Origin: Pseudomonas fluorescens Q2-87
Lineage (GTDB): Bacteria > Pseudomonadota > Gammaproteobacteria > Pseudomonadales > Pseudomonadaceae
Length of the DNA stretch: 64,000 nucleotides
Direction: 5' to 3'
Assembly: GCF_000281895.1 (NCBI RefSeq)
Contig: NZ_CM001558.1
Location: 3,290,556-3,354,555 of the forward strand
Each line of letters begins with the position of its first letter. Position 1 is the first letter of the stretch. The notes beneath the pieces were generated by a model that was not told the DNA's origin, made no database searches, and was given only the letters and a program-made list of their open reading frames with translations. Shown piece after piece: positions 1-64,000 of the stretch. A program made the translations under genes and the position numbers.

Positions 1-708
1 GGTATGTTGCTGAATGATCTGTTGGACGCCGACTGGGACCAACAACATCATAATCCGCGGCCGATCGCCCTGGGCCTGGTCAGCCGCCAGCAAGTACGGT
101 TGGCCACGGCGTTGCTGCTGGTGCTGGCCGCGGCCTCGCTGCTGGGCCTGAGCCGGCTGATCGAGCAGCCGCACTGGCTGGTCGGCAGCGCCATCCTGCT
201 GGTGAGCTGCATCCTGGGCTACAACCTGCTGCACAAGAAATACGCCCACAGTGTCTGGCTGATGGGTGCCTGCCGCTCGGCGCTCTACCTCACCGCAGCG
301 GCAAGCCTGGCGGTGCCGGCGCAACCGATCTGGCTCTGTGCCCTGCTGCTGGGCGTCTACATCAGCGGCCTGACCTACCTGGCTCGCCAGGAACACCGCA
401 ACCAACTGATCAGCCGCCTGCCCCTGTTGCTGATGCTGAGTCCGCTCGCCCTGGCGATCTATAGCGACAACGTCTGGTTTTGGCCGGTGTTACTGATATG
501 GCTCGGCTGGTTGGGCTGGCATTACTGGCGCAACCTCGCCAACCCGCGGCAACGACAGGTCCGCGCCTTTATCGGCGCAGGCCTGGCGGCCCTGCCGCTG
601 TTCGATGCCCTCGTGCTGGCCGTGGCTGACCAACCATTGGGCAGCCTGCTCTGTGTACTGGTGTTTTTCCTGCTCCCTCATTTCCAGCGCTGGGTCAAAC
701 CAACATGA
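1..708 (+). CDS. eboC: UbiA-like prenyltransferase, EboC type (5' end cut by window)
   Basis: Integral-membrane protein of the UbiA prenyltransferase superfamily. The frame is open from base 1, so the N-terminus lies outside the window. The visible part starts almost at the first Asp-rich motif, NDLLDADWD (N-D-x-x-D-x-x-x-D), which normally sits 60-80 residues into the protein. Several hydrophobic segments follow (for example around residues 35-55, 60-75 and 105-120 of the visible part). I do not see a convincing second Asp-rich motif; the expected region reads LTYLARQEHRN, so catalysis is not assured. The stop overlaps the next start (ATGA). Followed by EboA, EboB, EboE and EboF homologues, which is why I call it EboC rather than another UbiA enzyme. 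In ebo clusters it is thought to act at the inner membrane; its substrate is unknown. Confidence 0.8.
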   Translation, partial: GMLLNDLLDADWDQQHHNPRPIALGLVSRQQVRLATALLLVLAAASLLGLSRLIEQPHWLVGSAILLVSCILGYNLLHKKYAHSVWLMGACRSALYLTAAASLAVPAQPIWLCALLLGVYISGLTYLARQEHRNQLISRLPLLLMLSPLALAIYSDNVWFWPVLLIWLGWLGWHYWRNLANPRQRQVRAFIGAGLAALPLFDALVLAVADQPLGSLLCVLVFFLLPHFQRWVKPT

Positions 709-1478
709 ACACGGACCTCACGGCGCAGGCATCGCCGGCCCTCCAAATGCGCCACGACTGCCTGAACACGCAACGCCAAAACTTCACCCATCCGCTCGAT
801 GAAATCGAACGGCGCTGGTGGCGTCAGGCCCAAGAGCAGCTTGCCCAACGCCCGGACGCCAACACCGCAGCGCGCTTGAGCAGCCAATGCAAACGCAACC
901 TCAAAGAGTGTGCGCTGCCCGACAGCGAGGGCTGGAGCAACGTGCAACTGGCGCGGGCATTGATGTTGGCCCAAGTGCTGGAGCAGCAGCCCCTCGGCGA
1001 ACAAGTGCCCTTGCTACGCCAGTTGTTCCTGTGGGGCGACGATCAGGAAAAGATCGCCACCTTGAAAGCCCTCGATTGGTTCGATAGCCGTGGGGTGTGC
1101 GTCGACCTTGCGCTTCAGGCCGGGCGCACCTGCAACAGCCAGGTGTTCGCCGCCCTCGCCCTGGACAACGCCTACCCGTCGCGTCATTACGACGAACGAG
1201 CCTTCAACCAACTGGTGTTGAAGGCGCTGGGCATGGGCCTCGATGTGCGGCGCCTGGTCGGCCTGCCGCACCGACAAGGCGTCACCCTCAATCAATTGGC
1301 CCTCGACCTGCTGGACGAACAACTCGCCGCCGAACGAACGGTGTCCGCCGGCTTGCCCCACGTGATCGCCTTCGACCTGCTGAGCCCGGCGCAACGTCAG
1401 CGCCTGGCCGGCCTGAGCCAGCAACAACGCTTGCCGCTGCAATGGCGGGTTCACCTGGACGGCCCTTCGCCGAACTGA
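705..1478 (+). CDS. eboA: EboA domain-containing protein
   Basis: A 257-residue soluble protein with no signal peptide or membrane segment. It is helix-rich; the central stretch with NVQLARALMLAQVL, LFLWGDDQEKIATLKALDWF and AFAALALDNAYPSRHYDERAFNQLVLKALGMG-type sequence is typical of EboA family proteins as I recall them. It is translationally coupled to the UbiA gene by a 4-base overlap and lies 38 bases before the TatD gene. EboA has no known enzymatic activity; genetics in cyanobacteria place it in a cluster needed to deliver a scytonemin precursor to the periplasm. The family call rests on sequence style plus the unmistakable neighbours. A HEAT/ARM-like helical scaffold is also possible. 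Confidence 0.78.
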   Translation: MNTDLTAQASPALQMRHDCLNTQRQNFTHPLDEIERRWWRQAQEQLAQRPDANTAARLSSQCKRNLKECALPDSEGWSNVQLARALMLAQVLEQQPLGEQVPLLRQLFLWGDDQEKIATLKALDWFDSRGVCVDLALQAGRTCNSQVFAALALDNAYPSRHYDERAFNQLVLKALGMGLDVRRLVGLPHRQGVTLNQLALDLLDEQLAAERTVSAGLPHVIAFDLLSPAQRQRLAGLSQQQRLPLQWRVHLDGPSPN

Positions 1479-1516
1479 TGCCCCGCCCGTCCCTGCCCAT
1501 ACGACGAGGATTCACC

Positions 1517-2401
1517 ATGCTCAAGTACTTCGACCCGCACATCCATATGGTCAGCCGCACCACCGACGACTATCAGAACATGGCGGCCGCCGGCATCACC
1601 GGGATCATCGAGCCGGCTTTCTGGCAGGGCCAGGCCAGGACCAGTGTCGGCAGCTTCATTGACTACTTCGACACACTGCTGGGCTGGGAGCGTTTTCGCG
1701 CCAGCATGTTTGGCATTCATCACTTCTGCACCATCGGCCTGAACCCCAAGGAGGCCAACGACCTGTCGGTGGCCAATGAGGTGCTCGAGATACTGCCGCG
1801 CTACCTGGTGAAGGACGGTGTGGTGGCAGTGGGCGAAATCGGCTACGACGACATCACGCCGGAGGAGGATCGCTTCCTCGCCGCTCAATTGGAGCTGGCC
1901 CGGCAATTCAATCTGCCGGTGCTGGTGCACACGCCGCACCGCGACAAGATCGGCGGTACCAAACGCACCCTTGCGGTCATTCGCGAGGTCGGTATCGCCG
2001 AACATCTGGTGATCATCGACCACCTCAATGAACTGACACTGCCCCTGGTGCTGGACAGCGACTGTTGGCGCGGCCACTCCATCTACCCCAACACCAAGAT
2101 GTCGGAACAGCGCATGGTCGCCCTGCTGCAGCAGTACGGCACCGAAAAAATGGTCGTCAACAGCGCCGCCGACTGGGGCATCAGCGACCCGCTCAAGGTG
2201 CCCAAGACCGGCCAGGCGATGCTGACGGCCGGCTTCAGCGAAGCCCAGGTCGAGCAAGTGCTGTTCCATAACCCGGTGGACTTTTTTGCCCAGAGCGGCC
2301 AGTTGGACAAAGCCTTGGTCGGCACGCCCCTGCCTATCGACCAGCGGCGGCAGTGGCAGGAAAACTCGGCCCTGCGCGGCCAGGAGCCGGTGATCAAATG
2401 A
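1517..2401 (+). CDS. eboB: TatD-family metal-dependent hydrolase, EboB type
   Basis: A 294-residue TIM-barrel amidohydrolase-type protein. The start at 1517 is chosen because GAGGA lies just upstream and the protein opens with MLKYFDPHIHMVSRTTDDY, giving the HxH metal ligands at once. Further metal-site motifs are GLNPKE, VAVGEIGYDD (conserved Glu), LPVLVHTPH (His), HLVIIDHLNE (His) and the C-terminal NSAADWG (Asp). These correspond to the TatD set of ligands. The stop overlaps the next start (ATGA). TatD proteins include DNases and phosphoesterases, but this version belongs to the ebo cluster and its substrate is unknown. It has no signal peptide, so it acts in the cytoplasm. Confidence 0.85.
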   Translation: MLKYFDPHIHMVSRTTDDYQNMAAAGITGIIEPAFWQGQARTSVGSFIDYFDTLLGWERFRASMFGIHHFCTIGLNPKEANDLSVANEVLEILPRYLVKDGVVAVGEIGYDDITPEEDRFLAAQLELARQFNLPVLVHTPHRDKIGGTKRTLAVIREVGIAEHLVIIDHLNELTLPLVLDSDCWRGHSIYPNTKMSEQRMVALLQQYGTEKMVVNSAADWGISDPLKVPKTGQAMLTAGFSEAQVEQVLFHNPVDFFAQSGQLDKALVGTPLPIDQRRQWQENSALRGQEPVIK

Positions 2402-3627
2402 GCGCTGCCATGGGTTGGACTGCCACGCAGATCGGTTATTGCAGCAACGTGCACCCGACCCATGACCTGGGCGGGCTGCGTGCATCCATCGACCGGCATT
2501 TCCAGACCGTACGAACCCTGCGCGGGCTGGACAGGCAGGACAGCGGAATGTGGATCAGCGCCCGCGCCGCCGCCGAACTCCAACACGCCTCGGCACGCAC
2601 CGACTTCCTCGACCTGCTGCAACGCAGCGGGCTGCGCCTGACCTCGCTCAACGGGTTTCCCTACGGCCAGTTTCACCAGGGCGCAGTGAAAGCCGACGTC
2701 TACCGGCCCAGTTGGGCCGCCCCCCAGCGGTTGGCGTACAGCATGGACCTGGCCCGGTTTCTCGCCCAGGCCCTGCCAGCGGACTGTCACCAGGGGGTGA
2801 TCTCCAGCGTGCCGCTGGGCTACGCCGCCCATTGGAGCCCGACGTTGCAGCAACAGGCCGAGCAACAACTGCGCGAGCTCACCGCCGCGCTGGCCCGGCT
2901 GCAACGGGAGACGGGCAAGAAAATCCTGGTCTGCCTGGAGATGGAGCCCGATTGCGTGCTGGAAAACACCGACCAAGCCATCGCCTTCTTCCGCCACTGG
3001 CAGGCCATGGACCCACACCATGAACATCTGGCGTTGTGCTTTGACGTCTGCCATCAGGCGGTGATGTTCGAAAACTGCTATGAATCGCTGGCCCGGCTGC
3101 GTCAGGCCCAGGTCCCCATCGGCAAGATCCAGCTGTCCAACGCCCTGATCTGTCGCCTGCCTCAAGATGCCCAGCGCCGCGAGCACGTACTCAAGACATT
3201 GAGCAGCTTTGCCGAGCCGACCTACCTGCATCAAGTGAAGGCACGCGATGGCCAGTCCCCATTATCGGCCTGGCCGGACCTGCCCGCAGCCCTGGATGAG
3301 CATGAGAATAACCAGTTTTCCCACCCCGAATTGAGGATTCATTTCCACATCCCGCTGTTCAGCGAGCAATTGCTGTTGCCGGAACTCAGCGGCAGCCAGA
3401 TTGCCCTGTCGCAGACCTTCGACTTCCTCGCGGACCATGGGGATTTTCGCCCGGTACTCGAAGTGGAAACCTACAGTTGGGGCGTCCTGCCCAGCCAGTT
3501 GCGCCCCACCACCGAGCACGCTCAACTCCAGGGAATCGTGGCCGAACTGCGTTGGGTCGAAGAGCAACTACGGCAGCGGCAGTTGCTGCAGCCCCATGGG
3601 CTGGAGGCCTGCGCCGATGTCCTCTGA
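2398..3627 (+). CDS. eboE: EboE-like sugar-phosphate-isomerase/epimerase-fold protein
   Basis: A 409-residue cytoplasmic protein. The start at 2398 overlaps the preceding stop and has CAGGAGC upstream; it gives MSAAMGWTATQIGYCSNVHP, whose GYCSNVHP is characteristic of the EboE/xylose-isomerase-like family. Potential metal ligands follow: LVCLEMEPDC (Glu), LALCFDVCHQA (Asp, His), GKIQLSNALIC, RIHFHIPLF (His) and VLEVETYSW (Glu). This is the usual TIM-barrel layout of sugar-phosphate isomerases. It is in the ebo operon and overlaps the eboF start by 11 bases. The physiological substrate is unknown; the family is found in scytonemin and other ebo clusters. Confidence 0.82.
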   Translation: MSAAMGWTATQIGYCSNVHPTHDLGGLRASIDRHFQTVRTLRGLDRQDSGMWISARAAAELQHASARTDFLDLLQRSGLRLTSLNGFPYGQFHQGAVKADVYRPSWAAPQRLAYSMDLARFLAQALPADCHQGVISSVPLGYAAHWSPTLQQQAEQQLRELTAALARLQRETGKKILVCLEMEPDCVLENTDQAIAFFRHWQAMDPHHEHLALCFDVCHQAVMFENCYESLARLRQAQVPIGKIQLSNALICRLPQDAQRREHVLKTLSSFAEPTYLHQVKARDGQSPLSAWPDLPAALDEHENNQFSHPELRIHFHIPLFSEQLLLPELSGSQIALSQTFDFLADHGDFRPVLEVETYSWGVLPSQLRPTTEHAQLQGIVAELRWVEEQLRQRQLLQPHGLEACADVL

Positions 3628-5071
3628 ACAGCCTTGTCAGCCGCTGCTGCTGATTAACGTGGTCGGTCTGACGCCCGCCTTGCTCGGGGATGCGACGCCG
3701 CACATCAACGCCCTGTTGAAGACCGCAAAAATGGCCACGTTGCAGCCGGTGTTCCCGGCCGTCACGTCTACGGTGCAGGCCTCGATCCTCACCGGATTGC
3801 CGCCATCGGAGCACGGCATTGTCGGCAATGGCTGGTATTTGCGCGATCAGGCCGAAGTGCGTTTCTGGCTGCAACCCAACGCGTTGATCCAAGGGGAAAA
3901 GGTCTGGCAGACCATCAAGCGCCAGCGGCCCGGGTTTCGCTGCAGCCAGTTGTTCTGGTGGTACAACATGTATGCGGATGTGGACGCTGCCATCACCCCG
4001 CGACCGCACTACCCGGCTGATGGCCGCAAGGAGTTCGGCCTGTATTCGACGCCGGCCTCGTTGCACGAGCGTATCGAACAGCAGATCGGCAAGTTTCCCT
4101 TCCCGGGCTTCTGGGGCCCGGCGGCCGGCATCGCCTCAAGCCGCTGGATCGTCGACTGCGCCATCGCTGAATTCCAGCTCGACCGCCCCGATCTGCAATT
4201 GATCTACCTGCCCCACCTCGACTATAGCCTGCAACGCCTGGGGCCCGATCACCCGTCGATCGCCGACGAGGTGCGGGCCATCGACAGTGAGGTGGGCCGT
4301 CTGCTCGCCTTTGCCCAGGCCCAAGGCGCGGCGGTGATGCTGCTGTCCGAATACGGGATCGAGGCCGTCACGCAGTCCATTTCCATCAACCGAGTGTTGC
4401 GGGCCGAAGACCTGTTGCAGGTGCGCCAATCATTGACCTGGGAATTGCTCGATCCTGGTGCCAGTGCGGCCTTTGCCGTGGCCGATCATCAGATCGCGCA
4501 TATCTACGTGAAACAGGCGCAAGACATACCGCGTGTCAAGGCGCTGTTGCAGCGCCAGAGCGGCGTCGAACGGGTGCTGGATAAAACCGAGCAACGGGCC
4601 TGGCAGCTTGATCATCCTCGCAGCGGTGAGCTGGTGGCCGTGGCCGCAGCCGGTTACTGGTTCGATTACTACTACTGGTTCGACGATCGCAAGGCCCCGG
4701 ATTTTGCCCGCACCGTGGACATCCATCGCAAGCCGGGCTACGACCCGCTCGAGCTGTTCGTCGACCCGGCCATTCGCTTCCCGAAATTGAAAGTGGCGCG
4801 CCGCCTGCTGCAGAAAAAGCTCGGCTTTCGCTACTACATGGACCTGATTCCACTGGACACCCGCCTGGTCCGCGGCAGCCACGGTCGGCTGCCCGCGAGT
4901 AAAACGACAGGCCCGCTGCTCATCACCAATTGTGATCTGCCGTTGCCACAGCACCTTGCGGCCACGGCGGTGAAGCAACTGCTCCTCGAACATTTCCTGG
5001 GGCACCCTCATGCCGATACGGCGAATGCCAAGGAGCTTCCATGCGGCGAGCCATTTCCATCACTGTTCTAA
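3617..5071 (+). CDS. eboF: Alkaline-phosphatase-superfamily protein, EboF type (nucleotide pyrophosphatase/phosphodiesterase-like)
   Basis: A 484-residue protein beginning MSSEQPCQPLLLINVVGLTP at 3617, inside the end of eboE. The N-terminus holds the nucleophile region PVFPAVTSTVQASILTG (Thr/Ser in the superfamily nucleophile position), followed by PSEHGIVGNGWY. Later come LIYLPHLDYSLQRLGPDH (Asp and His ligands) and MLLSEYGIEAV, where the usual D-H ligand pair reads S-E-Y-G. The layout matches type I phosphodiesterase/nucleotide pyrophosphatases. No signal peptide is visible, so a cytoplasmic site is likely. Its 3' end overlaps the next gene by 31 bases. The true substrate in ebo clusters is unknown. 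Confidence 0.8.
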   Translation: MSSEQPCQPLLLINVVGLTPALLGDATPHINALLKTAKMATLQPVFPAVTSTVQASILTGLPPSEHGIVGNGWYLRDQAEVRFWLQPNALIQGEKVWQTIKRQRPGFRCSQLFWWYNMYADVDAAITPRPHYPADGRKEFGLYSTPASLHERIEQQIGKFPFPGFWGPAAGIASSRWIVDCAIAEFQLDRPDLQLIYLPHLDYSLQRLGPDHPSIADEVRAIDSEVGRLLAFAQAQGAAVMLLSEYGIEAVTQSISINRVLRAEDLLQVRQSLTWELLDPGASAAFAVADHQIAHIYVKQAQDIPRVKALLQRQSGVERVLDKTEQRAWQLDHPRSGELVAVAAAGYWFDYYYWFDDRKAPDFARTVDIHRKPGYDPLELFVDPAIRFPKLKVARRLLQKKLGFRYYMDLIPLDTRLVRGSHGRLPASKTTGPLLITNCDLPLPQHLAATAVKQLLLEHFLGHPHADTANAKELPCGEPFPSLF

Positions 5072-6180
5072 GTGCCCTGGCCGGTTTGGCCCAGGCACAG
5101 AACGCCAATAACTTCAATTGCAGCAACTTCCTGCAATTTGGAGCCGACATCAACACGACCCGGAAGGCGTTTACCGACAGCCCCGAGACCATGGCCTGGA
5201 ACTGGTTCGTCTGTTTGAACCAGTCCGACGCCAAGGGTTACAGCCGTCAGTGGGAGCTGTTCAAGCCTTCCGATCAGGTCTATCTGGCCAATGGCGCCAA
5301 CCCCGGTTCGTATGACAGCCGCATGAAGCCACCGAGCGAGGTGCTCAGGCAAGCCAAAGCCCTGGGGCTGGACCCGAACCGTCTCCTGCATAACATCAAC
5401 GCCGTACAGCAGGTCGACGGCCTGAGCCTGGCCATGGGCGGCGCTGCCGTGCCTGCCGCACAACAAGGTCACGTAGTGCGCTTTCAACTGCTGATGGGCC
5501 AGGACACCTACGACTACATCGTAAAAACCAATGTCTACAACGTGAATGGTCAAGAGGCCCTGACGAGCAACCTGAACTTTCCGGTCACGGCCTGGGAGTT
5601 GAAAACCGCCTGGCTGTGGATCGGCACGGACGCGAACTACAAGAAGCAGCTGGAAAAAGATGGCTACTACGTGGCCCAGGCCTACTACGCCGTGGGCACC
5701 GGGTACAAGGTCGGCTATGCGGCGTTGAGCGGTTTGCATGTGGTCAACAAACTGAACCCCGACTGGGTCTGGACCACCTTCGAAAATCTCAACAACCCCA
5801 AGTACACCGTGAACAAGGACTATCCGCCTGCGCCGATGACAAACAGCACCGGGCCGACAGCGGACGCCAAACCGGTCAACGCCCGGTTCCAGGCCAATAA
5901 CCCGACGCTGTCGAAGTACCAGTTGATCGGCGTGCAATTCCAGCCCATTACCCAGGTCCTGGCTAACTCGCAGTTGGAGTCGGCATTCCAGGACACTTCG
6001 TCCTGCCTGGCTTGCCACGGCACCGCCGCCTACTCGAAGAACAACGGTTACTTCAGTTTCGCCATCCCGACCTCAGGCGGTCTCACCTATCCCACTACAC
6101 CGCTGCCGGAGAAGGCCTTCGTCGGCTACAAAAAATTGGATTTTGTCTGGTCGTTGAAACACGCCCAGTGGCAACGCTAA
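5041..6180 (+). CDS. Secreted c-type-haem (CxxCH) protein, copy 1
   Basis: A 379-residue protein with a Sec signal peptide, MRRAISITVLSALAGLAQAQ, cleaved near residue 20. One haem-binding motif, CLACH, lies near residue 323. The bulk of the protein is an unrecognised Tyr/Asn/Trp-rich domain containing TMAWNWFVCLNQ and FPVTAWELKTAWLW. AAGGAG precedes the start, which lies 31 bases inside eboF. It is paralogous to the protein at 9579-10880: both share W-x-x-F-x-x-L-N near the N-terminus, a 'GA-PG' segment, a central WELK/VKSSW segment and a C-terminal CxxCH. It is probably a periplasmic redox partner for whatever the ebo/VioB-like proteins handle. I recognise no assigned function. Confidence 0.8.
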   Translation: MRRAISITVLSALAGLAQAQNANNFNCSNFLQFGADINTTRKAFTDSPETMAWNWFVCLNQSDAKGYSRQWELFKPSDQVYLANGANPGSYDSRMKPPSEVLRQAKALGLDPNRLLHNINAVQQVDGLSLAMGGAAVPAAQQGHVVRFQLLMGQDTYDYIVKTNVYNVNGQEALTSNLNFPVTAWELKTAWLWIGTDANYKKQLEKDGYYVAQAYYAVGTGYKVGYAALSGLHVVNKLNPDWVWTTFENLNNPKYTVNKDYPPAPMTNSTGPTADAKPVNARFQANNPTLSKYQLIGVQFQPITQVLANSQLESAFQDTSSCLACHGTAAYSKNNGYFSFAIPTSGGLTYPTTPLPEKAFVGYKKLDFVWSLKHAQWQR

Positions 6181-6192
6181 GGAGAGCACGAC

Positions 6193-8574
6193 ATGAGCAT
6201 ATTGAATTTCCCCCGCATCTACCTCAACGGCGAGATGTTCTGGAACCCGCCGACGGCCAACAACAATGACATGTTCCCGCTGTACGACGCGGTCAACATG
6301 GACATCAACTGGCCGTTCGTGAAGCACTTCGGCATCGACCCCCACAATGCCCCCGACAGGCTGATGCCATGGACTCTCTCGACGCAGTACATGGCCGACA
6401 TGCCGATCTATGTGCAACAAGTGCCAGGCAATATCAATCCGAAGCATGACCCGTACATGCCCGCCGAATGGGATCTGTTCGGTGATAACGGTTGCGGTCT
6501 GGTGAACTACGGGAAAACCACCTCGACCATCATCGGTGGCGAGCTGCAGGCCAATACCTATATCGATCAGGATTCGCTGATCGGCGCGCAATACCACTTA
6601 CTCGGCAGCCCTCTGGGCAGCTCCGCCCCGACCCCGGCGCGCTTCGTGGACATCAGCCCATGGCAGAACACGTTCACGGCATTGTATTTCGACAAACTGG
6701 TGCTGGGGGATACGTCCTGCGGCCTGACCCTCAACCGCAAGTATCGGATGATGGACCGCTTCCTGAACTTCAATTGGGGAGCCCTGGGTAGCCTGGTGAA
6801 CATCAGCACCACCTGGCAGACCTGCTTTCCGAAGGAGAACCTGGAATGGGCGATTGGCAGCTCGCGTCTGCTGGCCAACCTCCAGCAGCAGATGACGCAG
6901 CAAGGGGCACAGGGTCTGATGTTCCGATTTTCAACCTACCTGACCTGCTACGACAAGAACGGTGTGTTCAACGATTACACGCAGCGCCCCAACACCCGTT
7001 CCAACCACCCGGACATCATGGCGAAAGTGCGTGACCTGTACAGGGAAGGTTTGAACAACGTCAACCAGATTTTCTTCAACCCCGCCTACAGCCGCACCTC
7101 GGCGGTGCTCGGTCTGTGGCTCGCCAACGAATACCCCACCGCTCCCGCCGGGGTCCGCCTGGTACCCACCCAGCCAATCTCGGTCGTTCAACCGGGTCCC
7201 GATGGAAATCATAGTGTCCCATTGGGGGTGATCTCGGCGCAGATCAACGGTAATACCCTGTCGCTGGACCTGAGCAACACGTTCCCGTGTTATCCCGTGG
7301 ACCCCGCAGCCGACATCCTGGTCCCTGAGAAATTCCACGCCGGAGACTACCTGTTGGGCGTGCGCCAGAAGGGACGGTTCATGGCGGGGATCGGCTTCGG
7401 CTTCGATAAATACCAGCAATCGGCTTTCGAGCTACGTTCAGGCATCCTCGACCTCACGCTCAACCCCGAAGCCAAGGCACTGCTGCAGTCCGGTCCTCTG
7501 CTGCTGCAACAGCGCATCCCGGCCGCCCCTCCGAAGATGGCCGCCGGCCAGCAACTGTGGACCGCGGAAGTCATCGAGAGCGGCAGCTTCATCGATGTCG
7601 GTGACCGCAAGACGCTGAGCATCATGGTGCAGAAAAATGGTCTGCCGGCCGTCAACACCACGCTGTATGTGGCGGAGTACGGCAATCCCTACATGGTGAC
7701 CAGCAGCCATTACTACCTGGCTTTCAGTAATGCGGCCGATTTCACGCTGTTCTACGACTACCCGTCGGCCCGTATCAACAATACAGCCAACCTGCCGCAG
7801 TTCATCGACGCACCTAAGGTCGCCCTCTATCGAAGCACCGGCAGCGGTCGCCGGCTGACCGACCTGCAGGACGTGCCCGAACCCGTGGGCAACCCGGTCG
7901 GGTATCAAGACTTCCTCAGAACGTCCGGTACCCCGGTCGCCGTCGACCTGCGCCCCTGCCTGGCCTTCGACAAAGGCATCAATGGCACCGGTACACTGCA
8001 GGACAAGAAGGCCAGCAGCGTCAGTTACTCCTACGCCGTCATCACCACCAACGCCCAAGGCATCGCCCAGATAGGCTGCCGGGCAGTGGCGCCAGGCTTC
8101 CCTACCTTGCGCTTCTTCGTGCAGGAGAACGGCAAAAAACCGGCCATTCCGTTCAGCTTCCCGATCACCCAGGCCTACGTCGACTTCCTCGCACCGATAC
8201 GGGTGCTGCCACTGGACATGCAGTTGCAACAGGACTTCATCGACACTTGGAACGCCATCTACGAGAAGACAAACGCTCCAGAGCTGCTGTGGGACAAGTT
8301 CATTTATCCAAAGATCCTGCAGACCTTCTATTACCTGTACCCCATCATGAACAAGTTCATGCCGCTCAATTCCCGGACGCGCGTGGAGGGCGCAGTCGAC
8401 CAATTGATCTTGCTGATCAGCAAGGATTACCAGGACCAGAGCACCCTTGCGATGCCCATCACCCGGGACATGTCCCAAAGCCGCCGCGCCGTCCTGGAGC
8501 TGTGGGCCAAGCGCCTGGTGAAATTCAACTATCCGCCCAAGAAACTCAGCATGAGTGACTACAACGGCCTTTGA
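6193..8574 (+). CDS. VioB N-terminal-domain-like protein, copy 1 (lacks the ferritin-like part)
   Basis: A 793-residue protein with no signal peptide. AAGGAG lies before the ATG. It opens MSILNFPRIYLNGEMFWNPP followed by TANNND, strongly recalling the start of violacein enzyme VioB (MSILDFPRIHFRG...TANRD). Later landmarks also fit VioB: VLGLWLANEYPTAPAGVRLVP, INGNTLSLDLSNTFPC and the late segment FIYPKILQTFYYLYPIMNKF...TLAMPITRDMS. In VioB the iron-binding ferritin-like half comes after this last segment; here the protein ends about 30 residues later, so that half is absent. A paralogue lies at 10884-12695. Role unknown: a scaffold, substrate-binding or modified pigment enzyme. The VioB relation is from recall, not alignment software. 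Confidence 0.75.
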   Translation: MSILNFPRIYLNGEMFWNPPTANNNDMFPLYDAVNMDINWPFVKHFGIDPHNAPDRLMPWTLSTQYMADMPIYVQQVPGNINPKHDPYMPAEWDLFGDNGCGLVNYGKTTSTIIGGELQANTYIDQDSLIGAQYHLLGSPLGSSAPTPARFVDISPWQNTFTALYFDKLVLGDTSCGLTLNRKYRMMDRFLNFNWGALGSLVNISTTWQTCFPKENLEWAIGSSRLLANLQQQMTQQGAQGLMFRFSTYLTCYDKNGVFNDYTQRPNTRSNHPDIMAKVRDLYREGLNNVNQIFFNPAYSRTSAVLGLWLANEYPTAPAGVRLVPTQPISVVQPGPDGNHSVPLGVISAQINGNTLSLDLSNTFPCYPVDPAADILVPEKFHAGDYLLGVRQKGRFMAGIGFGFDKYQQSAFELRSGILDLTLNPEAKALLQSGPLLLQQRIPAAPPKMAAGQQLWTAEVIESGSFIDVGDRKTLSIMVQKNGLPAVNTTLYVAEYGNPYMVTSSHYYLAFSNAADFTLFYDYPSARINNTANLPQFIDAPKVALYRSTGSGRRLTDLQDVPEPVGNPVGYQDFLRTSGTPVAVDLRPCLAFDKGINGTGTLQDKKASSVSYSYAVITTNAQGIAQIGCRAVAPGFPTLRFFVQENGKKPAIPFSFPITQAYVDFLAPIRVLPLDMQLQQDFIDTWNAIYEKTNAPELLWDKFIYPKILQTFYYLYPIMNKFMPLNSRTRVEGAVDQLILLISKDYQDQSTLAMPITRDMSQSRRAVLELWAKRLVKFNYPPKKLSMSDYNGL

Positions 8575-8636
8575 CGATTTCGCCCAGGATCACCGGGTGG
8601 CGAGCCCGCCGCCCGGCACTGCACAGGAGTGTCGAT

Positions 8637-9560
8637 ATGAAAGCCTGCATTTTGAACCGACTGTTGTTACTGATCCTGTTGTTCAGTCCGGGGCTCTTTG
8701 CCCAACAGGACAGCGGCGTGGTGTACTTCACCATGGGCGTGCACAACACCGAGGGTTGCAACGAACAGAACGGCAATTGCATCGCCAAACGTACCCCGGG
8801 CGAGCCTTCCGATCCGTTTTTCCCGGCGGCCTGGATCAGCGACTGGACCATGTACCGGGTAATGCACAACTACGAAAAAAACCCGCCGCCCTACAGCAAT
8901 CCCCCGGCCACGCTGACACCGGCGGACTACACCGTCTCCCGGGGCACCAGCTATTACGACACGGCTTATATCCCGGCCGATGGCGACGGCTTCGGGGCGA
9001 TGATGGAGCACTACGAGAAATACTGCCTGCCGATCTTCCCGATCAAGAACAACAACTACACCTGCTCCTTCGTGTCCCTGGGCAACAAGGCGTACTTCCT
9101 GACCTACCCGCAAGATCGCCCCAAGGACATGCCAGCCTGCTGCATGTTTTCGCCGATGAATCATCCGCCGCGGCAAGACTTCATCCAGCACCTGCCCTAC
9201 AGCGCCGCGCGCAGCAAAAACCTCGATGGCAGCGTGCAGGCCTACGCCCTGGACCTGGACTCGCCGCAAGGTCCGATCCTGTTCGGCTATGCCTTCTACA
9301 AGAAAATGTCCGGACAGCCGCTTTACCGGCAGCCCCAGTCGTTCTTTTTCTCCGGTGACGCCAGCGTCGCCAACGCCCCTATCGTCAGCCAGAACTACAC
9401 CCACTTTCGCATCGCCAAACCCGACCCGGCCAAGACCTGGGCGCAGGTGGCCGCGATGTGCCCGGCAAATCCTCCGCCCTGCCAACTGTTCGAGCCGCCG
9501 GCTTCGCAGGGCAACGGCCAGAAGGCCCAGTGGAACAAGCTCATGCAGCGCAAACCCTGA
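8637..9560 (+). CDS. Secreted hypothetical protein between the two modules
   Basis: A 307-residue protein that I do not recognise. The start at 8637 (AGGAG seven bases upstream) gives a clean signal peptide, MKACILNRLLLLILLFSPG, with cleavage after LFA-Q. The mature part is Cys-rich (for example EGCNEQNGNC, KYCLPIFP, YTCSF, PACCMFS, AMCPANPPPCQLF), suggesting disulfides in the periplasm or outside the cell. It has no CxxCH haem motif. It contains many aromatic residues (YDTAYIPADGDGFGAMMEHYEKY). It has no paralogue in the window, unlike its neighbours on both sides, and is spaced 62 bases after copy 1 of the VioB-like gene and 18 bases before haem protein copy 2. Confidence 0.72.
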   Translation: MKACILNRLLLLILLFSPGLFAQQDSGVVYFTMGVHNTEGCNEQNGNCIAKRTPGEPSDPFFPAAWISDWTMYRVMHNYEKNPPPYSNPPATLTPADYTVSRGTSYYDTAYIPADGDGFGAMMEHYEKYCLPIFPIKNNNYTCSFVSLGNKAYFLTYPQDRPKDMPACCMFSPMNHPPRQDFIQHLPYSAARSKNLDGSVQAYALDLDSPQGPILFGYAFYKKMSGQPLYRQPQSFFFSGDASVANAPIVSQNYTHFRIAKPDPAKTWAQVAAMCPANPPPCQLFEPPASQGNGQKAQWNKLMQRKP

Positions 9561-9578
9561 CCCCGTCGAAGGATCGCC

Positions 9579-10880
9579 ATGAAAACCACAATCCGTTTCA
9601 CCCTGATACTGCTGGGCCTGGCCAGCCTGCCGGGCCTGGCACTGGAGCAGTCCCAGCAAGCCACGCCGTCAGCGCTCGCCACGAATCTCAATTGCCAGCC
9701 TCCCAGCTCAGCACCAACCGCCACAGCCAGTCAGGACCTGTTCGATCAATACAGCTGGCAGCTGTTCATAGCGCTGAACTGGCCCGTCCAGGCGGGGCAG
9801 CGCGGCGATCCCGACTGCAGCAAACAACCGGGGGACCCTGGCTACACCGTCTGGCAGACCTACAAGACCGTGGAAGAAATCTTCCTGCCACAGGGGGCTG
9901 ATCCAGGCCCATGGAACACCCCGCAGCTTGCCAAGAGCCTGGGCATCATCAACATCGCCGCGCTGAAAAACAGCAGCCAGGTGAATGCCGTCGACCAAGC
10001 CGTCGGCGGCTGGCTGATCGACCAGGCCGGCAACCCGACGTACTACGACATCTCCGCCAACGAAACCTCCTACAACTACATCGTTGCCAACAGCTTCTAC
10101 AACGCCGCGGTGGTTTCCAAGGCCAGCAACATCCTCTTCCCCAATGGCGTTATCGAGGTCAAATCGAGCTGGCGCATCCTCACCCCCCATGACAACGCCA
10201 GCCACTACCTGACCATGCTCGCCCGCGTGGCCACGTTCGACGACCAGGGCCAGCGCACGGGTGTCACCGAGGCCTACCTGGGCCTGGTGGGCCTGCACAT
10301 CATCACCAAGGTGAACGGCTATCCGCAGTGGATCTGGTCGACGTTCGAGCAGATCGACAACGTCCCATCCAAGGCACTGGTGAACGGTCAATGGGTTGAC
10401 CAACCGACTTCCGGCATCGCCTATTCCTACTTCAACGCCACCGCGCCCCCTGCCACCCTCAACCAATCGCCCTGCGACTGGCAGACCCAAGGCACACATC
10501 TTGTCTGCGTGCCGAAACCCGGCACCACGTTCCAGACCCCGAACCCGCTCAACCGGTTTACCCCGATCGCTGACATCACCAATGGCGTCAACAGCCGTTA
10601 CCGCAGCGACCCGGGGCTGCAACGAAGCGCCTTGAAGTACTACCAGCTCATCACCACCCAGCGCCCGTTGATGCCGGACAATCCCAGCAACCCGCTGGGC
10701 CAGCCGACACCCGCCCTTTCGGCCAACGTGACCATGGAAAGCTACATCCAGCCCAACAGCAGTTGCATGAATTGCCACTCGATGGCGACACCGGTCAAAA
10801 GCCCCTACAAGGCCGATTATTCCTACCTGTTCAAATTCGCCAACGCACCTGCCGCCAAAACCACCCAGGACGGGAAATAG
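9579..10880 (+). CDS. Secreted c-type-haem (CxxCH) protein, copy 2
   Basis: A 433-residue paralogue of the protein at 5041. The signal peptide is MKTTIRFTLILLGLASLPGLALEQ. Then come YSWQLFIALNWP, EIFLPQGADPGPW, a central SYNYIVANSFYNAAVV...IEVKSSWRIL segment and the haem motif CMNCH near residue 398. GAAGGA precedes the ATG. It is longer than copy 1, mainly through an insertion between the WIWSTFEQ segment and the CxxCH. It lies directly upstream of the second VioB-like gene (3 bases), exactly as copy 1 precedes the first. A periplasmic electron-transfer role is inferred from the haem motif only; the main domain has no function I can assign. Confidence 0.8.
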   Translation: MKTTIRFTLILLGLASLPGLALEQSQQATPSALATNLNCQPPSSAPTATASQDLFDQYSWQLFIALNWPVQAGQRGDPDCSKQPGDPGYTVWQTYKTVEEIFLPQGADPGPWNTPQLAKSLGIINIAALKNSSQVNAVDQAVGGWLIDQAGNPTYYDISANETSYNYIVANSFYNAAVVSKASNILFPNGVIEVKSSWRILTPHDNASHYLTMLARVATFDDQGQRTGVTEAYLGLVGLHIITKVNGYPQWIWSTFEQIDNVPSKALVNGQWVDQPTSGIAYSYFNATAPPATLNQSPCDWQTQGTHLVCVPKPGTTFQTPNPLNRFTPIADITNGVNSRYRSDPGLQRSALKYYQLITTQRPLMPDNPSNPLGQPTPALSANVTMESYIQPNSSCMNCHSMATPVKSPYKADYSYLFKFANAPAAKTTQDGK

Positions 10881-10883
10881 ATC

Positions 10884-12695
10884 ATGAGCATTCTCAATGG
10901 ACCACGGCTGAACTTCTGGGGCGGTATCCGCACCGACGTCAGCGTCCCGAACAACTCGCGCACCATTGCTTATGACGGCAATCCGGCATGGCCGCTCTTC
11001 GACCTGACCACCTCGACCGTGGCGCCGAGTGCCCAGTCCTGCACCGACGATCAACTGAACGACATCATCAATACCCCCCAAGGCAAGGACAAATACACCC
11101 TCGGTGGCTGGAACCACTACGGGCAGCACGTCGTCGACATGCAGAACGCCTTGATCAGCTCCCAGGGCAATCCAGGCAGCATCAACACCACCGGCGACCT
11201 GGTGGGCCAGGCCGTGTACCTGCTCGGCTCGGTGGATCCGGTAACCGGCCAGGGCCCCGTTTCCGGCCCGATGATGGTGGACCTGGACCCCACCGCCTCG
11301 ACAACGACCCAGATCTTCGTCGGCGGCCTGCAGATCGGTGGCAACGACAACATCCAATTGCTGATCCGCAGCAATACCGTGTGCAACAGTTTTGACGTGG
11401 AGGGACGTGTGCTGTTGCCGGCGAAAATGGACGCGCCAGGATCGTTCCACGCCAGCGGCACGTTCCAGTTGACGTTCCCCTTGAGCAGCATCGTCAGTTG
11501 GAACCAGAACAGCAGCGGCCTGCGCTCGATCATCCAGGCACCGGGCGCGACGGGCATCGTCCTGCGTTTCGTCATGTTCGAAATGTGCCCCACGATGACC
11601 ACCGCCCAACTGGACGCCGATTACGCCGCCGGTAAATACACCCCCAACCCCAGCATCGGCCGTGTCATCGGCACGTTGGCCCCGGCCTTCGCCGACGAGC
11701 CGCTGAACTGCCAGCCGGGCCGGCAGTTGGTCAACCAGGATACGAGCAATGCCGGCTATGCCGAGCTAGGCACCAACGGCTACCTGAGCATCGACATGGT
11801 GAATGTCATTCCGAAGGAAACCTTCAGGGCCGTCAGGGACGACATCACCAGCCCTATCGGGCCCAACGCGAACTATGGCCCCGTGACTATCAGCGCAGGC
11901 ACTACCGTGTTGGCCACCCTCGAGCCGACCAGCTCTCCCCTGCTCGACTACTACGTCTATGGCGGTATCGTCGACCTGCCCATGACCGCCAGCCAGAAGC
12001 TGGCGGCACAGAGCACCGTCCTGACGATCAGTGCGCCTGGCAAGGTTGCCAACACCACTTTGCAAGCCACGGAATCGCCCTATCGGCTCTACGCCGACCA
12101 GCGCAACGTCTACCTGGAGGACTACGCCAACGGCCTGTCGATCACCCTTCAAGTCAGATTCCTGGGCGGCCCCGTCCCCGCCACGACCGAAATCGGCCTG
12201 CAAGCGTCGGCGATTGCATCGTATGACGAGCCGCAATATTGGGACTTCCTCGATTTCCCGGCCTCGCTGAGCGTAACCGCCGGTCAGCTCTCAGTCAGTT
12301 TTCCAGTGAGCCTCAAGTCCAATAGCGCCGCCCAGGCGGGTTTCGTCGCCCTGACCTGCACGGCCAATGGTCTTGAAAGCAGCAGTTATTTCACCAACTT
12401 TCGCAAATACGCGCAGGCCGACTTCGGCATTCCCAAGGGCACCATCATCACCTGGCCGCTGATGTACCCCAACGTCCTGCGTTTTCACTACCTGGCGTTC
12501 CCCGCCATGTCGCGCTACATCCCGCTGAATCAGCCCGACGCCATCATGGGCGCGAAGAACCCGATCCTCGCCCGCACCTCCGATGCCTACAAAGGCACTA
12601 CGCTGTTCATGCCCGTGGTGCGCTCGATGTCGCCTTGCCAGCGGGCACTGCTGCGGGCCTATCTCACCGGTGAACCGTGGCAAGCACCGCAATGA
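10884..12695 (+). CDS. VioB N-terminal-domain-like protein, copy 2
   Basis: A 603-residue cytoplasmic protein that starts MSILNGPRLNFWGGIRTDVS, matching the opening of copy 1 and of VioB. Further VioB-like landmarks are GQAVYLLGSVDPV, MMVDLDPTASTTTQIFVGGL, IGRVIGTLAPAF, YLSIDMVNVIP, YYVYGGIVDLPMT, YRLYADQRNVYLEDYANG and the final LMYPNVLRFHYLAFPAMSRY...TTLFMPVVRSMSPCQRALL. It stops just after that segment, before the point where VioB would begin its ferritin-like domain. It is about 190 residues shorter than copy 1. Start codon 3 bases after the haem-protein stop. Function unknown; likely shares substrate or complex with copy 1. Confidence 0.75.
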   Translation: MSILNGPRLNFWGGIRTDVSVPNNSRTIAYDGNPAWPLFDLTTSTVAPSAQSCTDDQLNDIINTPQGKDKYTLGGWNHYGQHVVDMQNALISSQGNPGSINTTGDLVGQAVYLLGSVDPVTGQGPVSGPMMVDLDPTASTTTQIFVGGLQIGGNDNIQLLIRSNTVCNSFDVEGRVLLPAKMDAPGSFHASGTFQLTFPLSSIVSWNQNSSGLRSIIQAPGATGIVLRFVMFEMCPTMTTAQLDADYAAGKYTPNPSIGRVIGTLAPAFADEPLNCQPGRQLVNQDTSNAGYAELGTNGYLSIDMVNVIPKETFRAVRDDITSPIGPNANYGPVTISAGTTVLATLEPTSSPLLDYYVYGGIVDLPMTASQKLAAQSTVLTISAPGKVANTTLQATESPYRLYADQRNVYLEDYANGLSITLQVRFLGGPVPATTEIGLQASAIASYDEPQYWDFLDFPASLSVTAGQLSVSFPVSLKSNSAAQAGFVALTCTANGLESSSYFTNFRKYAQADFGIPKGTIITWPLMYPNVLRFHYLAFPAMSRYIPLNQPDAIMGAKNPILARTSDAYKGTTLFMPVVRSMSPCQRALLRAYLTGEPWQAPQ

Positions 12696-12727
12696 AAGCG
12701 TCCCCTTTTTGTTCATGGAGAGAACCT

Positions 12728-13783
12728 ATGCCCGCGCCCCTGCATATCCCCGCCCAGCCGGGCGAAACCTTGCGCCCGAGCACAATCATCGCCGAGGACC
12801 TGCTGAACCCTCGTGGCCTGTGCCTGGAGGCCGACGGCAGCCTGTTGTTCACCGAAGCCGGCACGGGGCTGCCCGACCAGCCCTTCAGCGGCCGCATCAG
12901 TCGATTGCGAGCGGATCCGCACCAACCGGGCGCCTATCTGCCCCGCGAAACAGTCGCCGATGGTTTTCGCGCCATGAACATGCAGGCGCGCATGATGCGT
13001 GATGAAATCATGGGCGTGTCGGACGTCGCTTTCGGTGACGGGCGCTGCCTGGTCAGCCAGACCGATTATGTCGAGGGTTCCAAGCTGCTGGACCTGCAAT
13101 ACACACCGCCCGAACCGGTGTTCCATAGCCGTGGCAACCTGAATGCGCTGTGCTATCACCCGACCCGCCGCAGTTGGCTCGCGGTCAAGCCCGATACCAA
13201 TCAGTTGGTGGAGTTCGCCACCGGTCAGGTGGAGCGCGTGTTGGCCGAACTGCCCGAACTGGACCAAGGCCAGGAAGCCGTTCCCGTTACGCTGGTGTAT
13301 GAACCGGCGACGGACGCCGTGCTGATCAGCCTGTTCTCGGGAGAACTGCACGACGACCCGGCCCGCAAGGGCATCGACTTCGCCGAGAAGGCAGGCCAGG
13401 TGGTTCGGGTATGGCCCGCCACCGGCGAGATCGACGTCTTGATACGCGGCCTGCAATTGCCCACCGGGTTAGCGCTGCGCCCCGACGGGAACCTGTTGGT
13501 GCTGGAACTCTGCGCGGGCCTGCAACAGCCCTTGCCGCCCGACTGGAATGGCGAACCCTTGCATGGCGGCTTTACCCGCTTCAGCGGGCGATTGCTGGGC
13601 TGCAACTTGCCAACGGCCCAGGTCACGGTGCTCGCCCGCGGCTTGGATACCCCTTCCAACCTGTGCCTGCTGCCGGACGCGGTATTGATCAGCGAAGGCA
13701 TGGGGCTGCTCGGTCGCCCCCTGCCGACCCCAGATGAAAAGGTAGTGCCATTAAGAGGCAGGCTTCGTCGGGTGCAGCTCTGA
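12728..13783 (+). CDS. ScyD/ScyE-like (NHL/SMP-30-type) beta-propeller protein
   Basis: A 351-residue protein; the ATG at 12728 follows GGAGAG. Repeats with the pattern of NHL/SMP-30 blades are visible: LLNPRGLCLEADGSLLFTEA, GRISRLRADPH, ALCYHPTRRSWLAVKPDTN, TLVYEPATDAVLISLFSGE, GLQLPTGLALRPDGNLLVLE and GLDTPSNLCLLPDAVLISEG. The Leu-x-x-Pro-x-Gly-Leu openings mark successive blades. ScyD/ScyE-type proteins of this fold belong to scytonemin clusters, which also carry ebo genes, so the association here is notable. No signal peptide is evident, unlike cyanobacterial ScyD/E that act in the periplasm. It is the last gene of the operon, facing the convergent DUF3604 gene 37 bases away. Lactonase or oxidoreductase activity cannot be told apart by eye. 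Confidence 0.68.
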   Translation: MPAPLHIPAQPGETLRPSTIIAEDLLNPRGLCLEADGSLLFTEAGTGLPDQPFSGRISRLRADPHQPGAYLPRETVADGFRAMNMQARMMRDEIMGVSDVAFGDGRCLVSQTDYVEGSKLLDLQYTPPEPVFHSRGNLNALCYHPTRRSWLAVKPDTNQLVEFATGQVERVLAELPELDQGQEAVPVTLVYEPATDAVLISLFSGELHDDPARKGIDFAEKAGQVVRVWPATGEIDVLIRGLQLPTGLALRPDGNLLVLELCAGLQQPLPPDWNGEPLHGGFTRFSGRLLGCNLPTAQVTVLARGLDTPSNLCLLPDAVLISEGMGLLGRPLPTPDEKVVPLRGRLRRVQL

Positions 13784-13820
13784 ACCCATACCGGCAGGTT
13801 CAGTGCGGCGGCCCGGGCGC

Positions 13821-16190
13821 CTACAGCGTAAGGAACAATGCCGAGGTCCAGACGCGGGATTGATCGCGCTGGCGGGCGCAGATGAACAATGGATGTTCGC
13901 GGCCGGGTTCCAGGTTCAACCGGGCCAGTTCGATTGTCCCTTGCAACTCACGCGGCAACGGCGCAGCGGTGGTTCTTTCCAGGGACACCTTCAGTTCCGC
14001 ACCCGGTAGCTCCTGGATCACTTGCGATTGCGCCAGCAGCTGTTCGCCGGATACCTCGATCAGCACCGTGGGGGCATGCACGTAGGGTTGCGGTTCAGAC
14101 GGATCGCCAACCTTGACGTAGTTATCGATGCGGCTGTGGACCTGCAGCGTCGCGCCGGCCAGTTGCGACAGGTCGATTTCGATGCTGTCGGTGTCGCCGT
14201 TGGTGTCGGTGCGAAAGGCCAGGACCGTGGCCTCCTTGCGCCAGACGGTCTGCTCGGGATGATCCAGGCCCAAGGCGCGGAAACCGTTGATAACCGCCCC
14301 GGTGATGCGGATCTCGCCGGTCCAGTAGGCGCCGCGATAACGATCCTTGATCCGCGCACCGCCCAGGCGCAGGCGAATGCGTTGCGTGGAAAACCCCAGC
14401 TCCTGATGCAGGTTGCGCGACCAGATCAATCGGTCGCCGTCGAACAAATCGACCTGCTCCCAACCGGATTCCCCCAATAGCCGATAATCCAGCACAGCCT
14501 TCGAATCGGCAGTGAAGACCTCGCCCATGAAATGGCGACCCTGGCGCAAGCTGGCAAACGAGCGCTCGCCGGTCGTGGCGAAGGTGCGCCGGGCACGAAG
14601 GGCCTTGCCGACGCTGGCCCGGTCAAAACCGCTGGCGACCACGCCGGTCAGCCCACCCCGCGAGCCGAACACGGCCGTGGCCGGCACGCCGCCACCGCAA
14701 CGGCCCTGGTGTTCATCACTGTTGGCCGCAGCACCGACCCGATAGCCACGCTGCAGGGCTTCGGCATAGACCCAATGAAACTGACCCCAGGCCGAGCCAA
14801 CCTCGAACAGCCGCTCAAGCTCGGGATGGTGCCAGTCGAGATTGCAACGGCGACCGCCCACATGGGGCATCATCAGGTGGCCTTCGGGGTCCTTGGCGTA
14901 GGCCGCGTACAACTCGTCCACCGGCCAGGCGCCCGGCTTGATGGTGCCGGCGGTGAACTCGTTCCATTCGAAGGAGCGCACCAGTCGCCCTTGGTTGTCA
15001 AAAGGGAACTCGGGTTTGCGGTCATGGAGGAACACCACATTACGATCCCCGCCCGCGCAGGAGTTACCGCACCACTCGGTGCCGGGATAGCAAACGAAGC
15101 GGCCCGGCTCGTTGAGTTCGTGGATCAGCCTGACCGCCTGGTCCCAGCGCTGCTCGGTGATGTTGAAGTCGTTGGCGGTGTAGCCGAGGATGTCGAGCCC
15201 GGCGACATCACGGCCGTAGCTGAGGTTGTACAACGTATCATTGGTGCCCACGGTGTCATCGGAGTGGACGTGCAGGTCGGCGTAGAGCGGGCGCAAGGCT
15301 GTGCCGGCCGGATCGACGGTGACGAAGGCCTGGGCGCCGCGAACAAAAGGCGCATCCACTTCGGCGGACAGCCGCCACTCCCCTACGGCGGCGAGATCAA
15401 GCCCCTCGATCCGGGCCGTTGCCCAACCTTCAGCCGCCAACGTGAACGGCTGTCGTCGCTCGCCCCCTTCAGGATCGACAAGGGTCAGCACGCCGCTCAA
15501 CGGCAAGTGGCGGCAGGTATTGCCCCATGCGTCATCGACCCTGACCAACGCATCGAACGCCTCCCCCGCACTGACCAGCCGAGGGACGATCACCTGCACG
15601 CTCTGCGCCGGCCCCGGCACGATATCCAGCAACGGGTCGCCCGGCACCTCGGCGAATTTCGAGCTGCCCAATGGGTCGATGAACAGGCGGAAGCGGAAGT
15701 CTTTCTCGACGAAGCTCTGCACCCGCGTTCCGGCGCCGCCCTGGCGACGGTCGCCCAGGCGAATGATGACTTTGTCTCCCGGGTTCAGATAACCGTCGAC
15801 GATGTCGATGATGATCGCCTTCTGGAATGGTCGTTCATGGCCCTTCTGGTCGAAGCGCACTTTCAGGTGCTGCACCGTGGCCTGGCTCTGGCCGGGCACC
15901 AACTCGCCGGCGTGATATTCGGCGCTGACATAGTTGGGGCCGGCCGGGTTCGAGGTCTGGAACAAGGCCCAGTCCGAGTAGAACTTGAAGGCCAGCTTGA
16001 GCCAGGCACCGTCTGCCAGGCCGCTGCCGCCGACCTCGTAGACCAGGGTGATTTCATCCCATTGCCCGGCCACCAGCGTGTCCCGGTCGCAGTGAACACT
16101 GCCCAGGAACGGGCGTTGCTTGTTGCGCTCGTACAGGCCTTGCGGGGCGATGTAGTGCCCGGCTTCGCGGGGATCGAAAACGTTACTCAC
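13821..16190 (-). CDS. DUF3604-type PHP-like metallohydrolase
   Basis: A protein of 789 residues. I choose the GTG at 16190 (MSNVFDPREAGHYIAPQG) because GAGGTG sits at the right distance; a GTG eight codons upstream has no ribosome site. The N-terminal half (to about residue 270) is beta-rich with two Ig-like segments. The C-terminal half has metal-site motifs of the DUF3604/PHP-like group: PLYADLHVHSDDT (HxH), CYPGTEWCG, MMPHVGGRRC and GAAANSDEHQG. It is the last gene of the ABC-transporter operon, 61 bases after the permease, and convergent with the ScyD-like gene, so it belongs to the importer operon and not to the ebo operon. No signal peptide. Probably hydrolyses a phosphonate-, sulfonate- or ester-type compound taken up by the importer; substrate unknown. 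Confidence 0.75.
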   Translation of the reverse strand: MSNVFDPREAGHYIAPQGLYERNKQRPFLGSVHCDRDTLVAGQWDEITLVYEVGGSGLADGAWLKLAFKFYSDWALFQTSNPAGPNYVSAEYHAGELVPGQSQATVQHLKVRFDQKGHERPFQKAIIIDIVDGYLNPGDKVIIRLGDRRQGGAGTRVQSFVEKDFRFRLFIDPLGSSKFAEVPGDPLLDIVPGPAQSVQVIVPRLVSAGEAFDALVRVDDAWGNTCRHLPLSGVLTLVDPEGGERRQPFTLAAEGWATARIEGLDLAAVGEWRLSAEVDAPFVRGAQAFVTVDPAGTALRPLYADLHVHSDDTVGTNDTLYNLSYGRDVAGLDILGYTANDFNITEQRWDQAVRLIHELNEPGRFVCYPGTEWCGNSCAGGDRNVVFLHDRKPEFPFDNQGRLVRSFEWNEFTAGTIKPGAWPVDELYAAYAKDPEGHLMMPHVGGRRCNLDWHHPELERLFEVGSAWGQFHWVYAEALQRGYRVGAAANSDEHQGRCGGGVPATAVFGSRGGLTGVVASGFDRASVGKALRARRTFATTGERSFASLRQGRHFMGEVFTADSKAVLDYRLLGESGWEQVDLFDGDRLIWSRNLHQELGFSTQRIRLRLGGARIKDRYRGAYWTGEIRITGAVINGFRALGLDHPEQTVWRKEATVLAFRTDTNGDTDSIEIDLSQLAGATLQVHSRIDNYVKVGDPSEPQPYVHAPTVLIEVSGEQLLAQSQVIQELPGAELKVSLERTTAAPLPRELQGTIELARLNLEPGREHPLFICARQRDQSRVWTSALFLTL

Positions 16191-16251
16191 ATGACACCTC
16201 GGGCAATGGTTCACTGAAGATTTGAAGGAATTGAGAGGCTAGGGGCCGGGC

Positions 16252-17001
16252 TTATTGCACGCGCCATTTCTGGTAGTGGCGCTCGATGCGCCGGAACACA
16301 AAACTTTCCATCAGCCAGGCAATCAGGCCGATCACGACGATGCCCAGGAGTACCTGGCTGCTGTTGCCGATCTGCCCGCCAGTGGACACCATCCAGCCGA
16401 TGCCCTGGGAAGCGCCGATCATTTCCGCCGCGACCAACGCCCTCCAGCCCTGGCTGAAGCCGATGCGCAAGGCGGCGGTCACGAACGGCAACGAGGCCGG
16501 CAGGTAGACATGAGCCAGCAATTGCCACGAATTGGCGCCCAGGGTGCGCGCCGCTCGGACTTCACCGCCGCGAATGCTCTGTACGCCCTCCTGGATGGTC
16601 ACCGCCATGGGGAACATCGCGGCGATGAAAATCACCAGCACGATGGAGACATAACCCAGGCCGAAAATGATCATGATCAGCGGCGCCCAAGCGATGGGTG
16701 GGATGGCCATGAACAAGCTGTTGAGCGGCGAAATGAAGTCGCGAAAGCGTGAGGACAATCCACCGGCCGTTCCCAGCAGGAGCGCAACGACCACCGCCGC
16801 GCAGAAACCACCCAGTTCTTCCAGGACGCTGGCTCGCAGGTGTTGCCACAGCGAAAGATCGCCCAGCCAGCGCACGGCCTCGCGAGCGACATCCCAGGGC
16901 TGCGGCAGGATGTAGGTGGGAAAGCGGCTGGCCAGGGCCACCCAGATCAACAGCAGGAACGGCAGCGACGCCCATCCCCAGTTCGGTTTTGGCAAGGACA
17001 T
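16252..17001 (-). CDS. ABC transporter permease, SsuC/TauC/NrtB type
   Basis: A 249-residue inner-membrane permease with about six membrane segments, starting MSLPKPNWGWASLPFLLLIW. The EAA-type loop reads EVRAARTLGANSWQLLAHVYLP, with the conserved Gly, the site that contacts the ATPase. GWRALVAAEMIGASQGIGW follows, a hallmark of the nitrate/sulfonate/taurine permease family. The start is the ATG at 17001, 7 bases after the binding-protein stop; an upstream extension lacks any support. Second last gene in the operon ATPase / binding protein / permease / DUF3604. Likely imports an organosulfur, organophosphorus or related anion. Confidence 0.88.
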   Translation of the reverse strand: MSLPKPNWGWASLPFLLLIWVALASRFPTYILPQPWDVAREAVRWLGDLSLWQHLRASVLEELGGFCAAVVVALLLGTAGGLSSRFRDFISPLNSLFMAIPPIAWAPLIMIIFGLGYVSIVLVIFIAAMFPMAVTIQEGVQSIRGGEVRAARTLGANSWQLLAHVYLPASLPFVTAALRIGFSQGWRALVAAEMIGASQGIGWMVSTGGQIGNSSQVLLGIVVIGLIAWLMESFVFRRIERHYQKWRVQ

Positions 17002-17008
17002 GACGGAC

Positions 17009-18010
17009 TCAATGCGCGGCTTTTTCCAGGAAGGAGGTATCCACGATCTGTTCGGTCTTGAGCGTGGTGTCGATAAAACCCAGATCATGGGAGTAGTCCA
17101 TCAGGCGCTGGATGAATTGGATATCCGTCGCCTGCAAGTCCGCCGACCAGCCCAGTCGGGTGCGGGCCTGGGCGACGATGGCTTCTGGCGCGATGGTCTT
17201 GCCGTCCAGGCCTTGCACCGCTTCGAGCTTGAACGCCTCAGCGATCAACCGGTTCGACTCGGCGGGATGTTCGTTGAGGAAGGCAATGGCCTTGCGATGG
17301 GCGCGTAGCAGCTTCACCACATCGTCCGGGCGTTCCTGCAAGGTCTTTGGCAAAGCAATCACCACGTACCACGGGTATTGGGGCAGCACCTGGTTCACGT
17401 CCAGCAGGATCCGGCTCGAACCGCGCAGCACCGACTGGCTGACGAAGGGTTCCCAGGAAAACGCGGCGTCGACGATGCCGCGCTCCAGGGCGGCGTTCAT
17501 GTTGCCCGGCGGCATGTCGATGATGTCCAGGTCCTTGTCAGGATCGAGCCCGGCCTTTTCCTTCAGCACATAACCGCGCAACAGCACATCCATGCCGCTG
17601 CCCTTCTTCACTCCGGCGAGTTTCTTGCCCTTGAGTGCTTCCAGGGTGGTGATCGGACTCTTCGCGTCGACGATCACCGCAGCCTGACCGTAGTTGACCT
17701 TCGCCAGGATCCGGCTTTGCAGCCCCCGGGAAAACCACTGGTACACCGGCGGCGTGCCGACGTAGGCCATGTCCAGCTCGCCGGCGGCCAGCGCCTGCTG
17801 GATCACCGGGCCATCGCCCAGCGCCTTGAGGTCGACATTCAAGCCTTCCTCGCGGTAGTAACCCTGTTTGTCGGCAATCAGCGCCGGCGCGTTGGCCATG
17901 GCGAAGACATACCCGACACGCAAGGTTTTCTCCTCGTTGGCCACGGCGAACGTGCTGCCGGCCAACGTGGCGGCAGACAAGGTAAGGGCAAGCAGCGAAC
18001 GTTTGATCAT
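17009..18010 (-). CDS. ABC transporter substrate-binding protein, SsuA/TauA type
   Basis: A 333-residue periplasmic binding protein. Signal peptide MIKRSLLALTLSAATLAGST ending FAVA. The mature part shows the NMT1/SsuA-like pattern: LRVGYVFAMANAPALIADKQGYYREEGL, AALAAGELDMAYVGTPPVYQW, PITTLEALKGKKLAGVKKGSGMD, NAALERGIVDAAFSWEPFVSQ and LPKTLQERPDDVVKLLRAHRK. Starts with ATGA overlapping the ATPase stop. It determines the specificity of the importer; aliphatic sulfonates, taurine, nitrate or riboflavin-like ligands are all seen in the family, so the ligand is open. Confidence 0.88.
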   Translation of the reverse strand: MIKRSLLALTLSAATLAGSTFAVANEEKTLRVGYVFAMANAPALIADKQGYYREEGLNVDLKALGDGPVIQQALAAGELDMAYVGTPPVYQWFSRGLQSRILAKVNYGQAAVIVDAKSPITTLEALKGKKLAGVKKGSGMDVLLRGYVLKEKAGLDPDKDLDIIDMPPGNMNAALERGIVDAAFSWEPFVSQSVLRGSSRILLDVNQVLPQYPWYVVIALPKTLQERPDDVVKLLRAHRKAIAFLNEHPAESNRLIAEAFKLEAVQGLDGKTIAPEAIVAQARTRLGWSADLQATDIQFIQRLMDYSHDLGFIDTTLKTEQIVDTSFLEKAAH

Positions 18011-18846
18011 GCGGTCAGCTCGAGTCGAGGGGTGGGGTGAACAGTGGTGTGGGGCGCGTCCATCACGTAGGCGATGCGCTCCATCAGCTCGTTGCGGTAA
18101 TCGAGAAACGCGGGCAGGCGACGGGTTTTCAGATGGGTGCGAGGGCGCGGCAGATCGATCTCCAGCTCGCTATGAATACCGCCAGGCGCGATGTTGAGCA
18201 CGATGACCCGATCGGCCAGGAACACCGCCTCATCGATGTCGTGAGTGATGAACAGCACCGTCTGGCCCAGTTCGGCCCAGATGCGCAAGGTCTCTTCGTT
18301 CATGCTGTTGCGGCTGATGGCGTCGAGCGCGGCAAACGGCTCGTCCATCAGCAAGACGCTGGGTTCCAATGCCAGGGTCCTGGCCAGGGAAACACGCTGC
18401 TGCATCCCGCCGGAAAGCTGGTGCGGCAACCGCTGCGCCGCACTTTCCAGACCGACCAGGCGCAGGTATTGCAATGCCTGCGCACGCTGCTGCGATTCGT
18501 CGGTTTGGGCGCTCATCCGCAGGCCGAAACGGACGTTTTCCAGGGCGCTCAACCAGGGAAACAGTTGCGGCGCCTGGAACACATACCCCAACTCAGAACG
18601 CTCCGGGCGTACCGCGGTCTCGTTGAGGGTGACCCGGCCGCTTTGTGGCTGAACGAAACCTGAGAGCAGGTTCAACAAGGTGGTTTTCCCGCAGCCGGAC
18701 GGCCCGAGGATGGCGACGAACTCGCCGGGCTTGGCGTTCAGGCTGAACGAGGAAAACACCCGATGCCCGTTGGGGTAGCTGAAGCTGATGCCATCGACCG
18801 TCAACGCGTCGGCCTGCGGCCTTGGGTGAGAAAGTGGTTTGAGCAT
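18007..18846 (-). CDS. ABC transporter ATP-binding protein, SsuB/TauB type
   Basis: A 279-residue ATPase. Walker A is GPSGCGKTT, the Q-loop region VFQAPQLFPWL, the signature LSGGMQQRVSLART, Walker B VLLMDEPFAALD and the switch His FITHDIDEA. The start at 18846 (MLKPLSHPRPQ) is favoured because the promoter and operator described at 18887-18915 would place any more upstream ATG (18888) inside the -10 element. The ribosome site before 18846 is weak, so an alternative start such as a CTG or GTA codon slightly upstream is not excluded. First gene of the ABC/DUF3604 operon, divergent from the GntR gene. Confidence 0.87.
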   Translation of the reverse strand: MLKPLSHPRPQADALTVDGISFSYPNGHRVFSSFSLNAKPGEFVAILGPSGCGKTTLLNLLSGFVQPQSGRVTLNETAVRPERSELGYVFQAPQLFPWLSALENVRFGLRMSAQTDESQQRAQALQYLRLVGLESAAQRLPHQLSGGMQQRVSLARTLALEPSVLLMDEPFAALDAISRNSMNEETLRIWAELGQTVLFITHDIDEAVFLADRVIVLNIAPGGIHSELEIDLPRPRTHLKTRRLPAFLDYRNELMERIAYVMDAPHTTVHPTPRLELTA

Positions 18847-18886
18847 GGCAAGTGTCGTCAGGTCGTTTACAATGGGAACGCCTGAC

Positions 18887-18915
18887 ATAATACGTATTAA
18901 TACAAGTTGTCCCAA
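18887..18915 (-). promoter_or_regulatory. Sigma-70 promoter of the ABC/DUF3604 operon
   Basis: On the minus strand TTGGGA (18915-18910) and TATTAT (18892-18887) are separated by exactly 17 bases, close to the sigma-70 consensus. Transcription would begin near 18880, giving a leader of about 34 bases before the ATPase start at 18846. Confidence 0.6.
18888..18899. promoter_or_regulatory. Palindromic operator TAATACGTATTA
   Basis: A perfect 12-bp palindrome overlapping the -10 element of the ABC operon promoter and lying 82 bases before the divergent HutC-type GntR gene. Position and symmetry fit a repressor site for that regulator. Confidence 0.6.
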
Positions 18916-18980
18916 TAACCTATTTTTATAACCTTAGAAGTGAAGGCACCCTGCCCCACTCAAGGCCATGGAAGCTGACA

Positions 18981-19724
18981 GTGTCCACGTCCATTCTGCG
19001 CGACAGCACCACCTCGCTTTACGAACAGATTGCCCATCGGTTGCTGGAGGAAATTCAACGCGGCGACTTCGAGCCCAGCGGCAAGCTGCCGTCCGAGGCG
19101 CAATTGGGCGAGCGGTTCGGGGTCAGCCGCGTCACGGTCCGCCTGGCGGTGGGCAAGCTCAGCGATGACGGCGTGGTGGAACGCAAACAGGGCAAAGGCA
19201 CCTTTGTCGCGGCCAAGCAGGTACGCCACGGCCTCGATGCGTTGCGCAGCTTTCATGAGGCGTTGTTGTTGCAGGGCTTGCAACCGAGCATGCGGGTGCT
19301 CAGCCATACCTTGCAGCCTGTTCCAGAAAACCTGCGCGGGGTGTTCGAAGCGACGGGCGACTGCCTGCTGCTGGAGCGCCTGCACCTGGTCGACGATGAA
19401 CCTATCGCCCTGGGACGCAGTCACCTGCCCGCCGAGCTGGGCAGCGTGGCCTGGGCGGAAGTCGAACACCAACCGATCTACTCCATCCTCGAGTCAATCA
19501 CCGGCATGGCGGTCACCCGCGCCGACCTGGCCATCCGTGCTCAAGAAGCCGACAAGAGCTTGGCCAGCGCGCTGCACATCAAGCGCGGGGCCGCGTTGTT
19601 GGTCATGGAGCGCACGTCCTATTTTGCCGATGGCCGCTGCTGCGACCGCACGACGTTCTTTATCCGCCCGGAGCGCTACGCCTTCGTCCTCAGCGGGGTG
19701 TTCAAATCCGGTTCGAGCGGTTGA
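18981..19724 (+). CDS. GntR-family regulator, HutC subfamily (UTRA ligand domain)
   Basis: A 247-residue transcription factor starting at a GTG with GGAA upstream. The winged helix lies at residues 10-75: SLYEQIAHRLLEEIQRGDF, GKLPSEAQLGERFGVSRVTV, then VVERKQGKGTFVA. The C-terminal UTRA-type domain (about 95-235) has LLLERLHLVDDEPIALGRSHLP, IYSILESITGMAVTRADLAI and LLVMERTSYFADGRCCDRTTFF. It is divergent from the ABC/DUF3604 operon, with a perfect palindrome between them on the operon promoter, so local repression relieved by the imported ligand or its metabolite is likely. Confidence 0.88.
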   Translation: MSTSILRDSTTSLYEQIAHRLLEEIQRGDFEPSGKLPSEAQLGERFGVSRVTVRLAVGKLSDDGVVERKQGKGTFVAAKQVRHGLDALRSFHEALLLQGLQPSMRVLSHTLQPVPENLRGVFEATGDCLLLERLHLVDDEPIALGRSHLPAELGSVAWAEVEHQPIYSILESITGMAVTRADLAIRAQEADKSLASALHIKRGAALLVMERTSYFADGRCCDRTTFFIRPERYAFVLSGVFKSGSSG

Positions 19725-19740
19725 AGTCACCTGACACACC

Positions 19741-19815
19741 GCCATCGCGAGCAAGCTCGCTCCCACAGGGGTCCAAAGTGCGGAACCTGTGGGAGCGAGC
19801 TTGCTCGCGATGAGG
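19741..19815. repeat. REP pair (BIME)
   Basis: Two inverted copies of the GCGAGCAAGCTCGCTCCCAC element separated by a short spacer, in the gap between the convergent GntR and transglutaminase genes. Typical Pseudomonas REP; probably also able to form an mRNA 3' hairpin. Confidence 0.85.
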
Positions 19816-19838
19816 CCTTCAGCCTTAACGTCTCTTGA

Positions 19839-20633
19839 TCAGTGCTGCACCTGCACCATCGAGTTCACCTGGACCCGCGCCTGCATCTGCTCTGCCCCGC
19901 CGCCTCGGCGCATGCCGCGTACCGGGCAGGCGTCGAGGTAGTCCAGGCCGACCGCCAGTTTCAGGTGGCGGTCGGGACGGGTCAGGCGATTGGTCACGTC
20001 GAAACTGTACCAGCCGTCATCCAGCCAGGCTTCAGCCCAAGCGTGGCTCGCCAGGTGGCTCTCATCTTCGGTGCACAAATAACCGGAGACATAACGCGCC
20101 GGGATACCCAGGCTGCGCGCGCATGCCAGGAACGCGTGGGTATGGTCCTGGCAAACCCCCGTCCCACCGGCAAACGCCTCGGCGGCCGTGCTGCTGACCG
20201 CCGTCGTGCCAGGGCTGTAGGGCATGCGTGCCGCCAGGGCGTTCATCAAGTCGGTGAGCGCCGCACGATCACGCCGTGCCCCGCACTGCTCCAAGGCAAA
20301 CGCGCTGAGCACGTCATCGGCCTGGGTCAGGCGGCTGGTGCGCAGAAACGGCAATGGCGACTGGCTGTCTGTCTCCTTCTCCACGGTCTGATCGATCTGC
20401 ACCTGACCATAAGCCGTCAGCACCAAGGCGCCGTGGGGTTCGTCCATGGTCATCACGTGCAGGATATTGCCGTAGGGGTCGATCTGGCTGCGCACCAACC
20501 GCGGCAGCTCCAAGTGCCATTCAAGAATGCGTTGGCGCTGGCTGTCCTTGGGCGTCAAGCGCAGGAACTGGATGCTGGTGCACACCTCATCGGCATAGCT
20601 ATAAGTGGTGTCGTGGCGTATGGACAGTTTCAT
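19839..20633 (-). CDS. Transglutaminase-like domain protein
   Basis: A 264-residue protein. The start MKLSIRHDTTYSYADEV at 20633 has a strong GGAGG upstream; the N-terminal beta-rich domain (1-100) is the usual transglutaminase N-terminal module. The catalytic triad is visible: Cys near residue 160 in GTGVCQDHTHAFLACARSLG, His near 195 in ASHAWAEAWLDDGW, Asp near 212 in YSFDVTNR. It is the last gene of a three-gene operon with the alpha-E and ATP-grasp proteins, with a 4-base ATGA overlap to the former. This trio is widely conserved and thought to build or process a peptide or isopeptide-linked product, substrate unknown. Confidence 0.88.
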   Translation of the reverse strand: MKLSIRHDTTYSYADEVCTSIQFLRLTPKDSQRQRILEWHLELPRLVRSQIDPYGNILHVMTMDEPHGALVLTAYGQVQIDQTVEKETDSQSPLPFLRTSRLTQADDVLSAFALEQCGARRDRAALTDLMNALAARMPYSPGTTAVSSTAAEAFAGGTGVCQDHTHAFLACARSLGIPARYVSGYLCTEDESHLASHAWAEAWLDDGWYSFDVTNRLTRPDRHLKLAVGLDYLDACPVRGMRRGGGAEQMQARVQVNSMVQVQH

Positions 20634-21580
20634 ACGACCTCCAAGTAAGACTCGTGAACGGTCTGGCCCAAGTGGCGGATCTGGTCGATCAGTTCGGTCA
20701 GCCATTGATGCAGGCCCGACGCGAGGATCTCATCGATTCCGGAATAACGCAGGCGTGCGTTCAGCTCAGCGGCCAGGCGTTGCGCCGGCCTGCCGTTGTT
20801 GCCGGGCAGGCTGGCGAGGATGTGGTCCAGCTCCTCGATGCAGGCGTGCAGCGAACGCGGTACGTCGGCCCGCAGCAAGAGCATTTCCGAGACCTGTTCG
20901 GCGTTGGGCGCGTTACGGTAGATCTCGTTGAACGCCTCGAACGAAGACAAGGCCCGCAGCAAGGCGCTCCACTGGTAGTAACCGCGTGCCGAGTTGTCGC
21001 TGACCTCTTCCGACTCCTCGCCAAACATTTCGTAGCGCGCGTCGAGCAGGCGCAAAGTGTTGTCCGCCCGCTCGATAAAGGTCCCGAGGCGAATGAAGCA
21101 GTAGGCGTCGTTGCGCATGATCGTGCCCGACGTCGCGCCGCGGAACAGGTGCGAGCGCTCCTTGACCCATTCGCAGAAATGGCTGATGCCGTAGCGGCCC
21201 AGCCCGTTGCTGGCGATGTTGCGCATCTCCAGCCAGGTGGCGTTGATGTTCTCCCACATGTCGGCAGTGATGCGTCCACGCACCGCATGGGCATTGGCCC
21301 GTGCCGCCCGCAGGCAGCTGTAGATACTGCCGGGATTGGTTTCATCCAGGGCAAAGAAATGCAGCATGCGCTCGCTGTTGAGGGCGTCATAACGCGCGTT
21401 GTAGTCATCCAGCGTGCCAGCCGCCAACAGCGACATTGCCAGTTCGGCATGACCATCGCTGCGTCCGGCCTGAGGCATCAGCGACAACGAATAACTGACT
21501 TCAAGCATGCGCGCCAGGTTCTCGGCGCGCTCCAGGTAGCGGGACATCCAATAGAGGTCCGAAGCGGTTCTTGAAAGCAT
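20630..21580 (-). CDS. Alpha-E domain protein
   Basis: A 316-residue all-helical protein starting MLSRTASDLYWMSRYLERAE, the signature of alpha-E proteins, followed by NLARMLEVSYSLSL. Later SRGYYQWSALLRALSSFEAFNEIYR and LPRSLHACIEELDHIL-type segments complete the helical fold. No catalytic motif is known in the family. Middle gene of the ATP-grasp / alpha-E / transglutaminase operon, three bases after the ATP-grasp stop and coupled to the transglutaminase start. Confidence 0.9.
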   Translation of the reverse strand: MLSRTASDLYWMSRYLERAENLARMLEVSYSLSLMPQAGRSDGHAELAMSLLAAGTLDDYNARYDALNSERMLHFFALDETNPGSIYSCLRAARANAHAVRGRITADMWENINATWLEMRNIASNGLGRYGISHFCEWVKERSHLFRGATSGTIMRNDAYCFIRLGTFIERADNTLRLLDARYEMFGEESEEVSDNSARGYYQWSALLRALSSFEAFNEIYRNAPNAEQVSEMLLLRADVPRSLHACIEELDHILASLPGNNGRPAQRLAAELNARLRYSGIDEILASGLHQWLTELIDQIRHLGQTVHESYLEVV

Positions 21581-21583
21581 GTC

Positions 21584-22993
21584 TTAGTCCTCCACTACCC
21601 AAGTGTCTTTGGTGCCGCCGCCCTGGGACGAGTTGACCACCAGCGAGCCTTCGCGCAACGCCACGCGGGTCAGCCCGCCTGGCACCAGGCGGGTTTCCTT
21701 GCCCGACAGCACGAACGGACGCAGGTCGATGTGGCGCGGCGCGATGCCGCTCTCGACGAAGGTCGGGCACGTGGACAGGCTCAAGGTCGGCTGGGCGATG
21801 TAGGCTTCGGGGCGGGCCTTGAGCCGAGCACGGAAATCTTCGATCTCCGCGGCCGTGGCGGCCGGGCCGACCAACATGCCGTAGCCGCCGGAACCTTGGG
21901 TTTCCTTGACCACCAGGTCGGGCAGGTTCGCCAGCACATGGGACAGGTCCTGGGGCTTGCGGCATTGCCAGGTGGGCACGTTCTTCAGGATCGGTTCTTC
22001 AGTGAGGTAGAAGCGGATCATCTCGTCGACGTAGGGGTAGATCGACTTGTCATCGGCGACGCCTGTGCCAACCGCGTTCGCCAGCACCACATTGCCCGCT
22101 CGGTAAACTGCGATCAGCCCGGGCACGCCCAGCATGGAATCGGGGTTGAACGACAGCGGGTCGAGGTAGGCGTCGTCAAGTCGGCGATAGATCACATCCA
22201 CCTGCCGAGGGCCGGCGGTGGTGCGCATGTACACATGGTCGTCACGCACGAACAGATCGGCGCCCTCCACCAGCTCCACGCCCATTTCTCGTGCCAGGAA
22301 CGCATGTTCGAAATAGGCACTGTTGAAACGACCCGGGGTCAGGACCACGGCGGTGGGGTTGTCCAGCGGGCTGGAGCTCTTGAGGGTGTCGAGGAGCAGG
22401 TTCGGATAATGATCGATCGGCGCCACGCGCTGGGCGGCGAACAGCTCAGGGAACAGGCGCATCATCATCTTGCGGTCTTCGAGCATGTAGCTCACGCCGC
22501 TGGGCGTGCGCAAATTGTCCTCCAGCACGTAGTAGCTGCCGTCACCGTCGCGAACCAGGTCGACGCCGGCGATATGGGCGTAGGTGCCACGGTGCAGGTT
22601 CAGGCCCTGCATTGCGATCTGGTAACCCTCGTTGGCCAGTACCTGTTCCGCCGGGATGATTCCCTCTTTGAGGATGTGTTGCCCGTGGTAGATGTCGGCC
22701 AGGAACATATTCAGAGCCTGGACTCGCTGAATGCAGCCACGCTCGACGGTCTGCCATTCGCTGGCCTTGATGCTGCGGGGAATGATGTCGAACGGGATCA
22801 AGCGCTCGGTGCCCTGCTCGTCGCCATAGAGGGTGAAGGTGATACCGGCTCGATGGAACAACAGGTCAGCTTCGCGGCGGCGTTGTTCGAGCAGTTCAAG
22901 GGGGGTGTCCGCCAGCCAGCGTGAAAAGGCTTGGTAGTGCGGGCGGCAGTTACCCTGGGCGTCATACATTTCATTGAAAAAAGCGTGGGGCAT
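21584..22993 (-). CDS. Circularly permuted type-2 ATP-grasp protein
   Basis: A 469-residue enzyme. The ATG at 22993 follows GGGAG at six bases; a TTG two codons upstream is abutted by the ribosome site and is less likely. The N-terminus MPHAFFNEMYDAQGNCRPHYQ is typical. ATP-grasp motifs appear in permuted order: SYYVLEDNLRTPSGVSYMLEDR (metal Glu/Asn), VIYRRLDDAYLDPLSF, then LPDLVVKETQGSGGYGMLVGP (Lys plus Gly-rich loop) and the C-terminal LTRVALREGSLVVNSSQGGG. It probably ligates an amino acid or peptide to a carboxylate using ATP. First gene of the operon with alpha-E and transglutaminase proteins. Confidence 0.92.
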   Translation of the reverse strand: MPHAFFNEMYDAQGNCRPHYQAFSRWLADTPLELLEQRRREADLLFHRAGITFTLYGDEQGTERLIPFDIIPRSIKASEWQTVERGCIQRVQALNMFLADIYHGQHILKEGIIPAEQVLANEGYQIAMQGLNLHRGTYAHIAGVDLVRDGDGSYYVLEDNLRTPSGVSYMLEDRKMMMRLFPELFAAQRVAPIDHYPNLLLDTLKSSSPLDNPTAVVLTPGRFNSAYFEHAFLAREMGVELVEGADLFVRDDHVYMRTTAGPRQVDVIYRRLDDAYLDPLSFNPDSMLGVPGLIAVYRAGNVVLANAVGTGVADDKSIYPYVDEMIRFYLTEEPILKNVPTWQCRKPQDLSHVLANLPDLVVKETQGSGGYGMLVGPAATAAEIEDFRARLKARPEAYIAQPTLSLSTCPTFVESGIAPRHIDLRPFVLSGKETRLVPGGLTRVALREGSLVVNSSQGGGTKDTWVVED

Positions 22994-23571
22994 AGCCAAC
23001 TCCCAGCCGCGTTCTACACGGCATTTCTTATTACTTCGTCATTCCGATGGTCTGGCCTTGCCTTGTCTTGATGAGTGCGGTTCTGGGAATCCTCCATGGA
23101 TGGGCATCGCGAATTGGGGCGCCGTGCTTTAAACCCGGCCAATGAATGCTTAGCAAAGGCTGTGCCTAAGCGTAGCGGCTCATTCCATTAATAGAAAAAC
23201 AATTGCAGGGCAGGCGAAAGGCGAATTTATTCTTCGATCTGGCGACATTCATGAATAGAACCCCATAAATCCTCTGCCCTCGCATCGTCCTGCATGGCTT
23301 TTGCGCGGGCGCCGCGCTCGCACGACTGGGGCCTGGCTGATACCAGCGACCCGCAACGGGGAAGTTTCTACTCATTTACCGAGCGAACGCGCCGTACCGC
23401 CCTGGCGCCGCCGGGCATCGCAACCTTTGGGGCACGCCGCGCCCCATAACGATGCACGAGCGAGAGCCCGTCCGCCCCGCGATGATGCGGGGCCGCTCCA
23501 GGATCAGCCGTTCCATCAGGCCTTCGGTCGCCTCCCGAATGCAAATCGACAGGGGGGATTTGCGTCTTCAG
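22994..23571. other. Intergenic region, nothing else recognised
   Basis: About 580 bases between the divergent ATP-grasp and DUF1185 genes. I see no convincing coding frame, RNA gene or repeat. It must hold the promoter of the ATP-grasp operon. The operator of the next operon begins at 23572. Confidence 0.5.
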
Positions 23572-23591
23572 TATTATGGTATACCATCATA
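23572..23591. promoter_or_regulatory. Operator 1 of the catabolic island (ATGGTATACCAT core)
   Basis: A 20-bp near-perfect palindrome with a perfect 12-bp core at 23576-23587, 37 bases before the DUF1185 gene. The same ATTATGGTATACCA sequence recurs at 30781-30794. It fits binding sites of FCD-type GntR regulators (G-T-A-T-A-C core), such as the one encoded at 29139. Confidence 0.65.
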
Positions 23592-23627
23592 CGCACTGAC
23601 ACATTCCATCCTCCCAGGGAGCAGCTC

Positions 23628-24218
23628 ATGAGTTTCGAAATTCGCAAGATCGTCAGCTATGTCGAAGAAACCTTCATCGAAGGCGGCAAGGCCACCGACA
23701 AGCCGGTGACCATGGTCGGGCTGGCGGTGGTCATGAAAAACCCTTGGCTGGGCCGGGGCTTCGTGGAAGACCTCAAGCCTGAGATCCGCGCCAACTGCTC
23801 CGACCTCGGCGCGCTGATGGTCGAGCGCCTGGTGGGCATCATTGGCGGCGCGGAAAAAATCGAAGCCTATGGCAAGGCTGCCGTGGTGGGCGCCGACGGT
23901 GAAATCGAGCACGCTTCCGCCGTGATCCATACCCTGCGCTTCGGCAACCATTACCGTGAAGCGGTCAAGGCCAAGAGCTACCTGAGCTTTACCAACAAGC
24001 GCGGCGGCCCGGGTACCTCGATCCAGATTCCGATGATGCACAAGGATGACGAAGGCCTGCGTTCGCACTACATCACCCTGGAAATGCAGATCGAAGACGC
24101 GCCGCGCGCCGACGAGATCGTCGTGGTGCTGGGTTGCGCCGATGGTGGACGCCTGCACCCGCGCATCGGCAACCGCTATATCGATCTGGAAGAATTGGCC
24201 GCCGAAAACGCGCAGTGA
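23628..24218 (+). CDS. DUF1185 / 'amino acid synthesis' family protein
   Basis: A 196-residue protein. The start MSFEIRKIVSYVEETFIEGG at 23628 follows AGGGAGC; upstream codons in frame lie in non-coding sequence containing the operator. Conserved-looking segments are KPVTMVGLAVVMKNPWLGRGFVEDL, YGKAAVVGADGEIEHASAVIH, KRGGPGTSIQIPMMHKDDEG and IEDAPRADEIVVVLGCADGGR. This matches the DUF1185 (AA_synth) family as I recall it; no enzymatic reaction is established there. First gene of the island operon DUF1185 / hydrolase / ALDH / flavin reductase. Confidence 0.78.
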   Translation: MSFEIRKIVSYVEETFIEGGKATDKPVTMVGLAVVMKNPWLGRGFVEDLKPEIRANCSDLGALMVERLVGIIGGAEKIEAYGKAAVVGADGEIEHASAVIHTLRFGNHYREAVKAKSYLSFTNKRGGPGTSIQIPMMHKDDEGLRSHYITLEMQIEDAPRADEIVVVLGCADGGRLHPRIGNRYIDLEELAAENAQ

Positions 24219-24262
24219 TCCAGGCCGGGCAACCACAATAAAAAGGCATGCAGGAGCGCTCC

Positions 24263-25078
24263 ATGATTCGGCTCACCGCTGAACTCACCCCGGCCGGCAC
24301 CAGTTACCTGGCAACCGGCCAAGGCCAGCCCGTGGTCTTGATCCACGGCGTGGGCCTGAACAAAGAAATGTGGGGCGGCCAGGTCGTTGGCCTGGCCACG
24401 AAGTACCGTGTAATTGCCTACGACATGCTTGGCCATGGCGCCAGCCCGCGTCCGCCAAGCGGCACGCCGTTGCTCGGGTATGCCGACCAGTTGCTGGAGC
24501 TGCTCGATCACCTGCAACTGCCTCAGGCAACGGTGATCGGCTTTTCCATGGGCGGCCTGGTGGCCCGTGCGTTTGCCTTGCACTATCCGCAACGCCTGCA
24601 AGGCCTGGTGGTGCTCAACAGTGTGTTCAACCGCAGCGCCGAACAGCGCGCCGGTGTGATCGCCCGCACTGCCCAGGCCGCCGAACACGGACCGGATGCC
24701 AATGCCGAAGCCGCGTTGTCGCGCTGGTTCAGCCGTGAATACCAGGCGGCGAACCCGGCGCAGATCGCCGCGCTGCGCCAGACCCTGGCGGGGAACGATC
24801 CCCAGGGTTACCTGACCACCTATGAGTTGTTCGCCACCCAGGACATGTATCGCGCCGAGGACCTGGGCAACATCCAGGTGCCGACGCTGATCGCCACCGG
24901 CGAACTGGACCCGGGCTCGACGCCGCAAATGGCCCAGCAATTGGCCGAGCGAATTCCCGGCGCCACGGTTGCCGTGCTCGCCGAGCAACGGCATATGATG
25001 CCGGTAGAGTCGCCGCGCCTGGTCAACCAGTTGCTGCTGACCTTTCTCGACACGGCAAGCACCCAGAAAATCCAATAA
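24263..25078 (+). CDS. Alpha/beta hydrolase
   Basis: A 271-residue hydrolase. The ATG at 24263 follows AGGAG; an ATG five codons upstream overlaps that ribosome site. The fold markers are VVLIHGVGLNKEMW (oxyanion HG), YDMLGHGAS, the nucleophile elbow GFSMGG with Ser near residue 95, an acid in TGELDPGSTP and the catalytic His near 243 in AEQRHMMPVE. It resembles 3-oxoadipate enol-lactonase (PcaD) and RutD-type enzymes. In this island it could open a lactone or cleave an amide/carbamate intermediate. Cytoplasmic. Confidence 0.88.
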   Translation: MIRLTAELTPAGTSYLATGQGQPVVLIHGVGLNKEMWGGQVVGLATKYRVIAYDMLGHGASPRPPSGTPLLGYADQLLELLDHLQLPQATVIGFSMGGLVARAFALHYPQRLQGLVVLNSVFNRSAEQRAGVIARTAQAAEHGPDANAEAALSRWFSREYQAANPAQIAALRQTLAGNDPQGYLTTYELFATQDMYRAEDLGNIQVPTLIATGELDPGSTPQMAQQLAERIPGATVAVLAEQRHMMPVESPRLVNQLLLTFLDTASTQKIQ

Positions 25079-25091
25079 AGGGGATCGTTGC

Positions 25092-26573
25092 ATGACACTC
25101 GCACGTTTTTCGATGTGCATCGGCGGTGAATGGGTCGATGCCTTGTCCGGCAAGACCTTTGAAAGCCTGAACCCGGCCCTGGCGCAACCCTGGGCCGAGT
25201 TGCCCGACGCCGATGAAGCCGACGTCGAGCGTGCCGTGCAGGCCGCCCAGAGCGCTTTTGAAAGCCCCGCCTGGCGTGGCCTGACCGCCACCGCCCGGGG
25301 CAAACTGCTGCGGCGCCTGGGCGATCTGATCGCCGAAAACAAAGAACAACTGGCCCAGCTGGAAAGCCGCGACAACGGCAAGCTGATCCGTGAAACTCGC
25401 GGCCAGGTCGGTTACCTGCCGGAGTTTTTCCACTACACCGCAGGCCTGGCCGACAAGCTCGAAGGCGGCACCCTGCCGCTGGACAAACCCGACCTGTTTG
25501 CCTACACCGTGCACGAAGCCATGGGTGTGGTCGCGGCGATCATTCCCTGGAACAGCCCGCTGTACCTGACAGCGATCAAACTGGCGCCGGCGCTGGCGGC
25601 GGGCAACACCATTGTCATCAAGCCATCGGAGCATGCTTCGGCGACGGTCCTGGAACTGGCCCGCCTGGCCCTGGAAGCTGGCATCCCAGCCGGCGTCGTC
25701 AACGTCGTCACCGGTTACGGCCCCAGCACCGGTGCCGCCCTCACCCGCCATCCGCTGGTGCGCAAGATCGCCTTCACCGGCGGCGCCGCCACGGCCCGCC
25801 ATGTGGTGCGCAGCAGCGCCGAGAACTTCGCCAAGCTGTCCCTTGAGCTGGGGGGCAAATCGCCGAATATCATTTTTGCCGATGCCGACCTCGACAGCGC
25901 CATCAACGGTGCGATTGCCGGCATTTATGCCGCATCGGGCCAGAGCTGCGTCTCCGGTTCGCGCTTGCTGGTTCAAGATGAAATCTACGACGAGTTCGTC
26001 TCGCGCCTGATCGAGCGTGCCCAACGCATCCGCATCGGCAATCCGCAGGACGACAGCAGCGAAATGGGTCCCATGGCCACCGCACAGCAGTTGGCCGTGG
26101 TCGAAGGGCTGGTCGCCGATGCCATCACCGAAGGCGCGCGCCTGCGCCTGGGCGGCAAGCGCCCGCAGAACCTGGGCGAAGGCTGGTTCTATGAGCCGAC
26201 GCTGTTCGAATGCGACCGCAACTCGATGAAGATCATGCAGGAAGAAGTCTTCGGTCCGGTGGCCTCGGTCATCCGGTTCAAGGACGAAGCCGAAGCCTTG
26301 GCGATCGCCAACGATTCACAGTTCGGCCTCGCCGCCGGCATCTGGACCCGCGACCTGGGCCGCGCCCATCGCCTGGCCCGGGATGTGCGCTCCGGGATCA
26401 TCTGGGTCAACACCTACCGTGCGGTCTCGGCCATGGCGCCCATCGGCGGTTTCAAGAACAGCGGCTATGGACGCGAGAGCGGCATCGATTCGGTGCTGGC
26501 TTATACCGAACTGAAAACGGTGTGGATCAACCTGTCCCAGGCGCCGATGCCTGATCCATTCGTGATGCGTTAG
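25092..26573 (+). CDS. Aldehyde dehydrogenase, NAD(P)-dependent
   Basis: A 493-residue ALDH. Cofactor and catalytic motifs: IIPWNSPLYLTAIKLAPALA, KPSEHASA, FTGGAATARHV, general base Glu near 252 in LELGGKSP, nucleophilic Cys near 285 in GQSCVSGS and the C-terminal EEVFGPVASVIRF. AGGGGA precedes the ATG. It follows the hydrolase by 13 bases and precedes the flavin reductase by 11. The family resembles betaine-aldehyde / hydroxymuconic-semialdehyde dehydrogenases; the precise aldehyde is not evident. Confidence 0.9.
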   Translation: MTLARFSMCIGGEWVDALSGKTFESLNPALAQPWAELPDADEADVERAVQAAQSAFESPAWRGLTATARGKLLRRLGDLIAENKEQLAQLESRDNGKLIRETRGQVGYLPEFFHYTAGLADKLEGGTLPLDKPDLFAYTVHEAMGVVAAIIPWNSPLYLTAIKLAPALAAGNTIVIKPSEHASATVLELARLALEAGIPAGVVNVVTGYGPSTGAALTRHPLVRKIAFTGGAATARHVVRSSAENFAKLSLELGGKSPNIIFADADLDSAINGAIAGIYAASGQSCVSGSRLLVQDEIYDEFVSRLIERAQRIRIGNPQDDSSEMGPMATAQQLAVVEGLVADAITEGARLRLGGKRPQNLGEGWFYEPTLFECDRNSMKIMQEEVFGPVASVIRFKDEAEALAIANDSQFGLAAGIWTRDLGRAHRLARDVRSGIIWVNTYRAVSAMAPIGGFKNSGYGRESGIDSVLAYTELKTVWINLSQAPMPDPFVMR

Positions 26574-26584
26574 GAGTCCTGAAA

Positions 26585-27070
26585 ATGATCGAACCCGGCA
26601 TCTACAAAGAAGTCATGAGCTCCTTCCCCTCCGGCGTCACGGTGGTCACCACCCTGGATCCGGATGGGAATATCGTCGGCATCACCGCCAGCGCGTTCAG
26701 CGCGCTGTCGATCGACCCGGCGCTGGTGCTGTTCTGCCCTAACTATGCCTCCGACACCTACCCGATCCTGCGCGACAGCAAGCAGTTTGCGATTCACCTG
26801 TTGTCCGCCGACCAGACCGCCGAAGCCTATGCGTTTGCCGGCAAAGGCAAGGACAAGGCCAAGGGTATCGACTGGCACCTGAGCGAACGGGGTAACCCGC
26901 TGCTGGGCAAGGCCACGGCGATCATCGAGTGCGAACTGTGGCGCGAATACGACGGCGGCGACCACGCGATCATCGTCGGCGCGGTGAAAAACCTGATCCT
27001 GCCAGAACAGCCGGTCACGCCGATGATTTATCACAAAGGCAAGTTGGGGCCGCTGCCTGCGCTGACTTGA
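26585..27070 (+). CDS. Flavin reductase (RutF/HpaC-type), copy 1
   Basis: A 161-residue NAD(P)H:flavin oxidoreductase. Markers: SSFPSGVTVVTTLDPDGN, GITASAFSALSIDPALVLFCPN and the C-terminal GDHAIIVGAVKNL. Such proteins supply reduced FMN to two-component monooxygenases such as the luciferase-like protein encoded at 36741. A second copy of the same length (161 residues, no gaps, roughly 70% identical by eye) lies at 36226. Last gene before a REP pair, ending the first unit of the island. Confidence 0.9.
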   Translation: MIEPGIYKEVMSSFPSGVTVVTTLDPDGNIVGITASAFSALSIDPALVLFCPNYASDTYPILRDSKQFAIHLLSADQTAEAYAFAGKGKDKAKGIDWHLSERGNPLLGKATAIIECELWREYDGGDHAIIVGAVKNLILPEQPVTPMIYHKGKLGPLPALT

Positions 27071-27077
27071 GTCGCCC

Positions 27078-27170
27078 CCTGTGGGAGCGGGCTTGCTCGC
27101 GAATGTGGTGGGTCAGTCAATATTGATGTCATCTGACACACCGCTTTCGCGAGCAAGCCCGCTCCCACAC
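27078..27170. repeat. REP pair (BIME)
   Basis: CTGTGGGAGCGGGCTTGCTC and its inverted copy flank a variable spacer, between the flavin reductase and the semialdehyde dehydrogenase genes. Confidence 0.88.
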
Positions 27171-27201
27171 TGAGTACAACCCCTATTTTTCAGGAGCCGG
27201 C

Positions 27202-28677
27202 ATGAGCCCAGCAGCCTCGCAACTGTTCCGCCAGCAGGCCTATATCGACGGCCAATGGCTGGACGCACCCAACGGTGCGCAACAGGACATCTTCAACCCG
27301 GCCAACGGTGAACTGATCGGCCGGGTGCCCAACCTGGGCGCCGAACACGCCCGCCAGGCCATCGCTGCGGCCAACCGCGCCTGGCCGGCCTGGCGCGCAT
27401 TGACCGCCAAGGAACGCAGCCAGGCCCTCAAGCGTTGGCATGGGCTGATGATTGAAAACGCCGACGCCCTCGCAGAGATCCTCACCCTCGAACAGGGCAA
27501 ACCGCTGGCCGAAGCCAAGGGCGAGATTGTCTATGCCGCGAGCTTCATCGAATGGTTCGCCGAAGAAGCCAAGCGCATCTACGGCGACACCATTCCCAGC
27601 CACAAGGCCGATGCGCGCATTGTGGTCAGCAAAGAGCCGATCGGCGTCGTCGCGGCCATCACGCCATGGAATTTTCCCGCCGCGATGATCACCCGCAAGG
27701 CGGGTCCAGCGCTGGCGGCGGGTTGCCCTTGCATCGTCAAACCCGCGCCAGAGACGCCGTTTTCCGCCCTGGCGATGGCGGTGCTGGCGGAACAGGCCGG
27801 CATTCCTGCGGGGATCTTCAATGTCATCACCGGCGACGCCGTGGCCATCGGTGGCGAACTGACCGCCAGCCCGCTCGTGCGCAAGTTGTCGTTCACCGGC
27901 TCCACGGCCATCGGCAAATTGCTCATGGCCCAATGCGCGCCAACCTTGAAAAAGGTGTCGCTGGAACTGGGCGGCAACGCGCCTTTCATCGTCTTCGACG
28001 ACGCCGACCTGGAGCGGGCTGTCGAAGGTGCGCTGGTCGCCAAGTTCCGCAACGCCGGGCAAACCTGTGTCTGCGTCAATCGCTTGCTGGTGCAGGACGG
28101 AATTCATGATGCCTTTGTGGCGCGTTTGTCCGAGCGTGTGGCGCAACTGAAGGTTGGCAACGGCTTTGACGCTGGCGTCAGCCAAGGCCCGCTGATCAAC
28201 GAACGAGCCGTCGCCAAGGTCGAGGATCACGTCCAGGACGCCCTTGCCCACGGCGCCCGGTTGCTCTGCGGCGGTGAGCGGCATGCCCTCGGCCATGGCT
28301 TCTTCCAGCCGACAGTGCTGTCCGGCGTCACCGCCCAGATGAAAGTCGCCCGGGAAGAGACCTTTGGGCCATTGGCGGCGGTCTTTCGCTTCAGCACCGA
28401 GGCCCAAGCTGTGCAACTGGCCAACGACACCGAGTTCGGCCTCGCCGCCTACTGCCACACCCGCGACCTGGGTCGCGCCTGGCGCATGAGCGAGGCGCTG
28501 GAGTACGGCATGGTCGGCATCAACGAAGGGCTGATCTCCACAGAGGTCGCCCCGTTCGGCGGCATCAAGTCGTCAGGCCTGGGCCGCGAAGGCTCCAAAT
28601 ACGGCATCGACGATTACCTGGAACTCAAATACACCTTGATGGGTGGGCTCGAAGACTTTGGGAGCACGCAGCGATGA
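27202..28677 (+). CDS. NAD(P)-dependent succinate-semialdehyde-type dehydrogenase (GabD family)
   Basis: A 491-residue ALDH with CAGGAG before the ATG. GabD-type features: LFRQQAYIDGQWLDA, NPANGELIGRVPNLG, ITPWNFPAAMITRKAGPALA, FTGSTAIGKLLM, LELGGNAPFIVFDDADL, nucleophile Cys near 286 in GQTCVCVNR and EETFGPLAAVFRF. It would oxidise succinate or glutarate semialdehyde, the kind of product expected after ring opening of an N-heterocycle or from polyamine breakdown. Its stop overlaps the PcaC-like start (ATGA), so the two are coupled. Confidence 0.9.
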   Translation: MSPAASQLFRQQAYIDGQWLDAPNGAQQDIFNPANGELIGRVPNLGAEHARQAIAAANRAWPAWRALTAKERSQALKRWHGLMIENADALAEILTLEQGKPLAEAKGEIVYAASFIEWFAEEAKRIYGDTIPSHKADARIVVSKEPIGVVAAITPWNFPAAMITRKAGPALAAGCPCIVKPAPETPFSALAMAVLAEQAGIPAGIFNVITGDAVAIGGELTASPLVRKLSFTGSTAIGKLLMAQCAPTLKKVSLELGGNAPFIVFDDADLERAVEGALVAKFRNAGQTCVCVNRLLVQDGIHDAFVARLSERVAQLKVGNGFDAGVSQGPLINERAVAKVEDHVQDALAHGARLLCGGERHALGHGFFQPTVLSGVTAQMKVAREETFGPLAAVFRFSTEAQAVQLANDTEFGLAAYCHTRDLGRAWRMSEALEYGMVGINEGLISTEVAPFGGIKSSGLGREGSKYGIDDYLELKYTLMGGLEDFGSTQR

Positions 28678-29078
28678 GCAACGACAAATACGAACAAGGC
28701 CTGAAGATCCGCACCCAGGTACTGGGCGAGGCCTACGTCAACCGTTCCATCGAGAACGCCGATGACTTCACCCGGCCGCTCCAGGAAATGGTCACCGAAT
28801 ATTGCTGGGGCCATGTCTGGGGTCGCGAGGGTTTGTCGCTCAAGGAGCGCAGCATGATCAACCTGGCGATGATCTCGGCGCTCAATCGCCCGCACGAACT
28901 CAAGTTGCATGTGCGTGGCGCCTTGCGTAACGGCTTGAGTCGTGAGCAAATACGCGAAATTCTGCTTCAGGTCGGTATCTATTGCGGCGTTCCCGCTGCC
29001 GTGGACAGTTTCCGGCTTGCCCGCGAAGCCTTCGCCGAAGCCGATGCCGAGGCCTCCAGTCAACCCTCGGCTGTTTGA
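28674..29078 (+). CDS. Carboxymuconolactone decarboxylase (PcaC)-like protein
   Basis: A 134-residue helical protein. It shows the CMD-family pattern EYCWGHVWGREGLSLKERSM then INLAMISALNRPHELKLHVRGALRNGL and EIREILLQVGIYCGVPAAVDSFRLA. The AhpD-type redox CxxC motif is absent, so a decarboxylase or isomerase role in the pathway is more likely than peroxide reduction. Translationally coupled to the upstream semialdehyde dehydrogenase. Confidence 0.87.
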   Translation: MSNDKYEQGLKIRTQVLGEAYVNRSIENADDFTRPLQEMVTEYCWGHVWGREGLSLKERSMINLAMISALNRPHELKLHVRGALRNGLSREQIREILLQVGIYCGVPAAVDSFRLAREAFAEADAEASSQPSAV

Positions 29079-29138
29079 CCCGAACGTGCACGGACATTGC
29101 TCGTTTGACATGGACAGCCATATTACAGAGCGGACCCC

Positions 29139-29891
29139 ATGAAACGCCTGCCACTCGACGACAGCTTCAAGGTCAATCGCAACCCCGTTACCCTGCGCGA
29201 GATCGTGCTGGATAAACTGCGAAGCGCCATCATGAATTTCCAGCTCCTGCCGGGCGATCGCCTGGTGGAACGCGACCTGTGCGATCGCCTGGGCGTGAGC
29301 CGCACGTCGGTACGCGAAGCCTTGCGCCACCTCGAATCGGAAGGCCTGGTGGAGTTTGCCGACGCCAAGGGCCCACGGGTCGCGATCATTACCTTGGCCG
29401 ACGCCGGCGACATCTATGAGCTGCGTTGCGTGCTCGAAGGCCTGATCGTCCAGCTGTTCACCCTGCGGGCCAAGGCCAAGGACATCAAGGCGCTGGAAAA
29501 GGCCCTCGAAGAAAACCGCAAATCCCTCAAGGATGGTGAGCTGCAGCAGGTGCTGGATTCGGTGCAGGGTTTCTATGACGTGCTGCTCGAAGGCTCCGGC
29601 AACCACGTCGCCGCCACCCAGTTGCGCCAGTTGCAGGCACGCATCAGCTACCTGCGGGCGACTTCGGTGTCCCAGGAAAACCGTCGTGGTTCCAGCAACC
29701 AGGAAATGGAGCGCATGGTCGAGGCGATCAAGAGCGGCGATCCCCTGGCCGCCCACCAGGCTTGTGTCGACCACGTGCGCGCCGCCGCCAAGGTCGCCCT
29801 GGAATACTTGAAACGCAAGCAGGAAGAGACCGGTGAGATCCCCGAAATCACCCAGCCCATCGCCCTCAAAGAACCTCGCATAGGTCGCTAA
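29139..29891 (+). CDS. GntR-family regulator, FadR/FCD subfamily
   Basis: A 250-residue regulator. The winged helix spans about 18-80: PVTLREIVLDKLRSAIMNFQ, LPGDRLVERDLCDRLGVSRT, SVREALRHLESEGLVEF. The C-terminal helical FCD domain follows, with DIYELRCVLEGLIVQLFTL and the region GFYDVLLEGSGNHVAATQLRQL, where metal-binding His/Asp ligands usually lie. It sits inside the catabolic island, 60 bases after the PcaC-like gene and 2 bases before the NUDIX gene. It is the best candidate to bind the ATTATGGTA-type palindromes at 23572, 30781 and 32114. Confidence 0.9.
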   Translation: MKRLPLDDSFKVNRNPVTLREIVLDKLRSAIMNFQLLPGDRLVERDLCDRLGVSRTSVREALRHLESEGLVEFADAKGPRVAIITLADAGDIYELRCVLEGLIVQLFTLRAKAKDIKALEKALEENRKSLKDGELQQVLDSVQGFYDVLLEGSGNHVAATQLRQLQARISYLRATSVSQENRRGSSNQEMERMVEAIKSGDPLAAHQACVDHVRAAAKVALEYLKRKQEETGEIPEITQPIALKEPRIGR

Positions 29892-29893
29892 TC

Positions 29894-30457
29894 ATGTTCA
29901 GCCCGAGCTTTTGTCCAAAGTGCGGCGGCGGTGACCTCAGTCACCGCCTGCCAGCGGGCGATACCCATGAGCGACTGATGTGCGGCGGCTGTGGCTACAT
30001 CCACTACGTCAACCCAAAGATCATTGCCGGCTGCATCATCGAGCAAGACGGCAAATACCTGTTGTGCCAGCGCGCCATCCCGCCGCGCCCTGGCACCTGG
30101 ACGCTACCGGCCGGGTTCATGGAAGGCAACGAGACCACCGAACAGGCCGCGCTACGCGAAGTCTGGGAAGAAACCGGCGTACGCGCCGAGATCGTCTCGC
30201 CCTACTCGATCTTCAGCGTGCCGAAGATCAGCGAGGTGTACATCATCTTCCGCGCCATCGCCTTGGAGATCACCGGCCAGTTCGGCCCGGAAACCCTCGC
30301 TTGCCGGTTCTTCGCCCCCGAAGAGATTCCCTGGGACAGCATCTATTACCCGGCCATCCGGCAGATCCTCGAACGTTACATCGAGGAACGCCAGGCCGGG
30401 GTCTATGGTATCTACATGGGCAATGACGACAGCGGCAAGATTCACTTCATCCGCTGA
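29894..30457 (+). CDS. NUDIX hydrolase with N-terminal zinc ribbon
   Basis: A 187-residue protein. The N-terminus has two Cys pairs, FCPKCGGGDL and LMCGGCGYIHY, forming a zinc ribbon as in NudC-like enzymes. The Nudix box reads GFMEGNETTEQAALREVWEE followed by TGV, at about residues 74-97. It would hydrolyse a nucleoside diphosphate derivative; NADH, FAD or similar would fit an island rich in flavin and NAD enzymes, but this is inference. Starts 2 bases after the GntR stop and is convergent with the DUF1330 gene (6 bases between them). Confidence 0.88.
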   Translation: MFSPSFCPKCGGGDLSHRLPAGDTHERLMCGGCGYIHYVNPKIIAGCIIEQDGKYLLCQRAIPPRPGTWTLPAGFMEGNETTEQAALREVWEETGVRAEIVSPYSIFSVPKISEVYIIFRAIALEITGQFGPETLACRFFAPEEIPWDSIYYPAIRQILERYIEERQAGVYGIYMGNDDSGKIHFIR

Positions 30458-30463
30458 CCGGTT

Positions 30464-30757
30464 TCAGGGCGCCACGCCCTCGACGATGATCACCTGCGCC
30501 CGGGCCACGCCTTCGCGGTGCTTTTTCGCCTCTTGATACTCCTGCGACTGATAGCAGGCCACCGCCTGTTCGTACGAGTCGAATTCAATCACCACGCTGC
30601 GCTGCGGCGTGACCCTGCCTTCCATCGCCTCGCTGCGCCCGCCCCGGGCCAGCATCCGACCGCCGTATAACGCGAACGCCGCCGGTGCCCGTTGGGTGTA
30701 TTGGCTGTATTGATCGGGGTCGGTGATATCCACGTGAGCAATCCAGTACGCCTTCAT
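30464..30757 (-). CDS. DUF1330 domain protein
   Basis: A 97-residue dimeric-barrel-type protein: MKAYWIAHVDITDPDQYSQY, then ALYGGRMLARGGRSEAMEG and RSVVIEFDSYEQAVACYQSQ, ending in AQVIIVEG. This is a textbook DUF1330 layout; the family is of unproven function, sometimes linked to ring-opening or isomerase steps. AGAGGT precedes the start. It is divergent from the RibBA-like gene with operator 2 between the two, so both are probably co-regulated. Confidence 0.88.
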   Translation of the reverse strand: MKAYWIAHVDITDPDQYSQYTQRAPAAFALYGGRMLARGGRSEAMEGRVTPQRSVVIEFDSYEQAVACYQSQEYQEAKKHREGVARAQVIIVEGVAP

Positions 30758-30780
30758 AGTGACCTCTCGGTTTGTTTTGT

Positions 30781-30798
30781 ATTATGGTATACCAAATA
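30781..30798. promoter_or_regulatory. Operator 2 of the catabolic island (TGGTATACCA core)
   Basis: A perfect 10-bp palindrome at 30785-30794 inside the same ATTATGGTATACCA sequence found at operator 1, in the 78-base gap between the divergent DUF1330 and RibBA-like genes. Confidence 0.65.
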
Positions 30799-30835
30799 GC
30801 GTTTCCATCAAGCACCCAAACAAAGAGAGCCCGAC

Positions 30836-31945
30836 ATGGCCTTTAACAGCATTCAGGAAATCATCGAAGACTACCGCCTGGGCAAGATGGTGTTGCTGGT
30901 GGACGACGAAGACCGCGAAAACGAAGGTGACCTGCTGCTGGCCGCCGATTGTTGCAGCGCCCAGGCCATCAGCTTCATGGCCCGGGAAGCCCGCGGCCTG
31001 ATCTGCCTGACCTTGACCGACGAACATTGCCAGCGCCTGGGCCTTGAACAGATGGTGCCGAGCAACGGCAGCGTGTTCAGCACGGCGTTCACGGTGTCCA
31101 TCGAGGCCGCAATCGGCGTGACCACCGGCATATCCGCCGCCGACCGGGCCCGCACCGTGGCGGCGGCGGTAGCCCCTGATGCAGGGCCGGTCGATATCGT
31201 ACAACCGGGGCATATCTTCCCATTGCGCGCCAAGGAAGGCGGCGTACTGACCCGCGCCGGGCACACCGAAGCCGGTTGCGACCTGGCGCGGCTGGCGGGC
31301 TTTACCCCGGCGTCGGTGATCGTCGAAGTGATGAACGACGACGGCACCATGGCACGTCGCCCGGACCTGGAGATTTTCGCTCGCAAGCATGGGATCAAGA
31401 TCGGCACCATCGCCGACCTGATCCACTACCGCCTGAGCACCGAGCACACCGTGGTGCGCATCGGTGAACGGGAACTGCCAACGGTGCATGGCACCTTTCG
31501 TCTGTTCACGTTCGAGGATCGCATCGAAGGCGGTGTGCACATGGCAATGGTCATGGGCGACATTCGCCGCGAGGAGCCAACCCTGGTGCGAGTCCACGTG
31601 ATCGACCCGCTGCGCGATCTCGTCGGTGCCGAATACAACGGCCCGTCCAACTGGACGCTCTGGGCCGCCCTGCAACGCGTCGCCGAGGAAGGCTGCGGCG
31701 TGGTGGTCGTGCTGGCCAACCACGAGTCGTCCCAGGCGCTGCTCGAACGCGTGCCGCAACTCACCCAGCCACCACGGCAATTCAGCCGTTCGCAATCGCG
31801 CATCTATTCTGAAGTGGGCACCGGCGCGCAGATTCTCCAGGACCTGGGTGTCGGCAAGCTCCGTCACCTCGGCCCGCCGCTCAAGTACGCGGGGTTGACG
31901 GGGTATGACCTGGAGGTGGTGGAGAGTATCGCGTTTAGCGGGTGA
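30836..31945 (+). CDS. ribBA: RibBA-like protein: DHBP synthase with degenerate GTP cyclohydrolase II domain
   Basis: A 369-residue protein. The N-terminal domain (1-205) is a 3,4-dihydroxy-2-butanone-4-phosphate synthase with VDDEDRENEGDLLLAAD, GLICLTLT, TGISAADRARTV, GHIFPLRAKEGGVLTRAGHT and EVMNDDGTMARRPDL. The C-terminal region (205-369) aligns in length with GTP cyclohydrolase II but the zinc-binding Cys cluster (C-x-TGD...CDC) is missing; that stretch reads VIDPLRDLVGAEYNGPSNW. It should therefore catalyse only the RibB step of riboflavin synthesis, as in other pseudomonad RibBA proteins. Sited within the island and preceded by operator 2, it could raise flavin supply for the flavin-dependent oxygenase. 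Confidence 0.88.
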   Translation: MAFNSIQEIIEDYRLGKMVLLVDDEDRENEGDLLLAADCCSAQAISFMAREARGLICLTLTDEHCQRLGLEQMVPSNGSVFSTAFTVSIEAAIGVTTGISAADRARTVAAAVAPDAGPVDIVQPGHIFPLRAKEGGVLTRAGHTEAGCDLARLAGFTPASVIVEVMNDDGTMARRPDLEIFARKHGIKIGTIADLIHYRLSTEHTVVRIGERELPTVHGTFRLFTFEDRIEGGVHMAMVMGDIRREEPTLVRVHVIDPLRDLVGAEYNGPSNWTLWAALQRVAEEGCGVVVVLANHESSQALLERVPQLTQPPRQFSRSQSRIYSEVGTGAQILQDLGVGKLRHLGPPLKYAGLTGYDLEVVESIAFSG

Positions 31946-31963
31946 GACCGAGCAACCCAAAAC

Positions 31964-32055
31964 CTGTGGGAGCGGGCTTGCTCGCGAAAGCGGTGGATCA
32001 GCTTGCAACAATGTTGAATCTACCGCCGTCTTCGCGAGCAAGCCCGCTTCCACAG
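31964..32055. repeat. REP pair (BIME)
   Basis: CTGTGGGAGCGGGCTTGCTC and an inverted copy with one substitution (CCCGCTTCCACAG), between the RibBA-like gene and the ABC importer operon. Confidence 0.87.
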
Positions 32056-32113
32056 AGATGCACCAAACTCGCCCAGACAGATAACCGGTACGGCAAAATG
32101 CTTGCAGAAAGTT

Positions 32114-32138
32114 TGGAATACCATAATATGATATTCCA
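32114..32138. promoter_or_regulatory. Operator 3 of the catabolic island (25-bp near palindrome)
   Basis: Arms TGGAATA and TATTCCA enclose CCATAATATGA; only two symmetric pairs and the centre deviate from a perfect palindrome over 25 bp. It contains TACCATAAT, the inverse of the ATTATGGTA half-site of operators 1 and 2. It lies about 105 bases before the binding-protein gene at 32245. Confidence 0.55.
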
Positions 32139-32244
32139 TCGACCGGACGATCCTGAACGGCGTTTGCAAGACCGATGGACCCAAAGCTCCCGATAAGCGG
32201 GTAAACCAAGCCCGCTCTATAAACACAACAATGAGGGCGTGAAA

Positions 32245-33270
32245 ATGGTGTTGAAGAAAAGTGCAGCCGCGATCCTGTTTGCGGGCCTGTTGAGTATCAC
32301 CAGCCAGGCGTCGATGGCCGCTGAAAGCGTCAACTTCGTCAGTTGGGGCGGCAGCACCCAGGACGCGCAGAAGCAGGCCTGGGCCGATCCGTTCAGCAAG
32401 GCCAGCGGCATCACCGTGGTCCAGGATGGCCCGACCGACTACGGCAAGCTCAAGGCCATGGTCGAAAGCGGCAACGTGCAGTGGGACGTCGTCGACGTCG
32501 AGGCGGACTTCGCCTTGCGCGCCGCCGCCGAAGGCCTGTTGGAGCCCCTGGATTTCTCGGTGGTACAGCGCGACAAGATCGATCCACGCTTCGTGTCCGA
32601 TCACGGCGTCGGCTCGTTCTACTTCTCGTTCGTCCTCGGCTACAACGAAGGCAAGCTCGGTTCCGGCAAGCCGACAGACTGGTCCGCGCTGTTCGACACC
32701 AAGACCTACCCCGGCAAACGCGCCTTGTACAAATGGCCGAGCCCGGGCGTGCTTGAGCTGGCCCTGCTGGCAGACGGCGTCACAGCCGACAAGCTCTACC
32801 CGCTGGACCTGGACCGCGCCTTCAAGAAACTCGACACCATCAAGAAAGACATCGTCTGGTGGGGCGGCGGTGCGCAGTCGCAACAATTGCTCGCCTCCGG
32901 TGAAGCCAGCATCGGCCAGTTCTGGAACGGTCGCATCTACGCCCTGCAACAGGACGGCGCGCCAGTGGGCGTAAGCTGGAAGCAGAACCTGGTCATGGCC
33001 GACATCCTGGTGATTCCAAAGGGTTCGAAAAACAAGGCAGCGGCCATGAAGTTCCTGGCCAACGCCAGCAGCGCCAAGGGCCAGGCCGATTTCTCCAACC
33101 TGACCGCGTATGCACCGGTCAACGTCGACAGCATCGCTCGCCTGGATTCGGTGCTTGCCCCCAACCTGCCGACCGCCTACGCCAAGGATCAGATCACGCT
33201 TGATTTCGCGTACTGGGCCAAGAACGGTCAGGACATCGCGACACGGTGGAACGAATGGCTGGTCAAATGA
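32245..33270 (+). CDS. ABC transporter substrate-binding protein, polyamine type (PotD/PotF-like)
   Basis: A 341-residue periplasmic protein. The ATG at 32245 is seven bases after GAGGG; a GTG two codons upstream is too close to it. Signal peptide MVLKKSAAAILFAGLLSITS...SMAAES after the first residues. The mature domain shows VNFVSWGGSTQDAQKQAW, DVVDVEADFALRAAAEGLLEP, YFSFVLGYNEGKL and SQQLLASGEASIGQFWNGR, typical of spermidine/putrescine-family receptors. The ligand is probably a cationic or zwitterionic amine, the likely substrate of the island. Confidence 0.88.
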   Translation: MVLKKSAAAILFAGLLSITSQASMAAESVNFVSWGGSTQDAQKQAWADPFSKASGITVVQDGPTDYGKLKAMVESGNVQWDVVDVEADFALRAAAEGLLEPLDFSVVQRDKIDPRFVSDHGVGSFYFSFVLGYNEGKLGSGKPTDWSALFDTKTYPGKRALYKWPSPGVLELALLADGVTADKLYPLDLDRAFKKLDTIKKDIVWWGGGAQSQQLLASGEASIGQFWNGRIYALQQDGAPVGVSWKQNLVMADILVIPKGSKNKAAAMKFLANASSAKGQADFSNLTAYAPVNVDSIARLDSVLAPNLPTAYAKDQITLDFAYWAKNGQDIATRWNEWLVK

Positions 33271-34199
33271 AAATGTCCGCAACGGCAACCCAGCACACCG
33301 GGGGCGCCCCTGGCGCTGCCGGTGTGGCAACCGTCAAGCCTGTTGCCGCGCCAACCCCGTCCTTGCTGCAACGCTGGCGCGGGGCCGGCAATCTGCTCCC
33401 GGCCCTGCTGTTCCTCGGTCTGTTCTTCCTGGCGCCGCTGATCGGCCTGCTGCTGCGCGGCGTTCTGGAGCCGGTGCCCGGGCTGGGCAACTACGAACAA
33501 TTGTTCGCCAACTCGGCCTACGCCCGGGTGTTGTTCAACACCTTTTCGGTGGCCGGGCTGGTGACGTTGTTCAGCTTGCTATTGGGCTTCCCGCTGGCCT
33601 GGGCCATTACCCTGGTGCCCCGTGGCTGGGGCCGCTGGATGCTGAATATCGTGCTGCTGTCGATGTGGACCAGCCTGCTCGCCCGCACCTATTCCTGGCT
33701 GGTGCTGTTGCAAGCCTCCGGCGTGGTGAACAAGGCGTTGATGGCCCTGGGCATCATCGACCAGCCGCTGGAGATGGTGCACAACCTCACCGGCGTGGTG
33801 ATCGGCATGAGCTACATCATGATCCCGTTCATCGTCTTGCCATTGCAGGCGACCATGCAGGCCATCGACCCGATGATCCTGCAGGCCGGTTCTATCTGCG
33901 GTGCCAGTCCCTGGACCAACTTCTTCCGGGTGTTCCTGCCGCTGTGCCGGCCGGGGCTGTTTTCCGGCGGCTTGATGGTGTTCGTGATGTCCCTCGGTTA
34001 CTACGTGACCCCGGCGCTGCTGGGCGGTGCGCAGAACATGATGCTGCCTGAATTCATCATCCAGCAGGTGCAGTCATTCCTCAATTGGGGCCTGGCGAGC
34101 GCCGGCGCCGCGTTGTTGGTGGCGATCACGCTGGTGCTGTTCTACTTCTACCTGAAGCTCCAACCGGAATCCCCGGTGGGCGCCAGCAACGCGAGGTAA
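33267..34199 (+). CDS. ABC transporter permease, PotB/PotH-like
   Basis: A 310-residue inner-membrane permease with about six membrane segments. The start at 33267 overlaps the preceding stop (ATGA). The N-terminus carries an extended hydrophilic leader (to about residue 40) before LLPALLFLGLFFLAPLIGLLL. The EAA loop reads AGSICGASPWTNFFRVFLPL. Second gene of a four-gene polyamine-type importer operon. Confidence 0.88.
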   Translation: MKMSATATQHTGGAPGAAGVATVKPVAAPTPSLLQRWRGAGNLLPALLFLGLFFLAPLIGLLLRGVLEPVPGLGNYEQLFANSAYARVLFNTFSVAGLVTLFSLLLGFPLAWAITLVPRGWGRWMLNIVLLSMWTSLLARTYSWLVLLQASGVVNKALMALGIIDQPLEMVHNLTGVVIGMSYIMIPFIVLPLQATMQAIDPMILQAGSICGASPWTNFFRVFLPLCRPGLFSGGLMVFVMSLGYYVTPALLGGAQNMMLPEFIIQQVQSFLNWGLASAGAALLVAITLVLFYFYLKLQPESPVGASNAR

Positions 34200-34205
34200 G
34201 CCGTC

Positions 34206-35015
34206 ATGCTCCTGACCCCCAATGCCATGAGCCGGCGCATGCGGTTCGGCCTGTATTTCACCACGGGCCTGATCGCGCTGTTCCTGCTGCTGCCCATCGT
34301 CTTCATCGTGCTGTTGTCGTTCGGCTCATCCCAATGGCTGGTGTTCCCGCCGCCGGGCTGGACGTTCAAATGGTACGGCCAGTTCTTTTCCAATCCCGAC
34401 TGGATGAGCGCGGCGCTGACCAGCCTCAAGGTCGCTGTGCTGACCACCGTCTGCGCCGTGGCGCTGGGGTTGCCGACGGCATTTGCCCTGGTACGCGGGC
34501 GCTTCCCGGGCCGGGAAATGCTCTACGGTCTGTTCACCCTGCCGATGATCGTGCCGCTGGTGATCATCGCCGTGGCGGTGTACGCGCTGTTTCTCAAGCT
34601 CGGCTACACCGGGACGATGTTCGCGTTCGTGGTCAGCCACGTCATCGTCGCGCTGCCGTTCACCATCATTTCGATCATCAACTCGCTCAAGCTGTTCGAT
34701 CAGTCCATCGAGGATGCGGCGGTGATCTGCGGTGCCTCGCGCCTGCAGGCGGTGTTCAAGGTGACCTTCCCGGCGATTCGCCCGGGCATGGTCGCCGGCG
34801 CCCTGTTCGCGTTCCTGGTGTCGTGGGATGAAGTGGTGCTGAGCGTGATGATGGCCAGCCCGACCCTGCAAACCTTGCCGGTAAAAATGTGGACCACCCT
34901 GCGCCAGGACCTGACGCCTGTGATCGCCGTCGCCTCGACGCTGCTGATCGGCCTCTCGGTGTTGGTGATGGTGATTGCCGCCGCTCTGCGCCGGCGCAAC
35001 GAAATCAGCGCCTGA
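34206..35015 (+). CDS. ABC transporter permease, PotC/PotI-like
   Basis: A 269-residue permease with AGGTAAG before its ATG. Membrane segments begin at YFTTGLIALFLLLPIVFIVLL; the EAA loop is EDAAVICGASRLQAVFKVTFP. The sequence PTLQTLPVKMWTTLRQDLTP near the C-terminus is a hallmark of PotC-type partners. Pairs with the preceding permease. Confidence 0.9.
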   Translation: MLLTPNAMSRRMRFGLYFTTGLIALFLLLPIVFIVLLSFGSSQWLVFPPPGWTFKWYGQFFSNPDWMSAALTSLKVAVLTTVCAVALGLPTAFALVRGRFPGREMLYGLFTLPMIVPLVIIAVAVYALFLKLGYTGTMFAFVVSHVIVALPFTIISIINSLKLFDQSIEDAAVICGASRLQAVFKVTFPAIRPGMVAGALFAFLVSWDEVVLSVMMASPTLQTLPVKMWTTLRQDLTPVIAVASTLLIGLSVLVMVIAAALRRRNEISA

Positions 35016-35032
35016 GCGCCTAGGAGAACACG

Positions 35033-36184
35033 ATGAGTGCCGTCAAAGACCCTGCACAACAGAACAACAAGACCCTGGTCAGTCTGCGCAACCTGAACAA
35101 GCACTACGGCGACTTTGCCGCCGTGGACGATATTTCCCTGGAGATCCAGGACGGTGAATTCCTGACCTTCCTCGGCTCCAGCGGCTCGGGCAAGAGCACC
35201 ACGCTGTCAATGCTGGCAGGGTTCGAAACCCCCAGCAGCGGCGAAATCCTGGTGGAAGGCAAATCCCTGGTCAACGTACCGCCGCACAAGCGCGACATTG
35301 GCATGGTGTTCCAGCGTTACTCGCTGTTCCCGCACCTGTCGGTGCGCGACAACATCGCCTTCCCGTTGGCGATCCGCAAACTGGCGACCGCTGAACGTGA
35401 GCGCCGGGTCGATGCCATGCTCAAGCTGGTGCAGTTGGGCGAGTTCGCCCATCGCCGCCCTTCGCAACTGTCCGGCGGTCAGCAGCAGCGCGTGGCGATT
35501 GCTCGGGCGCTGGTCTACGAGCCGCGCATCCTGCTGATGGACGAACCCCTCGGCGCCCTGGACAAGAAACTCCGTGAGGACTTGCAGGACGAACTGCGCC
35601 AATTGCACCGGCGCCTGGGCATCACCATTGTCTACGTGACCCACGACCAGGAAGAAGCCATGCGCCTGTCCCAGCGCATCGCGATTTTCAGCCACGGCAA
35701 GATCGTCGGGCTGGGCAGCGGCTACGACCTCTACCAGAACCCGCCGAATGCCTTCGTCGCATCGTTCCTGGGCAATTCAAATTTCTTCAAGCTCAAGGCC
35801 CAGGGCAACGCGGCAGCGTCGTTCGAAGGGCAGTCGCTGTCGATCCGACTGACCGCCGGGCTGCAAACCGACCAGGACGTGTTGCTCATGGTACGTCCGG
35901 AAAAAGCCTTGGCCCTGAGCGTGGAACAAGCGGCACAGGAACCCTTGCCGGCCGGCTGGAATGAAGTCGCCGCCAAGGTCGTGGAAGTGCTGTTTCTCGG
36001 TGAGAGCCAGACCTGCAGCGTCGTCACGCCTGGCGGCACTTCCTTGACCGTCAAGGCACTTTCCGCCGCCGGCATGCCGCTCAAGGCCGGCGATCCGGTG
36101 CGCGTGCGCTGGGCCACGGCCGATGCCTGCGTCTACACACAATGGGCTGAGAGTGACCTGAACAAGGCCGCCGGCGCTCACTGA
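35033..36184 (+). CDS. ABC transporter ATP-binding protein, PotA/PotG-like
   Basis: A 383-residue ATPase with AGGAG before the ATG. Walker A GSSGSGKST, Q-loop VFQRYSLFPHL, signature LSGGQQQRVAIARAL, Walker B ILLMDEPLGALD, switch His VTHDQEEAM. The C-terminal 120 residues form a TOBE domain (LLMVRPEKALALSV ... DPVRVRWATADACVY). Fourth gene of the importer operon; 41 bases before flavin reductase copy 2. Confidence 0.9.
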   Translation: MSAVKDPAQQNNKTLVSLRNLNKHYGDFAAVDDISLEIQDGEFLTFLGSSGSGKSTTLSMLAGFETPSSGEILVEGKSLVNVPPHKRDIGMVFQRYSLFPHLSVRDNIAFPLAIRKLATAERERRVDAMLKLVQLGEFAHRRPSQLSGGQQQRVAIARALVYEPRILLMDEPLGALDKKLREDLQDELRQLHRRLGITIVYVTHDQEEAMRLSQRIAIFSHGKIVGLGSGYDLYQNPPNAFVASFLGNSNFFKLKAQGNAAASFEGQSLSIRLTAGLQTDQDVLLMVRPEKALALSVEQAAQEPLPAGWNEVAAKVVEVLFLGESQTCSVVTPGGTSLTVKALSAAGMPLKAGDPVRVRWATADACVYTQWAESDLNKAAGAH

Positions 36185-36225
36185 TGAATACTGCGTCATA
36201 ACCGCTTGAGTGCGAGGACTGCGAA

Positions 36226-36711
36226 ATGATCGATGCCAACGTTTACAAACAAGTCATGGGCTCGTTCCCGTCCGGCGTGACGGTGATTACCACCCTGGAC
36301 GATGACGGGCAAATCGTCGGCCTCACCGCCAGCGCTTTCAGTTCATTGTCGATGGACCCGGCCCTGGTGCTGTTCTGCCCCAACTACAGCTCAGATTCCT
36401 ATCCGGTGTTGATCAAGAACAAACGCTTCGCCATCCACCTGCTCTCCGGCGGGCAACAGAGCGAAGCCTACGCCTTCGCCCGCAAAGGCAAGGACAAGGC
36501 CCAAGGCATCGAGTGGACCCTGAGCGAGCTGGGCAACCCGTTGCTGAGCAACGCCACCGCCATCATCGAATGCGAACTGTGGCGTGAATACGAAGGCGGC
36601 GACCACGCCATCATGGTCGGCGCCGTGAAGAACCTGATCGTGCCACAGCACACACCGGGGCCGCTGGTTTATTGCCACGGCAAGATGGGCGCCCTGCCCG
36701 TCCTCGCCTGA
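36226..36711 (+). CDS. Flavin reductase (RutF/HpaC-type), copy 2
   Basis: A 161-residue paralogue of the protein at 26585, same length and gap-free by eye: GSFPSGVTVITTLDDDGQ, GLTASAFSSLSMDPALVLFC, GDHAIMVGAVKNL. GAGGA precedes the ATG. It lies 29 bases before the luciferase-like monooxygenase, the expected arrangement for a two-component FMN-dependent oxygenase. The two copies probably serve the same pathway. Confidence 0.9.
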   Translation: MIDANVYKQVMGSFPSGVTVITTLDDDGQIVGLTASAFSSLSMDPALVLFCPNYSSDSYPVLIKNKRFAIHLLSGGQQSEAYAFARKGKDKAQGIEWTLSELGNPLLSNATAIIECELWREYEGGDHAIMVGAVKNLIVPQHTPGPLVYCHGKMGALPVLA

Positions 36712-36740
36712 ACCGATCGTCAACAACAAGAGATAGCGCC

Positions 36741-37784
36741 ATGAAATTTTCCCTGTTCGTACACATGGAGCGCTGGGACGAAAGCGTCAGCCATCGCCAG
36801 TTGTTCGAGGACCTGAGCGAGCTGACCTTGTTGGCCGAGGCCGGCGGTTTCAGCACCGTGTGGATCGGCGAACACCACGCCATGGAATACACCATTTCGC
36901 CAAGCCCGATGCCGTTGCTGGCGTACCTGGCCGGCAAGACCACCACCATCCACCTGGGCGCCGGCACCATCATCGCGCCGTTCTGGCACCCGTTGCGGGT
37001 AGCCGGTGAATGCGCGCTGCTGGACGTAATCAGCAACGGGCGCATGGAAGTCGGCCTGGCCCGTGGCGCCTATCAAGTGGAATTCGACCGCATGGCCGGT
37101 GGCATGCCGGCCTCCTCCGGTGGCCAGGCCCTGCGGGAAATGGTCCCGGTAGTGCGTGCCCTGTGGCAAGGCGACTACGCCCATGATGGCGATATCTGGA
37201 AATTCCCCACGTCCACCTGCGTGCCCAAGCCGATCCGCAAGCCGCACCCACCGATGTGGATCGCCGCCCGCGACCCGGACTCCCACAACTTCGCCGTCGC
37301 CAATGGCTGCAACGTGATGGTTACGCCGTTGATGAAAGGCGATGAAGAAGTCCTGGACCTGAAGAACAAGTTCCAGGCGGCCCTGGACAACAACCCTGAC
37401 GTGCCACGTCCCCAGCTGATGGTGCTGCGCCACACCCACGTGCACGCCACCGATGATCCCGATGGCTGGAAAGTCGGCGCCAAGGCCATTTCGAAGTTCT
37501 ATCGCACCTTCGACGCCTGGTTCGGCAACAAACAAGTGCCGGTCAATGGCTTCCTCGCGCCAAGCCCGGAAGAAAAGTTCGCCGAGCGCCCCGAGTTTCA
37601 ACTGGAGAATATCCGCAAGAACACCATGATCGGCACACCGCAGGAAATCATCGCCCGGATCAAGTATTACCAGGAGCTCGGTGTGGATGAGTTCAGCTTC
37701 TGGTGCGATAACAGCTTGCCCCATGCAGAGAAGAAAAAATCCCTGGAGCTGTTTATCCAGCAGGTGGTGCCGGCGTTTCGGTGA
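36741..37784 (+). CDS. Luciferase-like (LLM class) flavin-dependent monooxygenase
   Basis: A 347-residue TIM-barrel monooxygenase: MKFSLFVHMERWDESVSHRQ at the chosen ATG, then TLLAEAGGFSTVWIGEHHAM, HLGAGTIIAPFWHPLRVAGE, VISNGRMEVGLARGAYQVEF, KPHPPMWIAARDPDSHNFA and the C-terminal NTMIGTPQEIIARIKYYQEL with DEFSFWCDN. This is the bacterial luciferase superfamily (FMNH2 + O2), which includes RutA and pyridine ring-opening enzymes. Expected to start degradation of the compound imported by the adjacent ABC system; substrate not deducible. Last gene of the unit, before a shared terminator. Confidence 0.88.
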   Translation: MKFSLFVHMERWDESVSHRQLFEDLSELTLLAEAGGFSTVWIGEHHAMEYTISPSPMPLLAYLAGKTTTIHLGAGTIIAPFWHPLRVAGECALLDVISNGRMEVGLARGAYQVEFDRMAGGMPASSGGQALREMVPVVRALWQGDYAHDGDIWKFPTSTCVPKPIRKPHPPMWIAARDPDSHNFAVANGCNVMVTPLMKGDEEVLDLKNKFQAALDNNPDVPRPQLMVLRHTHVHATDDPDGWKVGAKAISKFYRTFDAWFGNKQVPVNGFLAPSPEEKFAERPEFQLENIRKNTMIGTPQEIIARIKYYQELGVDEFSFWCDNSLPHAEKKKSLELFIQQVVPAFR

Positions 37785-37814
37785 TCCCCTGGCCTTTGGG
37801 TAGGCCGTTGAAGT

Positions 37815-37840
37815 GCCATCGCGAGCAAGCTCGCTCCCAC
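37815..37840. repeat. Single REP element
   Basis: One copy of the GCGAGCAAGCTCGCTCCCAC element, between the monooxygenase gene and the terminator; GCGATGGCGG about 50 bases later is a decayed partner. Confidence 0.7.
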
Positions 37841-37913
37841 CGTGGATTTGTGGCGTATGCAACAGCTGTTTACGCCACCGTCCGTATTCGCGATGGCGGC
37901 CTGAAGCTGAAAT

Positions 37914-37949
37914 AAAAAATGCCCGGCATTCTATAGCCGGGCATTTTTA
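37914..37949. terminator. Bidirectional rho-independent terminator
   Basis: AAAAATGCCCGGC and GCCGGGCATTTTT form a 13-bp stem around an 8-base loop, with A-rich and T-rich flanks on both sides. It serves the monooxygenase unit (+) and the TonB receptor gene (-), which converge here. Confidence 0.92.
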
Positions 37950-37961
37950 TTTATCCGCTGA

Positions 37962-40094
37962 TCAGAACGTCACGCTGGCGCTCAGCTTGGCGGTACGCGG
38001 CTCACCGACATTGACTTGCAATTGGCTACCGGTGGAGGACGGGTAGTATTGCTTGTCGAACAGGTTGTCGACGTTCAGTTGCAGCGAGGTCTTGTGCCCC
38101 AGCACCGGCGATTCCCAACGCAGGAAGGCGTCGGCGACGGTGTAGCTGCTGAGCCAGAAATCGTTGGCGTTGTTGGCGGCGCGCTCGCCGACATAACGCG
38201 CGCCGGCGCCGGCATGCCAGGCGCCGAATTCGGCAGGCACGTTCAGGTGGTGGCTCAGGTACAGGCTGGCGGTGTGCTTGGGGGCATCGGCCAGGCGATG
38301 GCCTTCATTTTTTGGATCATCCAAAATCTCGGTATGGGTATAGGCGTAGGTGCCGATCAAGTCCCAACGTTCGGCCAGGCGTCCGGTGATGTCGAGTTCC
38401 AGGCCTTGGGAGCCGACTTTGCCGGCGGCTTCTGCCAGGGTCACGCCATTGACGGTGGAAGACGTCACGACATTTTTCTTCTCGATGTCGAAAAGCGCGA
38501 CGTTGATATTCAAGCCCGGCAACGGGTCGTACTTGGCACCGAGTTCGTAGCTGCGTCCCTCTTCCGGCTTGAAGGTGCTGAGGTTGTCATCGACAGTATC
38601 GTTGGGCTTGAACGAACGGCTGTAGTTGCCATACAACGACAGCTCCTCGGTGGTCTTGTAGACCATGCCCAGGAATGGGACAAAGGCATCGCTATTGTCG
38701 TCGCGAACCGGCACCCTCTGGACTGACCCTTGCTGGCTGAATTGATCGTAGTGCTGATAGCGACCGCCAAAGACCAGGATCCAGCGATCGTCCAGATGCC
38801 AGTTGTCCTTCATGTATACCGAGCTGGAAGTCAGCTGGTTGCTCAGGTTGCTTTGGGTTGGGCTGATGACGCTGGGTTCCCCCAGACCGCCATAGACCGG
38901 TTCAGTGATGTCGAAGCCACCCCGTGCTACGCCACGGTAGGTCTTGCCACGGTATTGGTCCGACACCTGATTATCGACACCGATCAACAGGTCATGGCGC
39001 TGGCCGAACAGCTCCTGCTTACCCATGAAATCCCAACTCGCATATCGGGTTTCATCATCGTAATGAGCACCGTTAGCCGCCCGGCGCAGTGTGTTACCCG
39101 TCAATGAGTTGGGCTGCGCAATCGAAAGACTGTACCGGTCATTGTTCCAGCCATAAGTCACCCGGGTTTTCCACGCATCGCTCAGCTCATACTCGAACCG
39201 CGCGGTAGCCGTCTCGCGAATCCCTGTGCTCTTGGCCCACGGTTCATCGAGGCGCTTGTCATAGTCGATGTCCGCCGGATGACCGTTCTGGAACACCGTG
39301 CCACGGTCAAACGGGTTGGAATATTCGTTGTATTCATAGCTCAGGTTCAACGAAGCGCGCTCGCCAGTCCAGGCCAGGGACGGCGCCACGAGCGTGCTCT
39401 CGTTGACCCCGTAGTTGCGCCAGTAGTCTTCATGGCCGCGCTCGGCTATCAGGCGATAAGCCAGGCCGGTATCGCCCAGCGGCCCGGTGGTATCCAGGGC
39501 CATGGTGCCGCCGCCTTCGCTGTAGGCCGAGCCGCTCAGCGTGGTGCTCTGGGTGTATTCGGGCTTCTTGCTGATAACGTTGATCAGGCCACCGGGTTCC
39601 AGCGCGCCATACAGCATGGAGGCCGGGCCCTTGAGCACTTCGACCCGCTCGGTGGTGGCGCTGAAGTTGTGTCCCAGGTTCGAGCGCACGCCATCGCGCA
39701 GGATCGAGCCGTCGTCGTTGGTGCCGAAACCGCGCTTGATCAGCGAGTCCCGCGAGCCGCCCAAGGTGTTGCCCTGGCTGACGCCGCTGACGAACTTCAT
39801 CGCGTCGCCCAGCGAGCGCACCTGATAATCGGCCAAGGTCTGCTGGGTCACCACATTGATCGATTGCGCTTCTTCCTTGATCGGAACATCGCTTTTGCTC
39901 GCCGTACTGGCTTGCGATGCGGTGTAGCCCTCGTCCTGAGTGATACGACTGCCCTGGATGTCCGTGGCCGGCAGCTCGAGCGTGCCCTGCGCCCACACTG
40001 GGCTTGTGATGAAACAGCAGGACAAGGTTGGCAGCACACACTTGATGAAAAGGTTGCGATTAGCGAGGGGGTGGAACGATTCAAGACGCTGCAC
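37962..40094 (-). CDS. TonB-dependent siderophore receptor
   Basis: An outer-membrane receptor of about 710 residues. Signal sequence around NRNLFIKCVLPTLSCCFITS then PVWAQ. The plug domain (about 55-165) includes SINVVTQQTLADYQVRSLGD, VEVLKGPASMLYGALEPGGL and INVISKKP. The barrel ends in SASVTF with the terminal Phe of outer-membrane proteins. No N-terminal STN signalling domain is present, and no FecIR-type pair lies nearby, so it does not signal by that route. The start (GTG at 40094) is uncertain, as no clear ribosome site is visible. No siderophore synthesis genes are adjacent: probably uptake of a xenosiderophore of the ferrichrome/hydroxamate class, unproven. Confidence 0.9.
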   Translation of the reverse strand: MQRLESFHPLANRNLFIKCVLPTLSCCFITSPVWAQGTLELPATDIQGSRITQDEGYTASQASTASKSDVPIKEEAQSINVVTQQTLADYQVRSLGDAMKFVSGVSQGNTLGGSRDSLIKRGFGTNDDGSILRDGVRSNLGHNFSATTERVEVLKGPASMLYGALEPGGLINVISKKPEYTQSTTLSGSAYSEGGGTMALDTTGPLGDTGLAYRLIAERGHEDYWRNYGVNESTLVAPSLAWTGERASLNLSYEYNEYSNPFDRGTVFQNGHPADIDYDKRLDEPWAKSTGIRETATARFEYELSDAWKTRVTYGWNNDRYSLSIAQPNSLTGNTLRRAANGAHYDDETRYASWDFMGKQELFGQRHDLLIGVDNQVSDQYRGKTYRGVARGGFDITEPVYGGLGEPSVISPTQSNLSNQLTSSSVYMKDNWHLDDRWILVFGGRYQHYDQFSQQGSVQRVPVRDDNSDAFVPFLGMVYKTTEELSLYGNYSRSFKPNDTVDDNLSTFKPEEGRSYELGAKYDPLPGLNINVALFDIEKKNVVTSSTVNGVTLAEAAGKVGSQGLELDITGRLAERWDLIGTYAYTHTEILDDPKNEGHRLADAPKHTASLYLSHHLNVPAEFGAWHAGAGARYVGERAANNANDFWLSSYTVADAFLRWESPVLGHKTSLQLNVDNLFDKQYYPSSTGSQLQVNVGEPRTAKLSASVTF

Positions 40095-40129
40095 TCATGA
40101 AAGGGACGTTAATGAGAGCGAATATACTT

Positions 40130-40144
40130 TGAGAATAATTCCCA
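40130..40144. promoter_or_regulatory. Possible Fur box
   Basis: TGAGAATAATTCCCA matches the 7-1-7 Fur consensus TGATAATnATTATCA at 11 of 14 defined positions, 36 bases upstream of the receptor start. Confidence 0.5.
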
Positions 40145-40180
40145 GTAAATATTTTGTATCATTTACATAGCGCCACCAAC

Positions 40181-40269
40181 CCTGTGGGAGCGGGCTTGCT
40201 CGCGAAGGCGTCAGGTCAGTAAATACAGATTGGGATGACACACCGCTTTCGCGAGCAAGCCCGCTACCC
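40181..40269. repeat. REP pair (BIME)
   Basis: CTGTGGGAGCGGGCTTGCTC and inverted GCGAGCAAGCCCGCTACCCC (last bases degenerate), between the divergent receptor and chemoreceptor genes. Confidence 0.85.
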
Positions 40270-40375
40270 CAAAAGCCCAGCAAGAAAAATGATATCAAAT
40301 AGCCCACATTTCTAAAGCTTTCGCCTCCGCGGTCGAATGTATGCCATTGAGTCAATTTTTCGCAGGAGCAGCGGC

Positions 40376-42172
40376 ATGCAAACGTTAAAGGCCTTGTACG
40401 AGTCTATCGAGATGCAATTTTTCGATACACTCACTAAAAAGCTATCGAGCCTTTTCCTGTTGGTGCTGGTCAGCGGGTTGCTGTATTGGGTAGCCCTCAG
40501 TGCCCGCGCCGAGATCGTTTTGCAGTTGCATAACGCCCAGTTGGACAGCGCCTTGCTGGGCCAGATCGAAGGCCGGCTCGACAGCCTTACCCATGCCCTG
40601 CTGTTCGGCACATTGCTGACAATGGGCATGATCAGCTTCATGGTCTGGTACTTCCGCCACCTTATCGTGCGGCCTGTCACGGCGATGACCAAGGCCCTGG
40701 AGGAGATCGCGAACGGTGAAGGCGACCTGTCCAAGGACCTGCCACTGGTGACTCACGACGAAATCCGCGTCCTGGCCGGCACCTGCAACCGGTTCCTGGC
40801 CAAGCAGCGGGAGATCATCAGTAACGTCCAGGCGTTGACCGTGCACATCGCCGTCGAATCGGCACGTTCGCTGAAAAACATCAGCGACTCCAGCGACAGC
40901 GCCACCCACCAGGCGCGTTTCGCCAAGGAAGTGATGGACCAGAGCAACACCGCCGTGGGCCGCATCGAAGAAGTCTCGCGCCAGACCCAGGGCATTTCCA
41001 GCACCACCGCCCAGAACCTGAGCATCGCCCGCGACTCCTACGCCGAGCTGCTGGAAGTGACCGGCAACATCAGCGAAATATCCAACAGCCTCGGTGAGTT
41101 CGCCACGCTGGTGGACGCCTTGAACCAGCGCTCGTCCAGCATCAAGTCGATTGTCGGGTTGATCCAGCAGATCTCTGCCCAGACCAACCTGCTGGCCCTC
41201 AATGCGGCCATCGAAGCCGCCCGGGCCGGCGAAAGTGGCCGTGGTTTTGCCGTGGTGGCCGACGAGGTACGCACGCTGGCGCAAAACGTCAGCCGGGCCA
41301 CCGACGATATCTCCCGCAACATCGACGCCATGCTCCAGGAAGTCAGCTCCACCCACGAGCAAACCACGCAGATCAGCCACAGCGCCCGGGAAACCCAGAA
41401 AGTAGTGGAGCGCGCGTCGGGGCATTTCGAAAGCATGATCGTCGACTTCGAGTCCACCAACGGCAAGCTCGCCGACATCGCCGACCATATCCAGCAGTTT
41501 GCCGATACCAACACCGGGATCAACGAACGGGTCACGCAGATCCACGCCGACAGCCAGTCGATTGACCAGCGTATGCAGCATTCGGCGACGGCCACCCGTG
41601 ATCTGTCCGGCGTGGCTGAGAAGGTCCAGACGCTACTGGGTCGCTTCGTGCTCGGCCACGGCAAGCTGGACGCCGCGATCACCCGGGCCAGCGAGTGCCG
41701 CAACACGTTGCAGGTACGCCTGGAAGAACTGCAAGGCGAAGGCCTCAATCTGTTCGATCAGAGTTACAAACTGATTCCCGGTACCGACCCCAAGCAGTAC
41801 ATGACCAGCTATACCGAACGCTTCGCCCAGGTCTGCCAGGAAGAATGCGACAAGCTCACCCGCAGCACACCGGGCGGCAAGGTTTCGTTCATCGTCGACA
41901 CCAAGGGCTATTGCCCGGTGAACAACAGCTGGGTTTCGAAGCCGCCGACCGGGGACCGGGCCGTAGACCTGCCGGTATGCCGCAACAAGCGGATTTTCAA
42001 CGACCCGATCGGCCTGCGCGCGGCGGGCAACGTCCAGCGCTTCCTGCTCCAGACCTACCTGCGCGACACCGGCGAAATCATGACCGAGATCGACGTACCG
42101 TTCTTCTTCGGCGGCCGTCACTGGGGGAACTTGCGAGTCGGGTTCGATGCGGCGGTGTTGTTGGCGGATTGA
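40376..42172 (+). CDS. Methyl-accepting chemotaxis protein with extra C-terminal sensor-like domain
   Basis: A protein of 598 residues. The ATG at 40376 follows CAGGAGC. Two membrane segments, [19 protein letters not shown] and [19 protein letters not shown], enclose a periplasmic loop of only about 40 residues, too short for a ligand domain. HAMP follows, then the signalling domain with the hairpin [20 protein letters not shown] and [14 protein letters not shown]. After the signalling domain comes an unusual region of about 140 residues (from [19 protein letters not shown]), with [20 protein letters not shown] and [20 protein letters not shown], which looks like a PAS/Cache-like fold. Sensing is therefore probably cytoplasmic. 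Confidence 0.88.
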
Positions 42173-42221
42173 CTGACCAAAAACCCTCGGTACACCCCAG
42201 ATCTCAAGGCCACCCAAAACA

Positions 42222-42449
42222 ACTGTGGGAGCGAGCTTGCTCGCGATGGCGGTGGGTCAGTCAACATCGAGGCGACTGATCTGACGCATTCGCGAGCAAG
42301 CCCGCTCCCACAAGGGTTCTGCGGTGTACGCCAATTTTGAGGCGCCCCAAAAAACCACTGTGGGAGCGGGCTTTCCCGCGAAGGCGGTCGGTCAGCCACA
42401 TCAACGGCGACTGACCCGACGCCTTCGCGAGCAAGCCCGCTCCCACAGG
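42222..42449. repeat. Double REP cluster (two BIMEs)
   Basis: Four REP elements in alternating orientation: pairs at about 42222-42312 and 42358-42449, separated by about 45 bases of unique sequence. One copy reads GGGAGCGGGCTTTCCCGCGA, a natural variant. They fill the gap between the chemoreceptor and the convergent YbdD gene. Confidence 0.9.
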
Positions 42450-42464
42450 AGGGGCTACATCAAT

Positions 42465-42662
42465 TCAACAGCACTTGGGCCCGCCCTTGCCGCCATAACG
42501 GGCTTCCTGGCGTTCGCGGAAGAACGCCTCGTAGTCCATCATTGGCTTGTCCGGGTGCTTGGTTTGCATGTGCTCGACGTAGTTGTCGTAGTCGGGCATG
42601 CCGACCATCAGGCGGGCGGCCTGACCGAGGTATTTACCGAGGCGACTCAAGTCATTGAACAT
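42465..42662 (-). CDS. YbdD/YjiX family small protein
   Basis: A 65-residue protein: [20 protein letters not shown], then [20 protein letters not shown] and a C-terminal KCC. This small conserved family is nearly always encoded directly after CstA/BtsT-type carbon-starvation carriers, as here (15 bases). It is a cytoplasmic accessory protein of unproven role. Good ribosome site AGAGGAT upstream. Confidence 0.93.
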
Positions 42663-42677
42663 CGTTGCAATCCTCTA

Positions 42678-44738
42678 TCAAGCGTCCGGCAGGGCCTGGA
42701 ATGGGGCTTCTTTGTCCGTGCGCTCTTTCGTGCCCCAGGCGGCGATGCCGACCTTGAGCGCGTAGAACAGGACGCTGAACACCACGAACAGGAACAACAC
42801 CGTCAGCGTTGCGTTGGTGTAGGCGTTGAACACCACGTGCTGCATCTGTTCGACGCTCTTGGCCGGGGCCAGGATCTGCCCGGCAGCCAGGGCGTCGTTG
42901 TATTTGCGCGCCAGGGCCAGGAAGCCGATCGCTGGGTTGGCGTCAAACAGCTTGATCAGGCCTGCGGTGGTGGTGCAGATCAGCAGCCAGGCCGCCGGCA
43001 GCAACGTGACCCAGACGTAGCGTTGGCGCTTCATCTTGATCAGCACCACGGTGGCGAGCATCAGGGCGATACCGGCCAGCATCTGGTTGGAGATGCCGAA
43101 CAGCGGCCACAAGGTGTTGATGCCGCCCAGCGGATCGATCACGCCCTGGTACAGCAAATAGCCCCACAGCGCCACGCAACCGGCGGTGGCAATGAGGTTG
43201 GCCGGCCAGGATTCGGTGCGCTTGAGCGAAGGCACGAACGAGCCGAGCAGATCCTGGAGCATGAACCGCCCGGCACGGGTGCCGGCGTCCACGGCCGTGA
43301 GGATGAACAGCGCTTCGAACAGGATCGCGAAGTGGTACCAGAACGCCATGGTGTTCTCACCCGGCAACACCGAGTGCAGGATCTGCGCGATACCGACCGC
43401 CAGGGTCGGCGCACCGCCGGCACGGGCCAGGACGGTGGTTTCGCCGATGTCCTTGGCCACCGCTTGCAGCGCTTCAGGGGTGATTGCAAAACCCCAGCTG
43501 CTGACAGTCTGCGCCACAGCCACCACGTCACCGCCGACGATCGCCGCCGGGCTGTTCATGGCGAAGTACACGCCCGGCTCGATCACCGATGCAGCGACCA
43601 TGGCCATGATCGCCACGAAGGACTCCATCAGCATGCCGCCGTAACCGATATAGCGGGCGTTGGTTTCGTTATCCAGCAACTTGGGTGTGGTGCCCGAGGA
43701 GATCAGCGCATGGAAGCCCGAGACCGCGCCGCAGGCAATGGTGATGAACAGGAACGGGAACAGACCGCCCTTCCACACCGGGCCGGTGCCGTCGGTGAAC
43801 TGGGTCAGCGCCGGCATTTTCAGCTCGGGCATGGTGACCAGGATGCCGATCGCCAGGGCGACGATGGTGCCGATCTTGAGGAACGTCGACAGGTAGTCCC
43901 GCGGCGCCAGGATCAGCCACACCGGCAACACCGCTGCGACAAAACCGTAGCCGATCAGCATCCAGGTGATCTGGATCCCGGTGAACGAGAACGCCTTGGC
44001 CCAGACCGGATCGGCGGCAATCTGCCCGCCCAGCCAGATCGAGCCCAGCAGCAACAGCACGCCGATCAGCGAGATCTCACCGATGCGGCCCGGGCGGATG
44101 TAGCGCATGTAGACGCCCATGAACATCGCGATCGGGATGGTCGCCATCACCGTGAAGATGCCCCACGGACTCTCGGCCAGGGCCTTGACCACGATCAGCG
44201 CCAACACCGCAAGGATGATGATCATGATCAGGAAGCAGCCGAACAGCGCGATGGTGCCGGGGATGCGGCCCATTTCCTCGCGCACCATGTCGCCCAGGGA
44301 GCGACCGTTGCGGCGGGTGGACAGGAACAGGACCATGAAGTCCTGCACCGCACCGGCCAGCACCACGCCGGCGATCAGCCAGAGCGTGCCGGGCAGGTAG
44401 CCCATCTGCGCCGCCAGCACCGGCCCGACCAGCGGCCCCGCGCCAGCGATGGCCGCGAAGTGGTGGCCGAAAAGGATGTGTTTGTTGGTCGGGACGTAGT
44501 CCAGGCCATCGTTGTTGAGCACGGCAGGCGTGGCCCGGCGCGCATCGAGTTGCATCACGTTGTTGGCGATGAAGAGGCTGTAGTAGCGGTAGGCGACCAG
44601 GTAGATGGCCACGGCTGCGACGACGATCCAGAGGGCGTTGATGGGTTCGCCGCGGCGCAAGGCCACGACACTCAACGCACAGGCTCCAAGAACAGCCACG
44701 GCAAACCAGGCGAGGTGTTTAACCAGACGGGTTGTCAT
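42678..44738 (-). CDS. cstA: CstA-type carbon starvation protein (pyruvate/peptide transporter)
   Basis: A 686-residue inner-membrane carrier with many membrane segments. The ATG at 44738 follows AGGAGA. Characteristic segments are YRYYSLFIANNVMQLDARRA, GHHFAAIAGAGPLVGPVLAA, ISSGTTPKLLDNETNARYIG and LFGISNQMLAGIALML. The family moves pyruvate and/or peptides when carbon is scarce. A possible -10 (TATAAA, minus strand, 44786-44781) lacks a good -35, consistent with activator dependence; three CTACGTA sites lie further upstream. The YbdD gene follows and the kinase/regulator pair is divergent. Confidence 0.93.
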   Translation of the reverse strand: MTTRLVKHLAWFAVAVLGACALSVVALRRGEPINALWIVVAAVAIYLVAYRYYSLFIANNVMQLDARRATPAVLNNDGLDYVPTNKHILFGHHFAAIAGAGPLVGPVLAAQMGYLPGTLWLIAGVVLAGAVQDFMVLFLSTRRNGRSLGDMVREEMGRIPGTIALFGCFLIMIIILAVLALIVVKALAESPWGIFTVMATIPIAMFMGVYMRYIRPGRIGEISLIGVLLLLGSIWLGGQIAADPVWAKAFSFTGIQITWMLIGYGFVAAVLPVWLILAPRDYLSTFLKIGTIVALAIGILVTMPELKMPALTQFTDGTGPVWKGGLFPFLFITIACGAVSGFHALISSGTTPKLLDNETNARYIGYGGMLMESFVAIMAMVAASVIEPGVYFAMNSPAAIVGGDVVAVAQTVSSWGFAITPEALQAVAKDIGETTVLARAGGAPTLAVGIAQILHSVLPGENTMAFWYHFAILFEALFILTAVDAGTRAGRFMLQDLLGSFVPSLKRTESWPANLIATAGCVALWGYLLYQGVIDPLGGINTLWPLFGISNQMLAGIALMLATVVLIKMKRQRYVWVTLLPAAWLLICTTTAGLIKLFDANPAIGFLALARKYNDALAAGQILAPAKSVEQMQHVVFNAYTNATLTVLFLFVVFSVLFYALKVGIAAWGTKERTDKEAPFQALPDA

Positions 44739-44852
44739 TGCGTGTCTCCTGCCGATATCCAGTGGATTGCGGCGATTGTTTTTATAGTGTGCCCCGGCTA
44801 TTCGGAGCGCAGCCAATATCGCCGCATGCCGTCAATAAATAAATCCGCAGTA

Positions 44853-44885
44853 CTACGTATGGGTTACCTACGTAGTTCTACGTAG
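44853..44885. promoter_or_regulatory. Triple CTACGTA repeat upstream of cstA
   Basis: CTACGTA occurs at 44853-44859 and as the palindrome CTACGTAG at 44868-44875 and 44878-44885. These sites sit 67-104 bases upstream of the presumed cstA -10. Short palindromes of this kind suit NarL/LuxR-type response regulators, such as the one encoded at 46482 or a CrbR/ErdR-like regulator elsewhere. Confidence 0.55.
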
Positions 44886-44897
44886 AAGCCAATATGT

Positions 44898-44990
44898 CTG
44901 TGGGAGCGGGCTTGTTCGCGAATACGGTGTGCCAGTCAACCAGGAAGCGACTGGAATATCGCATTCGCGAGCAAGCCCGCTCCCACAGGT
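44898..44990. repeat. REP pair (BIME)
   Basis: CTGTGGGAGCGGGCTTGTTC and inverted GCGAGCAAGCCCGCTCCCAC, between the divergent cstA and kinase genes. Confidence 0.88.
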
Positions 44991-45088
44991 TTGAAGCCTA
45001 ATATCCGGTAGGGTTATTGAGCGTTGGAAGGTTTGGCATATGATGCGTCCCATCCACCTCCCACCGCCGGGCCCGGACAGGAGTACCG

Positions 45089-46450
45089 ATGCTGCTCAAA
45101 CACAAAATCGTCGCCCTCGGGATCTTGCCCCTGGTCCTGGCTATCGCAGTGATCTGCGCCCTGGTGATTTCGCTCAATCGCCAGTTGGGCGACCAGCAGG
45201 CGCAACTGATCGAAGACAGCATCCTGGCCAGCAAGCGCGCCGAACTGAAAAACTACGTTGAAATGGCCCAAAGCCTGATCGCCCCGCTGTACAACAACGG
45301 CCAGGGCGACGAGCGCGCGCAGCAGCAGGTATTGGAGGAGTTGCGCAAGCTCAGCTTCGGCATCAACGGCTATTTTTTCGTCTATGACCGCCAGGGTCGC
45401 AGCCTGATGCACGCACGCCAGTCGGAACTGGTGGGCCAATACCTCTGGGACATGAAGGATCCCCACGGACTGCCGGTGATCCAGGCGCTGCTCAAGAGTG
45501 CCGAGTCCGGCGAAGGGTTCCAGCGGTATGCCTGGAACAAACCCTCCTCCGGCCAGGTGACCGACAAGCTGGCCTACGTGGTCATGCTGGATCGATGGGG
45601 CTGGATGCTGGGCACCGGCATCTACCTGGAAGATGTCGAGCGCGCCACCCAGCAAGCCCGGGATGAAGTGGCCCAGGGCATCCACACCACCATGCAGGCC
45701 ATCGCCGCCATCGCGCTGGTGGCGGTCCTGCTGGTATTCGCCGGCGGCATGACCCTCAACGTCAGCGAACATCGCCTGGCCGACAAAAAACTGCAACGCC
45801 TGAACCAGCGCATCGTCAGCTTGCAGGAAGAAGAACGTTCCAGGGTGTCTCGCGAGCTTCACGACGGCATCAGCCAACTGCTGGTATCGATAAAGTTCCA
45901 GTTCGAACTGGCCAGCCATGTCATCGAGAATGGCCAGGAAAACGGCTTGGGCATCCTGAAAAACGCCACCGATCGCCTTGGCGAAGCCATCGGCGAGATC
46001 CGCACCATTTCCCACGACTTGCGCTCATCCCTGCTCGATACCTTGGGACTGCCCGCAGCCATCGGCCAACTCGCCGCCGAATTCCAGCAACGCAGCGGAC
46101 TCGAGGTGAGCTACAGAAGCAACGAATTCGATTGCCGCCTGGAGAATGGCGCGCCCGTCTCGCTGTTTCGTATTGCCCAGGAAGCCCTGACCAATATCGA
46201 ACGTCACGCCGGGGCGAAAAGCGTCGGCATTACGCTCTTTGGCTCCGGCCAGTCCCTGCGACTGACAGTGGTGGATGATGGGATGGGGTTCAACGTGCCG
46301 CAGGTCGAACGCGGCCACGCGGGTATTGGCCTGCGCAATATCCGCGAACGGGTCGAGCATTTCGGCGGACGGCTTGAATTGACCTCGGCACCGGGACGCA
46401 GCGAACTGGACATCCTGTTACCCATGACAATGACGGCCAGTGAAAGCTGA
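45089..46450 (+). CDS. Cache-domain sensor histidine kinase (HisKA_3 type)
   Basis: A 453-residue membrane kinase with AGGAG before the ATG. TM1 is ILPLVLAIAVICALVISL. The periplasmic region (about 30-200) is a single Cache domain: FGINGYFFVYDRQGRSLMHA, VGQYLWDMKDPHGLPVIQAL, GWMLGTGIYLEDVE. TM2 is AIAALALVAVLLVFAGG-like at about 210-230. The dimerisation/phosphoacceptor motif is SRVSRELHDGISQLL, and the ATPase domain has EALTNIERHAGAKSV, VVDDGMGFN and GLRNIRERVEHFGG. Pairs with the NarL-type regulator downstream and is divergent from cstA, so pyruvate or another small carboxylate is a reasonable guess as signal. Confidence 0.9.
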   Translation: MLLKHKIVALGILPLVLAIAVICALVISLNRQLGDQQAQLIEDSILASKRAELKNYVEMAQSLIAPLYNNGQGDERAQQQVLEELRKLSFGINGYFFVYDRQGRSLMHARQSELVGQYLWDMKDPHGLPVIQALLKSAESGEGFQRYAWNKPSSGQVTDKLAYVVMLDRWGWMLGTGIYLEDVERATQQARDEVAQGIHTTMQAIAAIALVAVLLVFAGGMTLNVSEHRLADKKLQRLNQRIVSLQEEERSRVSRELHDGISQLLVSIKFQFELASHVIENGQENGLGILKNATDRLGEAIGEIRTISHDLRSSLLDTLGLPAAIGQLAAEFQQRSGLEVSYRSNEFDCRLENGAPVSLFRIAQEALTNIERHAGAKSVGITLFGSGQSLRLTVVDDGMGFNVPQVERGHAGIGLRNIRERVEHFGGRLELTSAPGRSELDILLPMTMTASES

Positions 46451-46481
46451 TGCGCCCCCACTCCAACAAGAGCCCCTACCG

Positions 46482-47114
46482 ATGAACCTGCCTGCAGCGA
46501 TCCGCGTCGCACTGGTCGACGATCATTCCCTGGTGCGCGATGGCATCAGGGCCCTTCTGTCTGTGATGCCCCGGCTGGAAGTGGTGGGCGAAGCCGAGAA
46601 CGGCACCGAGGCGATCGAGATGGTCGGACGCTGCCAGCCCGATCTCCTGCTCATGGACATCAGTCTCAAGGACATGAACGGCCTCGAACTGACCCGGCTG
46701 CTGGGCAAGCAATACCCCAGCCTCAAGATCCTCATCCTGAGCATGTACGACAATTATGAATACGTGAGCGAGTCGGTGCGTTCCGGCGCCAGCGGCTACG
46801 TGCTCAAGAACGCCCCCTCGCGGGAAATCATCGCGGCCATCGAAGCGATCATCAGCGGCGGCACCTTCTACAGCGCCGAGATCGCCCAACGGCTCGCCAC
46901 CGACCAGAACACGGACAACGAACTGACGCCACGCGAGAGCCAGGTCCTGTACAAAATGGTCCAGGGGCTGAACAACAAGGAAATGGCTCGTGAGCTGGAC
47001 ATCAGCGTACGCACCGTCGAAACCCACCGGCTGAGCATCCGCCGCAAGCTGAACATCGACAAGCCCGCCGCCTTGGTGAAATACGCAATCGATCACGGGA
47101 TCATTTCGCGCTAA
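46482..47114 (+). CDS. NarL/FixJ-family response regulator
   Basis: A 210-residue regulator. Receiver domain: VALVDDHSLVRDGIRALLSV, phospho-acceptor Asp in LLLMDISLKDMNG, Lys in GYVLKNAPSREI. The LuxR-type helix-turn-helix is at the C-terminus: LTPRESQVLYKMVQGLNNKE, MARELDISVRTVETHRLSIR. I choose the ATG at 46482; a GTG at 46440 overlaps the kinase and is less likely. Forms a two-component system with the upstream kinase and may bind the CTACGTA sites before cstA. Confidence 0.9.
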   Translation: MNLPAAIRVALVDDHSLVRDGIRALLSVMPRLEVVGEAENGTEAIEMVGRCQPDLLLMDISLKDMNGLELTRLLGKQYPSLKILILSMYDNYEYVSESVRSGASGYVLKNAPSREIIAAIEAIISGGTFYSAEIAQRLATDQNTDNELTPRESQVLYKMVQGLNNKEMARELDISVRTVETHRLSIRRKLNIDKPAALVKYAIDHGIISR

Positions 47115-47150
47115 TCCCGGCCAGTGTCAGCAAAATTGCGACCGCTTTGC

Positions 47151-47182
47151 AGCCAAGCGGGAGCAAGCTCCCTCGCCACAGG
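47151..47182. repeat. Degenerate REP element
   Basis: GCCAAGCGGGAGCAAGCTCC resembles a decayed REP with altered arms, in the gap between the regulator and the convergent SDR gene. Confidence 0.5.
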
Positions 47183-47194
47183 TTTATGCAAACT

Positions 47195-48061
47195 TCATCC
47201 AGCGTAGTAGCCAGGCAGCTCAAGATCGGCCAACAGACTCGGGCCGCTTGGCGTCCAGCCAAGCAAGGCACGGGTGTACTCGCTGGACACCGCCATGTTC
47301 GCCCCCGCCATGTGGGCAAACCAACCGAAATGCTCGCGCTCCCGGGATTCGACCGGTAATCCCAGGCCACGACCGATTGCCTGGGCAATGTTTTTGAACG
47401 GCACGGCCTCGTCGGCGACGGCGTGGTAGACCGACTGTGTCACGCCTTGCTCCAGCGCAAGCCGATAGACCCGAGCGGCATCCAACCGGTGCACGCCCGA
47501 CCAGCAGTGGCCGCCATCTCCGAGATAGGCCGAGACGCCTGTCTCCCGGGCCAGGCGAATCAGGAGAGGAACGAACCCGTAGTCGCCGAGGCCATGGACC
47601 GAGGGCGCCAGCCGCACCGTCGCCACACGCACCCCACGCTCGGCCAGGTCCCGGGCGGCGGCTTCGGACTTACGGGGCGAGGCCGGGCTCACCACTTCCA
47701 GTTCACTCGCGCCCCGCGTCAACCCAAACAGGCCCGACGTCACCAGCAACGGCCGGTCGGAGCCTCGCAACGCATCGCCCAACGTTTCGATGGCGCGGCG
47801 ATCTTGCTGGGCATTTTCGGTAAATCGGGAGAAGTCATGATTGAACGCCGTGTGAATCACCGCGTCCGCCGCCGAGGCTGCGTTGTGCAAAATATCGAGA
47901 TCATCCAAAGTGCCTGGAATCACCTTCGCGCCTGTCGCAGCCAGTGGGGCGCCTTTTGCTTCGCATCGGGCCAGGCCGGTGACCCGATGCCCGGCGGCGA
48001 TCAGATCCTGCGCCACGGACGCCCCAACCCAGCCCGTGGCACCGGTAACGAATACGTGCAT
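47195..48061 (-). CDS. SDR / NAD-dependent epimerase-like protein
   Basis: A 288-residue Rossmann protein. The ATG at 48061 follows GGAG at eight bases; a TTG two codons upstream is less likely. Nucleotide motif: VFVTGATGWVGASVAQDLIA. Further SDR-like segments are AADAVIHTAFNHDFSRF and LLVTSGLFGLTRG; the canonical YxxxK is not apparent, the region reading SPASPRKSEAAARDLA, so it is an atypical SDR. C-terminus: WSGVHRLDAARVYRLALEQG. Same strand as the MFS gene, 57 bases downstream, so probably co-transcribed with it under TetR control. Substrate unknown. Confidence 0.85.
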   Translation of the reverse strand: MHVFVTGATGWVGASVAQDLIAAGHRVTGLARCEAKGAPLAATGAKVIPGTLDDLDILHNAASAADAVIHTAFNHDFSRFTENAQQDRRAIETLGDALRGSDRPLLVTSGLFGLTRGASELEVVSPASPRKSEAAARDLAERGVRVATVRLAPSVHGLGDYGFVPLLIRLARETGVSAYLGDGGHCWSGVHRLDAARVYRLALEQGVTQSVYHAVADEAVPFKNIAQAIGRGLGLPVESREREHFGWFAHMAGANMAVSSEYTRALLGWTPSGPSLLADLELPGYYAG

Positions 48062-48118
48062 ATGCAACGCTCCTGTTGTGAAAATCGAGACTGAAATTTT
48101 CTATAACTCATCGAAGAC

Positions 48119-49348
48119 TCAGGATTTGTATGGAACTTGTGCTTCCCGTCCTCTCAGCAGCATCAGGGCCACCCCGAAGGACAGCCCAACGGCAATGGCG
48201 CCGCCCAGATAAACCGCACCGATACCCCAGCCACTCGCCACCAAACCGGCCAACGGACTGGTGATGCCCAGGGAAATATCAAGAAACGCGACGTAGGCCC
48301 CCATGGCGAGACCGCGTGCCTGCGGTGGCGCACGCCGTACCGCTTCCACGCCGAAGCCGGGAAACGCCAGGGAATAACCGAAGCCGGTGAAAGCTGCGCC
48401 CAAATAAGCCATGGTCGCGGTGTCGGCGCTCCAGATCAGCAGCAACCCGACGGTTTCAATCAATACGCAGACCAGCGCGACGCGGGCGCCGCCAATCTTG
48501 TCTGGAAGGTGCCCGAAAAGCAGGCGCGCAGCGATGAAAGCCACACCGAACGCCGTAAACGCCAAGGAAGCGTTGCCCCAATCCCTGGCCGCGAACAATA
48601 AGGCAATGAACGCCATGAGGACGCCGAAGCCGACGCTGCAAAACGCCAAGCCCATGCCGGGAACCCATACAGCACCGAGCATCGTATAGAACGGTGTACG
48701 CCGGGTTGCCGTGGGGGCGACAGCGCGCACGCCCGCGACAATCGCCAAGGCCAGCAGCGGAACGAACATCGAGGCCATGGCGATGCCGGTGAACCCCCAA
48801 GCGCCGTTGAGCGCCACGCCGAGCGGAGCACCCAACGCGAAGGCTCCGTACATGGCGATGCCGTTCCAGGCCATGACCTTGCCGGCATGCTGCGCACCCA
48901 CCAGGCCGATGCCCCACCCCAGCGCACCGGTGACAATGAGGCTTTCGCCAATTGCCAGCAGCACTCGACCGCCCGACAAGAGCCAGACCGACGTGACCGG
49001 CGCGGCAACGAACGCCAGGGAAAGCAGATAGACCAGCCCTGAAACCGCGGCTGTCACCAGCCCGCTCATGACCGCACGTTTACCACCGCGCATGTCGGAA
49101 AAATTGCCGGCCCAGGCCCGTGACAACAACGCTGCGGCAAACTGCGCACCGACCACCAGGCCGATGACCAGCGTGCCCATACCCAGCGCGTCATGCAGAT
49201 GGAGGGGCAAGACAGGCAGCTGCATGCCGATCGTGAGGAAACCGATGAACACCGTCAGTGTGAGCGGCAACAGCTTGAGCGCCGGATTGGCCTCGCCGGC
49301 TGCCTGAGGCGCCGAAGAAGCGCCGAGATGAATATTGTCTTGTGTCAT
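48119..49348 (-). CDS. MFS transporter (YfhS/arabinose-efflux-like)
   Basis: A 409-residue, 12-helix major-facilitator carrier. The start MTQDNIHLGASSAPQ at 49348 is favoured over an in-frame upstream extension that would run through the operator. Segments: LPLTLTVFIGFLTIGMQLPV, SRAWAGNFSDMRGGKRAVMS (the A-motif loop) and GYSLAFPGFGVEAVRRAPPQ. Divergent from the TetR gene, with a palindromic operator between them. Likely exports a drug or metabolite. Confidence 0.87.
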   Translation of the reverse strand: MTQDNIHLGASSAPQAAGEANPALKLLPLTLTVFIGFLTIGMQLPVLPLHLHDALGMGTLVIGLVVGAQFAAALLSRAWAGNFSDMRGGKRAVMSGLVTAAVSGLVYLLSLAFVAAPVTSVWLLSGGRVLLAIGESLIVTGALGWGIGLVGAQHAGKVMAWNGIAMYGAFALGAPLGVALNGAWGFTGIAMASMFVPLLALAIVAGVRAVAPTATRRTPFYTMLGAVWVPGMGLAFCSVGFGVLMAFIALLFAARDWGNASLAFTAFGVAFIAARLLFGHLPDKIGGARVALVCVLIETVGLLLIWSADTATMAYLGAAFTGFGYSLAFPGFGVEAVRRAPPQARGLAMGAYVAFLDISLGITSPLAGLVASGWGIGAVYLGGAIAVGLSFGVALMLLRGREAQVPYKS

Positions 49349-49407
49349 AACCCTACCCACGAAAAGGGACGCGAAGTGAAGTTGAATACTGTTTGTGGCG
49401 ACGACTA

Positions 49408-49431
49408 GAATGCGATCAATTCGTCGCATTC
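49408..49431. promoter_or_regulatory. TetR-type operator
   Basis: GAATGCGA and TCGCATTC form an inverted repeat with an 8-base spacer, 59 bases before the MFS start and 59 before the TetR start. Additional TCGCATT direct copies follow at about 49449-49456 and 49462-49469, suggesting more than one binding site. Confidence 0.6.
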
Positions 49432-49490
49432 AAGATACGAATAATCCGTCGCATTTCCTATTCGCATTCCCTACCGAGGTTCACGCCTGC

Positions 49491-50117
49491 ATGTCCGAAC
49501 GCTCAAGCCCGCAGATTTCCTCGCGCAAACAGCCGAAACAGGCACGCTCCACCGAGCTCGTCGCCGCCGTTCTGCAAGCAGCTGTTCAGGTTCTGGCGAT
49601 CCAAGGGGCGACACGTTTCACGGTGGCCCGTGTTGCTGAACGGGCAGGCGTCAGCGTCGGCTCGGTGTATCAATACTTTCCGAACAAAGCCGCGATCCTG
49701 TTCCGCCTGCAAAGTGATGAATGGCGGCAAACCAGCGACATGCTGCGCGAGATTCTTGAAGACAACCTCAAGCCGCCCTTCGAGCGGCTGCGCGCCCTCG
49801 TGCGGGCGTTCATCCAGTCCGAATGTGACGAAGCCCAGATACGCGTCGCCCTCAACGACGCCGCCCCGCTCTACCGCGACGCCCCCGAACACCAGGCCGC
49901 GCGGATGTCGGTGCAACAGTCGGTGGACGCTTTCATGCTGCAAGCGTTGCCTGACGCCTCGGCACAGGCCCGGGCCCTGGCAGGTGACTTGGTCATCACC
50001 ACCCTCAGTGCAGTGGGCAAGCGCTTTTCATCAGCGCCCCGCTCTCCAGTGGACATTGCCATCTACAGCGACGCCATGGCCGATATGTTCTGCGCCTACC
50101 TTGAAAGCCTGCAATGA
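49491..50117 (+). CDS. TetR-family regulator
   Basis: A 208-residue repressor. The start MSERSSPQISSRKQPKQARS at 49491 follows GAGG; upstream codons would cross the operator. The helix-turn-helix is FTVARVAERAGVSVGSVYQY followed by FPNKAAILFRLQSDEW, and the C-terminal domain is helical. Divergent from the MFS/SDR pair, which it most likely represses. Confidence 0.88.
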   Translation: MSERSSPQISSRKQPKQARSTELVAAVLQAAVQVLAIQGATRFTVARVAERAGVSVGSVYQYFPNKAAILFRLQSDEWRQTSDMLREILEDNLKPPFERLRALVRAFIQSECDEAQIRVALNDAAPLYRDAPEHQAARMSVQQSVDAFMLQALPDASAQARALAGDLVITTLSAVGKRFSSAPRSPVDIAIYSDAMADMFCAYLESLQ

Positions 50118-50235
50118 CGCCCCGTTGAGACGCTGTCTGCTGACCGTTCGTCAGCCATGCTCCAGTGACAGCCTGCCAACACTTTTACTACACTCCCTGC
50201 TCTTGTTTCCCTCCGCTACGAGACGTCCCATCACG

Positions 50236-51027
50236 ATGAAAACCATAACAAGCTCGATGACGTTCTGTGGCCTGTTGGCGCTCTCTTGCGGCGCCTTGGC
50301 CGAGCCGACACCTTCGCGGCTGGACCAGGTCCTGCAACGCGGCGAACTGCAGGTCTGTACCACCGGCGACTACAAGCCCTACACCTACAAGGCCGAAACG
50401 GGCGAATACGAAGGCATCGACATCGACATGGCCCGCTCGCTGGCTGCCAGCCTGGGCGTCAAGGTGCAATGGGTGCAGACCACCTGGAAAACCCTGATGC
50501 CGGACTTGCTGGCGGGCAAGTGCGACATTGGCATGGGTGGGATTTCCGTGACGCTGGAGCGCCAGAAGAAAGCATTTTTCAGCAATACGCTGGATGTGGA
50601 TGGCAAGATTCCGCTGGTACGTTGCGAAGACCAGCCGCGCTACCAGACCATCGAGCAGATCAACCAGCCTTCGGTGCGTCTGGTGGAACCGGCCGGTGGG
50701 ACCAACGAGGCCTTTGTCCGGGCGTTCCTGCCCAAGGGTCAGCTCAATTTCCATGACAACGTGACCATCTTCCAAGAGCTGCTGGACAAGAAGGCCGACG
50801 TGATGATCACCGATGCGTCGGAAGCGCTCTACCAGCAAAAACTCAAGCCCGGCCTGTGCGCCGTCAACCCGACCCATTACCTGCAATATGGCGAGAAGGC
50901 CTACCTGCTGCCGCGGGACGACACCACCTGGAAGATGTACGTCGACCAATGGCTGCACCTGAGCAAGGCGAATGGCAGCTACCAGAAAGTCATTGGGCAG
51001 TGGCTGGCGGTGCCGGGCGCTCAGTGA
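50236..51027 (+). CDS. pheC: Periplasmic cyclohexadienyl dehydratase (PheC-like)
   Basis: A 263-residue protein with a signal peptide, MKTITSSMTFCGLLALSCGA then LAEP. It has the solute-binding-protein fold but matches P. aeruginosa cyclohexadienyl dehydratase PheC throughout as I recall it: RLDQVLQRGELQVCTTGDYK, GEYEGIDIDMARSLAASLG, MPDLLAGKCDIGMGGISVTL, ERQKKAFFS, RLVEPAGGTNEAFVRAFLPK, DNVTIFQELLDKKADVMITD, EKAYLLPRDD. The acidic residue in ITDASEAL corresponds to the catalytic Glu of PheC. It would convert prephenate or arogenate to phenylpyruvate or phenylalanine in the periplasm. Stands alone between TetR and the REP pair. An amino-acid-binding protein of the same family remains possible. 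Confidence 0.8.
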   Translation: MKTITSSMTFCGLLALSCGALAEPTPSRLDQVLQRGELQVCTTGDYKPYTYKAETGEYEGIDIDMARSLAASLGVKVQWVQTTWKTLMPDLLAGKCDIGMGGISVTLERQKKAFFSNTLDVDGKIPLVRCEDQPRYQTIEQINQPSVRLVEPAGGTNEAFVRAFLPKGQLNFHDNVTIFQELLDKKADVMITDASEALYQQKLKPGLCAVNPTHYLQYGEKAYLLPRDDTTWKMYVDQWLHLSKANGSYQKVIGQWLAVPGAQ

Positions 51028-51041
51028 CTGCTACTGGCAGT

Positions 51042-51138
51042 CCCTGTGGGAGCGGGCTTGCTCGCGAATGCATCGGCACATTCAGCACTACTGCAAGCTG
51101 ATCCGGCGCTTTCGCGAGCAAGCCCGCTCCCACAGGGG
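51042..51138. repeat. REP pair (BIME)
   Basis: CCTGTGGGAGCGGGCTTGCT and an inverted copy between the convergent pheC and TRAP binding-protein genes. Confidence 0.88.
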
Positions 51139-51174
51139 CAAGTCCGCTCAATGACTGAGCGTCATGGGTTCAAC

Positions 51175-52194
51175 TCACTGCGCCGCCCGCACCTTGGCGA
51201 TCTCGGCGTACATCATTTTCACCAACTCGCCATCCAGGGATTTGGCGAACTTGTCGATGACCGGTTGCACGCGTTCGCGCAAGCGATCTTTCTCGGTCGG
51301 GGAGATTTCATTCACGGTCATTGCACCGGCCAAAGTGGCCTTGGCCTTGTCCATCCCCGCCGCGGTCACTTCACGCTGGAACTTCTGCGCCTCAACTGCC
51401 GCGGAGCGAATCATTGCCTTCTCATCCTCATTGAGGCGACTCCAGGTCTTCTGGCTGATGATCAAGGACTGCGGATTAAAAATGTGGCCCGTGACTGAAA
51501 GGTACTTCTGCACCTCGTAGAACTTGTTGCCTTCGATCACCGTGAACGGGTTTTCCTGACCGTCGATGGTGTGCTGTTCCAGGCCCGTATAGACCTCGGG
51601 AAACGCCATTGGCACGGGGTTGGCCCCCAGGGCAGAGAAGGTTTCCAGGTAGATCGGCGACTGGATGACGCGAATCTTCAAGCCCTGCATGTCTTCAAGC
51701 TTGGTCACTGGGTGTTTGCTGTTGGTCAGGTTACGAAAACCCAGGTCCCAATAGCCCAGCCCGACCAGGCCCTTGCTGTCCAACTGCGCCGCCAGCTTCT
51801 GCCCGACCGGGCCATCGATTACCGCATGGGCTTCCTCGACGTTGTTGAACAGAAAGGGGAAGTCGAGCATCGCATAATCCGGCGCCTGGGCGGCCAGGAT
51901 GCCGGAGTTGAGCACGGTGATGTCCAGTGTTCCGCCCTGCAACGCCGACACCGTTTGCACGTCTCCCCCCAGCGTACCGCCAGGGAACAGCCGGACCTTG
52001 ATCTTGCCACCGCTCTTTTCGCTGAGCAGGTCGGCGAACTTCTGTGCGCCCTGCCCTTGTGGATGCTCCTTGACGTTCTGGAACGCGAATCGCAGGGTGC
52101 GCTCGCGGATTTCATCGGCGTGGCTGGCCACGCTGCCCAGCAGCAGTCCCGTTGCACACGCCCCGGTCAACAGGGTTTTCATCAGTTTTCTCAT
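51175..52194 (-). CDS. TRAP transporter substrate-binding protein (DctP family)
   Basis: A 339-residue periplasmic receptor. Signal peptide around KTLLTGACATGLLLGSVASHADE. DctP motifs: GGKIKVRLFPGGTLGGDVQT, DYAMLDFPFLFNNVEEAHAV, MQGLKIRVIQSPIYLETFSA (carboxylate-binding Arg) and VYTGLEQHTIDGQENPFTVI. GGAGAG before the ATG. Third gene of the dctQ / dctM / dctP operon. Ligand: a carboxylate, probably a C4-dicarboxylate or sugar acid. Confidence 0.92.
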   Translation of the reverse strand: MRKLMKTLLTGACATGLLLGSVASHADEIRERTLRFAFQNVKEHPQGQGAQKFADLLSEKSGGKIKVRLFPGGTLGGDVQTVSALQGGTLDITVLNSGILAAQAPDYAMLDFPFLFNNVEEAHAVIDGPVGQKLAAQLDSKGLVGLGYWDLGFRNLTNSKHPVTKLEDMQGLKIRVIQSPIYLETFSALGANPVPMAFPEVYTGLEQHTIDGQENPFTVIEGNKFYEVQKYLSVTGHIFNPQSLIISQKTWSRLNEDEKAMIRSAAVEAQKFQREVTAAGMDKAKATLAGAMTVNEISPTEKDRLRERVQPVIDKFAKSLDGELVKMMYAEIAKVRAAQ

Positions 52195-52250
52195 GTCACT
52201 CTCCGGTCATTATTATTTTAGAGATCGAGCTGCCAAGGCCTGCACCCGCA

Positions 52251-53531
52251 TCAGCCGGTGAAGAACTTCAACGGGCCCAGGACTAGTTGCGGGAACAACA
52301 CCAACAGGAACAGCACCACAAACTGCGCGAACATGAACGGCCACACGCCACGGACAATTTCCTCGAAGTCCAGCTTCGCCACCCCGCACACCACGTTGAG
52401 CACCGTGCCCACCGGTGGCGTGATCAGGCCGATGGCCGTGTTGATCAGGAACAGCACGCCGAAGTACACCGGGTCGATCCCCGCCTGGATAACGGCAGGC
52501 ATCAACACCGGAGTGAGGATGAGGATCGTCGGGGTCATGTCCATCACCGTCCCCACCAGGATGATCAGCACCATCATCACCAGCAGCAGGATGGTCGGGT
52601 TGTCCATGAACGGAGCCAGCAGCTCCGCCAACTGGCCCGGCAGATCGGCGATGGTCACCAGCCACGATGAAACCATGGCCGCCGCCACCAGCAGCATCAC
52701 CACCGAGGTGGTCCGGGCCGAGGACAGGATCACTTCGTACAGCTGGCTGACTTTCATTTCCCGGTAGATCACCAGGGATACGAACAGCGAATAGACCGCC
52801 GCGACCACGGCGGCTTCCGTGGGGGTGAAGATGCCGAACTTGAGGCCCAGGATAATGATCAATGGCAGGCCCATCGCCCAACTGCCGTCGAGCAACGTGC
52901 GCAACACTTCGGCACGGGAGCGCTTGGGCGGCGTCTCGACGTTCTCGCTGCGCGAGATGTACCACCAGGCAACGGCCAGCGAAGCCCCGAGCATCAGCCC
53001 GGGCACGATACCGGCCAGGAACAGCTTGGAAATCGACACGCCGGACGCCACGCCAAACACAATGAAACCGATGCTCGGCGGGATCACCGGGGCAATGATG
53101 CTCCCAGCCGCGATCAGGCCTGCCGAACGCCCTCGATGGTGCCCCGCCAGTACCATCATCGGCACCAGCAGCGCCGCCAGCGCCGCCGCATCGGCCACGG
53201 CCGAGCCGGAGAGCGACGCCAAAAGGCAGGACGCGATGATTGCCACGTAACCCAGACCACCGCGCTTGTGTCCCACCAGCGCCATGGCAATGTTGACGAT
53301 GCGCTTGGACAGGCCGCCGACATTCATGATCTCACCGGCGAGCATGAAGAACGGTACCGCCATCAGCGGGAAACTGTCCGCGCCGTTAAGCAGGTTCTGG
53401 GCAATGATCTGTGCGTCGAACAGATCCAGATAGAACATCAAGGCCACGCTGACCGCCAGCAAGGCAAATGCGATCGGCATCCCTATCGCCATGCTGCCCA
53501 TCAAGGACCCGAGAAAAATAACCAACGTCAT
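52251..53531 (-). CDS. TRAP transporter large permease (DctM family)
   Basis: A 426-residue, multi-helix permease: MTLVIFLGSLMGSMAIGMPI, GEIMNVGGLSKRIVNIAMAL, AALAALLVPMMVLAGHHRGR, ITPPVGTVLNVVCGVAKLDF. Typical of the DctM family. Its start overlaps the dctQ stop (ATGA). It carries the ion-coupled transport step. Confidence 0.93.
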   Translation of the reverse strand: MTLVIFLGSLMGSMAIGMPIAFALLAVSVALMFYLDLFDAQIIAQNLLNGADSFPLMAVPFFMLAGEIMNVGGLSKRIVNIAMALVGHKRGGLGYVAIIASCLLASLSGSAVADAAALAALLVPMMVLAGHHRGRSAGLIAAGSIIAPVIPPSIGFIVFGVASGVSISKLFLAGIVPGLMLGASLAVAWWYISRSENVETPPKRSRAEVLRTLLDGSWAMGLPLIIILGLKFGIFTPTEAAVVAAVYSLFVSLVIYREMKVSQLYEVILSSARTTSVVMLLVAAAMVSSWLVTIADLPGQLAELLAPFMDNPTILLLVMMVLIILVGTVMDMTPTILILTPVLMPAVIQAGIDPVYFGVLFLINTAIGLITPPVGTVLNVVCGVAKLDFEEIVRGVWPFMFAQFVVLFLLVLFPQLVLGPLKFFTG

Positions 53532-54073
53532 GGGCGGGTACTCTTGATGGAGTCGTGCGTGATCAGTTCGGCGTCGTTGTCCTTGACCATCACCAGTTCG
53601 TCATTCCCAAGCTTGCCAAACAACGCCAGGTAGAGCTCGTAGAGCAAGATCAGCGCGGCGCTAGCGCCGAACACCAGGCCGGCGCCGTAGAACAGTGCCA
53701 TCGATAATCCTGACGCCGGGGCGACCACATCCAGGTTGATCACGGCCTGCTGCCAACTGCCGCTGAAGATCAGCCAGCAGATGTACAACATCAGCAAGTG
53801 CCCGATGACCAAGCAGATGCGCTTGCCAGCCGGCGGCAAGCGCTTGACCAGGCTGTCCATGCCCAGGTGCGCACGGTCCTTGAGAGCCACCAGGGCACCG
53901 AGGAAGATCATCCAGACGAAGAACCAGCGCGACAGCTCCTCCGAAACGCTGATGCCGGAATTGAAGGCATAGCGCAGCACCACGTTGCCAAACACCAGCA
54001 CGATCATCGCGACCATGCACAACACGATCAGCAGCTTCAGCAACTTGAAATACAGATCGACGACTTTTGTCAT
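53528..54073 (-). CDS. TRAP transporter small permease (DctQ family)
   Basis: A 181-residue protein with four membrane segments. The ATG at 54073 follows GGAGG; an ATG 11 codons upstream lacks one. Motifs: VFGNVVLRYAFNSGISVSEE, LSRWFFVWMIFLGALVALKD, RAHLGMD. First gene of the TRAP operon. Confidence 0.92.
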   Translation of the reverse strand: MTKVVDLYFKLLKLLIVLCMVAMIVLVFGNVVLRYAFNSGISVSEELSRWFFVWMIFLGALVALKDRAHLGMDSLVKRLPPAGKRICLVIGHLLMLYICWLIFSGSWQQAVINLDVVAPASGLSMALFYGAGLVFGASAALILLYELYLALFGKLGNDELVMVKDNDAELITHDSIKSTRP

Positions 54074-54981
54074 CTCAAACCTCCGGGCCTTGTCGAGCGC
54101 CGGCACTCGCCGGCGCGATAAGCGCTCAACAATGTGGGCAGTTATCGGATCGAACCAGAGGGATATGAAGAAAGCCCAAGATGGGTGCAGCGGCTCAAGG
54201 ACGGGGCATGGGGTGCTTGCGGACGGGTACGCATAGGTATTCCTCTATTTTTTATTATGGTCCTGGCCATATGAGGCAAGGCAGATTGCCTGCCAAAATG
54301 TACGATCCGGTTAGTTTGGTCAATAACCCAGACAGGTGCGCGGCACAAAACGGGCGATTATCGGTCGGGATTCGCGAACAGTTTTTCCGCGCCTCACTGT
54401 TTCGATGCGCACTGAACGGAATGTCTGAGATAACTTTCTTGCTGTACTAAACGACTCCGCCTGACTAACCGGCGAACATCGCATTAGCCCGTTGATTTAG
54501 TATAAAAACTCAAAATAAAGTGAACTTTCCACCCGATCTCGAACTGCACTTTCAACTAACCAGACCTGTAACTTAACGCTCATCACGACGACTTACAGGC
54601 GTCATTCCAATGACACACCACCCGCTGAAGACGCAGTTAATTGGGCGCCAAAAAACCACGACTCCGATTGAGTTAACCAATCCGGTCTAAACAAACGGCA
54701 CCAAGATCAAAAAAATACTTATATATCAAAGAGTAAGATAAATCTCATCCACTCACACAAAACGCATCTCCCGCTCACCTAGAAACCCTCTAAAAATTTA
54801 TTAATAAACTTCGCATACATAAACCTTTGCGCCCGTGACCTTTGATGTTATTAATCTGCCCAGCCGAATTGCAAGATGCCACTACGTCACTTCCTGTGTA
54901 CGTCAAACCGCTGTCTGACAACGGGCTACTTAACTTAAATCGCTAGTTCGCTCGAACGCCCCAGCGCGCTCGGGCGGGCTG
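54074..54981. other. Long non-coding, AT-rich intergenic region
   Basis: About 900 bases between the divergent TRAP operon and the exopolysaccharide operon. From roughly 54440 to 54960 it is visibly AT-rich compared with the rest of the window. I see no convincing gene; the short frames present have no ribosome site or family features. It contains a perfect palindrome TTTATTAATAAA at 54797-54808 and an imperfect one (TATGG-N6-CCATA) at 54256-54271. It most likely holds the regulated promoters of both operons. Confidence 0.6.
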
Positions 54982-56247
54982 TTGTGCGGCGCAGCAAACT
55001 GCGCGAGGAAGGGCGTCATCGCAACTAACGACTCACCAATCAAGATCCTCTCGATCTTCGGTACCCGTCCGGAAGCCATCAAGATGGCGCCCTTGGTCAA
55101 GGCTCTCGCCGCCGAACCTGGCATTGAGTCGCTGATCTGCGTCACCGGCCAGCATCAAAGCATGCTCAAGCAGGTGCTGGACCTGTTCGATCTCAAGGCC
55201 GATTTCACCCTCGACGTAATGACGCCGCAGCAGACGCTCAATTCGCTGACCGCCGCGTTGTACGCTGCCATCGACCCGGTGCTGGAACAGACTCGGCCGG
55301 ATCGCGTGCTGGTCCACGGCGACACCACTTCAGCCATGGTGGCTTCGATGGCAGCGTTCCATCGACGTATCGCCGTAGGCCATGTGGAAGCCGGGTTGCG
55401 CACCGGAGACATCTATAGCCCCTGGCCGGAAGAAATGAACCGCCGGTGCATCGATCTCAGTGCGGACCTGCTGTTTGCGCCCACTGGACAGTCTCGCGAC
55501 AACCTGCTGGGCGAACGCCCGCAAGGCCGTTGCCTGGTGACGGGCAATACCGTGATCGACGCACTGCAACTGACTGCCCGGCGCATTGATGAGGACGCAC
55601 AGCTGCGTGGCGAACTGGATCAACAATTCCCGTTCCTGCAAACCACACGCAAGTTGCTGCTGGTGACCGGCCACCGCCGGGAGAACTTCGGCGAGGGTTT
55701 TCTGGACATCTGCAAGGCCTTGCGTCACCTGGCCCAGCGGCCGGATATCCAGATCGTCTATCCCGTGCACCTCAATCCCAATGTATTGGGCCCGGTGACT
55801 GAACAACTCGGCGACTTGCCCAACGTGCACTTGATCAAGCCGCTGGATTACCTGGCGTTCGTGCGCCTGATGCAACACGCCCATGTCATCCTCACCGACT
55901 CCGGCGGCGTGCAGGAAGAAGCACCGTCCCTGGGCAAGCCGGTACTGGTGATGCGCGACGTTACCGAACGCCCTGAAGCGGTTGCGGCGGGCACAGTGCG
56001 CCTGGTCGGTACTTCGCCGACATCGATCATCGCCGGCGTGGATGCGTTGTTTGACGATGGCCACTTATGGCGCCGGGCCTCACAGGCGGTCAACCCCTAT
56101 GGCGACGGCAAGGCCAGCCAGCGCATCGTCGATACCCTGATGGGGCGCTCGGTCGAGGACTTCGTCGTGGCCCCGCCGCACTCACAACAACAGCCGGTGC
56201 ATCCATCGCTGTCCGAACCCCGCGAGTTGCTCGCCGATTTCAACTGA
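54982..56247 (+). CDS. wecB: UDP-N-acetylglucosamine 2-epimerase (non-hydrolysing)
   Basis: An enzyme converting UDP-GlcNAc to UDP-ManNAc. Motifs: ILSIFGTRPEAIKMAPLVKA, VLVHGDTTSAMVASMA, GHVEAGLRTGDIYSPWPEEM, NRRCID, LLVTGHRRENFGEGF, DSGGVQEEAPSLGKPVLVMR, TERPEAVAAG. The start is unclear: the only standard candidate is a TTG at 54982 (421 residues); an ATC at 55018, preceded by AGGAAGG at the right distance, is in frame and would give a more typical N-terminus. First gene of an operon with bcsB-like, nfrB and nfrA genes, so it probably supplies ManNAc for that polymer. Confidence 0.93.
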   Translation: MCGAANCARKGVIATNDSPIKILSIFGTRPEAIKMAPLVKALAAEPGIESLICVTGQHQSMLKQVLDLFDLKADFTLDVMTPQQTLNSLTAALYAAIDPVLEQTRPDRVLVHGDTTSAMVASMAAFHRRIAVGHVEAGLRTGDIYSPWPEEMNRRCIDLSADLLFAPTGQSRDNLLGERPQGRCLVTGNTVIDALQLTARRIDEDAQLRGELDQQFPFLQTTRKLLLVTGHRRENFGEGFLDICKALRHLAQRPDIQIVYPVHLNPNVLGPVTEQLGDLPNVHLIKPLDYLAFVRLMQHAHVILTDSGGVQEEAPSLGKPVLVMRDVTERPEAVAAGTVRLVGTSPTSIIAGVDALFDDGHLWRRASQAVNPYGDGKASQRIVDTLMGRSVEDFVVAPPHSQQQPVHPSLSEPRELLADFN

Positions 56248-56285
56248 CCACTGTTATTCCTCTTATCAGATCGAGATTTGCCCGA

Positions 56286-58499
56286 ATGAAGCCTTCCGTT
56301 GCCATCCCTACGGGTGCGTTCAGCGCCCTTGCTTGTGGCTTGAGCCTGCTCGCGCTCATGCCGACCTTTGCCTTGGCCGCGGATAGCCCGCTCACCCAGG
56401 CGATTCATCGACTCAACGCCGATACCCGCCAGGAGCGTGAAATTCGCTTGAGCGACCTGGGCATCACGGCGCCGATTATCTTGAGTGCCAGCGACGCCCG
56501 CCGCGAACTCTACCTGCCGGTGCCCGCCGGCATTGCCCTCGATGACGCGACGCTGCAACTGGATGCCAATTACCTCAATGGCGAAGGGGGCCGCAACACC
56601 CTGCTGTTATCGCTCGATGGCTATCCAGTGCGTGCCGAAGGGCTTGGCGAAGCACAAGGCGATGCCAGCGCCACCCTTGGCGTCGACAAAGCTGCGCGCG
56701 ACAACGGCCTGGTGCGCCTGGGCATTGCCTGGTCCTCAGTGGTGCCCCGGCCTCTGTGCGAAGACGATCATGTCATCGGCAATGTGTTGCGCATCCAACC
56801 CGACACCCGGCTGAACTACAGCTACGACGCCAGCCAGCTGCAAGACGTCGGCGCTGCCTGGGCGGCCCTGCCCGGTGAGCCCGGCATCCTCGTCGCACCA
56901 GGCTCGCTGTCCGCCGCCAGCTACGATTCCGCCTGGCGCCTGGGCGTGGCATTGGAGCGCATCGGCAAACACAGCCGTATCCTGCCCTTCCCTGCCGTGC
57001 AGGACAGTGTGGACCTGAGCGGCCTGCGCATCCCGGCGGAGCTGTTGGGCATTCCGGCCTTCGCCAGCCTCAACGGCAAAGGCCCGCACACCTTGGCCAA
57101 CCCGGCCGAAATCGGTGCGCTGCTGGTACTGGGCCAGACCCCGAACGTACAGGCCGACCTGGCGATCAACGACCCGCAATTGCTCAAGGCAATAAACCAA
57201 TCCCTCGACGCCTTGCAAAGCCAGGTCCAAGGCCTCGACGCGCCAGCAGCCAGCGCATTGATCCAATGGCGTGAGCAGCACGTCAACGCAGCGCTGGCGA
57301 GCGTCGGCACCGACAATGTACGCCTGGCGCTGCTGGGCACTCGCCCGGTCCTGATGATCGCCCCGGACGCCACCGGCAAGGCCTTGTCCCTGCTCGGTTC
57401 GGCGTGGGGCAAGCTGGCGCGCAGTCGCCAATTGACCGTGAGCGAAGCGCAAACGCCGTTGAGCGATGATGGTCGCGTGGCCCTGTCGCGACTGGGCGGC
57501 GCCCCGGGTAATTTCGACGTGGCATCGCGGTTCGACTGGAGCACTTCGTTCCCCCTGGGCAGCGTCGCTTATGACGGTCGCATGCCCGTCACGGCCGTAG
57601 TGGACGTTTCCGCAGCGCCCGGCGCTTCCGATACAGCACCGGTGGCCTCGCTGTTTTTCAACGACTTCCTGATCGGTGCGCAGCAACTGACCACCGATGG
57701 TCAATCACAGCGCATCCAGGCTCATATCCCGCGCTACGCCTTGGGCTCGAAAAACACCTTGCGCGTATCGTTCCAGCGCCAGCCGGTCAGCGACCGCTGC
57801 CTGGAAACACCGCAAGCCTTCCCAGTGTCGGTGCTGCCGACCAGCCATATCGTGCTGGAAAAAACCTCGCTGGACGATGACTTCTCCGGCATTTCCGCAC
57901 GCTTCGCCGTGGACAGCCAGATCCTGGTTCCCCAGGCGTACCTCGACCACCCGGCCACTAGCCTGGCGCGGGTCATCTCGGTGGCCGATACCAGCGGCGT
58001 ATCGCCGCTGCGCGCGCAGCTCAAAGTCAGCGCCGATCCGAAAGCCGCCGCCAGTCCGGACAAAGCCTTCCTGGCGTTCGAGGTGCCGCTCAAGGACAGC
58101 AAGGAATCGGTCCAGGTCGATGAACAGGGCCGCCTGCGTATCAATCACAAGGACCAACTGCTGTTGGATGTACAGCCCCTCAACCAATTGGCTTCGCTGC
58201 AAGTGGTACAGACCGAAGGCCAGCACGGCCTGGTCTACCGAGCCCTGGGCAATCAACCGCCAAGCCTGGCCAAGCCGATTGTGCTGACCCGTGGTGACGT
58301 GGCGATCCTCGGCGATAACGGCGCCGTGGCGATCTTAGATACCCAGGACCCAAGCGGCAGCCTGTTGATCGGCCGCGAGGAGCCCAAGGGGTTGGATGCC
58401 TGGCGTAAACCTTCGCTGCTCTGGTTGATCCCGGGCGGCATTATCGTGTTCCTCCTCTTGTTGCTGGCAGGCCGTCGCGCCCGTCGCAATCGCCAGTAA
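56286..58499 (+). CDS. BcsB-like periplasmic polysaccharide-synthase subunit
   Basis: A 737-residue protein with signal peptide (AFSALACGLSLLALMPTFAL ending ALAADS) and one C-terminal membrane anchor (LLWLIPGGIIVFLLLLLAGR followed by Arg-rich tail). The periplasmic part has duplicated jelly-roll/flavodoxin-like domains typical of BcsB: LYLPVPAGIALDDATLQLDA, RLGIAWSSVVPRPLCEDD, LRVSFQRQPVSDRCLETPQA. It is 38 bases after wecB and 12 bases before nfrB. In cellulose synthase BcsB guides the nascent glycan across the periplasm; here it is paired with an NfrB-type synthase rather than BcsA, which is unusual. Confidence 0.8.
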   Translation: MKPSVAIPTGAFSALACGLSLLALMPTFALAADSPLTQAIHRLNADTRQEREIRLSDLGITAPIILSASDARRELYLPVPAGIALDDATLQLDANYLNGEGGRNTLLLSLDGYPVRAEGLGEAQGDASATLGVDKAARDNGLVRLGIAWSSVVPRPLCEDDHVIGNVLRIQPDTRLNYSYDASQLQDVGAAWAALPGEPGILVAPGSLSAASYDSAWRLGVALERIGKHSRILPFPAVQDSVDLSGLRIPAELLGIPAFASLNGKGPHTLANPAEIGALLVLGQTPNVQADLAINDPQLLKAINQSLDALQSQVQGLDAPAASALIQWREQHVNAALASVGTDNVRLALLGTRPVLMIAPDATGKALSLLGSAWGKLARSRQLTVSEAQTPLSDDGRVALSRLGGAPGNFDVASRFDWSTSFPLGSVAYDGRMPVTAVVDVSAAPGASDTAPVASLFFNDFLIGAQQLTTDGQSQRIQAHIPRYALGSKNTLRVSFQRQPVSDRCLETPQAFPVSVLPTSHIVLEKTSLDDDFSGISARFAVDSQILVPQAYLDHPATSLARVISVADTSGVSPLRAQLKVSADPKAAASPDKAFLAFEVPLKDSKESVQVDEQGRLRINHKDQLLLDVQPLNQLASLQVVQTEGQHGLVYRALGNQPPSLAKPIVLTRGDVAILGDNGAVAILDTQDPSGSLLIGREEPKGLDAWRKPSLLWLIPGGIIVFLLLLLAGRRARRNRQ

Positions 58500-58511
58500 C
58501 GGTACCCTTCG

Positions 58512-60626
58512 ATGACGTCGCTTTATTGGCCCTATTGGTTGGCCCATTACTACAATTACCTGGAGATCGCGACCATTGTGGTCGCGGTACTGATCCTGAT
58601 CTCCAGCCTGGACGACCTGATCATCGACGTGTGGTACTGGTCTCGTCGTCTGTACCGCAAGTTCACCGTGGACCGCAAATATCGGCCATTGACTGCCGAG
58701 CAATTGTTGGCCCGGGACGAACAGCCCCTGGCGATCATGGTGCCGGCCTGGCTGGAATACGACGTCATCGCGCCGATGATTGAAAACATGGTGTCGACGC
58801 TCGACTATCAGAACTATGTGGTCTTTGTCGGCACCTATATCAACGACCAGCGCACCATCGACGAAGTCGAGCGGATGCGTCGGCGCTACAAACAGCTGCA
58901 TCGGGTGGAAGTGCCCCATGCCGGGCCGACCTGCAAGGCCGACTGCCTGAACTGGGTGATACAGGCGATTTTCCTGCATGAAAAAATCCATGGCATGACC
59001 TTCGCCGGCGTCGTTTTGCATGACAGCGAGGACGTGCTGCATCCGCTGGAACTGCGCCTGTTCAATTACTTGTTGCCGCGCAAGGACATGATCCAGTTGC
59101 CGGTGGTCTCGCTGGAGCGCAACTGGTACGAATGGGTCGCGGGCGTTTACATGGACGAGTTTGCCGAATGGCACGGCAAGGACCTGGTGGTACGTGAAAG
59201 CATGACCGATACCGTGCCCTCGGCCGGCGTCGGCACCTGTTTTTCCCATCGTGCCTTGCGAGTGCTGGCCGGTGAAACCGAAAACCAGCCGTTCAACACC
59301 GATAGCCTCACCGAAGACTACGACGTCGGTGCGCGACTGGCCAAGGTGGGCATGAACGCCATCTTCGTCCGTTTCCCAGTGCAGTTCCGGGTGCTGCGCA
59401 AATCCTGGTTCCGCAAACCCTACGAATCGACCTTGACCATGCCACTGTGCGTGCGCGAGTTCTTTCCGGACACGTTCCGCACCGCCTTTCGACAAAAGGC
59501 CCGCTGGACCCTGGGCATTGGCTTGCAAGGTTGGGAACAGATGGGCTGGAACGGCTCGCTGGCCAACCGATACCTGCTGTTTCGCGACCGCAAGGGTGTG
59601 GTGACAGCGTTCGTGAGCATTATTGCCTACGTCATTCTGGTGCAACTGCTGGGCTTGATCATCCTGCGCAACAGCGGCTTGTGGGATGTCACGTTCCCAA
59701 CGCCTTTCGAAAACAATGGCCTGATCAAATACCTGCTGCTGGCCAACGGCGTGGCCCTGGTCTGGCGGATCGTGCATCGCTATTACTTCACCACCGTGCT
59801 GTACGGTTGGCAGCATGGTTTGCTGTCCATGCCGCGCATGCTGGTGGGCAACTTCGTGAATTTCATGGCCGCCTCCCGGGCCTGGCGCATGTTCCTGGTG
59901 GGCAAGGTGATGAATCGCAAGTTGGTCTGGGACAAGACCATGCACGACTTCCCATCCACGGACCTGGTCGCCATCGCGCCACGTCGCCTGGGTAGCGTGT
60001 TGCTGTCCTGGCAGGCGATCACGGACACGGCCCTGCAAAGCGCGCTCGACGAACAGCAGTCGCGCAACGTTCCGCTTGGGCGAATCCTGCTTAATAACGG
60101 TTGGCTGGACGATGAAACCCTGGCCGAAGCCATCGCGTTCCAGAATGACCTGCCACGGGTCTTTGAAGTCGCAAAGAAAGCCACTGCCTCGAAGTCGTCG
60201 TTGAGCGCCGAGTTTGCCCTGCGCTGGCGCGTCGTGTCCTTGGGCCTCAATGGCGAAGGTCGCGAACAGATTGCCGTCGCCAACCCCTTGCCCGATGAAG
60301 GCCTGCAACAGATCAGTGCCGCACTGGGCAGCGAACCGGTGCAACTGATCGCCCGGGAAAGCGAGATTCTCGCGCTGTTGCGCAAAGTGCCTGAAAGCAA
60401 CGGCCACTCCGTGCCAGATGCGCGGGCGCCGCTGCTGGGCGACCTGCTGATCGAAATGGGGTTGCTCGACCGCGAGGAATTCAGCCGCGTGATGCTCCAG
60501 TATCGACCCCAGCACCATGGCCGGATCGGCGATTACCTGGTCGACAGCGGTGTGCTGCCACGCGCGACAATCGAACAGGCGGTGGCCCGTCAGCACAATC
60601 TCTACCCAACGGAGCTCCCGGCATGA
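58512..60626 (+). CDS. nfrB: NfrB-type glycosyltransferase with C-terminal MshEN (c-di-GMP-binding) domain
   Basis: A 704-residue inner-membrane synthase. TM1 near residues 15-40 (ATIVVAVLILISSLDDLIID, then VWYWSRRLYRK). Family-2 transferase domain: LAIMVPAWLEYDVIAPMIEN, VFVGTYINDQRT, GPTCKADCLNWV, DxD-type LHDSEDVLHPLELR, LTEDYDVGARL and QKARWTLGIGL near 330-340. Further membrane segments follow (VSIIAYVILVQLLGLIIL). The C-terminal region from about 490 has MshEN/GspE-N repeats: RLGSVLLSWQAITDTALQSA, PLGRILLNNGWLD, and later LGDLLIEMGLL with RIGDYLVDSGVL. E. coli NfrB needs c-di-GMP at this domain to make its glycan. Confidence 0.9.
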   Translation: MTSLYWPYWLAHYYNYLEIATIVVAVLILISSLDDLIIDVWYWSRRLYRKFTVDRKYRPLTAEQLLARDEQPLAIMVPAWLEYDVIAPMIENMVSTLDYQNYVVFVGTYINDQRTIDEVERMRRRYKQLHRVEVPHAGPTCKADCLNWVIQAIFLHEKIHGMTFAGVVLHDSEDVLHPLELRLFNYLLPRKDMIQLPVVSLERNWYEWVAGVYMDEFAEWHGKDLVVRESMTDTVPSAGVGTCFSHRALRVLAGETENQPFNTDSLTEDYDVGARLAKVGMNAIFVRFPVQFRVLRKSWFRKPYESTLTMPLCVREFFPDTFRTAFRQKARWTLGIGLQGWEQMGWNGSLANRYLLFRDRKGVVTAFVSIIAYVILVQLLGLIILRNSGLWDVTFPTPFENNGLIKYLLLANGVALVWRIVHRYYFTTVLYGWQHGLLSMPRMLVGNFVNFMAASRAWRMFLVGKVMNRKLVWDKTMHDFPSTDLVAIAPRRLGSVLLSWQAITDTALQSALDEQQSRNVPLGRILLNNGWLDDETLAEAIAFQNDLPRVFEVAKKATASKSSLSAEFALRWRVVSLGLNGEGREQIAVANPLPDEGLQQISAALGSEPVQLIARESEILALLRKVPESNGHSVPDARAPLLGDLLIEMGLLDREEFSRVMLQYRPQHHGRIGDYLVDSGVLPRATIEQAVARQHNLYPTELPA

Positions 60627-63169
60627 ATCGCCCCTTCCTGACCCTCCTGGCCACGGGGCTGAGTCTGGTATCTACGCTTGCCCTCGCCGAGACGCTGCCA
60701 CTGCCTTTATCCGGCCCGGCCTACACCGCCGCCAACGAAGCCTACAGCGCCTACGAACGCAAGGACTACGACCTGGCCATCACCAAGGCACGCGAAGCCC
60801 TGCGCCAGCGGGCTGATATGACACGCCTGAACACGCTGATTGAATTGGCCGAACGGGACAAGAAACTGCGCGACCAGCCCCAGGCCGCCGCGTCATCGCG
60901 TGCCGCCCCTCCTGCACCAGGCTTCGTCGCTGCGTCCCAGGGGTTCAAGGCCTATGATCGCGAGCAATTCGGCCTGGCCGCGCAGTCGGCCCGCAAGGCC
61001 ATCGCCCAGGCGCCCCGCCGTCGCGAGTATCGATTGCTGCTGATCGATTCGCTGCAGCGCCAGCAACAGCTGGCAGAGGCTGACCGGGCCACCACCGATG
61101 CACTGAGGACTTTCGCCAACGACAATACGCTGCTGATGCGTCGCAAAGCGATCCGCCGTCAACTAGCGGTGCCGGTGGCAACCCAGGGCTACCGGGCCCT
61201 GGACCAGGGCAATGCGGCGATGGCCGTGGACCAGGCCCGTAAAGCCGTGGCCTGGGCGCCGGAAGTTTCCGCCAACCAACAACTGCTCATCAGCGCCTTG
61301 CTCGCGGCCAAGGATTATCTTGGCGCCGAACAGGCCGCTACAAACGTGCTGGCGCTGGACGACAGCAAGACCGCGCCATGGGTCCTGCGCAGCTATGCAC
61401 GCGAGCGCCAGGGCAAGGCACAGCCGGCCCAGGCCGACCTGAACCGTGCCCTGGCCCTGCCCGGCCTTACGGACGGCGAGCGCCGTGACCTGCGCCTCTT
61501 TGCCGTCGACGCTACTTTGGCCCGAGGCGAACCTCAACAAGCGTTGGCTCAATTGCAGGCTTTGGGTGATGACGGCAGTGACGAAGTGACCCGTCGACGC
61601 ACCGCTGCCCGCATGGCGCTGCGCCAGAAAAACAAGGGGGTCGCCACCGTCGTGCAATTTGCGTCGCCGCCCCTTGAATGCCAGGAAAGCGCCTTCGGCC
61701 TGACCTGCACGATCTGGCCCGGCAGCGACCATGATGCAGGCACGGCACTGGCGTCCCAGGCCTACGCCGCCCTCGCCCACAAAGACCCGGCGACCGCAGT
61801 CACCCTGACGAACCAGGCCATTGCCCGCGCGCCGCGGAATCCGTCCTATCGCCATCTGCTGGTCAGCGCCCTGACGGCCCAGAAGCGTTTGCCCGAAGCC
61901 ATTTCGGCAGCCAGCCAAGGCCTGCAAGCCCATGGCGATGATGCCCGGCTGCTGGTCACGCGGGGACGCCTGCGCCAACAAACCGGAGACGATGCCGGCG
62001 CCCGCGACGATTTCACCCACGCCTTGGCGCTGGGCACCTTGCCGGCCTACGAAGAGGCCGGGTTGTATGCTGCGATCGGCCAGCGCCGCACGGCCCGCGA
62101 GCGCCTGCAAGAGGCACGCACCAATGGCGAACTCGCCTCGGTCAGTGACCTGCAGCTCGCCTATCTCTCGATGCAGGCCGGCGACGACAAGGCGGCTCAT
62201 GACGCATTCCGCAAGGCCGACGCCACCACGCCACTGTCCCCCTCAGCGACCCAGGACGCCGCCTACAACGCCATGCGTATGCACGAGGACGACGAAGCCG
62301 TGGCGTATTTCAAGCGCGTCATCGATGGGCAGAAAAGCGCTGAGTCGCCGATGTCCGCTCAACAGCTGTTCGACACCCGCCGCACCGTGGGCGACGTTTC
62401 GCGCAGCATCGGCCTGACCAGCACCACCAGCTATCGTGGCAACAGTTCCAGCGGCCTGAGCGCCGCACCAGGCACCAGCAGCAGCGGCAGCGAAAGCAAT
62501 GACCTGCTGCAGAACAGCACCGAACTGTCATGGCGCCCACTGGGCTATCGCAACGGCCGTTTTGTCGAACTCTACGGGCGCATCACCGATACGCTGTGGA
62601 GCAAGAACAGCGATTCGGACACCGGCGCGGATGCCTTGCAGGGTGCTCTGGGCGTACGGGTCAAACCCTTCAGTTCCGTCAACGTCATGGCTGCCCTTGA
62701 GCGCACCTTCCCCCTCGGCTCATCCAATGTCGATGGTGACTGGTTGGTGCGGCTGGGCTATGGTTCGAGCATTGGCACCGACCTGCGGGTCGATGTGCCG
62801 AGCTGGTGGACCTCGCAGTTGTATGCCGAGGTCGGCCACTACATCAACGACTCGCGGGACTACATCAACAGCGAATGGCAGGTGGGCCGCAGCTACGCGA
62901 TTGGCGGCACCGGCTCGCGCTGGGTGACCTTTCCTCATGTCGTCGCGGCGATCGACTACGATTCGAAAATGAAGAGCGAAGCTGGCGGTGATTTTTCGTC
63001 CGGTAACGCCGGGGGCATCGGCATAGGAAACAACGTACGTTATTGGTTCCGAGAAGACGCCTATAACGCCCCCCGCTCCTATGTGGACTTTTCCCTGCAA
63101 TACCGGGCCAGGGTGTTTGGGGAGGACCGCGCCAAAGGCGTTTTCGCGCGCCTGACCTACTCCTATTGA
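60623..63169 (+). CDS. nfrA: NfrA-like outer-membrane TPR protein
   Basis: An 848-residue secreted protein. Signal peptide MNRPFLTLLATGLSLVSTLA ending LAE. Residues about 30-570 are TPR-like repeats (for example AYSAYERKDYDLAITKAREA, GFKAYDREQFGLAAQSARKA, AYAALAHKDPATAVTLTNQA). A Ser/Gly-rich linker near 605-630 leads to a beta-rich C-terminal domain related to the N4 adsorption protein A C-terminus, ending GVFARLTYSY with an aromatic last residue. Start overlaps the nfrB stop (ATGA). Likely exports the glycan across the outer membrane; in E. coli NfrA is the N4 phage receptor. Confidence 0.87.
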   Translation: MNRPFLTLLATGLSLVSTLALAETLPLPLSGPAYTAANEAYSAYERKDYDLAITKAREALRQRADMTRLNTLIELAERDKKLRDQPQAAASSRAAPPAPGFVAASQGFKAYDREQFGLAAQSARKAIAQAPRRREYRLLLIDSLQRQQQLAEADRATTDALRTFANDNTLLMRRKAIRRQLAVPVATQGYRALDQGNAAMAVDQARKAVAWAPEVSANQQLLISALLAAKDYLGAEQAATNVLALDDSKTAPWVLRSYARERQGKAQPAQADLNRALALPGLTDGERRDLRLFAVDATLARGEPQQALAQLQALGDDGSDEVTRRRTAARMALRQKNKGVATVVQFASPPLECQESAFGLTCTIWPGSDHDAGTALASQAYAALAHKDPATAVTLTNQAIARAPRNPSYRHLLVSALTAQKRLPEAISAASQGLQAHGDDARLLVTRGRLRQQTGDDAGARDDFTHALALGTLPAYEEAGLYAAIGQRRTARERLQEARTNGELASVSDLQLAYLSMQAGDDKAAHDAFRKADATTPLSPSATQDAAYNAMRMHEDDEAVAYFKRVIDGQKSAESPMSAQQLFDTRRTVGDVSRSIGLTSTTSYRGNSSSGLSAAPGTSSSGSESNDLLQNSTELSWRPLGYRNGRFVELYGRITDTLWSKNSDSDTGADALQGALGVRVKPFSSVNVMAALERTFPLGSSNVDGDWLVRLGYGSSIGTDLRVDVPSWWTSQLYAEVGHYINDSRDYINSEWQVGRSYAIGGTGSRWVTFPHVVAAIDYDSKMKSEAGGDFSSGNAGGIGIGNNVRYWFREDAYNAPRSYVDFSLQYRARVFGEDRAKGVFARLTYSY

Positions 63170-63256
63170 GGGCGGTGATGTGAGATTCGGACCATCGTCA
63201 CGAAAAGCGGCTCGCCTCGGCGAGCGCCGGCTACACTGCATCCAGAAGGGAACGGC

Positions 63257-64000
63257 TTGAGAAGCTTCGCAAAGTCCATCAGCCGCAAGACCGTCGCGGC
63301 GCTGTCACTGGCCGCGCTGCTCGGCGCAGGTACAGGGACGTACTACATGAGCGTTACCACCGCGACACCTCATATCGTCGGCATCGTCTGGCAGCCGGAC
63401 AACCAGACCGTCGGCATCAGCGGCAACTGGGACAAGCTTGGCGTCCATGAGCTGCTGGTGCAGTGGACGGTGGTGGACGACCAGGCCTTCGTGCCCGGCA
63501 CTGGCCTGCCCAGCGTACCGGTGCTGCCGGACTGGGCGCGCATCGCCAAGACGCCGTGGGCCAAGGATGTGATCCTCGGGCTGGCCGGCTACTTCAGTGA
63601 AAACCGCTCACGAGACAACATCGAGCAACTGGCTGCGCTGTCAGAGCGCATTGCTGGGCTGCCTACGCCGCTGCATGTCACCGGTTGGTATTTTCCAGCC
63701 GAAGTCGACCCCAGTTGGTCTCGCGCGACGGAGTTGCCGGCGTTGCTGGCGAAACTGCCACGCCCACTGTGGATCAGCGTCTACGACGGCGCCAATATCG
63801 GCCCCGCCGCCACCGCCGACTGGGTCAAGCAATGGCTGCCGAACGACATCGGCGTATTTTTCCAGGACGGTGTCGGCGTCTACGCCCGCACGGCTCCGGT
63901 CGCTCGAAACTATGCCGACGCCTTGCGGGATCGCCTTGGCAAGAGCCGCGTGCGGATCATCGTCGAAGCCTTTCGTCCCAAATACGGCGGCGGTTTTCGC
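63257..64000 (+). CDS. Secreted protein of the exopolysaccharide operon (3' end cut by window)
   Basis: The frame stays open from a TTG at 63257 (AAGGGA seven bases upstream) to the window end, 248 codons. The N-terminus has a signal-like segment, SRKTVAALSLAALLGAGTGT. The mature part reads IVGIVWQPDNQTVGISGNWD, KDVILGLAGYFSENRSRDNI, LHVTGWYFPAEVDPSW, PLWISVYDGANIG, VFFQDGVGVYARTAPVARNY and RIIVEAFRPK. The W-x-P and F-Q-D-G patterns and TIM-barrel-like strand spacing suggest a glycoside-hydrolase-type barrel (DUF4434-like), but I do not recognise the family with certainty. Position after nfrA suggests a role in trimming or modifying the polymer. Confidence 0.75.
   Translation, partial: MRSFAKSISRKTVAALSLAALLGAGTGTYYMSVTTATPHIVGIVWQPDNQTVGISGNWDKLGVHELLVQWTVVDDQAFVPGTGLPSVPVLPDWARIAKTPWAKDVILGLAGYFSENRSRDNIEQLAALSERIAGLPTPLHVTGWYFPAEVDPSWSRATELPALLAKLPRPLWISVYDGANIGPAATADWVKQWLPNDIGVFFQDGVGVYARTAPVARNYADALRDRLGKSRVRIIVEAFRPKYGGGFR

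Follow-up and report, generated by a model that had tools for sequence, protein, structure and literature searches.

The window, a 64,000-nucleotide stretch of Pseudomonas fluorescens Q2-87 DNA, opens within an operon. From its first bases, which lie inside eboC, to position 13783, eleven genes, all on the + strand, follow one another and either overlap or are separated by short gaps. The first gene of the operon starts some 2 kb before the window and encodes VTT (DedA) and EboD domains; with this gene, taken from a genome region that reaches upstream (L002, whose position 14001 is window base 1), the operon comes to about 15.8 kb. No Rfam family reached its own cut-off within the window. The features are as follows.

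L002:11945-13818, frame interrupted: VTT-EboD, with VTT/DedA (PF09335, 3.2e-10) and DHQ-synthase (PF01761, 6e-36) domains
4..708, +: EboC, UbiA-type prenyltransferase-like, 3' part (PF01040, 1.2e-10)
705..1478, +: EboA (NF035938, 9.7e-40, above cut-off)
1517..2401, +: EboB, TatD-like metal hydrolase (PF01026, 3e-11, with a query from 1535, and position)
2398..3627, +: EboE, TIM barrel (NF035939, 2.9e-123, above cut-off)
3617..5071, +: EboF, type I phosphodiesterase (PF01663, 4.2e-62, and position)
5041..6180, +: CxxCH-1 (cyt1), predicted exported P460/c'-beta-like protein, one of the 379- and 433-aa pair (paralogy to CxxCH-2; signal peptide by eye)
6193..8574, +: VBN1, VioB N-terminal half lacking the ferritin-like domain (TIGR04492, 6.1e-5; VBN profiles against VioB)
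8637..9560, +: exported protein of VioE/LolA fold, the "Cys-rich orphan" (structural match; signal peptide by eye)
9579..10880, +: CxxCH-2 (cyt2), predicted exported P460/c'-beta-like protein (modelled fold)
10884..12695, +: VBN2, second VioB N-terminal half (TIGR04492, 4.7e-5; profile matches to VioB)
12728..13783, +: ScyD/ScyE-like propeller (NF033206, 5.8e-16)

The initial annotation had described these genes as lying on one strand with short gaps or overlaps. That observation is confirmed, each gene having been found on the + strand, and nearly all of its gene identities stand, including the VioB-N-like and ScyD/ScyE-like ones. Its interpretation, an operon that makes, exports and oxidises an aromatic, perhaps indolic, compound, is partly supported.

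EboA, B, C, E and F occur together. By their family models the assignments of EboA and EboE are firm. The full EboC reading frame (299 aa, L002:13809-14708) starts upstream of the window and scores 85 bits against NF035940, below the cut-off of 250. EboB, which starts at the ATG at 1517, and EboF matched no Ebo-specific model in the family scan and are named by superfamily and position. The VTT domain of the eboD gene exceeds the PF09335 cut-off (41 bits against 33.9); it differs from DedA/VTT (UptA-like) membrane proteins in being fused to EboD. This fused gene is present, although in the assembly its VTT-EboD reading frame is split over two frames; in three relatives it is intact (631-640 aa), and their proteins align to both frames here. 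The break may be an assembly error, or it may mark a damaged, perhaps inactive, cluster in the source strain. At the other end of the operon, the propeller most likely starts at the ATG at 12728. With 58.9 bits against an NF033206 cut-off of 80, it counts by that threshold as a relative of the ScyD/ScyE family and not as a member.

Two published systems resemble this arrangement as a whole. The EDB cluster of the fluorescent pseudomonad P. fluorescens NZI7 is described as a full ebo cluster (Klicki et al. 2018, PMC6282210) accompanied by further ORFs, some of them with signal peptides. As far as that description goes, the Q2-87 operon fits it, with a full ebo set (eboD being interrupted) and extra signal-peptide proteins. 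Insertions in the NZI7 homologues of eboA, eboD or eboE make the strain edible, abolishing repellence (PMC6282210). Expression of the NZI7 EDB cluster in E. coli yields indole compounds, of which indolyl-oxoacetamide and indole-3-aldehyde are moderate repellents of Caenorhabditis elegans (PMC9655573, citing Zhou, Vergis and Mahmud 2022). Since EDB, its effect on nematodes and its indole products have already been published, the proposal of an undescribed metabolite system was too strong, and we reject the reading of the cluster as unknown; the suggestion that its product is indolic agrees with what PMC9655573 says of EDB products. In the literature text consulted, VioB-half, VioE-like or P460-like genes of EDB were not found described, and the primary EDB papers may cover some of them; in two ebo papers, PMC6282210 among them, the word VioB is not used. 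The second system is the Nostoc punctiforme ebo cluster, where Ebo moves the scytonemin monomer to the periplasm (PMC6282210). It shares with the operon the Ebo proteins and a ScyD/ScyE-family relative, whereas here EboD is fused to VTT, and VBN, CxxCH and VioE-like genes are added. Moreover, ScyE is reported to be periplasmic (PMC6282210), while no signal peptide was seen by eye in the propeller. Family scans named no cluster gene as ScyA-C.

The likeness to violacein synthesis lies in the genes beyond ebo. VBN1 and VBN2 are distant paralogues (E 4e-10) that score about 21 bits each against TIGR04492, far from the VioB cut-off of 1250. Nevertheless, with a VBN2 profile from an 18-sequence alignment each of four VioB proteins was matched, at E 3.8e-14 to 3.8e-7. 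A VBN profile grown without VioB matched the same four at 1.3e-43 to 1.6e-34. In the best case the match covers residues 1-450 and then 506-584 of the 1005-residue VioB; VBN corresponds to the VioB N-terminal region, and the ferritin-like C-terminal half is missing from both proteins. A six-frame search found no PF12902 ferritin-like domain in the source genome, and the neighbour of VBN here is a CxxCH-protein gene instead. Elsewhere, a VioB profile from residue 601 on matched six ORFs at the fetched loci in a first pass (E 7.1e-7 to 7.9e-4; two are one gene in overlapping loci), with more on iteration; two of them, scanned with Pfam, carry PF12902 (1.9e-49 and 6.1e-68). Neither VBN1 nor VBN2 has a visible signal peptide. 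Signal peptides of three window proteins were judged by eye and those of the families by a crude test, which called 2 of 139 VBN and 2 of 26 ferritin-like ORFs exported. The family scans of the cluster genes gave no match to a flavin oxidase or monooxygenase family.

The protein encoded at 8637-9560 had been called an orphan. It belongs instead to a widespread family and, by structural match, has the VioE/LolA fold; it differs from VioE in carrying a signal peptide, as do 68 of 84 VioE-like ORFs in the crude test. Sequence comparison with VioE by hhalign was non-significant (probability 0.8%, p 0.07) and gave one 15-column stretch that seems to be in register with the structural match. A sequence search of the family profile against solved structures had no match at E 1.

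CxxCH-1 and CxxCH-2 are paralogous to each other (25% identity, E 7e-23), and with the two distant VBN paralogues they indicate a [CxxCH, VioB-half] module duplicated within the operon, its copies flanking the VioE-like gene. The model of CxxCH-2 shows a P460/c'-beta-like fold that covers nearly the whole small domain, with the CxxCH near the C-terminus; CxxCH-1 is inferred to share this predicted fold. Both proteins are much longer (379 and 433 aa) than cytochromes P460 and c'-beta. Neither matched a Pfam family at E 0.01, including PF16694 (P460), and the family profile searched by sequence against solved structures found nothing at E 1. Profile comparison with P460, in which two of nine P460 loci were kept, aligned 19 columns around the CxxCH (probabilities 19.6 and 48.4%). 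The crude signal test called 99 of 111 CxxCH ORFs exported. A post-CxxCH motif (10 of 111 ORFs) and a ferritin motif (8 of 26 ferritin-like ORFs) were dropped as evidence because the matches were too few. The P460/c'-beta fold is typical of enzymes or gas-binding proteins and not of classical electron carriers; a lysine-haem cross-link is counted among the marks of that cytochrome group. The predicted fold therefore points away from the electron-carrier role first suggested, and we reject the description of these proteins as shown electron carriers. Elsewhere in the source genome, a Pfam P460 domain above cut-off lies at 3668196-3668567 (G000:C1).

The initial annotation had held that a lack of co-occurrence outside this strain would count against it. 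In fact, the ebo, VioB-N-like and CxxCH families are found together in many species. The genus sample of 298 genomes contains 37 with EboE and 38 with VBN1, the latter including all 37 with EboE (Fisher p 1.5e-46, genome kinship being ignored); because the two are common to 37 of 298 genomes, the association of the cluster is more than chance. VBN1 without an EboE match was seen in a single genome (G205), a draft assembly broken into about 1150 contigs; there eboF adjoins a CxxCH gene and VBN1. The VioE-like gene occurs in 31 of the 298, one by a weak match (G065), and with EboE in 29. Among the eight EboE genomes without it, one has two [CxxCH, VBN] pairs and the other seven just one pair each, so the smallest version seen consists of ebo, one pair and the ScyD/ScyE-like gene, and the VioE-like gene is not always part of the cluster. 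Across the phylum, EboE and the VioE-like gene were each found in 3 of 398 genomes, with two in common and one each alone, too few to judge.

A scan of genome contigs for the VioE-like family gave 108 confirmed stretches, the best 80 of which were kept as loci. In 40 of these best 80 the window gene order recurs, from eboD (the 3' part, cut by the locus edge) to the propeller, in Pseudomonas, Azomonas, Rheinheimera and one record titled Pantoea; some (L019, L031 and L038) have one gene split over two frames. That record, Pantoea sp. (L027), carries the full Pseudomonas-type cluster, either by transfer or as a mislabelled genome. In another Pseudomonas locus (L028), eboC directly precedes the VioE-like gene, and eboA to VBN1 were not found between them; this is possibly a deleted version.

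Among the best 80 loci, VBN is present in 73, a CxxCH gene in 53 and a ferritin-like gene in 22. The latter two are together in one locus, and neither is present in six. At least one labelled ebo gene was found in 60 and at least two in 53; there was none in 20, ten of them more than 15 kb long. Three loci (L066, L075 and L080) read VioE-like, VBN, ferritin-like, VBN, ferritin-like, ebo. The Photobacterium order is ebo, VBN, ferritin-like, a 266-aa gene and VioE-like; in L044 the gene between the ferritin-like and VioE-like genes (L044:9141-9938) is glyoxalase-like. Lysobacter has VTT, VioE-like, VBN and ferritin-like genes with no ebo nearby; this ebo-free, Lysobacter-type version was seen at L062, L063, L068, L069, L070, L071 and L081, and a VTT gene adjoins the VioE-like gene in nine loci without ebo. 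At two Chromobacterium loci (L072 and L082) the VioE-like gene has no VBN nearby; the genome of the first also encodes a true VioB (L086) and, at another locus (L091), a VBN-ferritin pair. We placed the VBN proteins on a tree of 76 rows, taken from 46 hand-picked fetched loci, the window's two proteins and four VioB. Partner type (CxxCH, ferritin-like, none or VioB) requires three changes on it, against 26.7 in shuffles; the place of VioB, and the root, are unsure because of long branches.

Half-length VioB relatives, an apparently exported VioE-fold protein and unusual predicted haem proteins together suggest a pigment-like pathway that works across the inner membrane. We tentatively read the whole as a Pseudomonas EDB-type ebo cluster encoding violacein-like machinery split by the inner membrane, with a proposed indolic product, a reading that we rate at slightly under even chances. 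The cytoplasmic VBN proteins would bind or shape a tryptophan-derived (indole-pyruvate-type) intermediate, which EboA-F and the VTT domain would pass to the periplasm, perhaps prenyl-tagged by EboC; a relative of EboC farnesylates quinolines (PMC9235831), and DedA proteins have been described as undecaprenyl phosphate flippases. There the VioE-like protein may act as a chaperone sheltering the hydrophobic intermediate, and the P460-like proteins may carry out an oxidative step, assumed to replace the step tied to the ferritin-like half of VioB. The expected product, indolic and mostly cell-associated, would deter grazers, and an alternative version would be seen in relatives that still have a VioB-type ferritin-like gene next to VBN. 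This scheme has two weak points: VBN and its CxxCH neighbour are predicted to lie on opposite sides of the membrane, and no cluster gene matched a tryptophan-oxidase family in the family scans.

An unlikely alternative is a prenyl-lipid route. Here a prenylated or cyclitol lipid would be made and flipped by EboD, EboC and VTT; the VioE/LolA-fold protein would carry it LolA-like to the outer membrane, the haem proteins would modify it, and the indoles made in E. coli would be side products. The VioB halves, their VioB-type ferritin-like partners and the ScyD/ScyE-like propeller point instead to aromatic or indolic pathways, and the reported EDB products are indoles (PMC9655573). Somewhat less probable still is periplasmic breakdown of tryptophan, in which tryptophan or indole-pyruvate from outside would be oxidised by the haem proteins, giving indole-3-aldehyde and indolyl-oxoacetamide directly, and ebo and VBN would have accessory roles. 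For the EDB clone, formation of such compounds from external tryptophan is indeed reported (PMC9655573), and the CxxCH proteins have signal peptides; this would leave unexplained both the loss of NZI7 repellence by ebo insertions (PMC6282210) and the tight EboE-VBN1 coupling. That VBN and CxxCH accompany ebo as structural or stress proteins, with no metabolite role, is highly improbable: some database names are Ig-like, as is the sole match, a weak one, of the VBN2 profile to solved structures (5hqh, E 0.014), but VioB homology extends over most of residues 1-584 and VioB-type ferritin genes occur as neighbours.

A broader proposal is less likely than the violacein-like reading of the cluster: VioB and VioE could be a cytoplasmic, fused branch of a wider, modular trans-membrane indole-coupling system directed against grazers. 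Its modules would be a VioB half with a ferritin-like or P460-type haem partner, a VioE-like chaperone outside the inner membrane and a feeding ebo/DedA exporter. For ebo, a widespread gene set whose transport chemistry still lacks an explanation, the coupling to VioB halves, an exported VioE-fold protein, P460-like proteins and a DedA-type domain allows concrete single-gene predictions about the ebo cargo and events outside the membrane, and the cluster may bear on the origin of VioB and VioE.

Upstream of the operon, on the - strand (L002:9069-9764), lies a gene for a protein that, read from an internal start codon, has 169 residues, of which 41% are methionine and 16 are cysteine.
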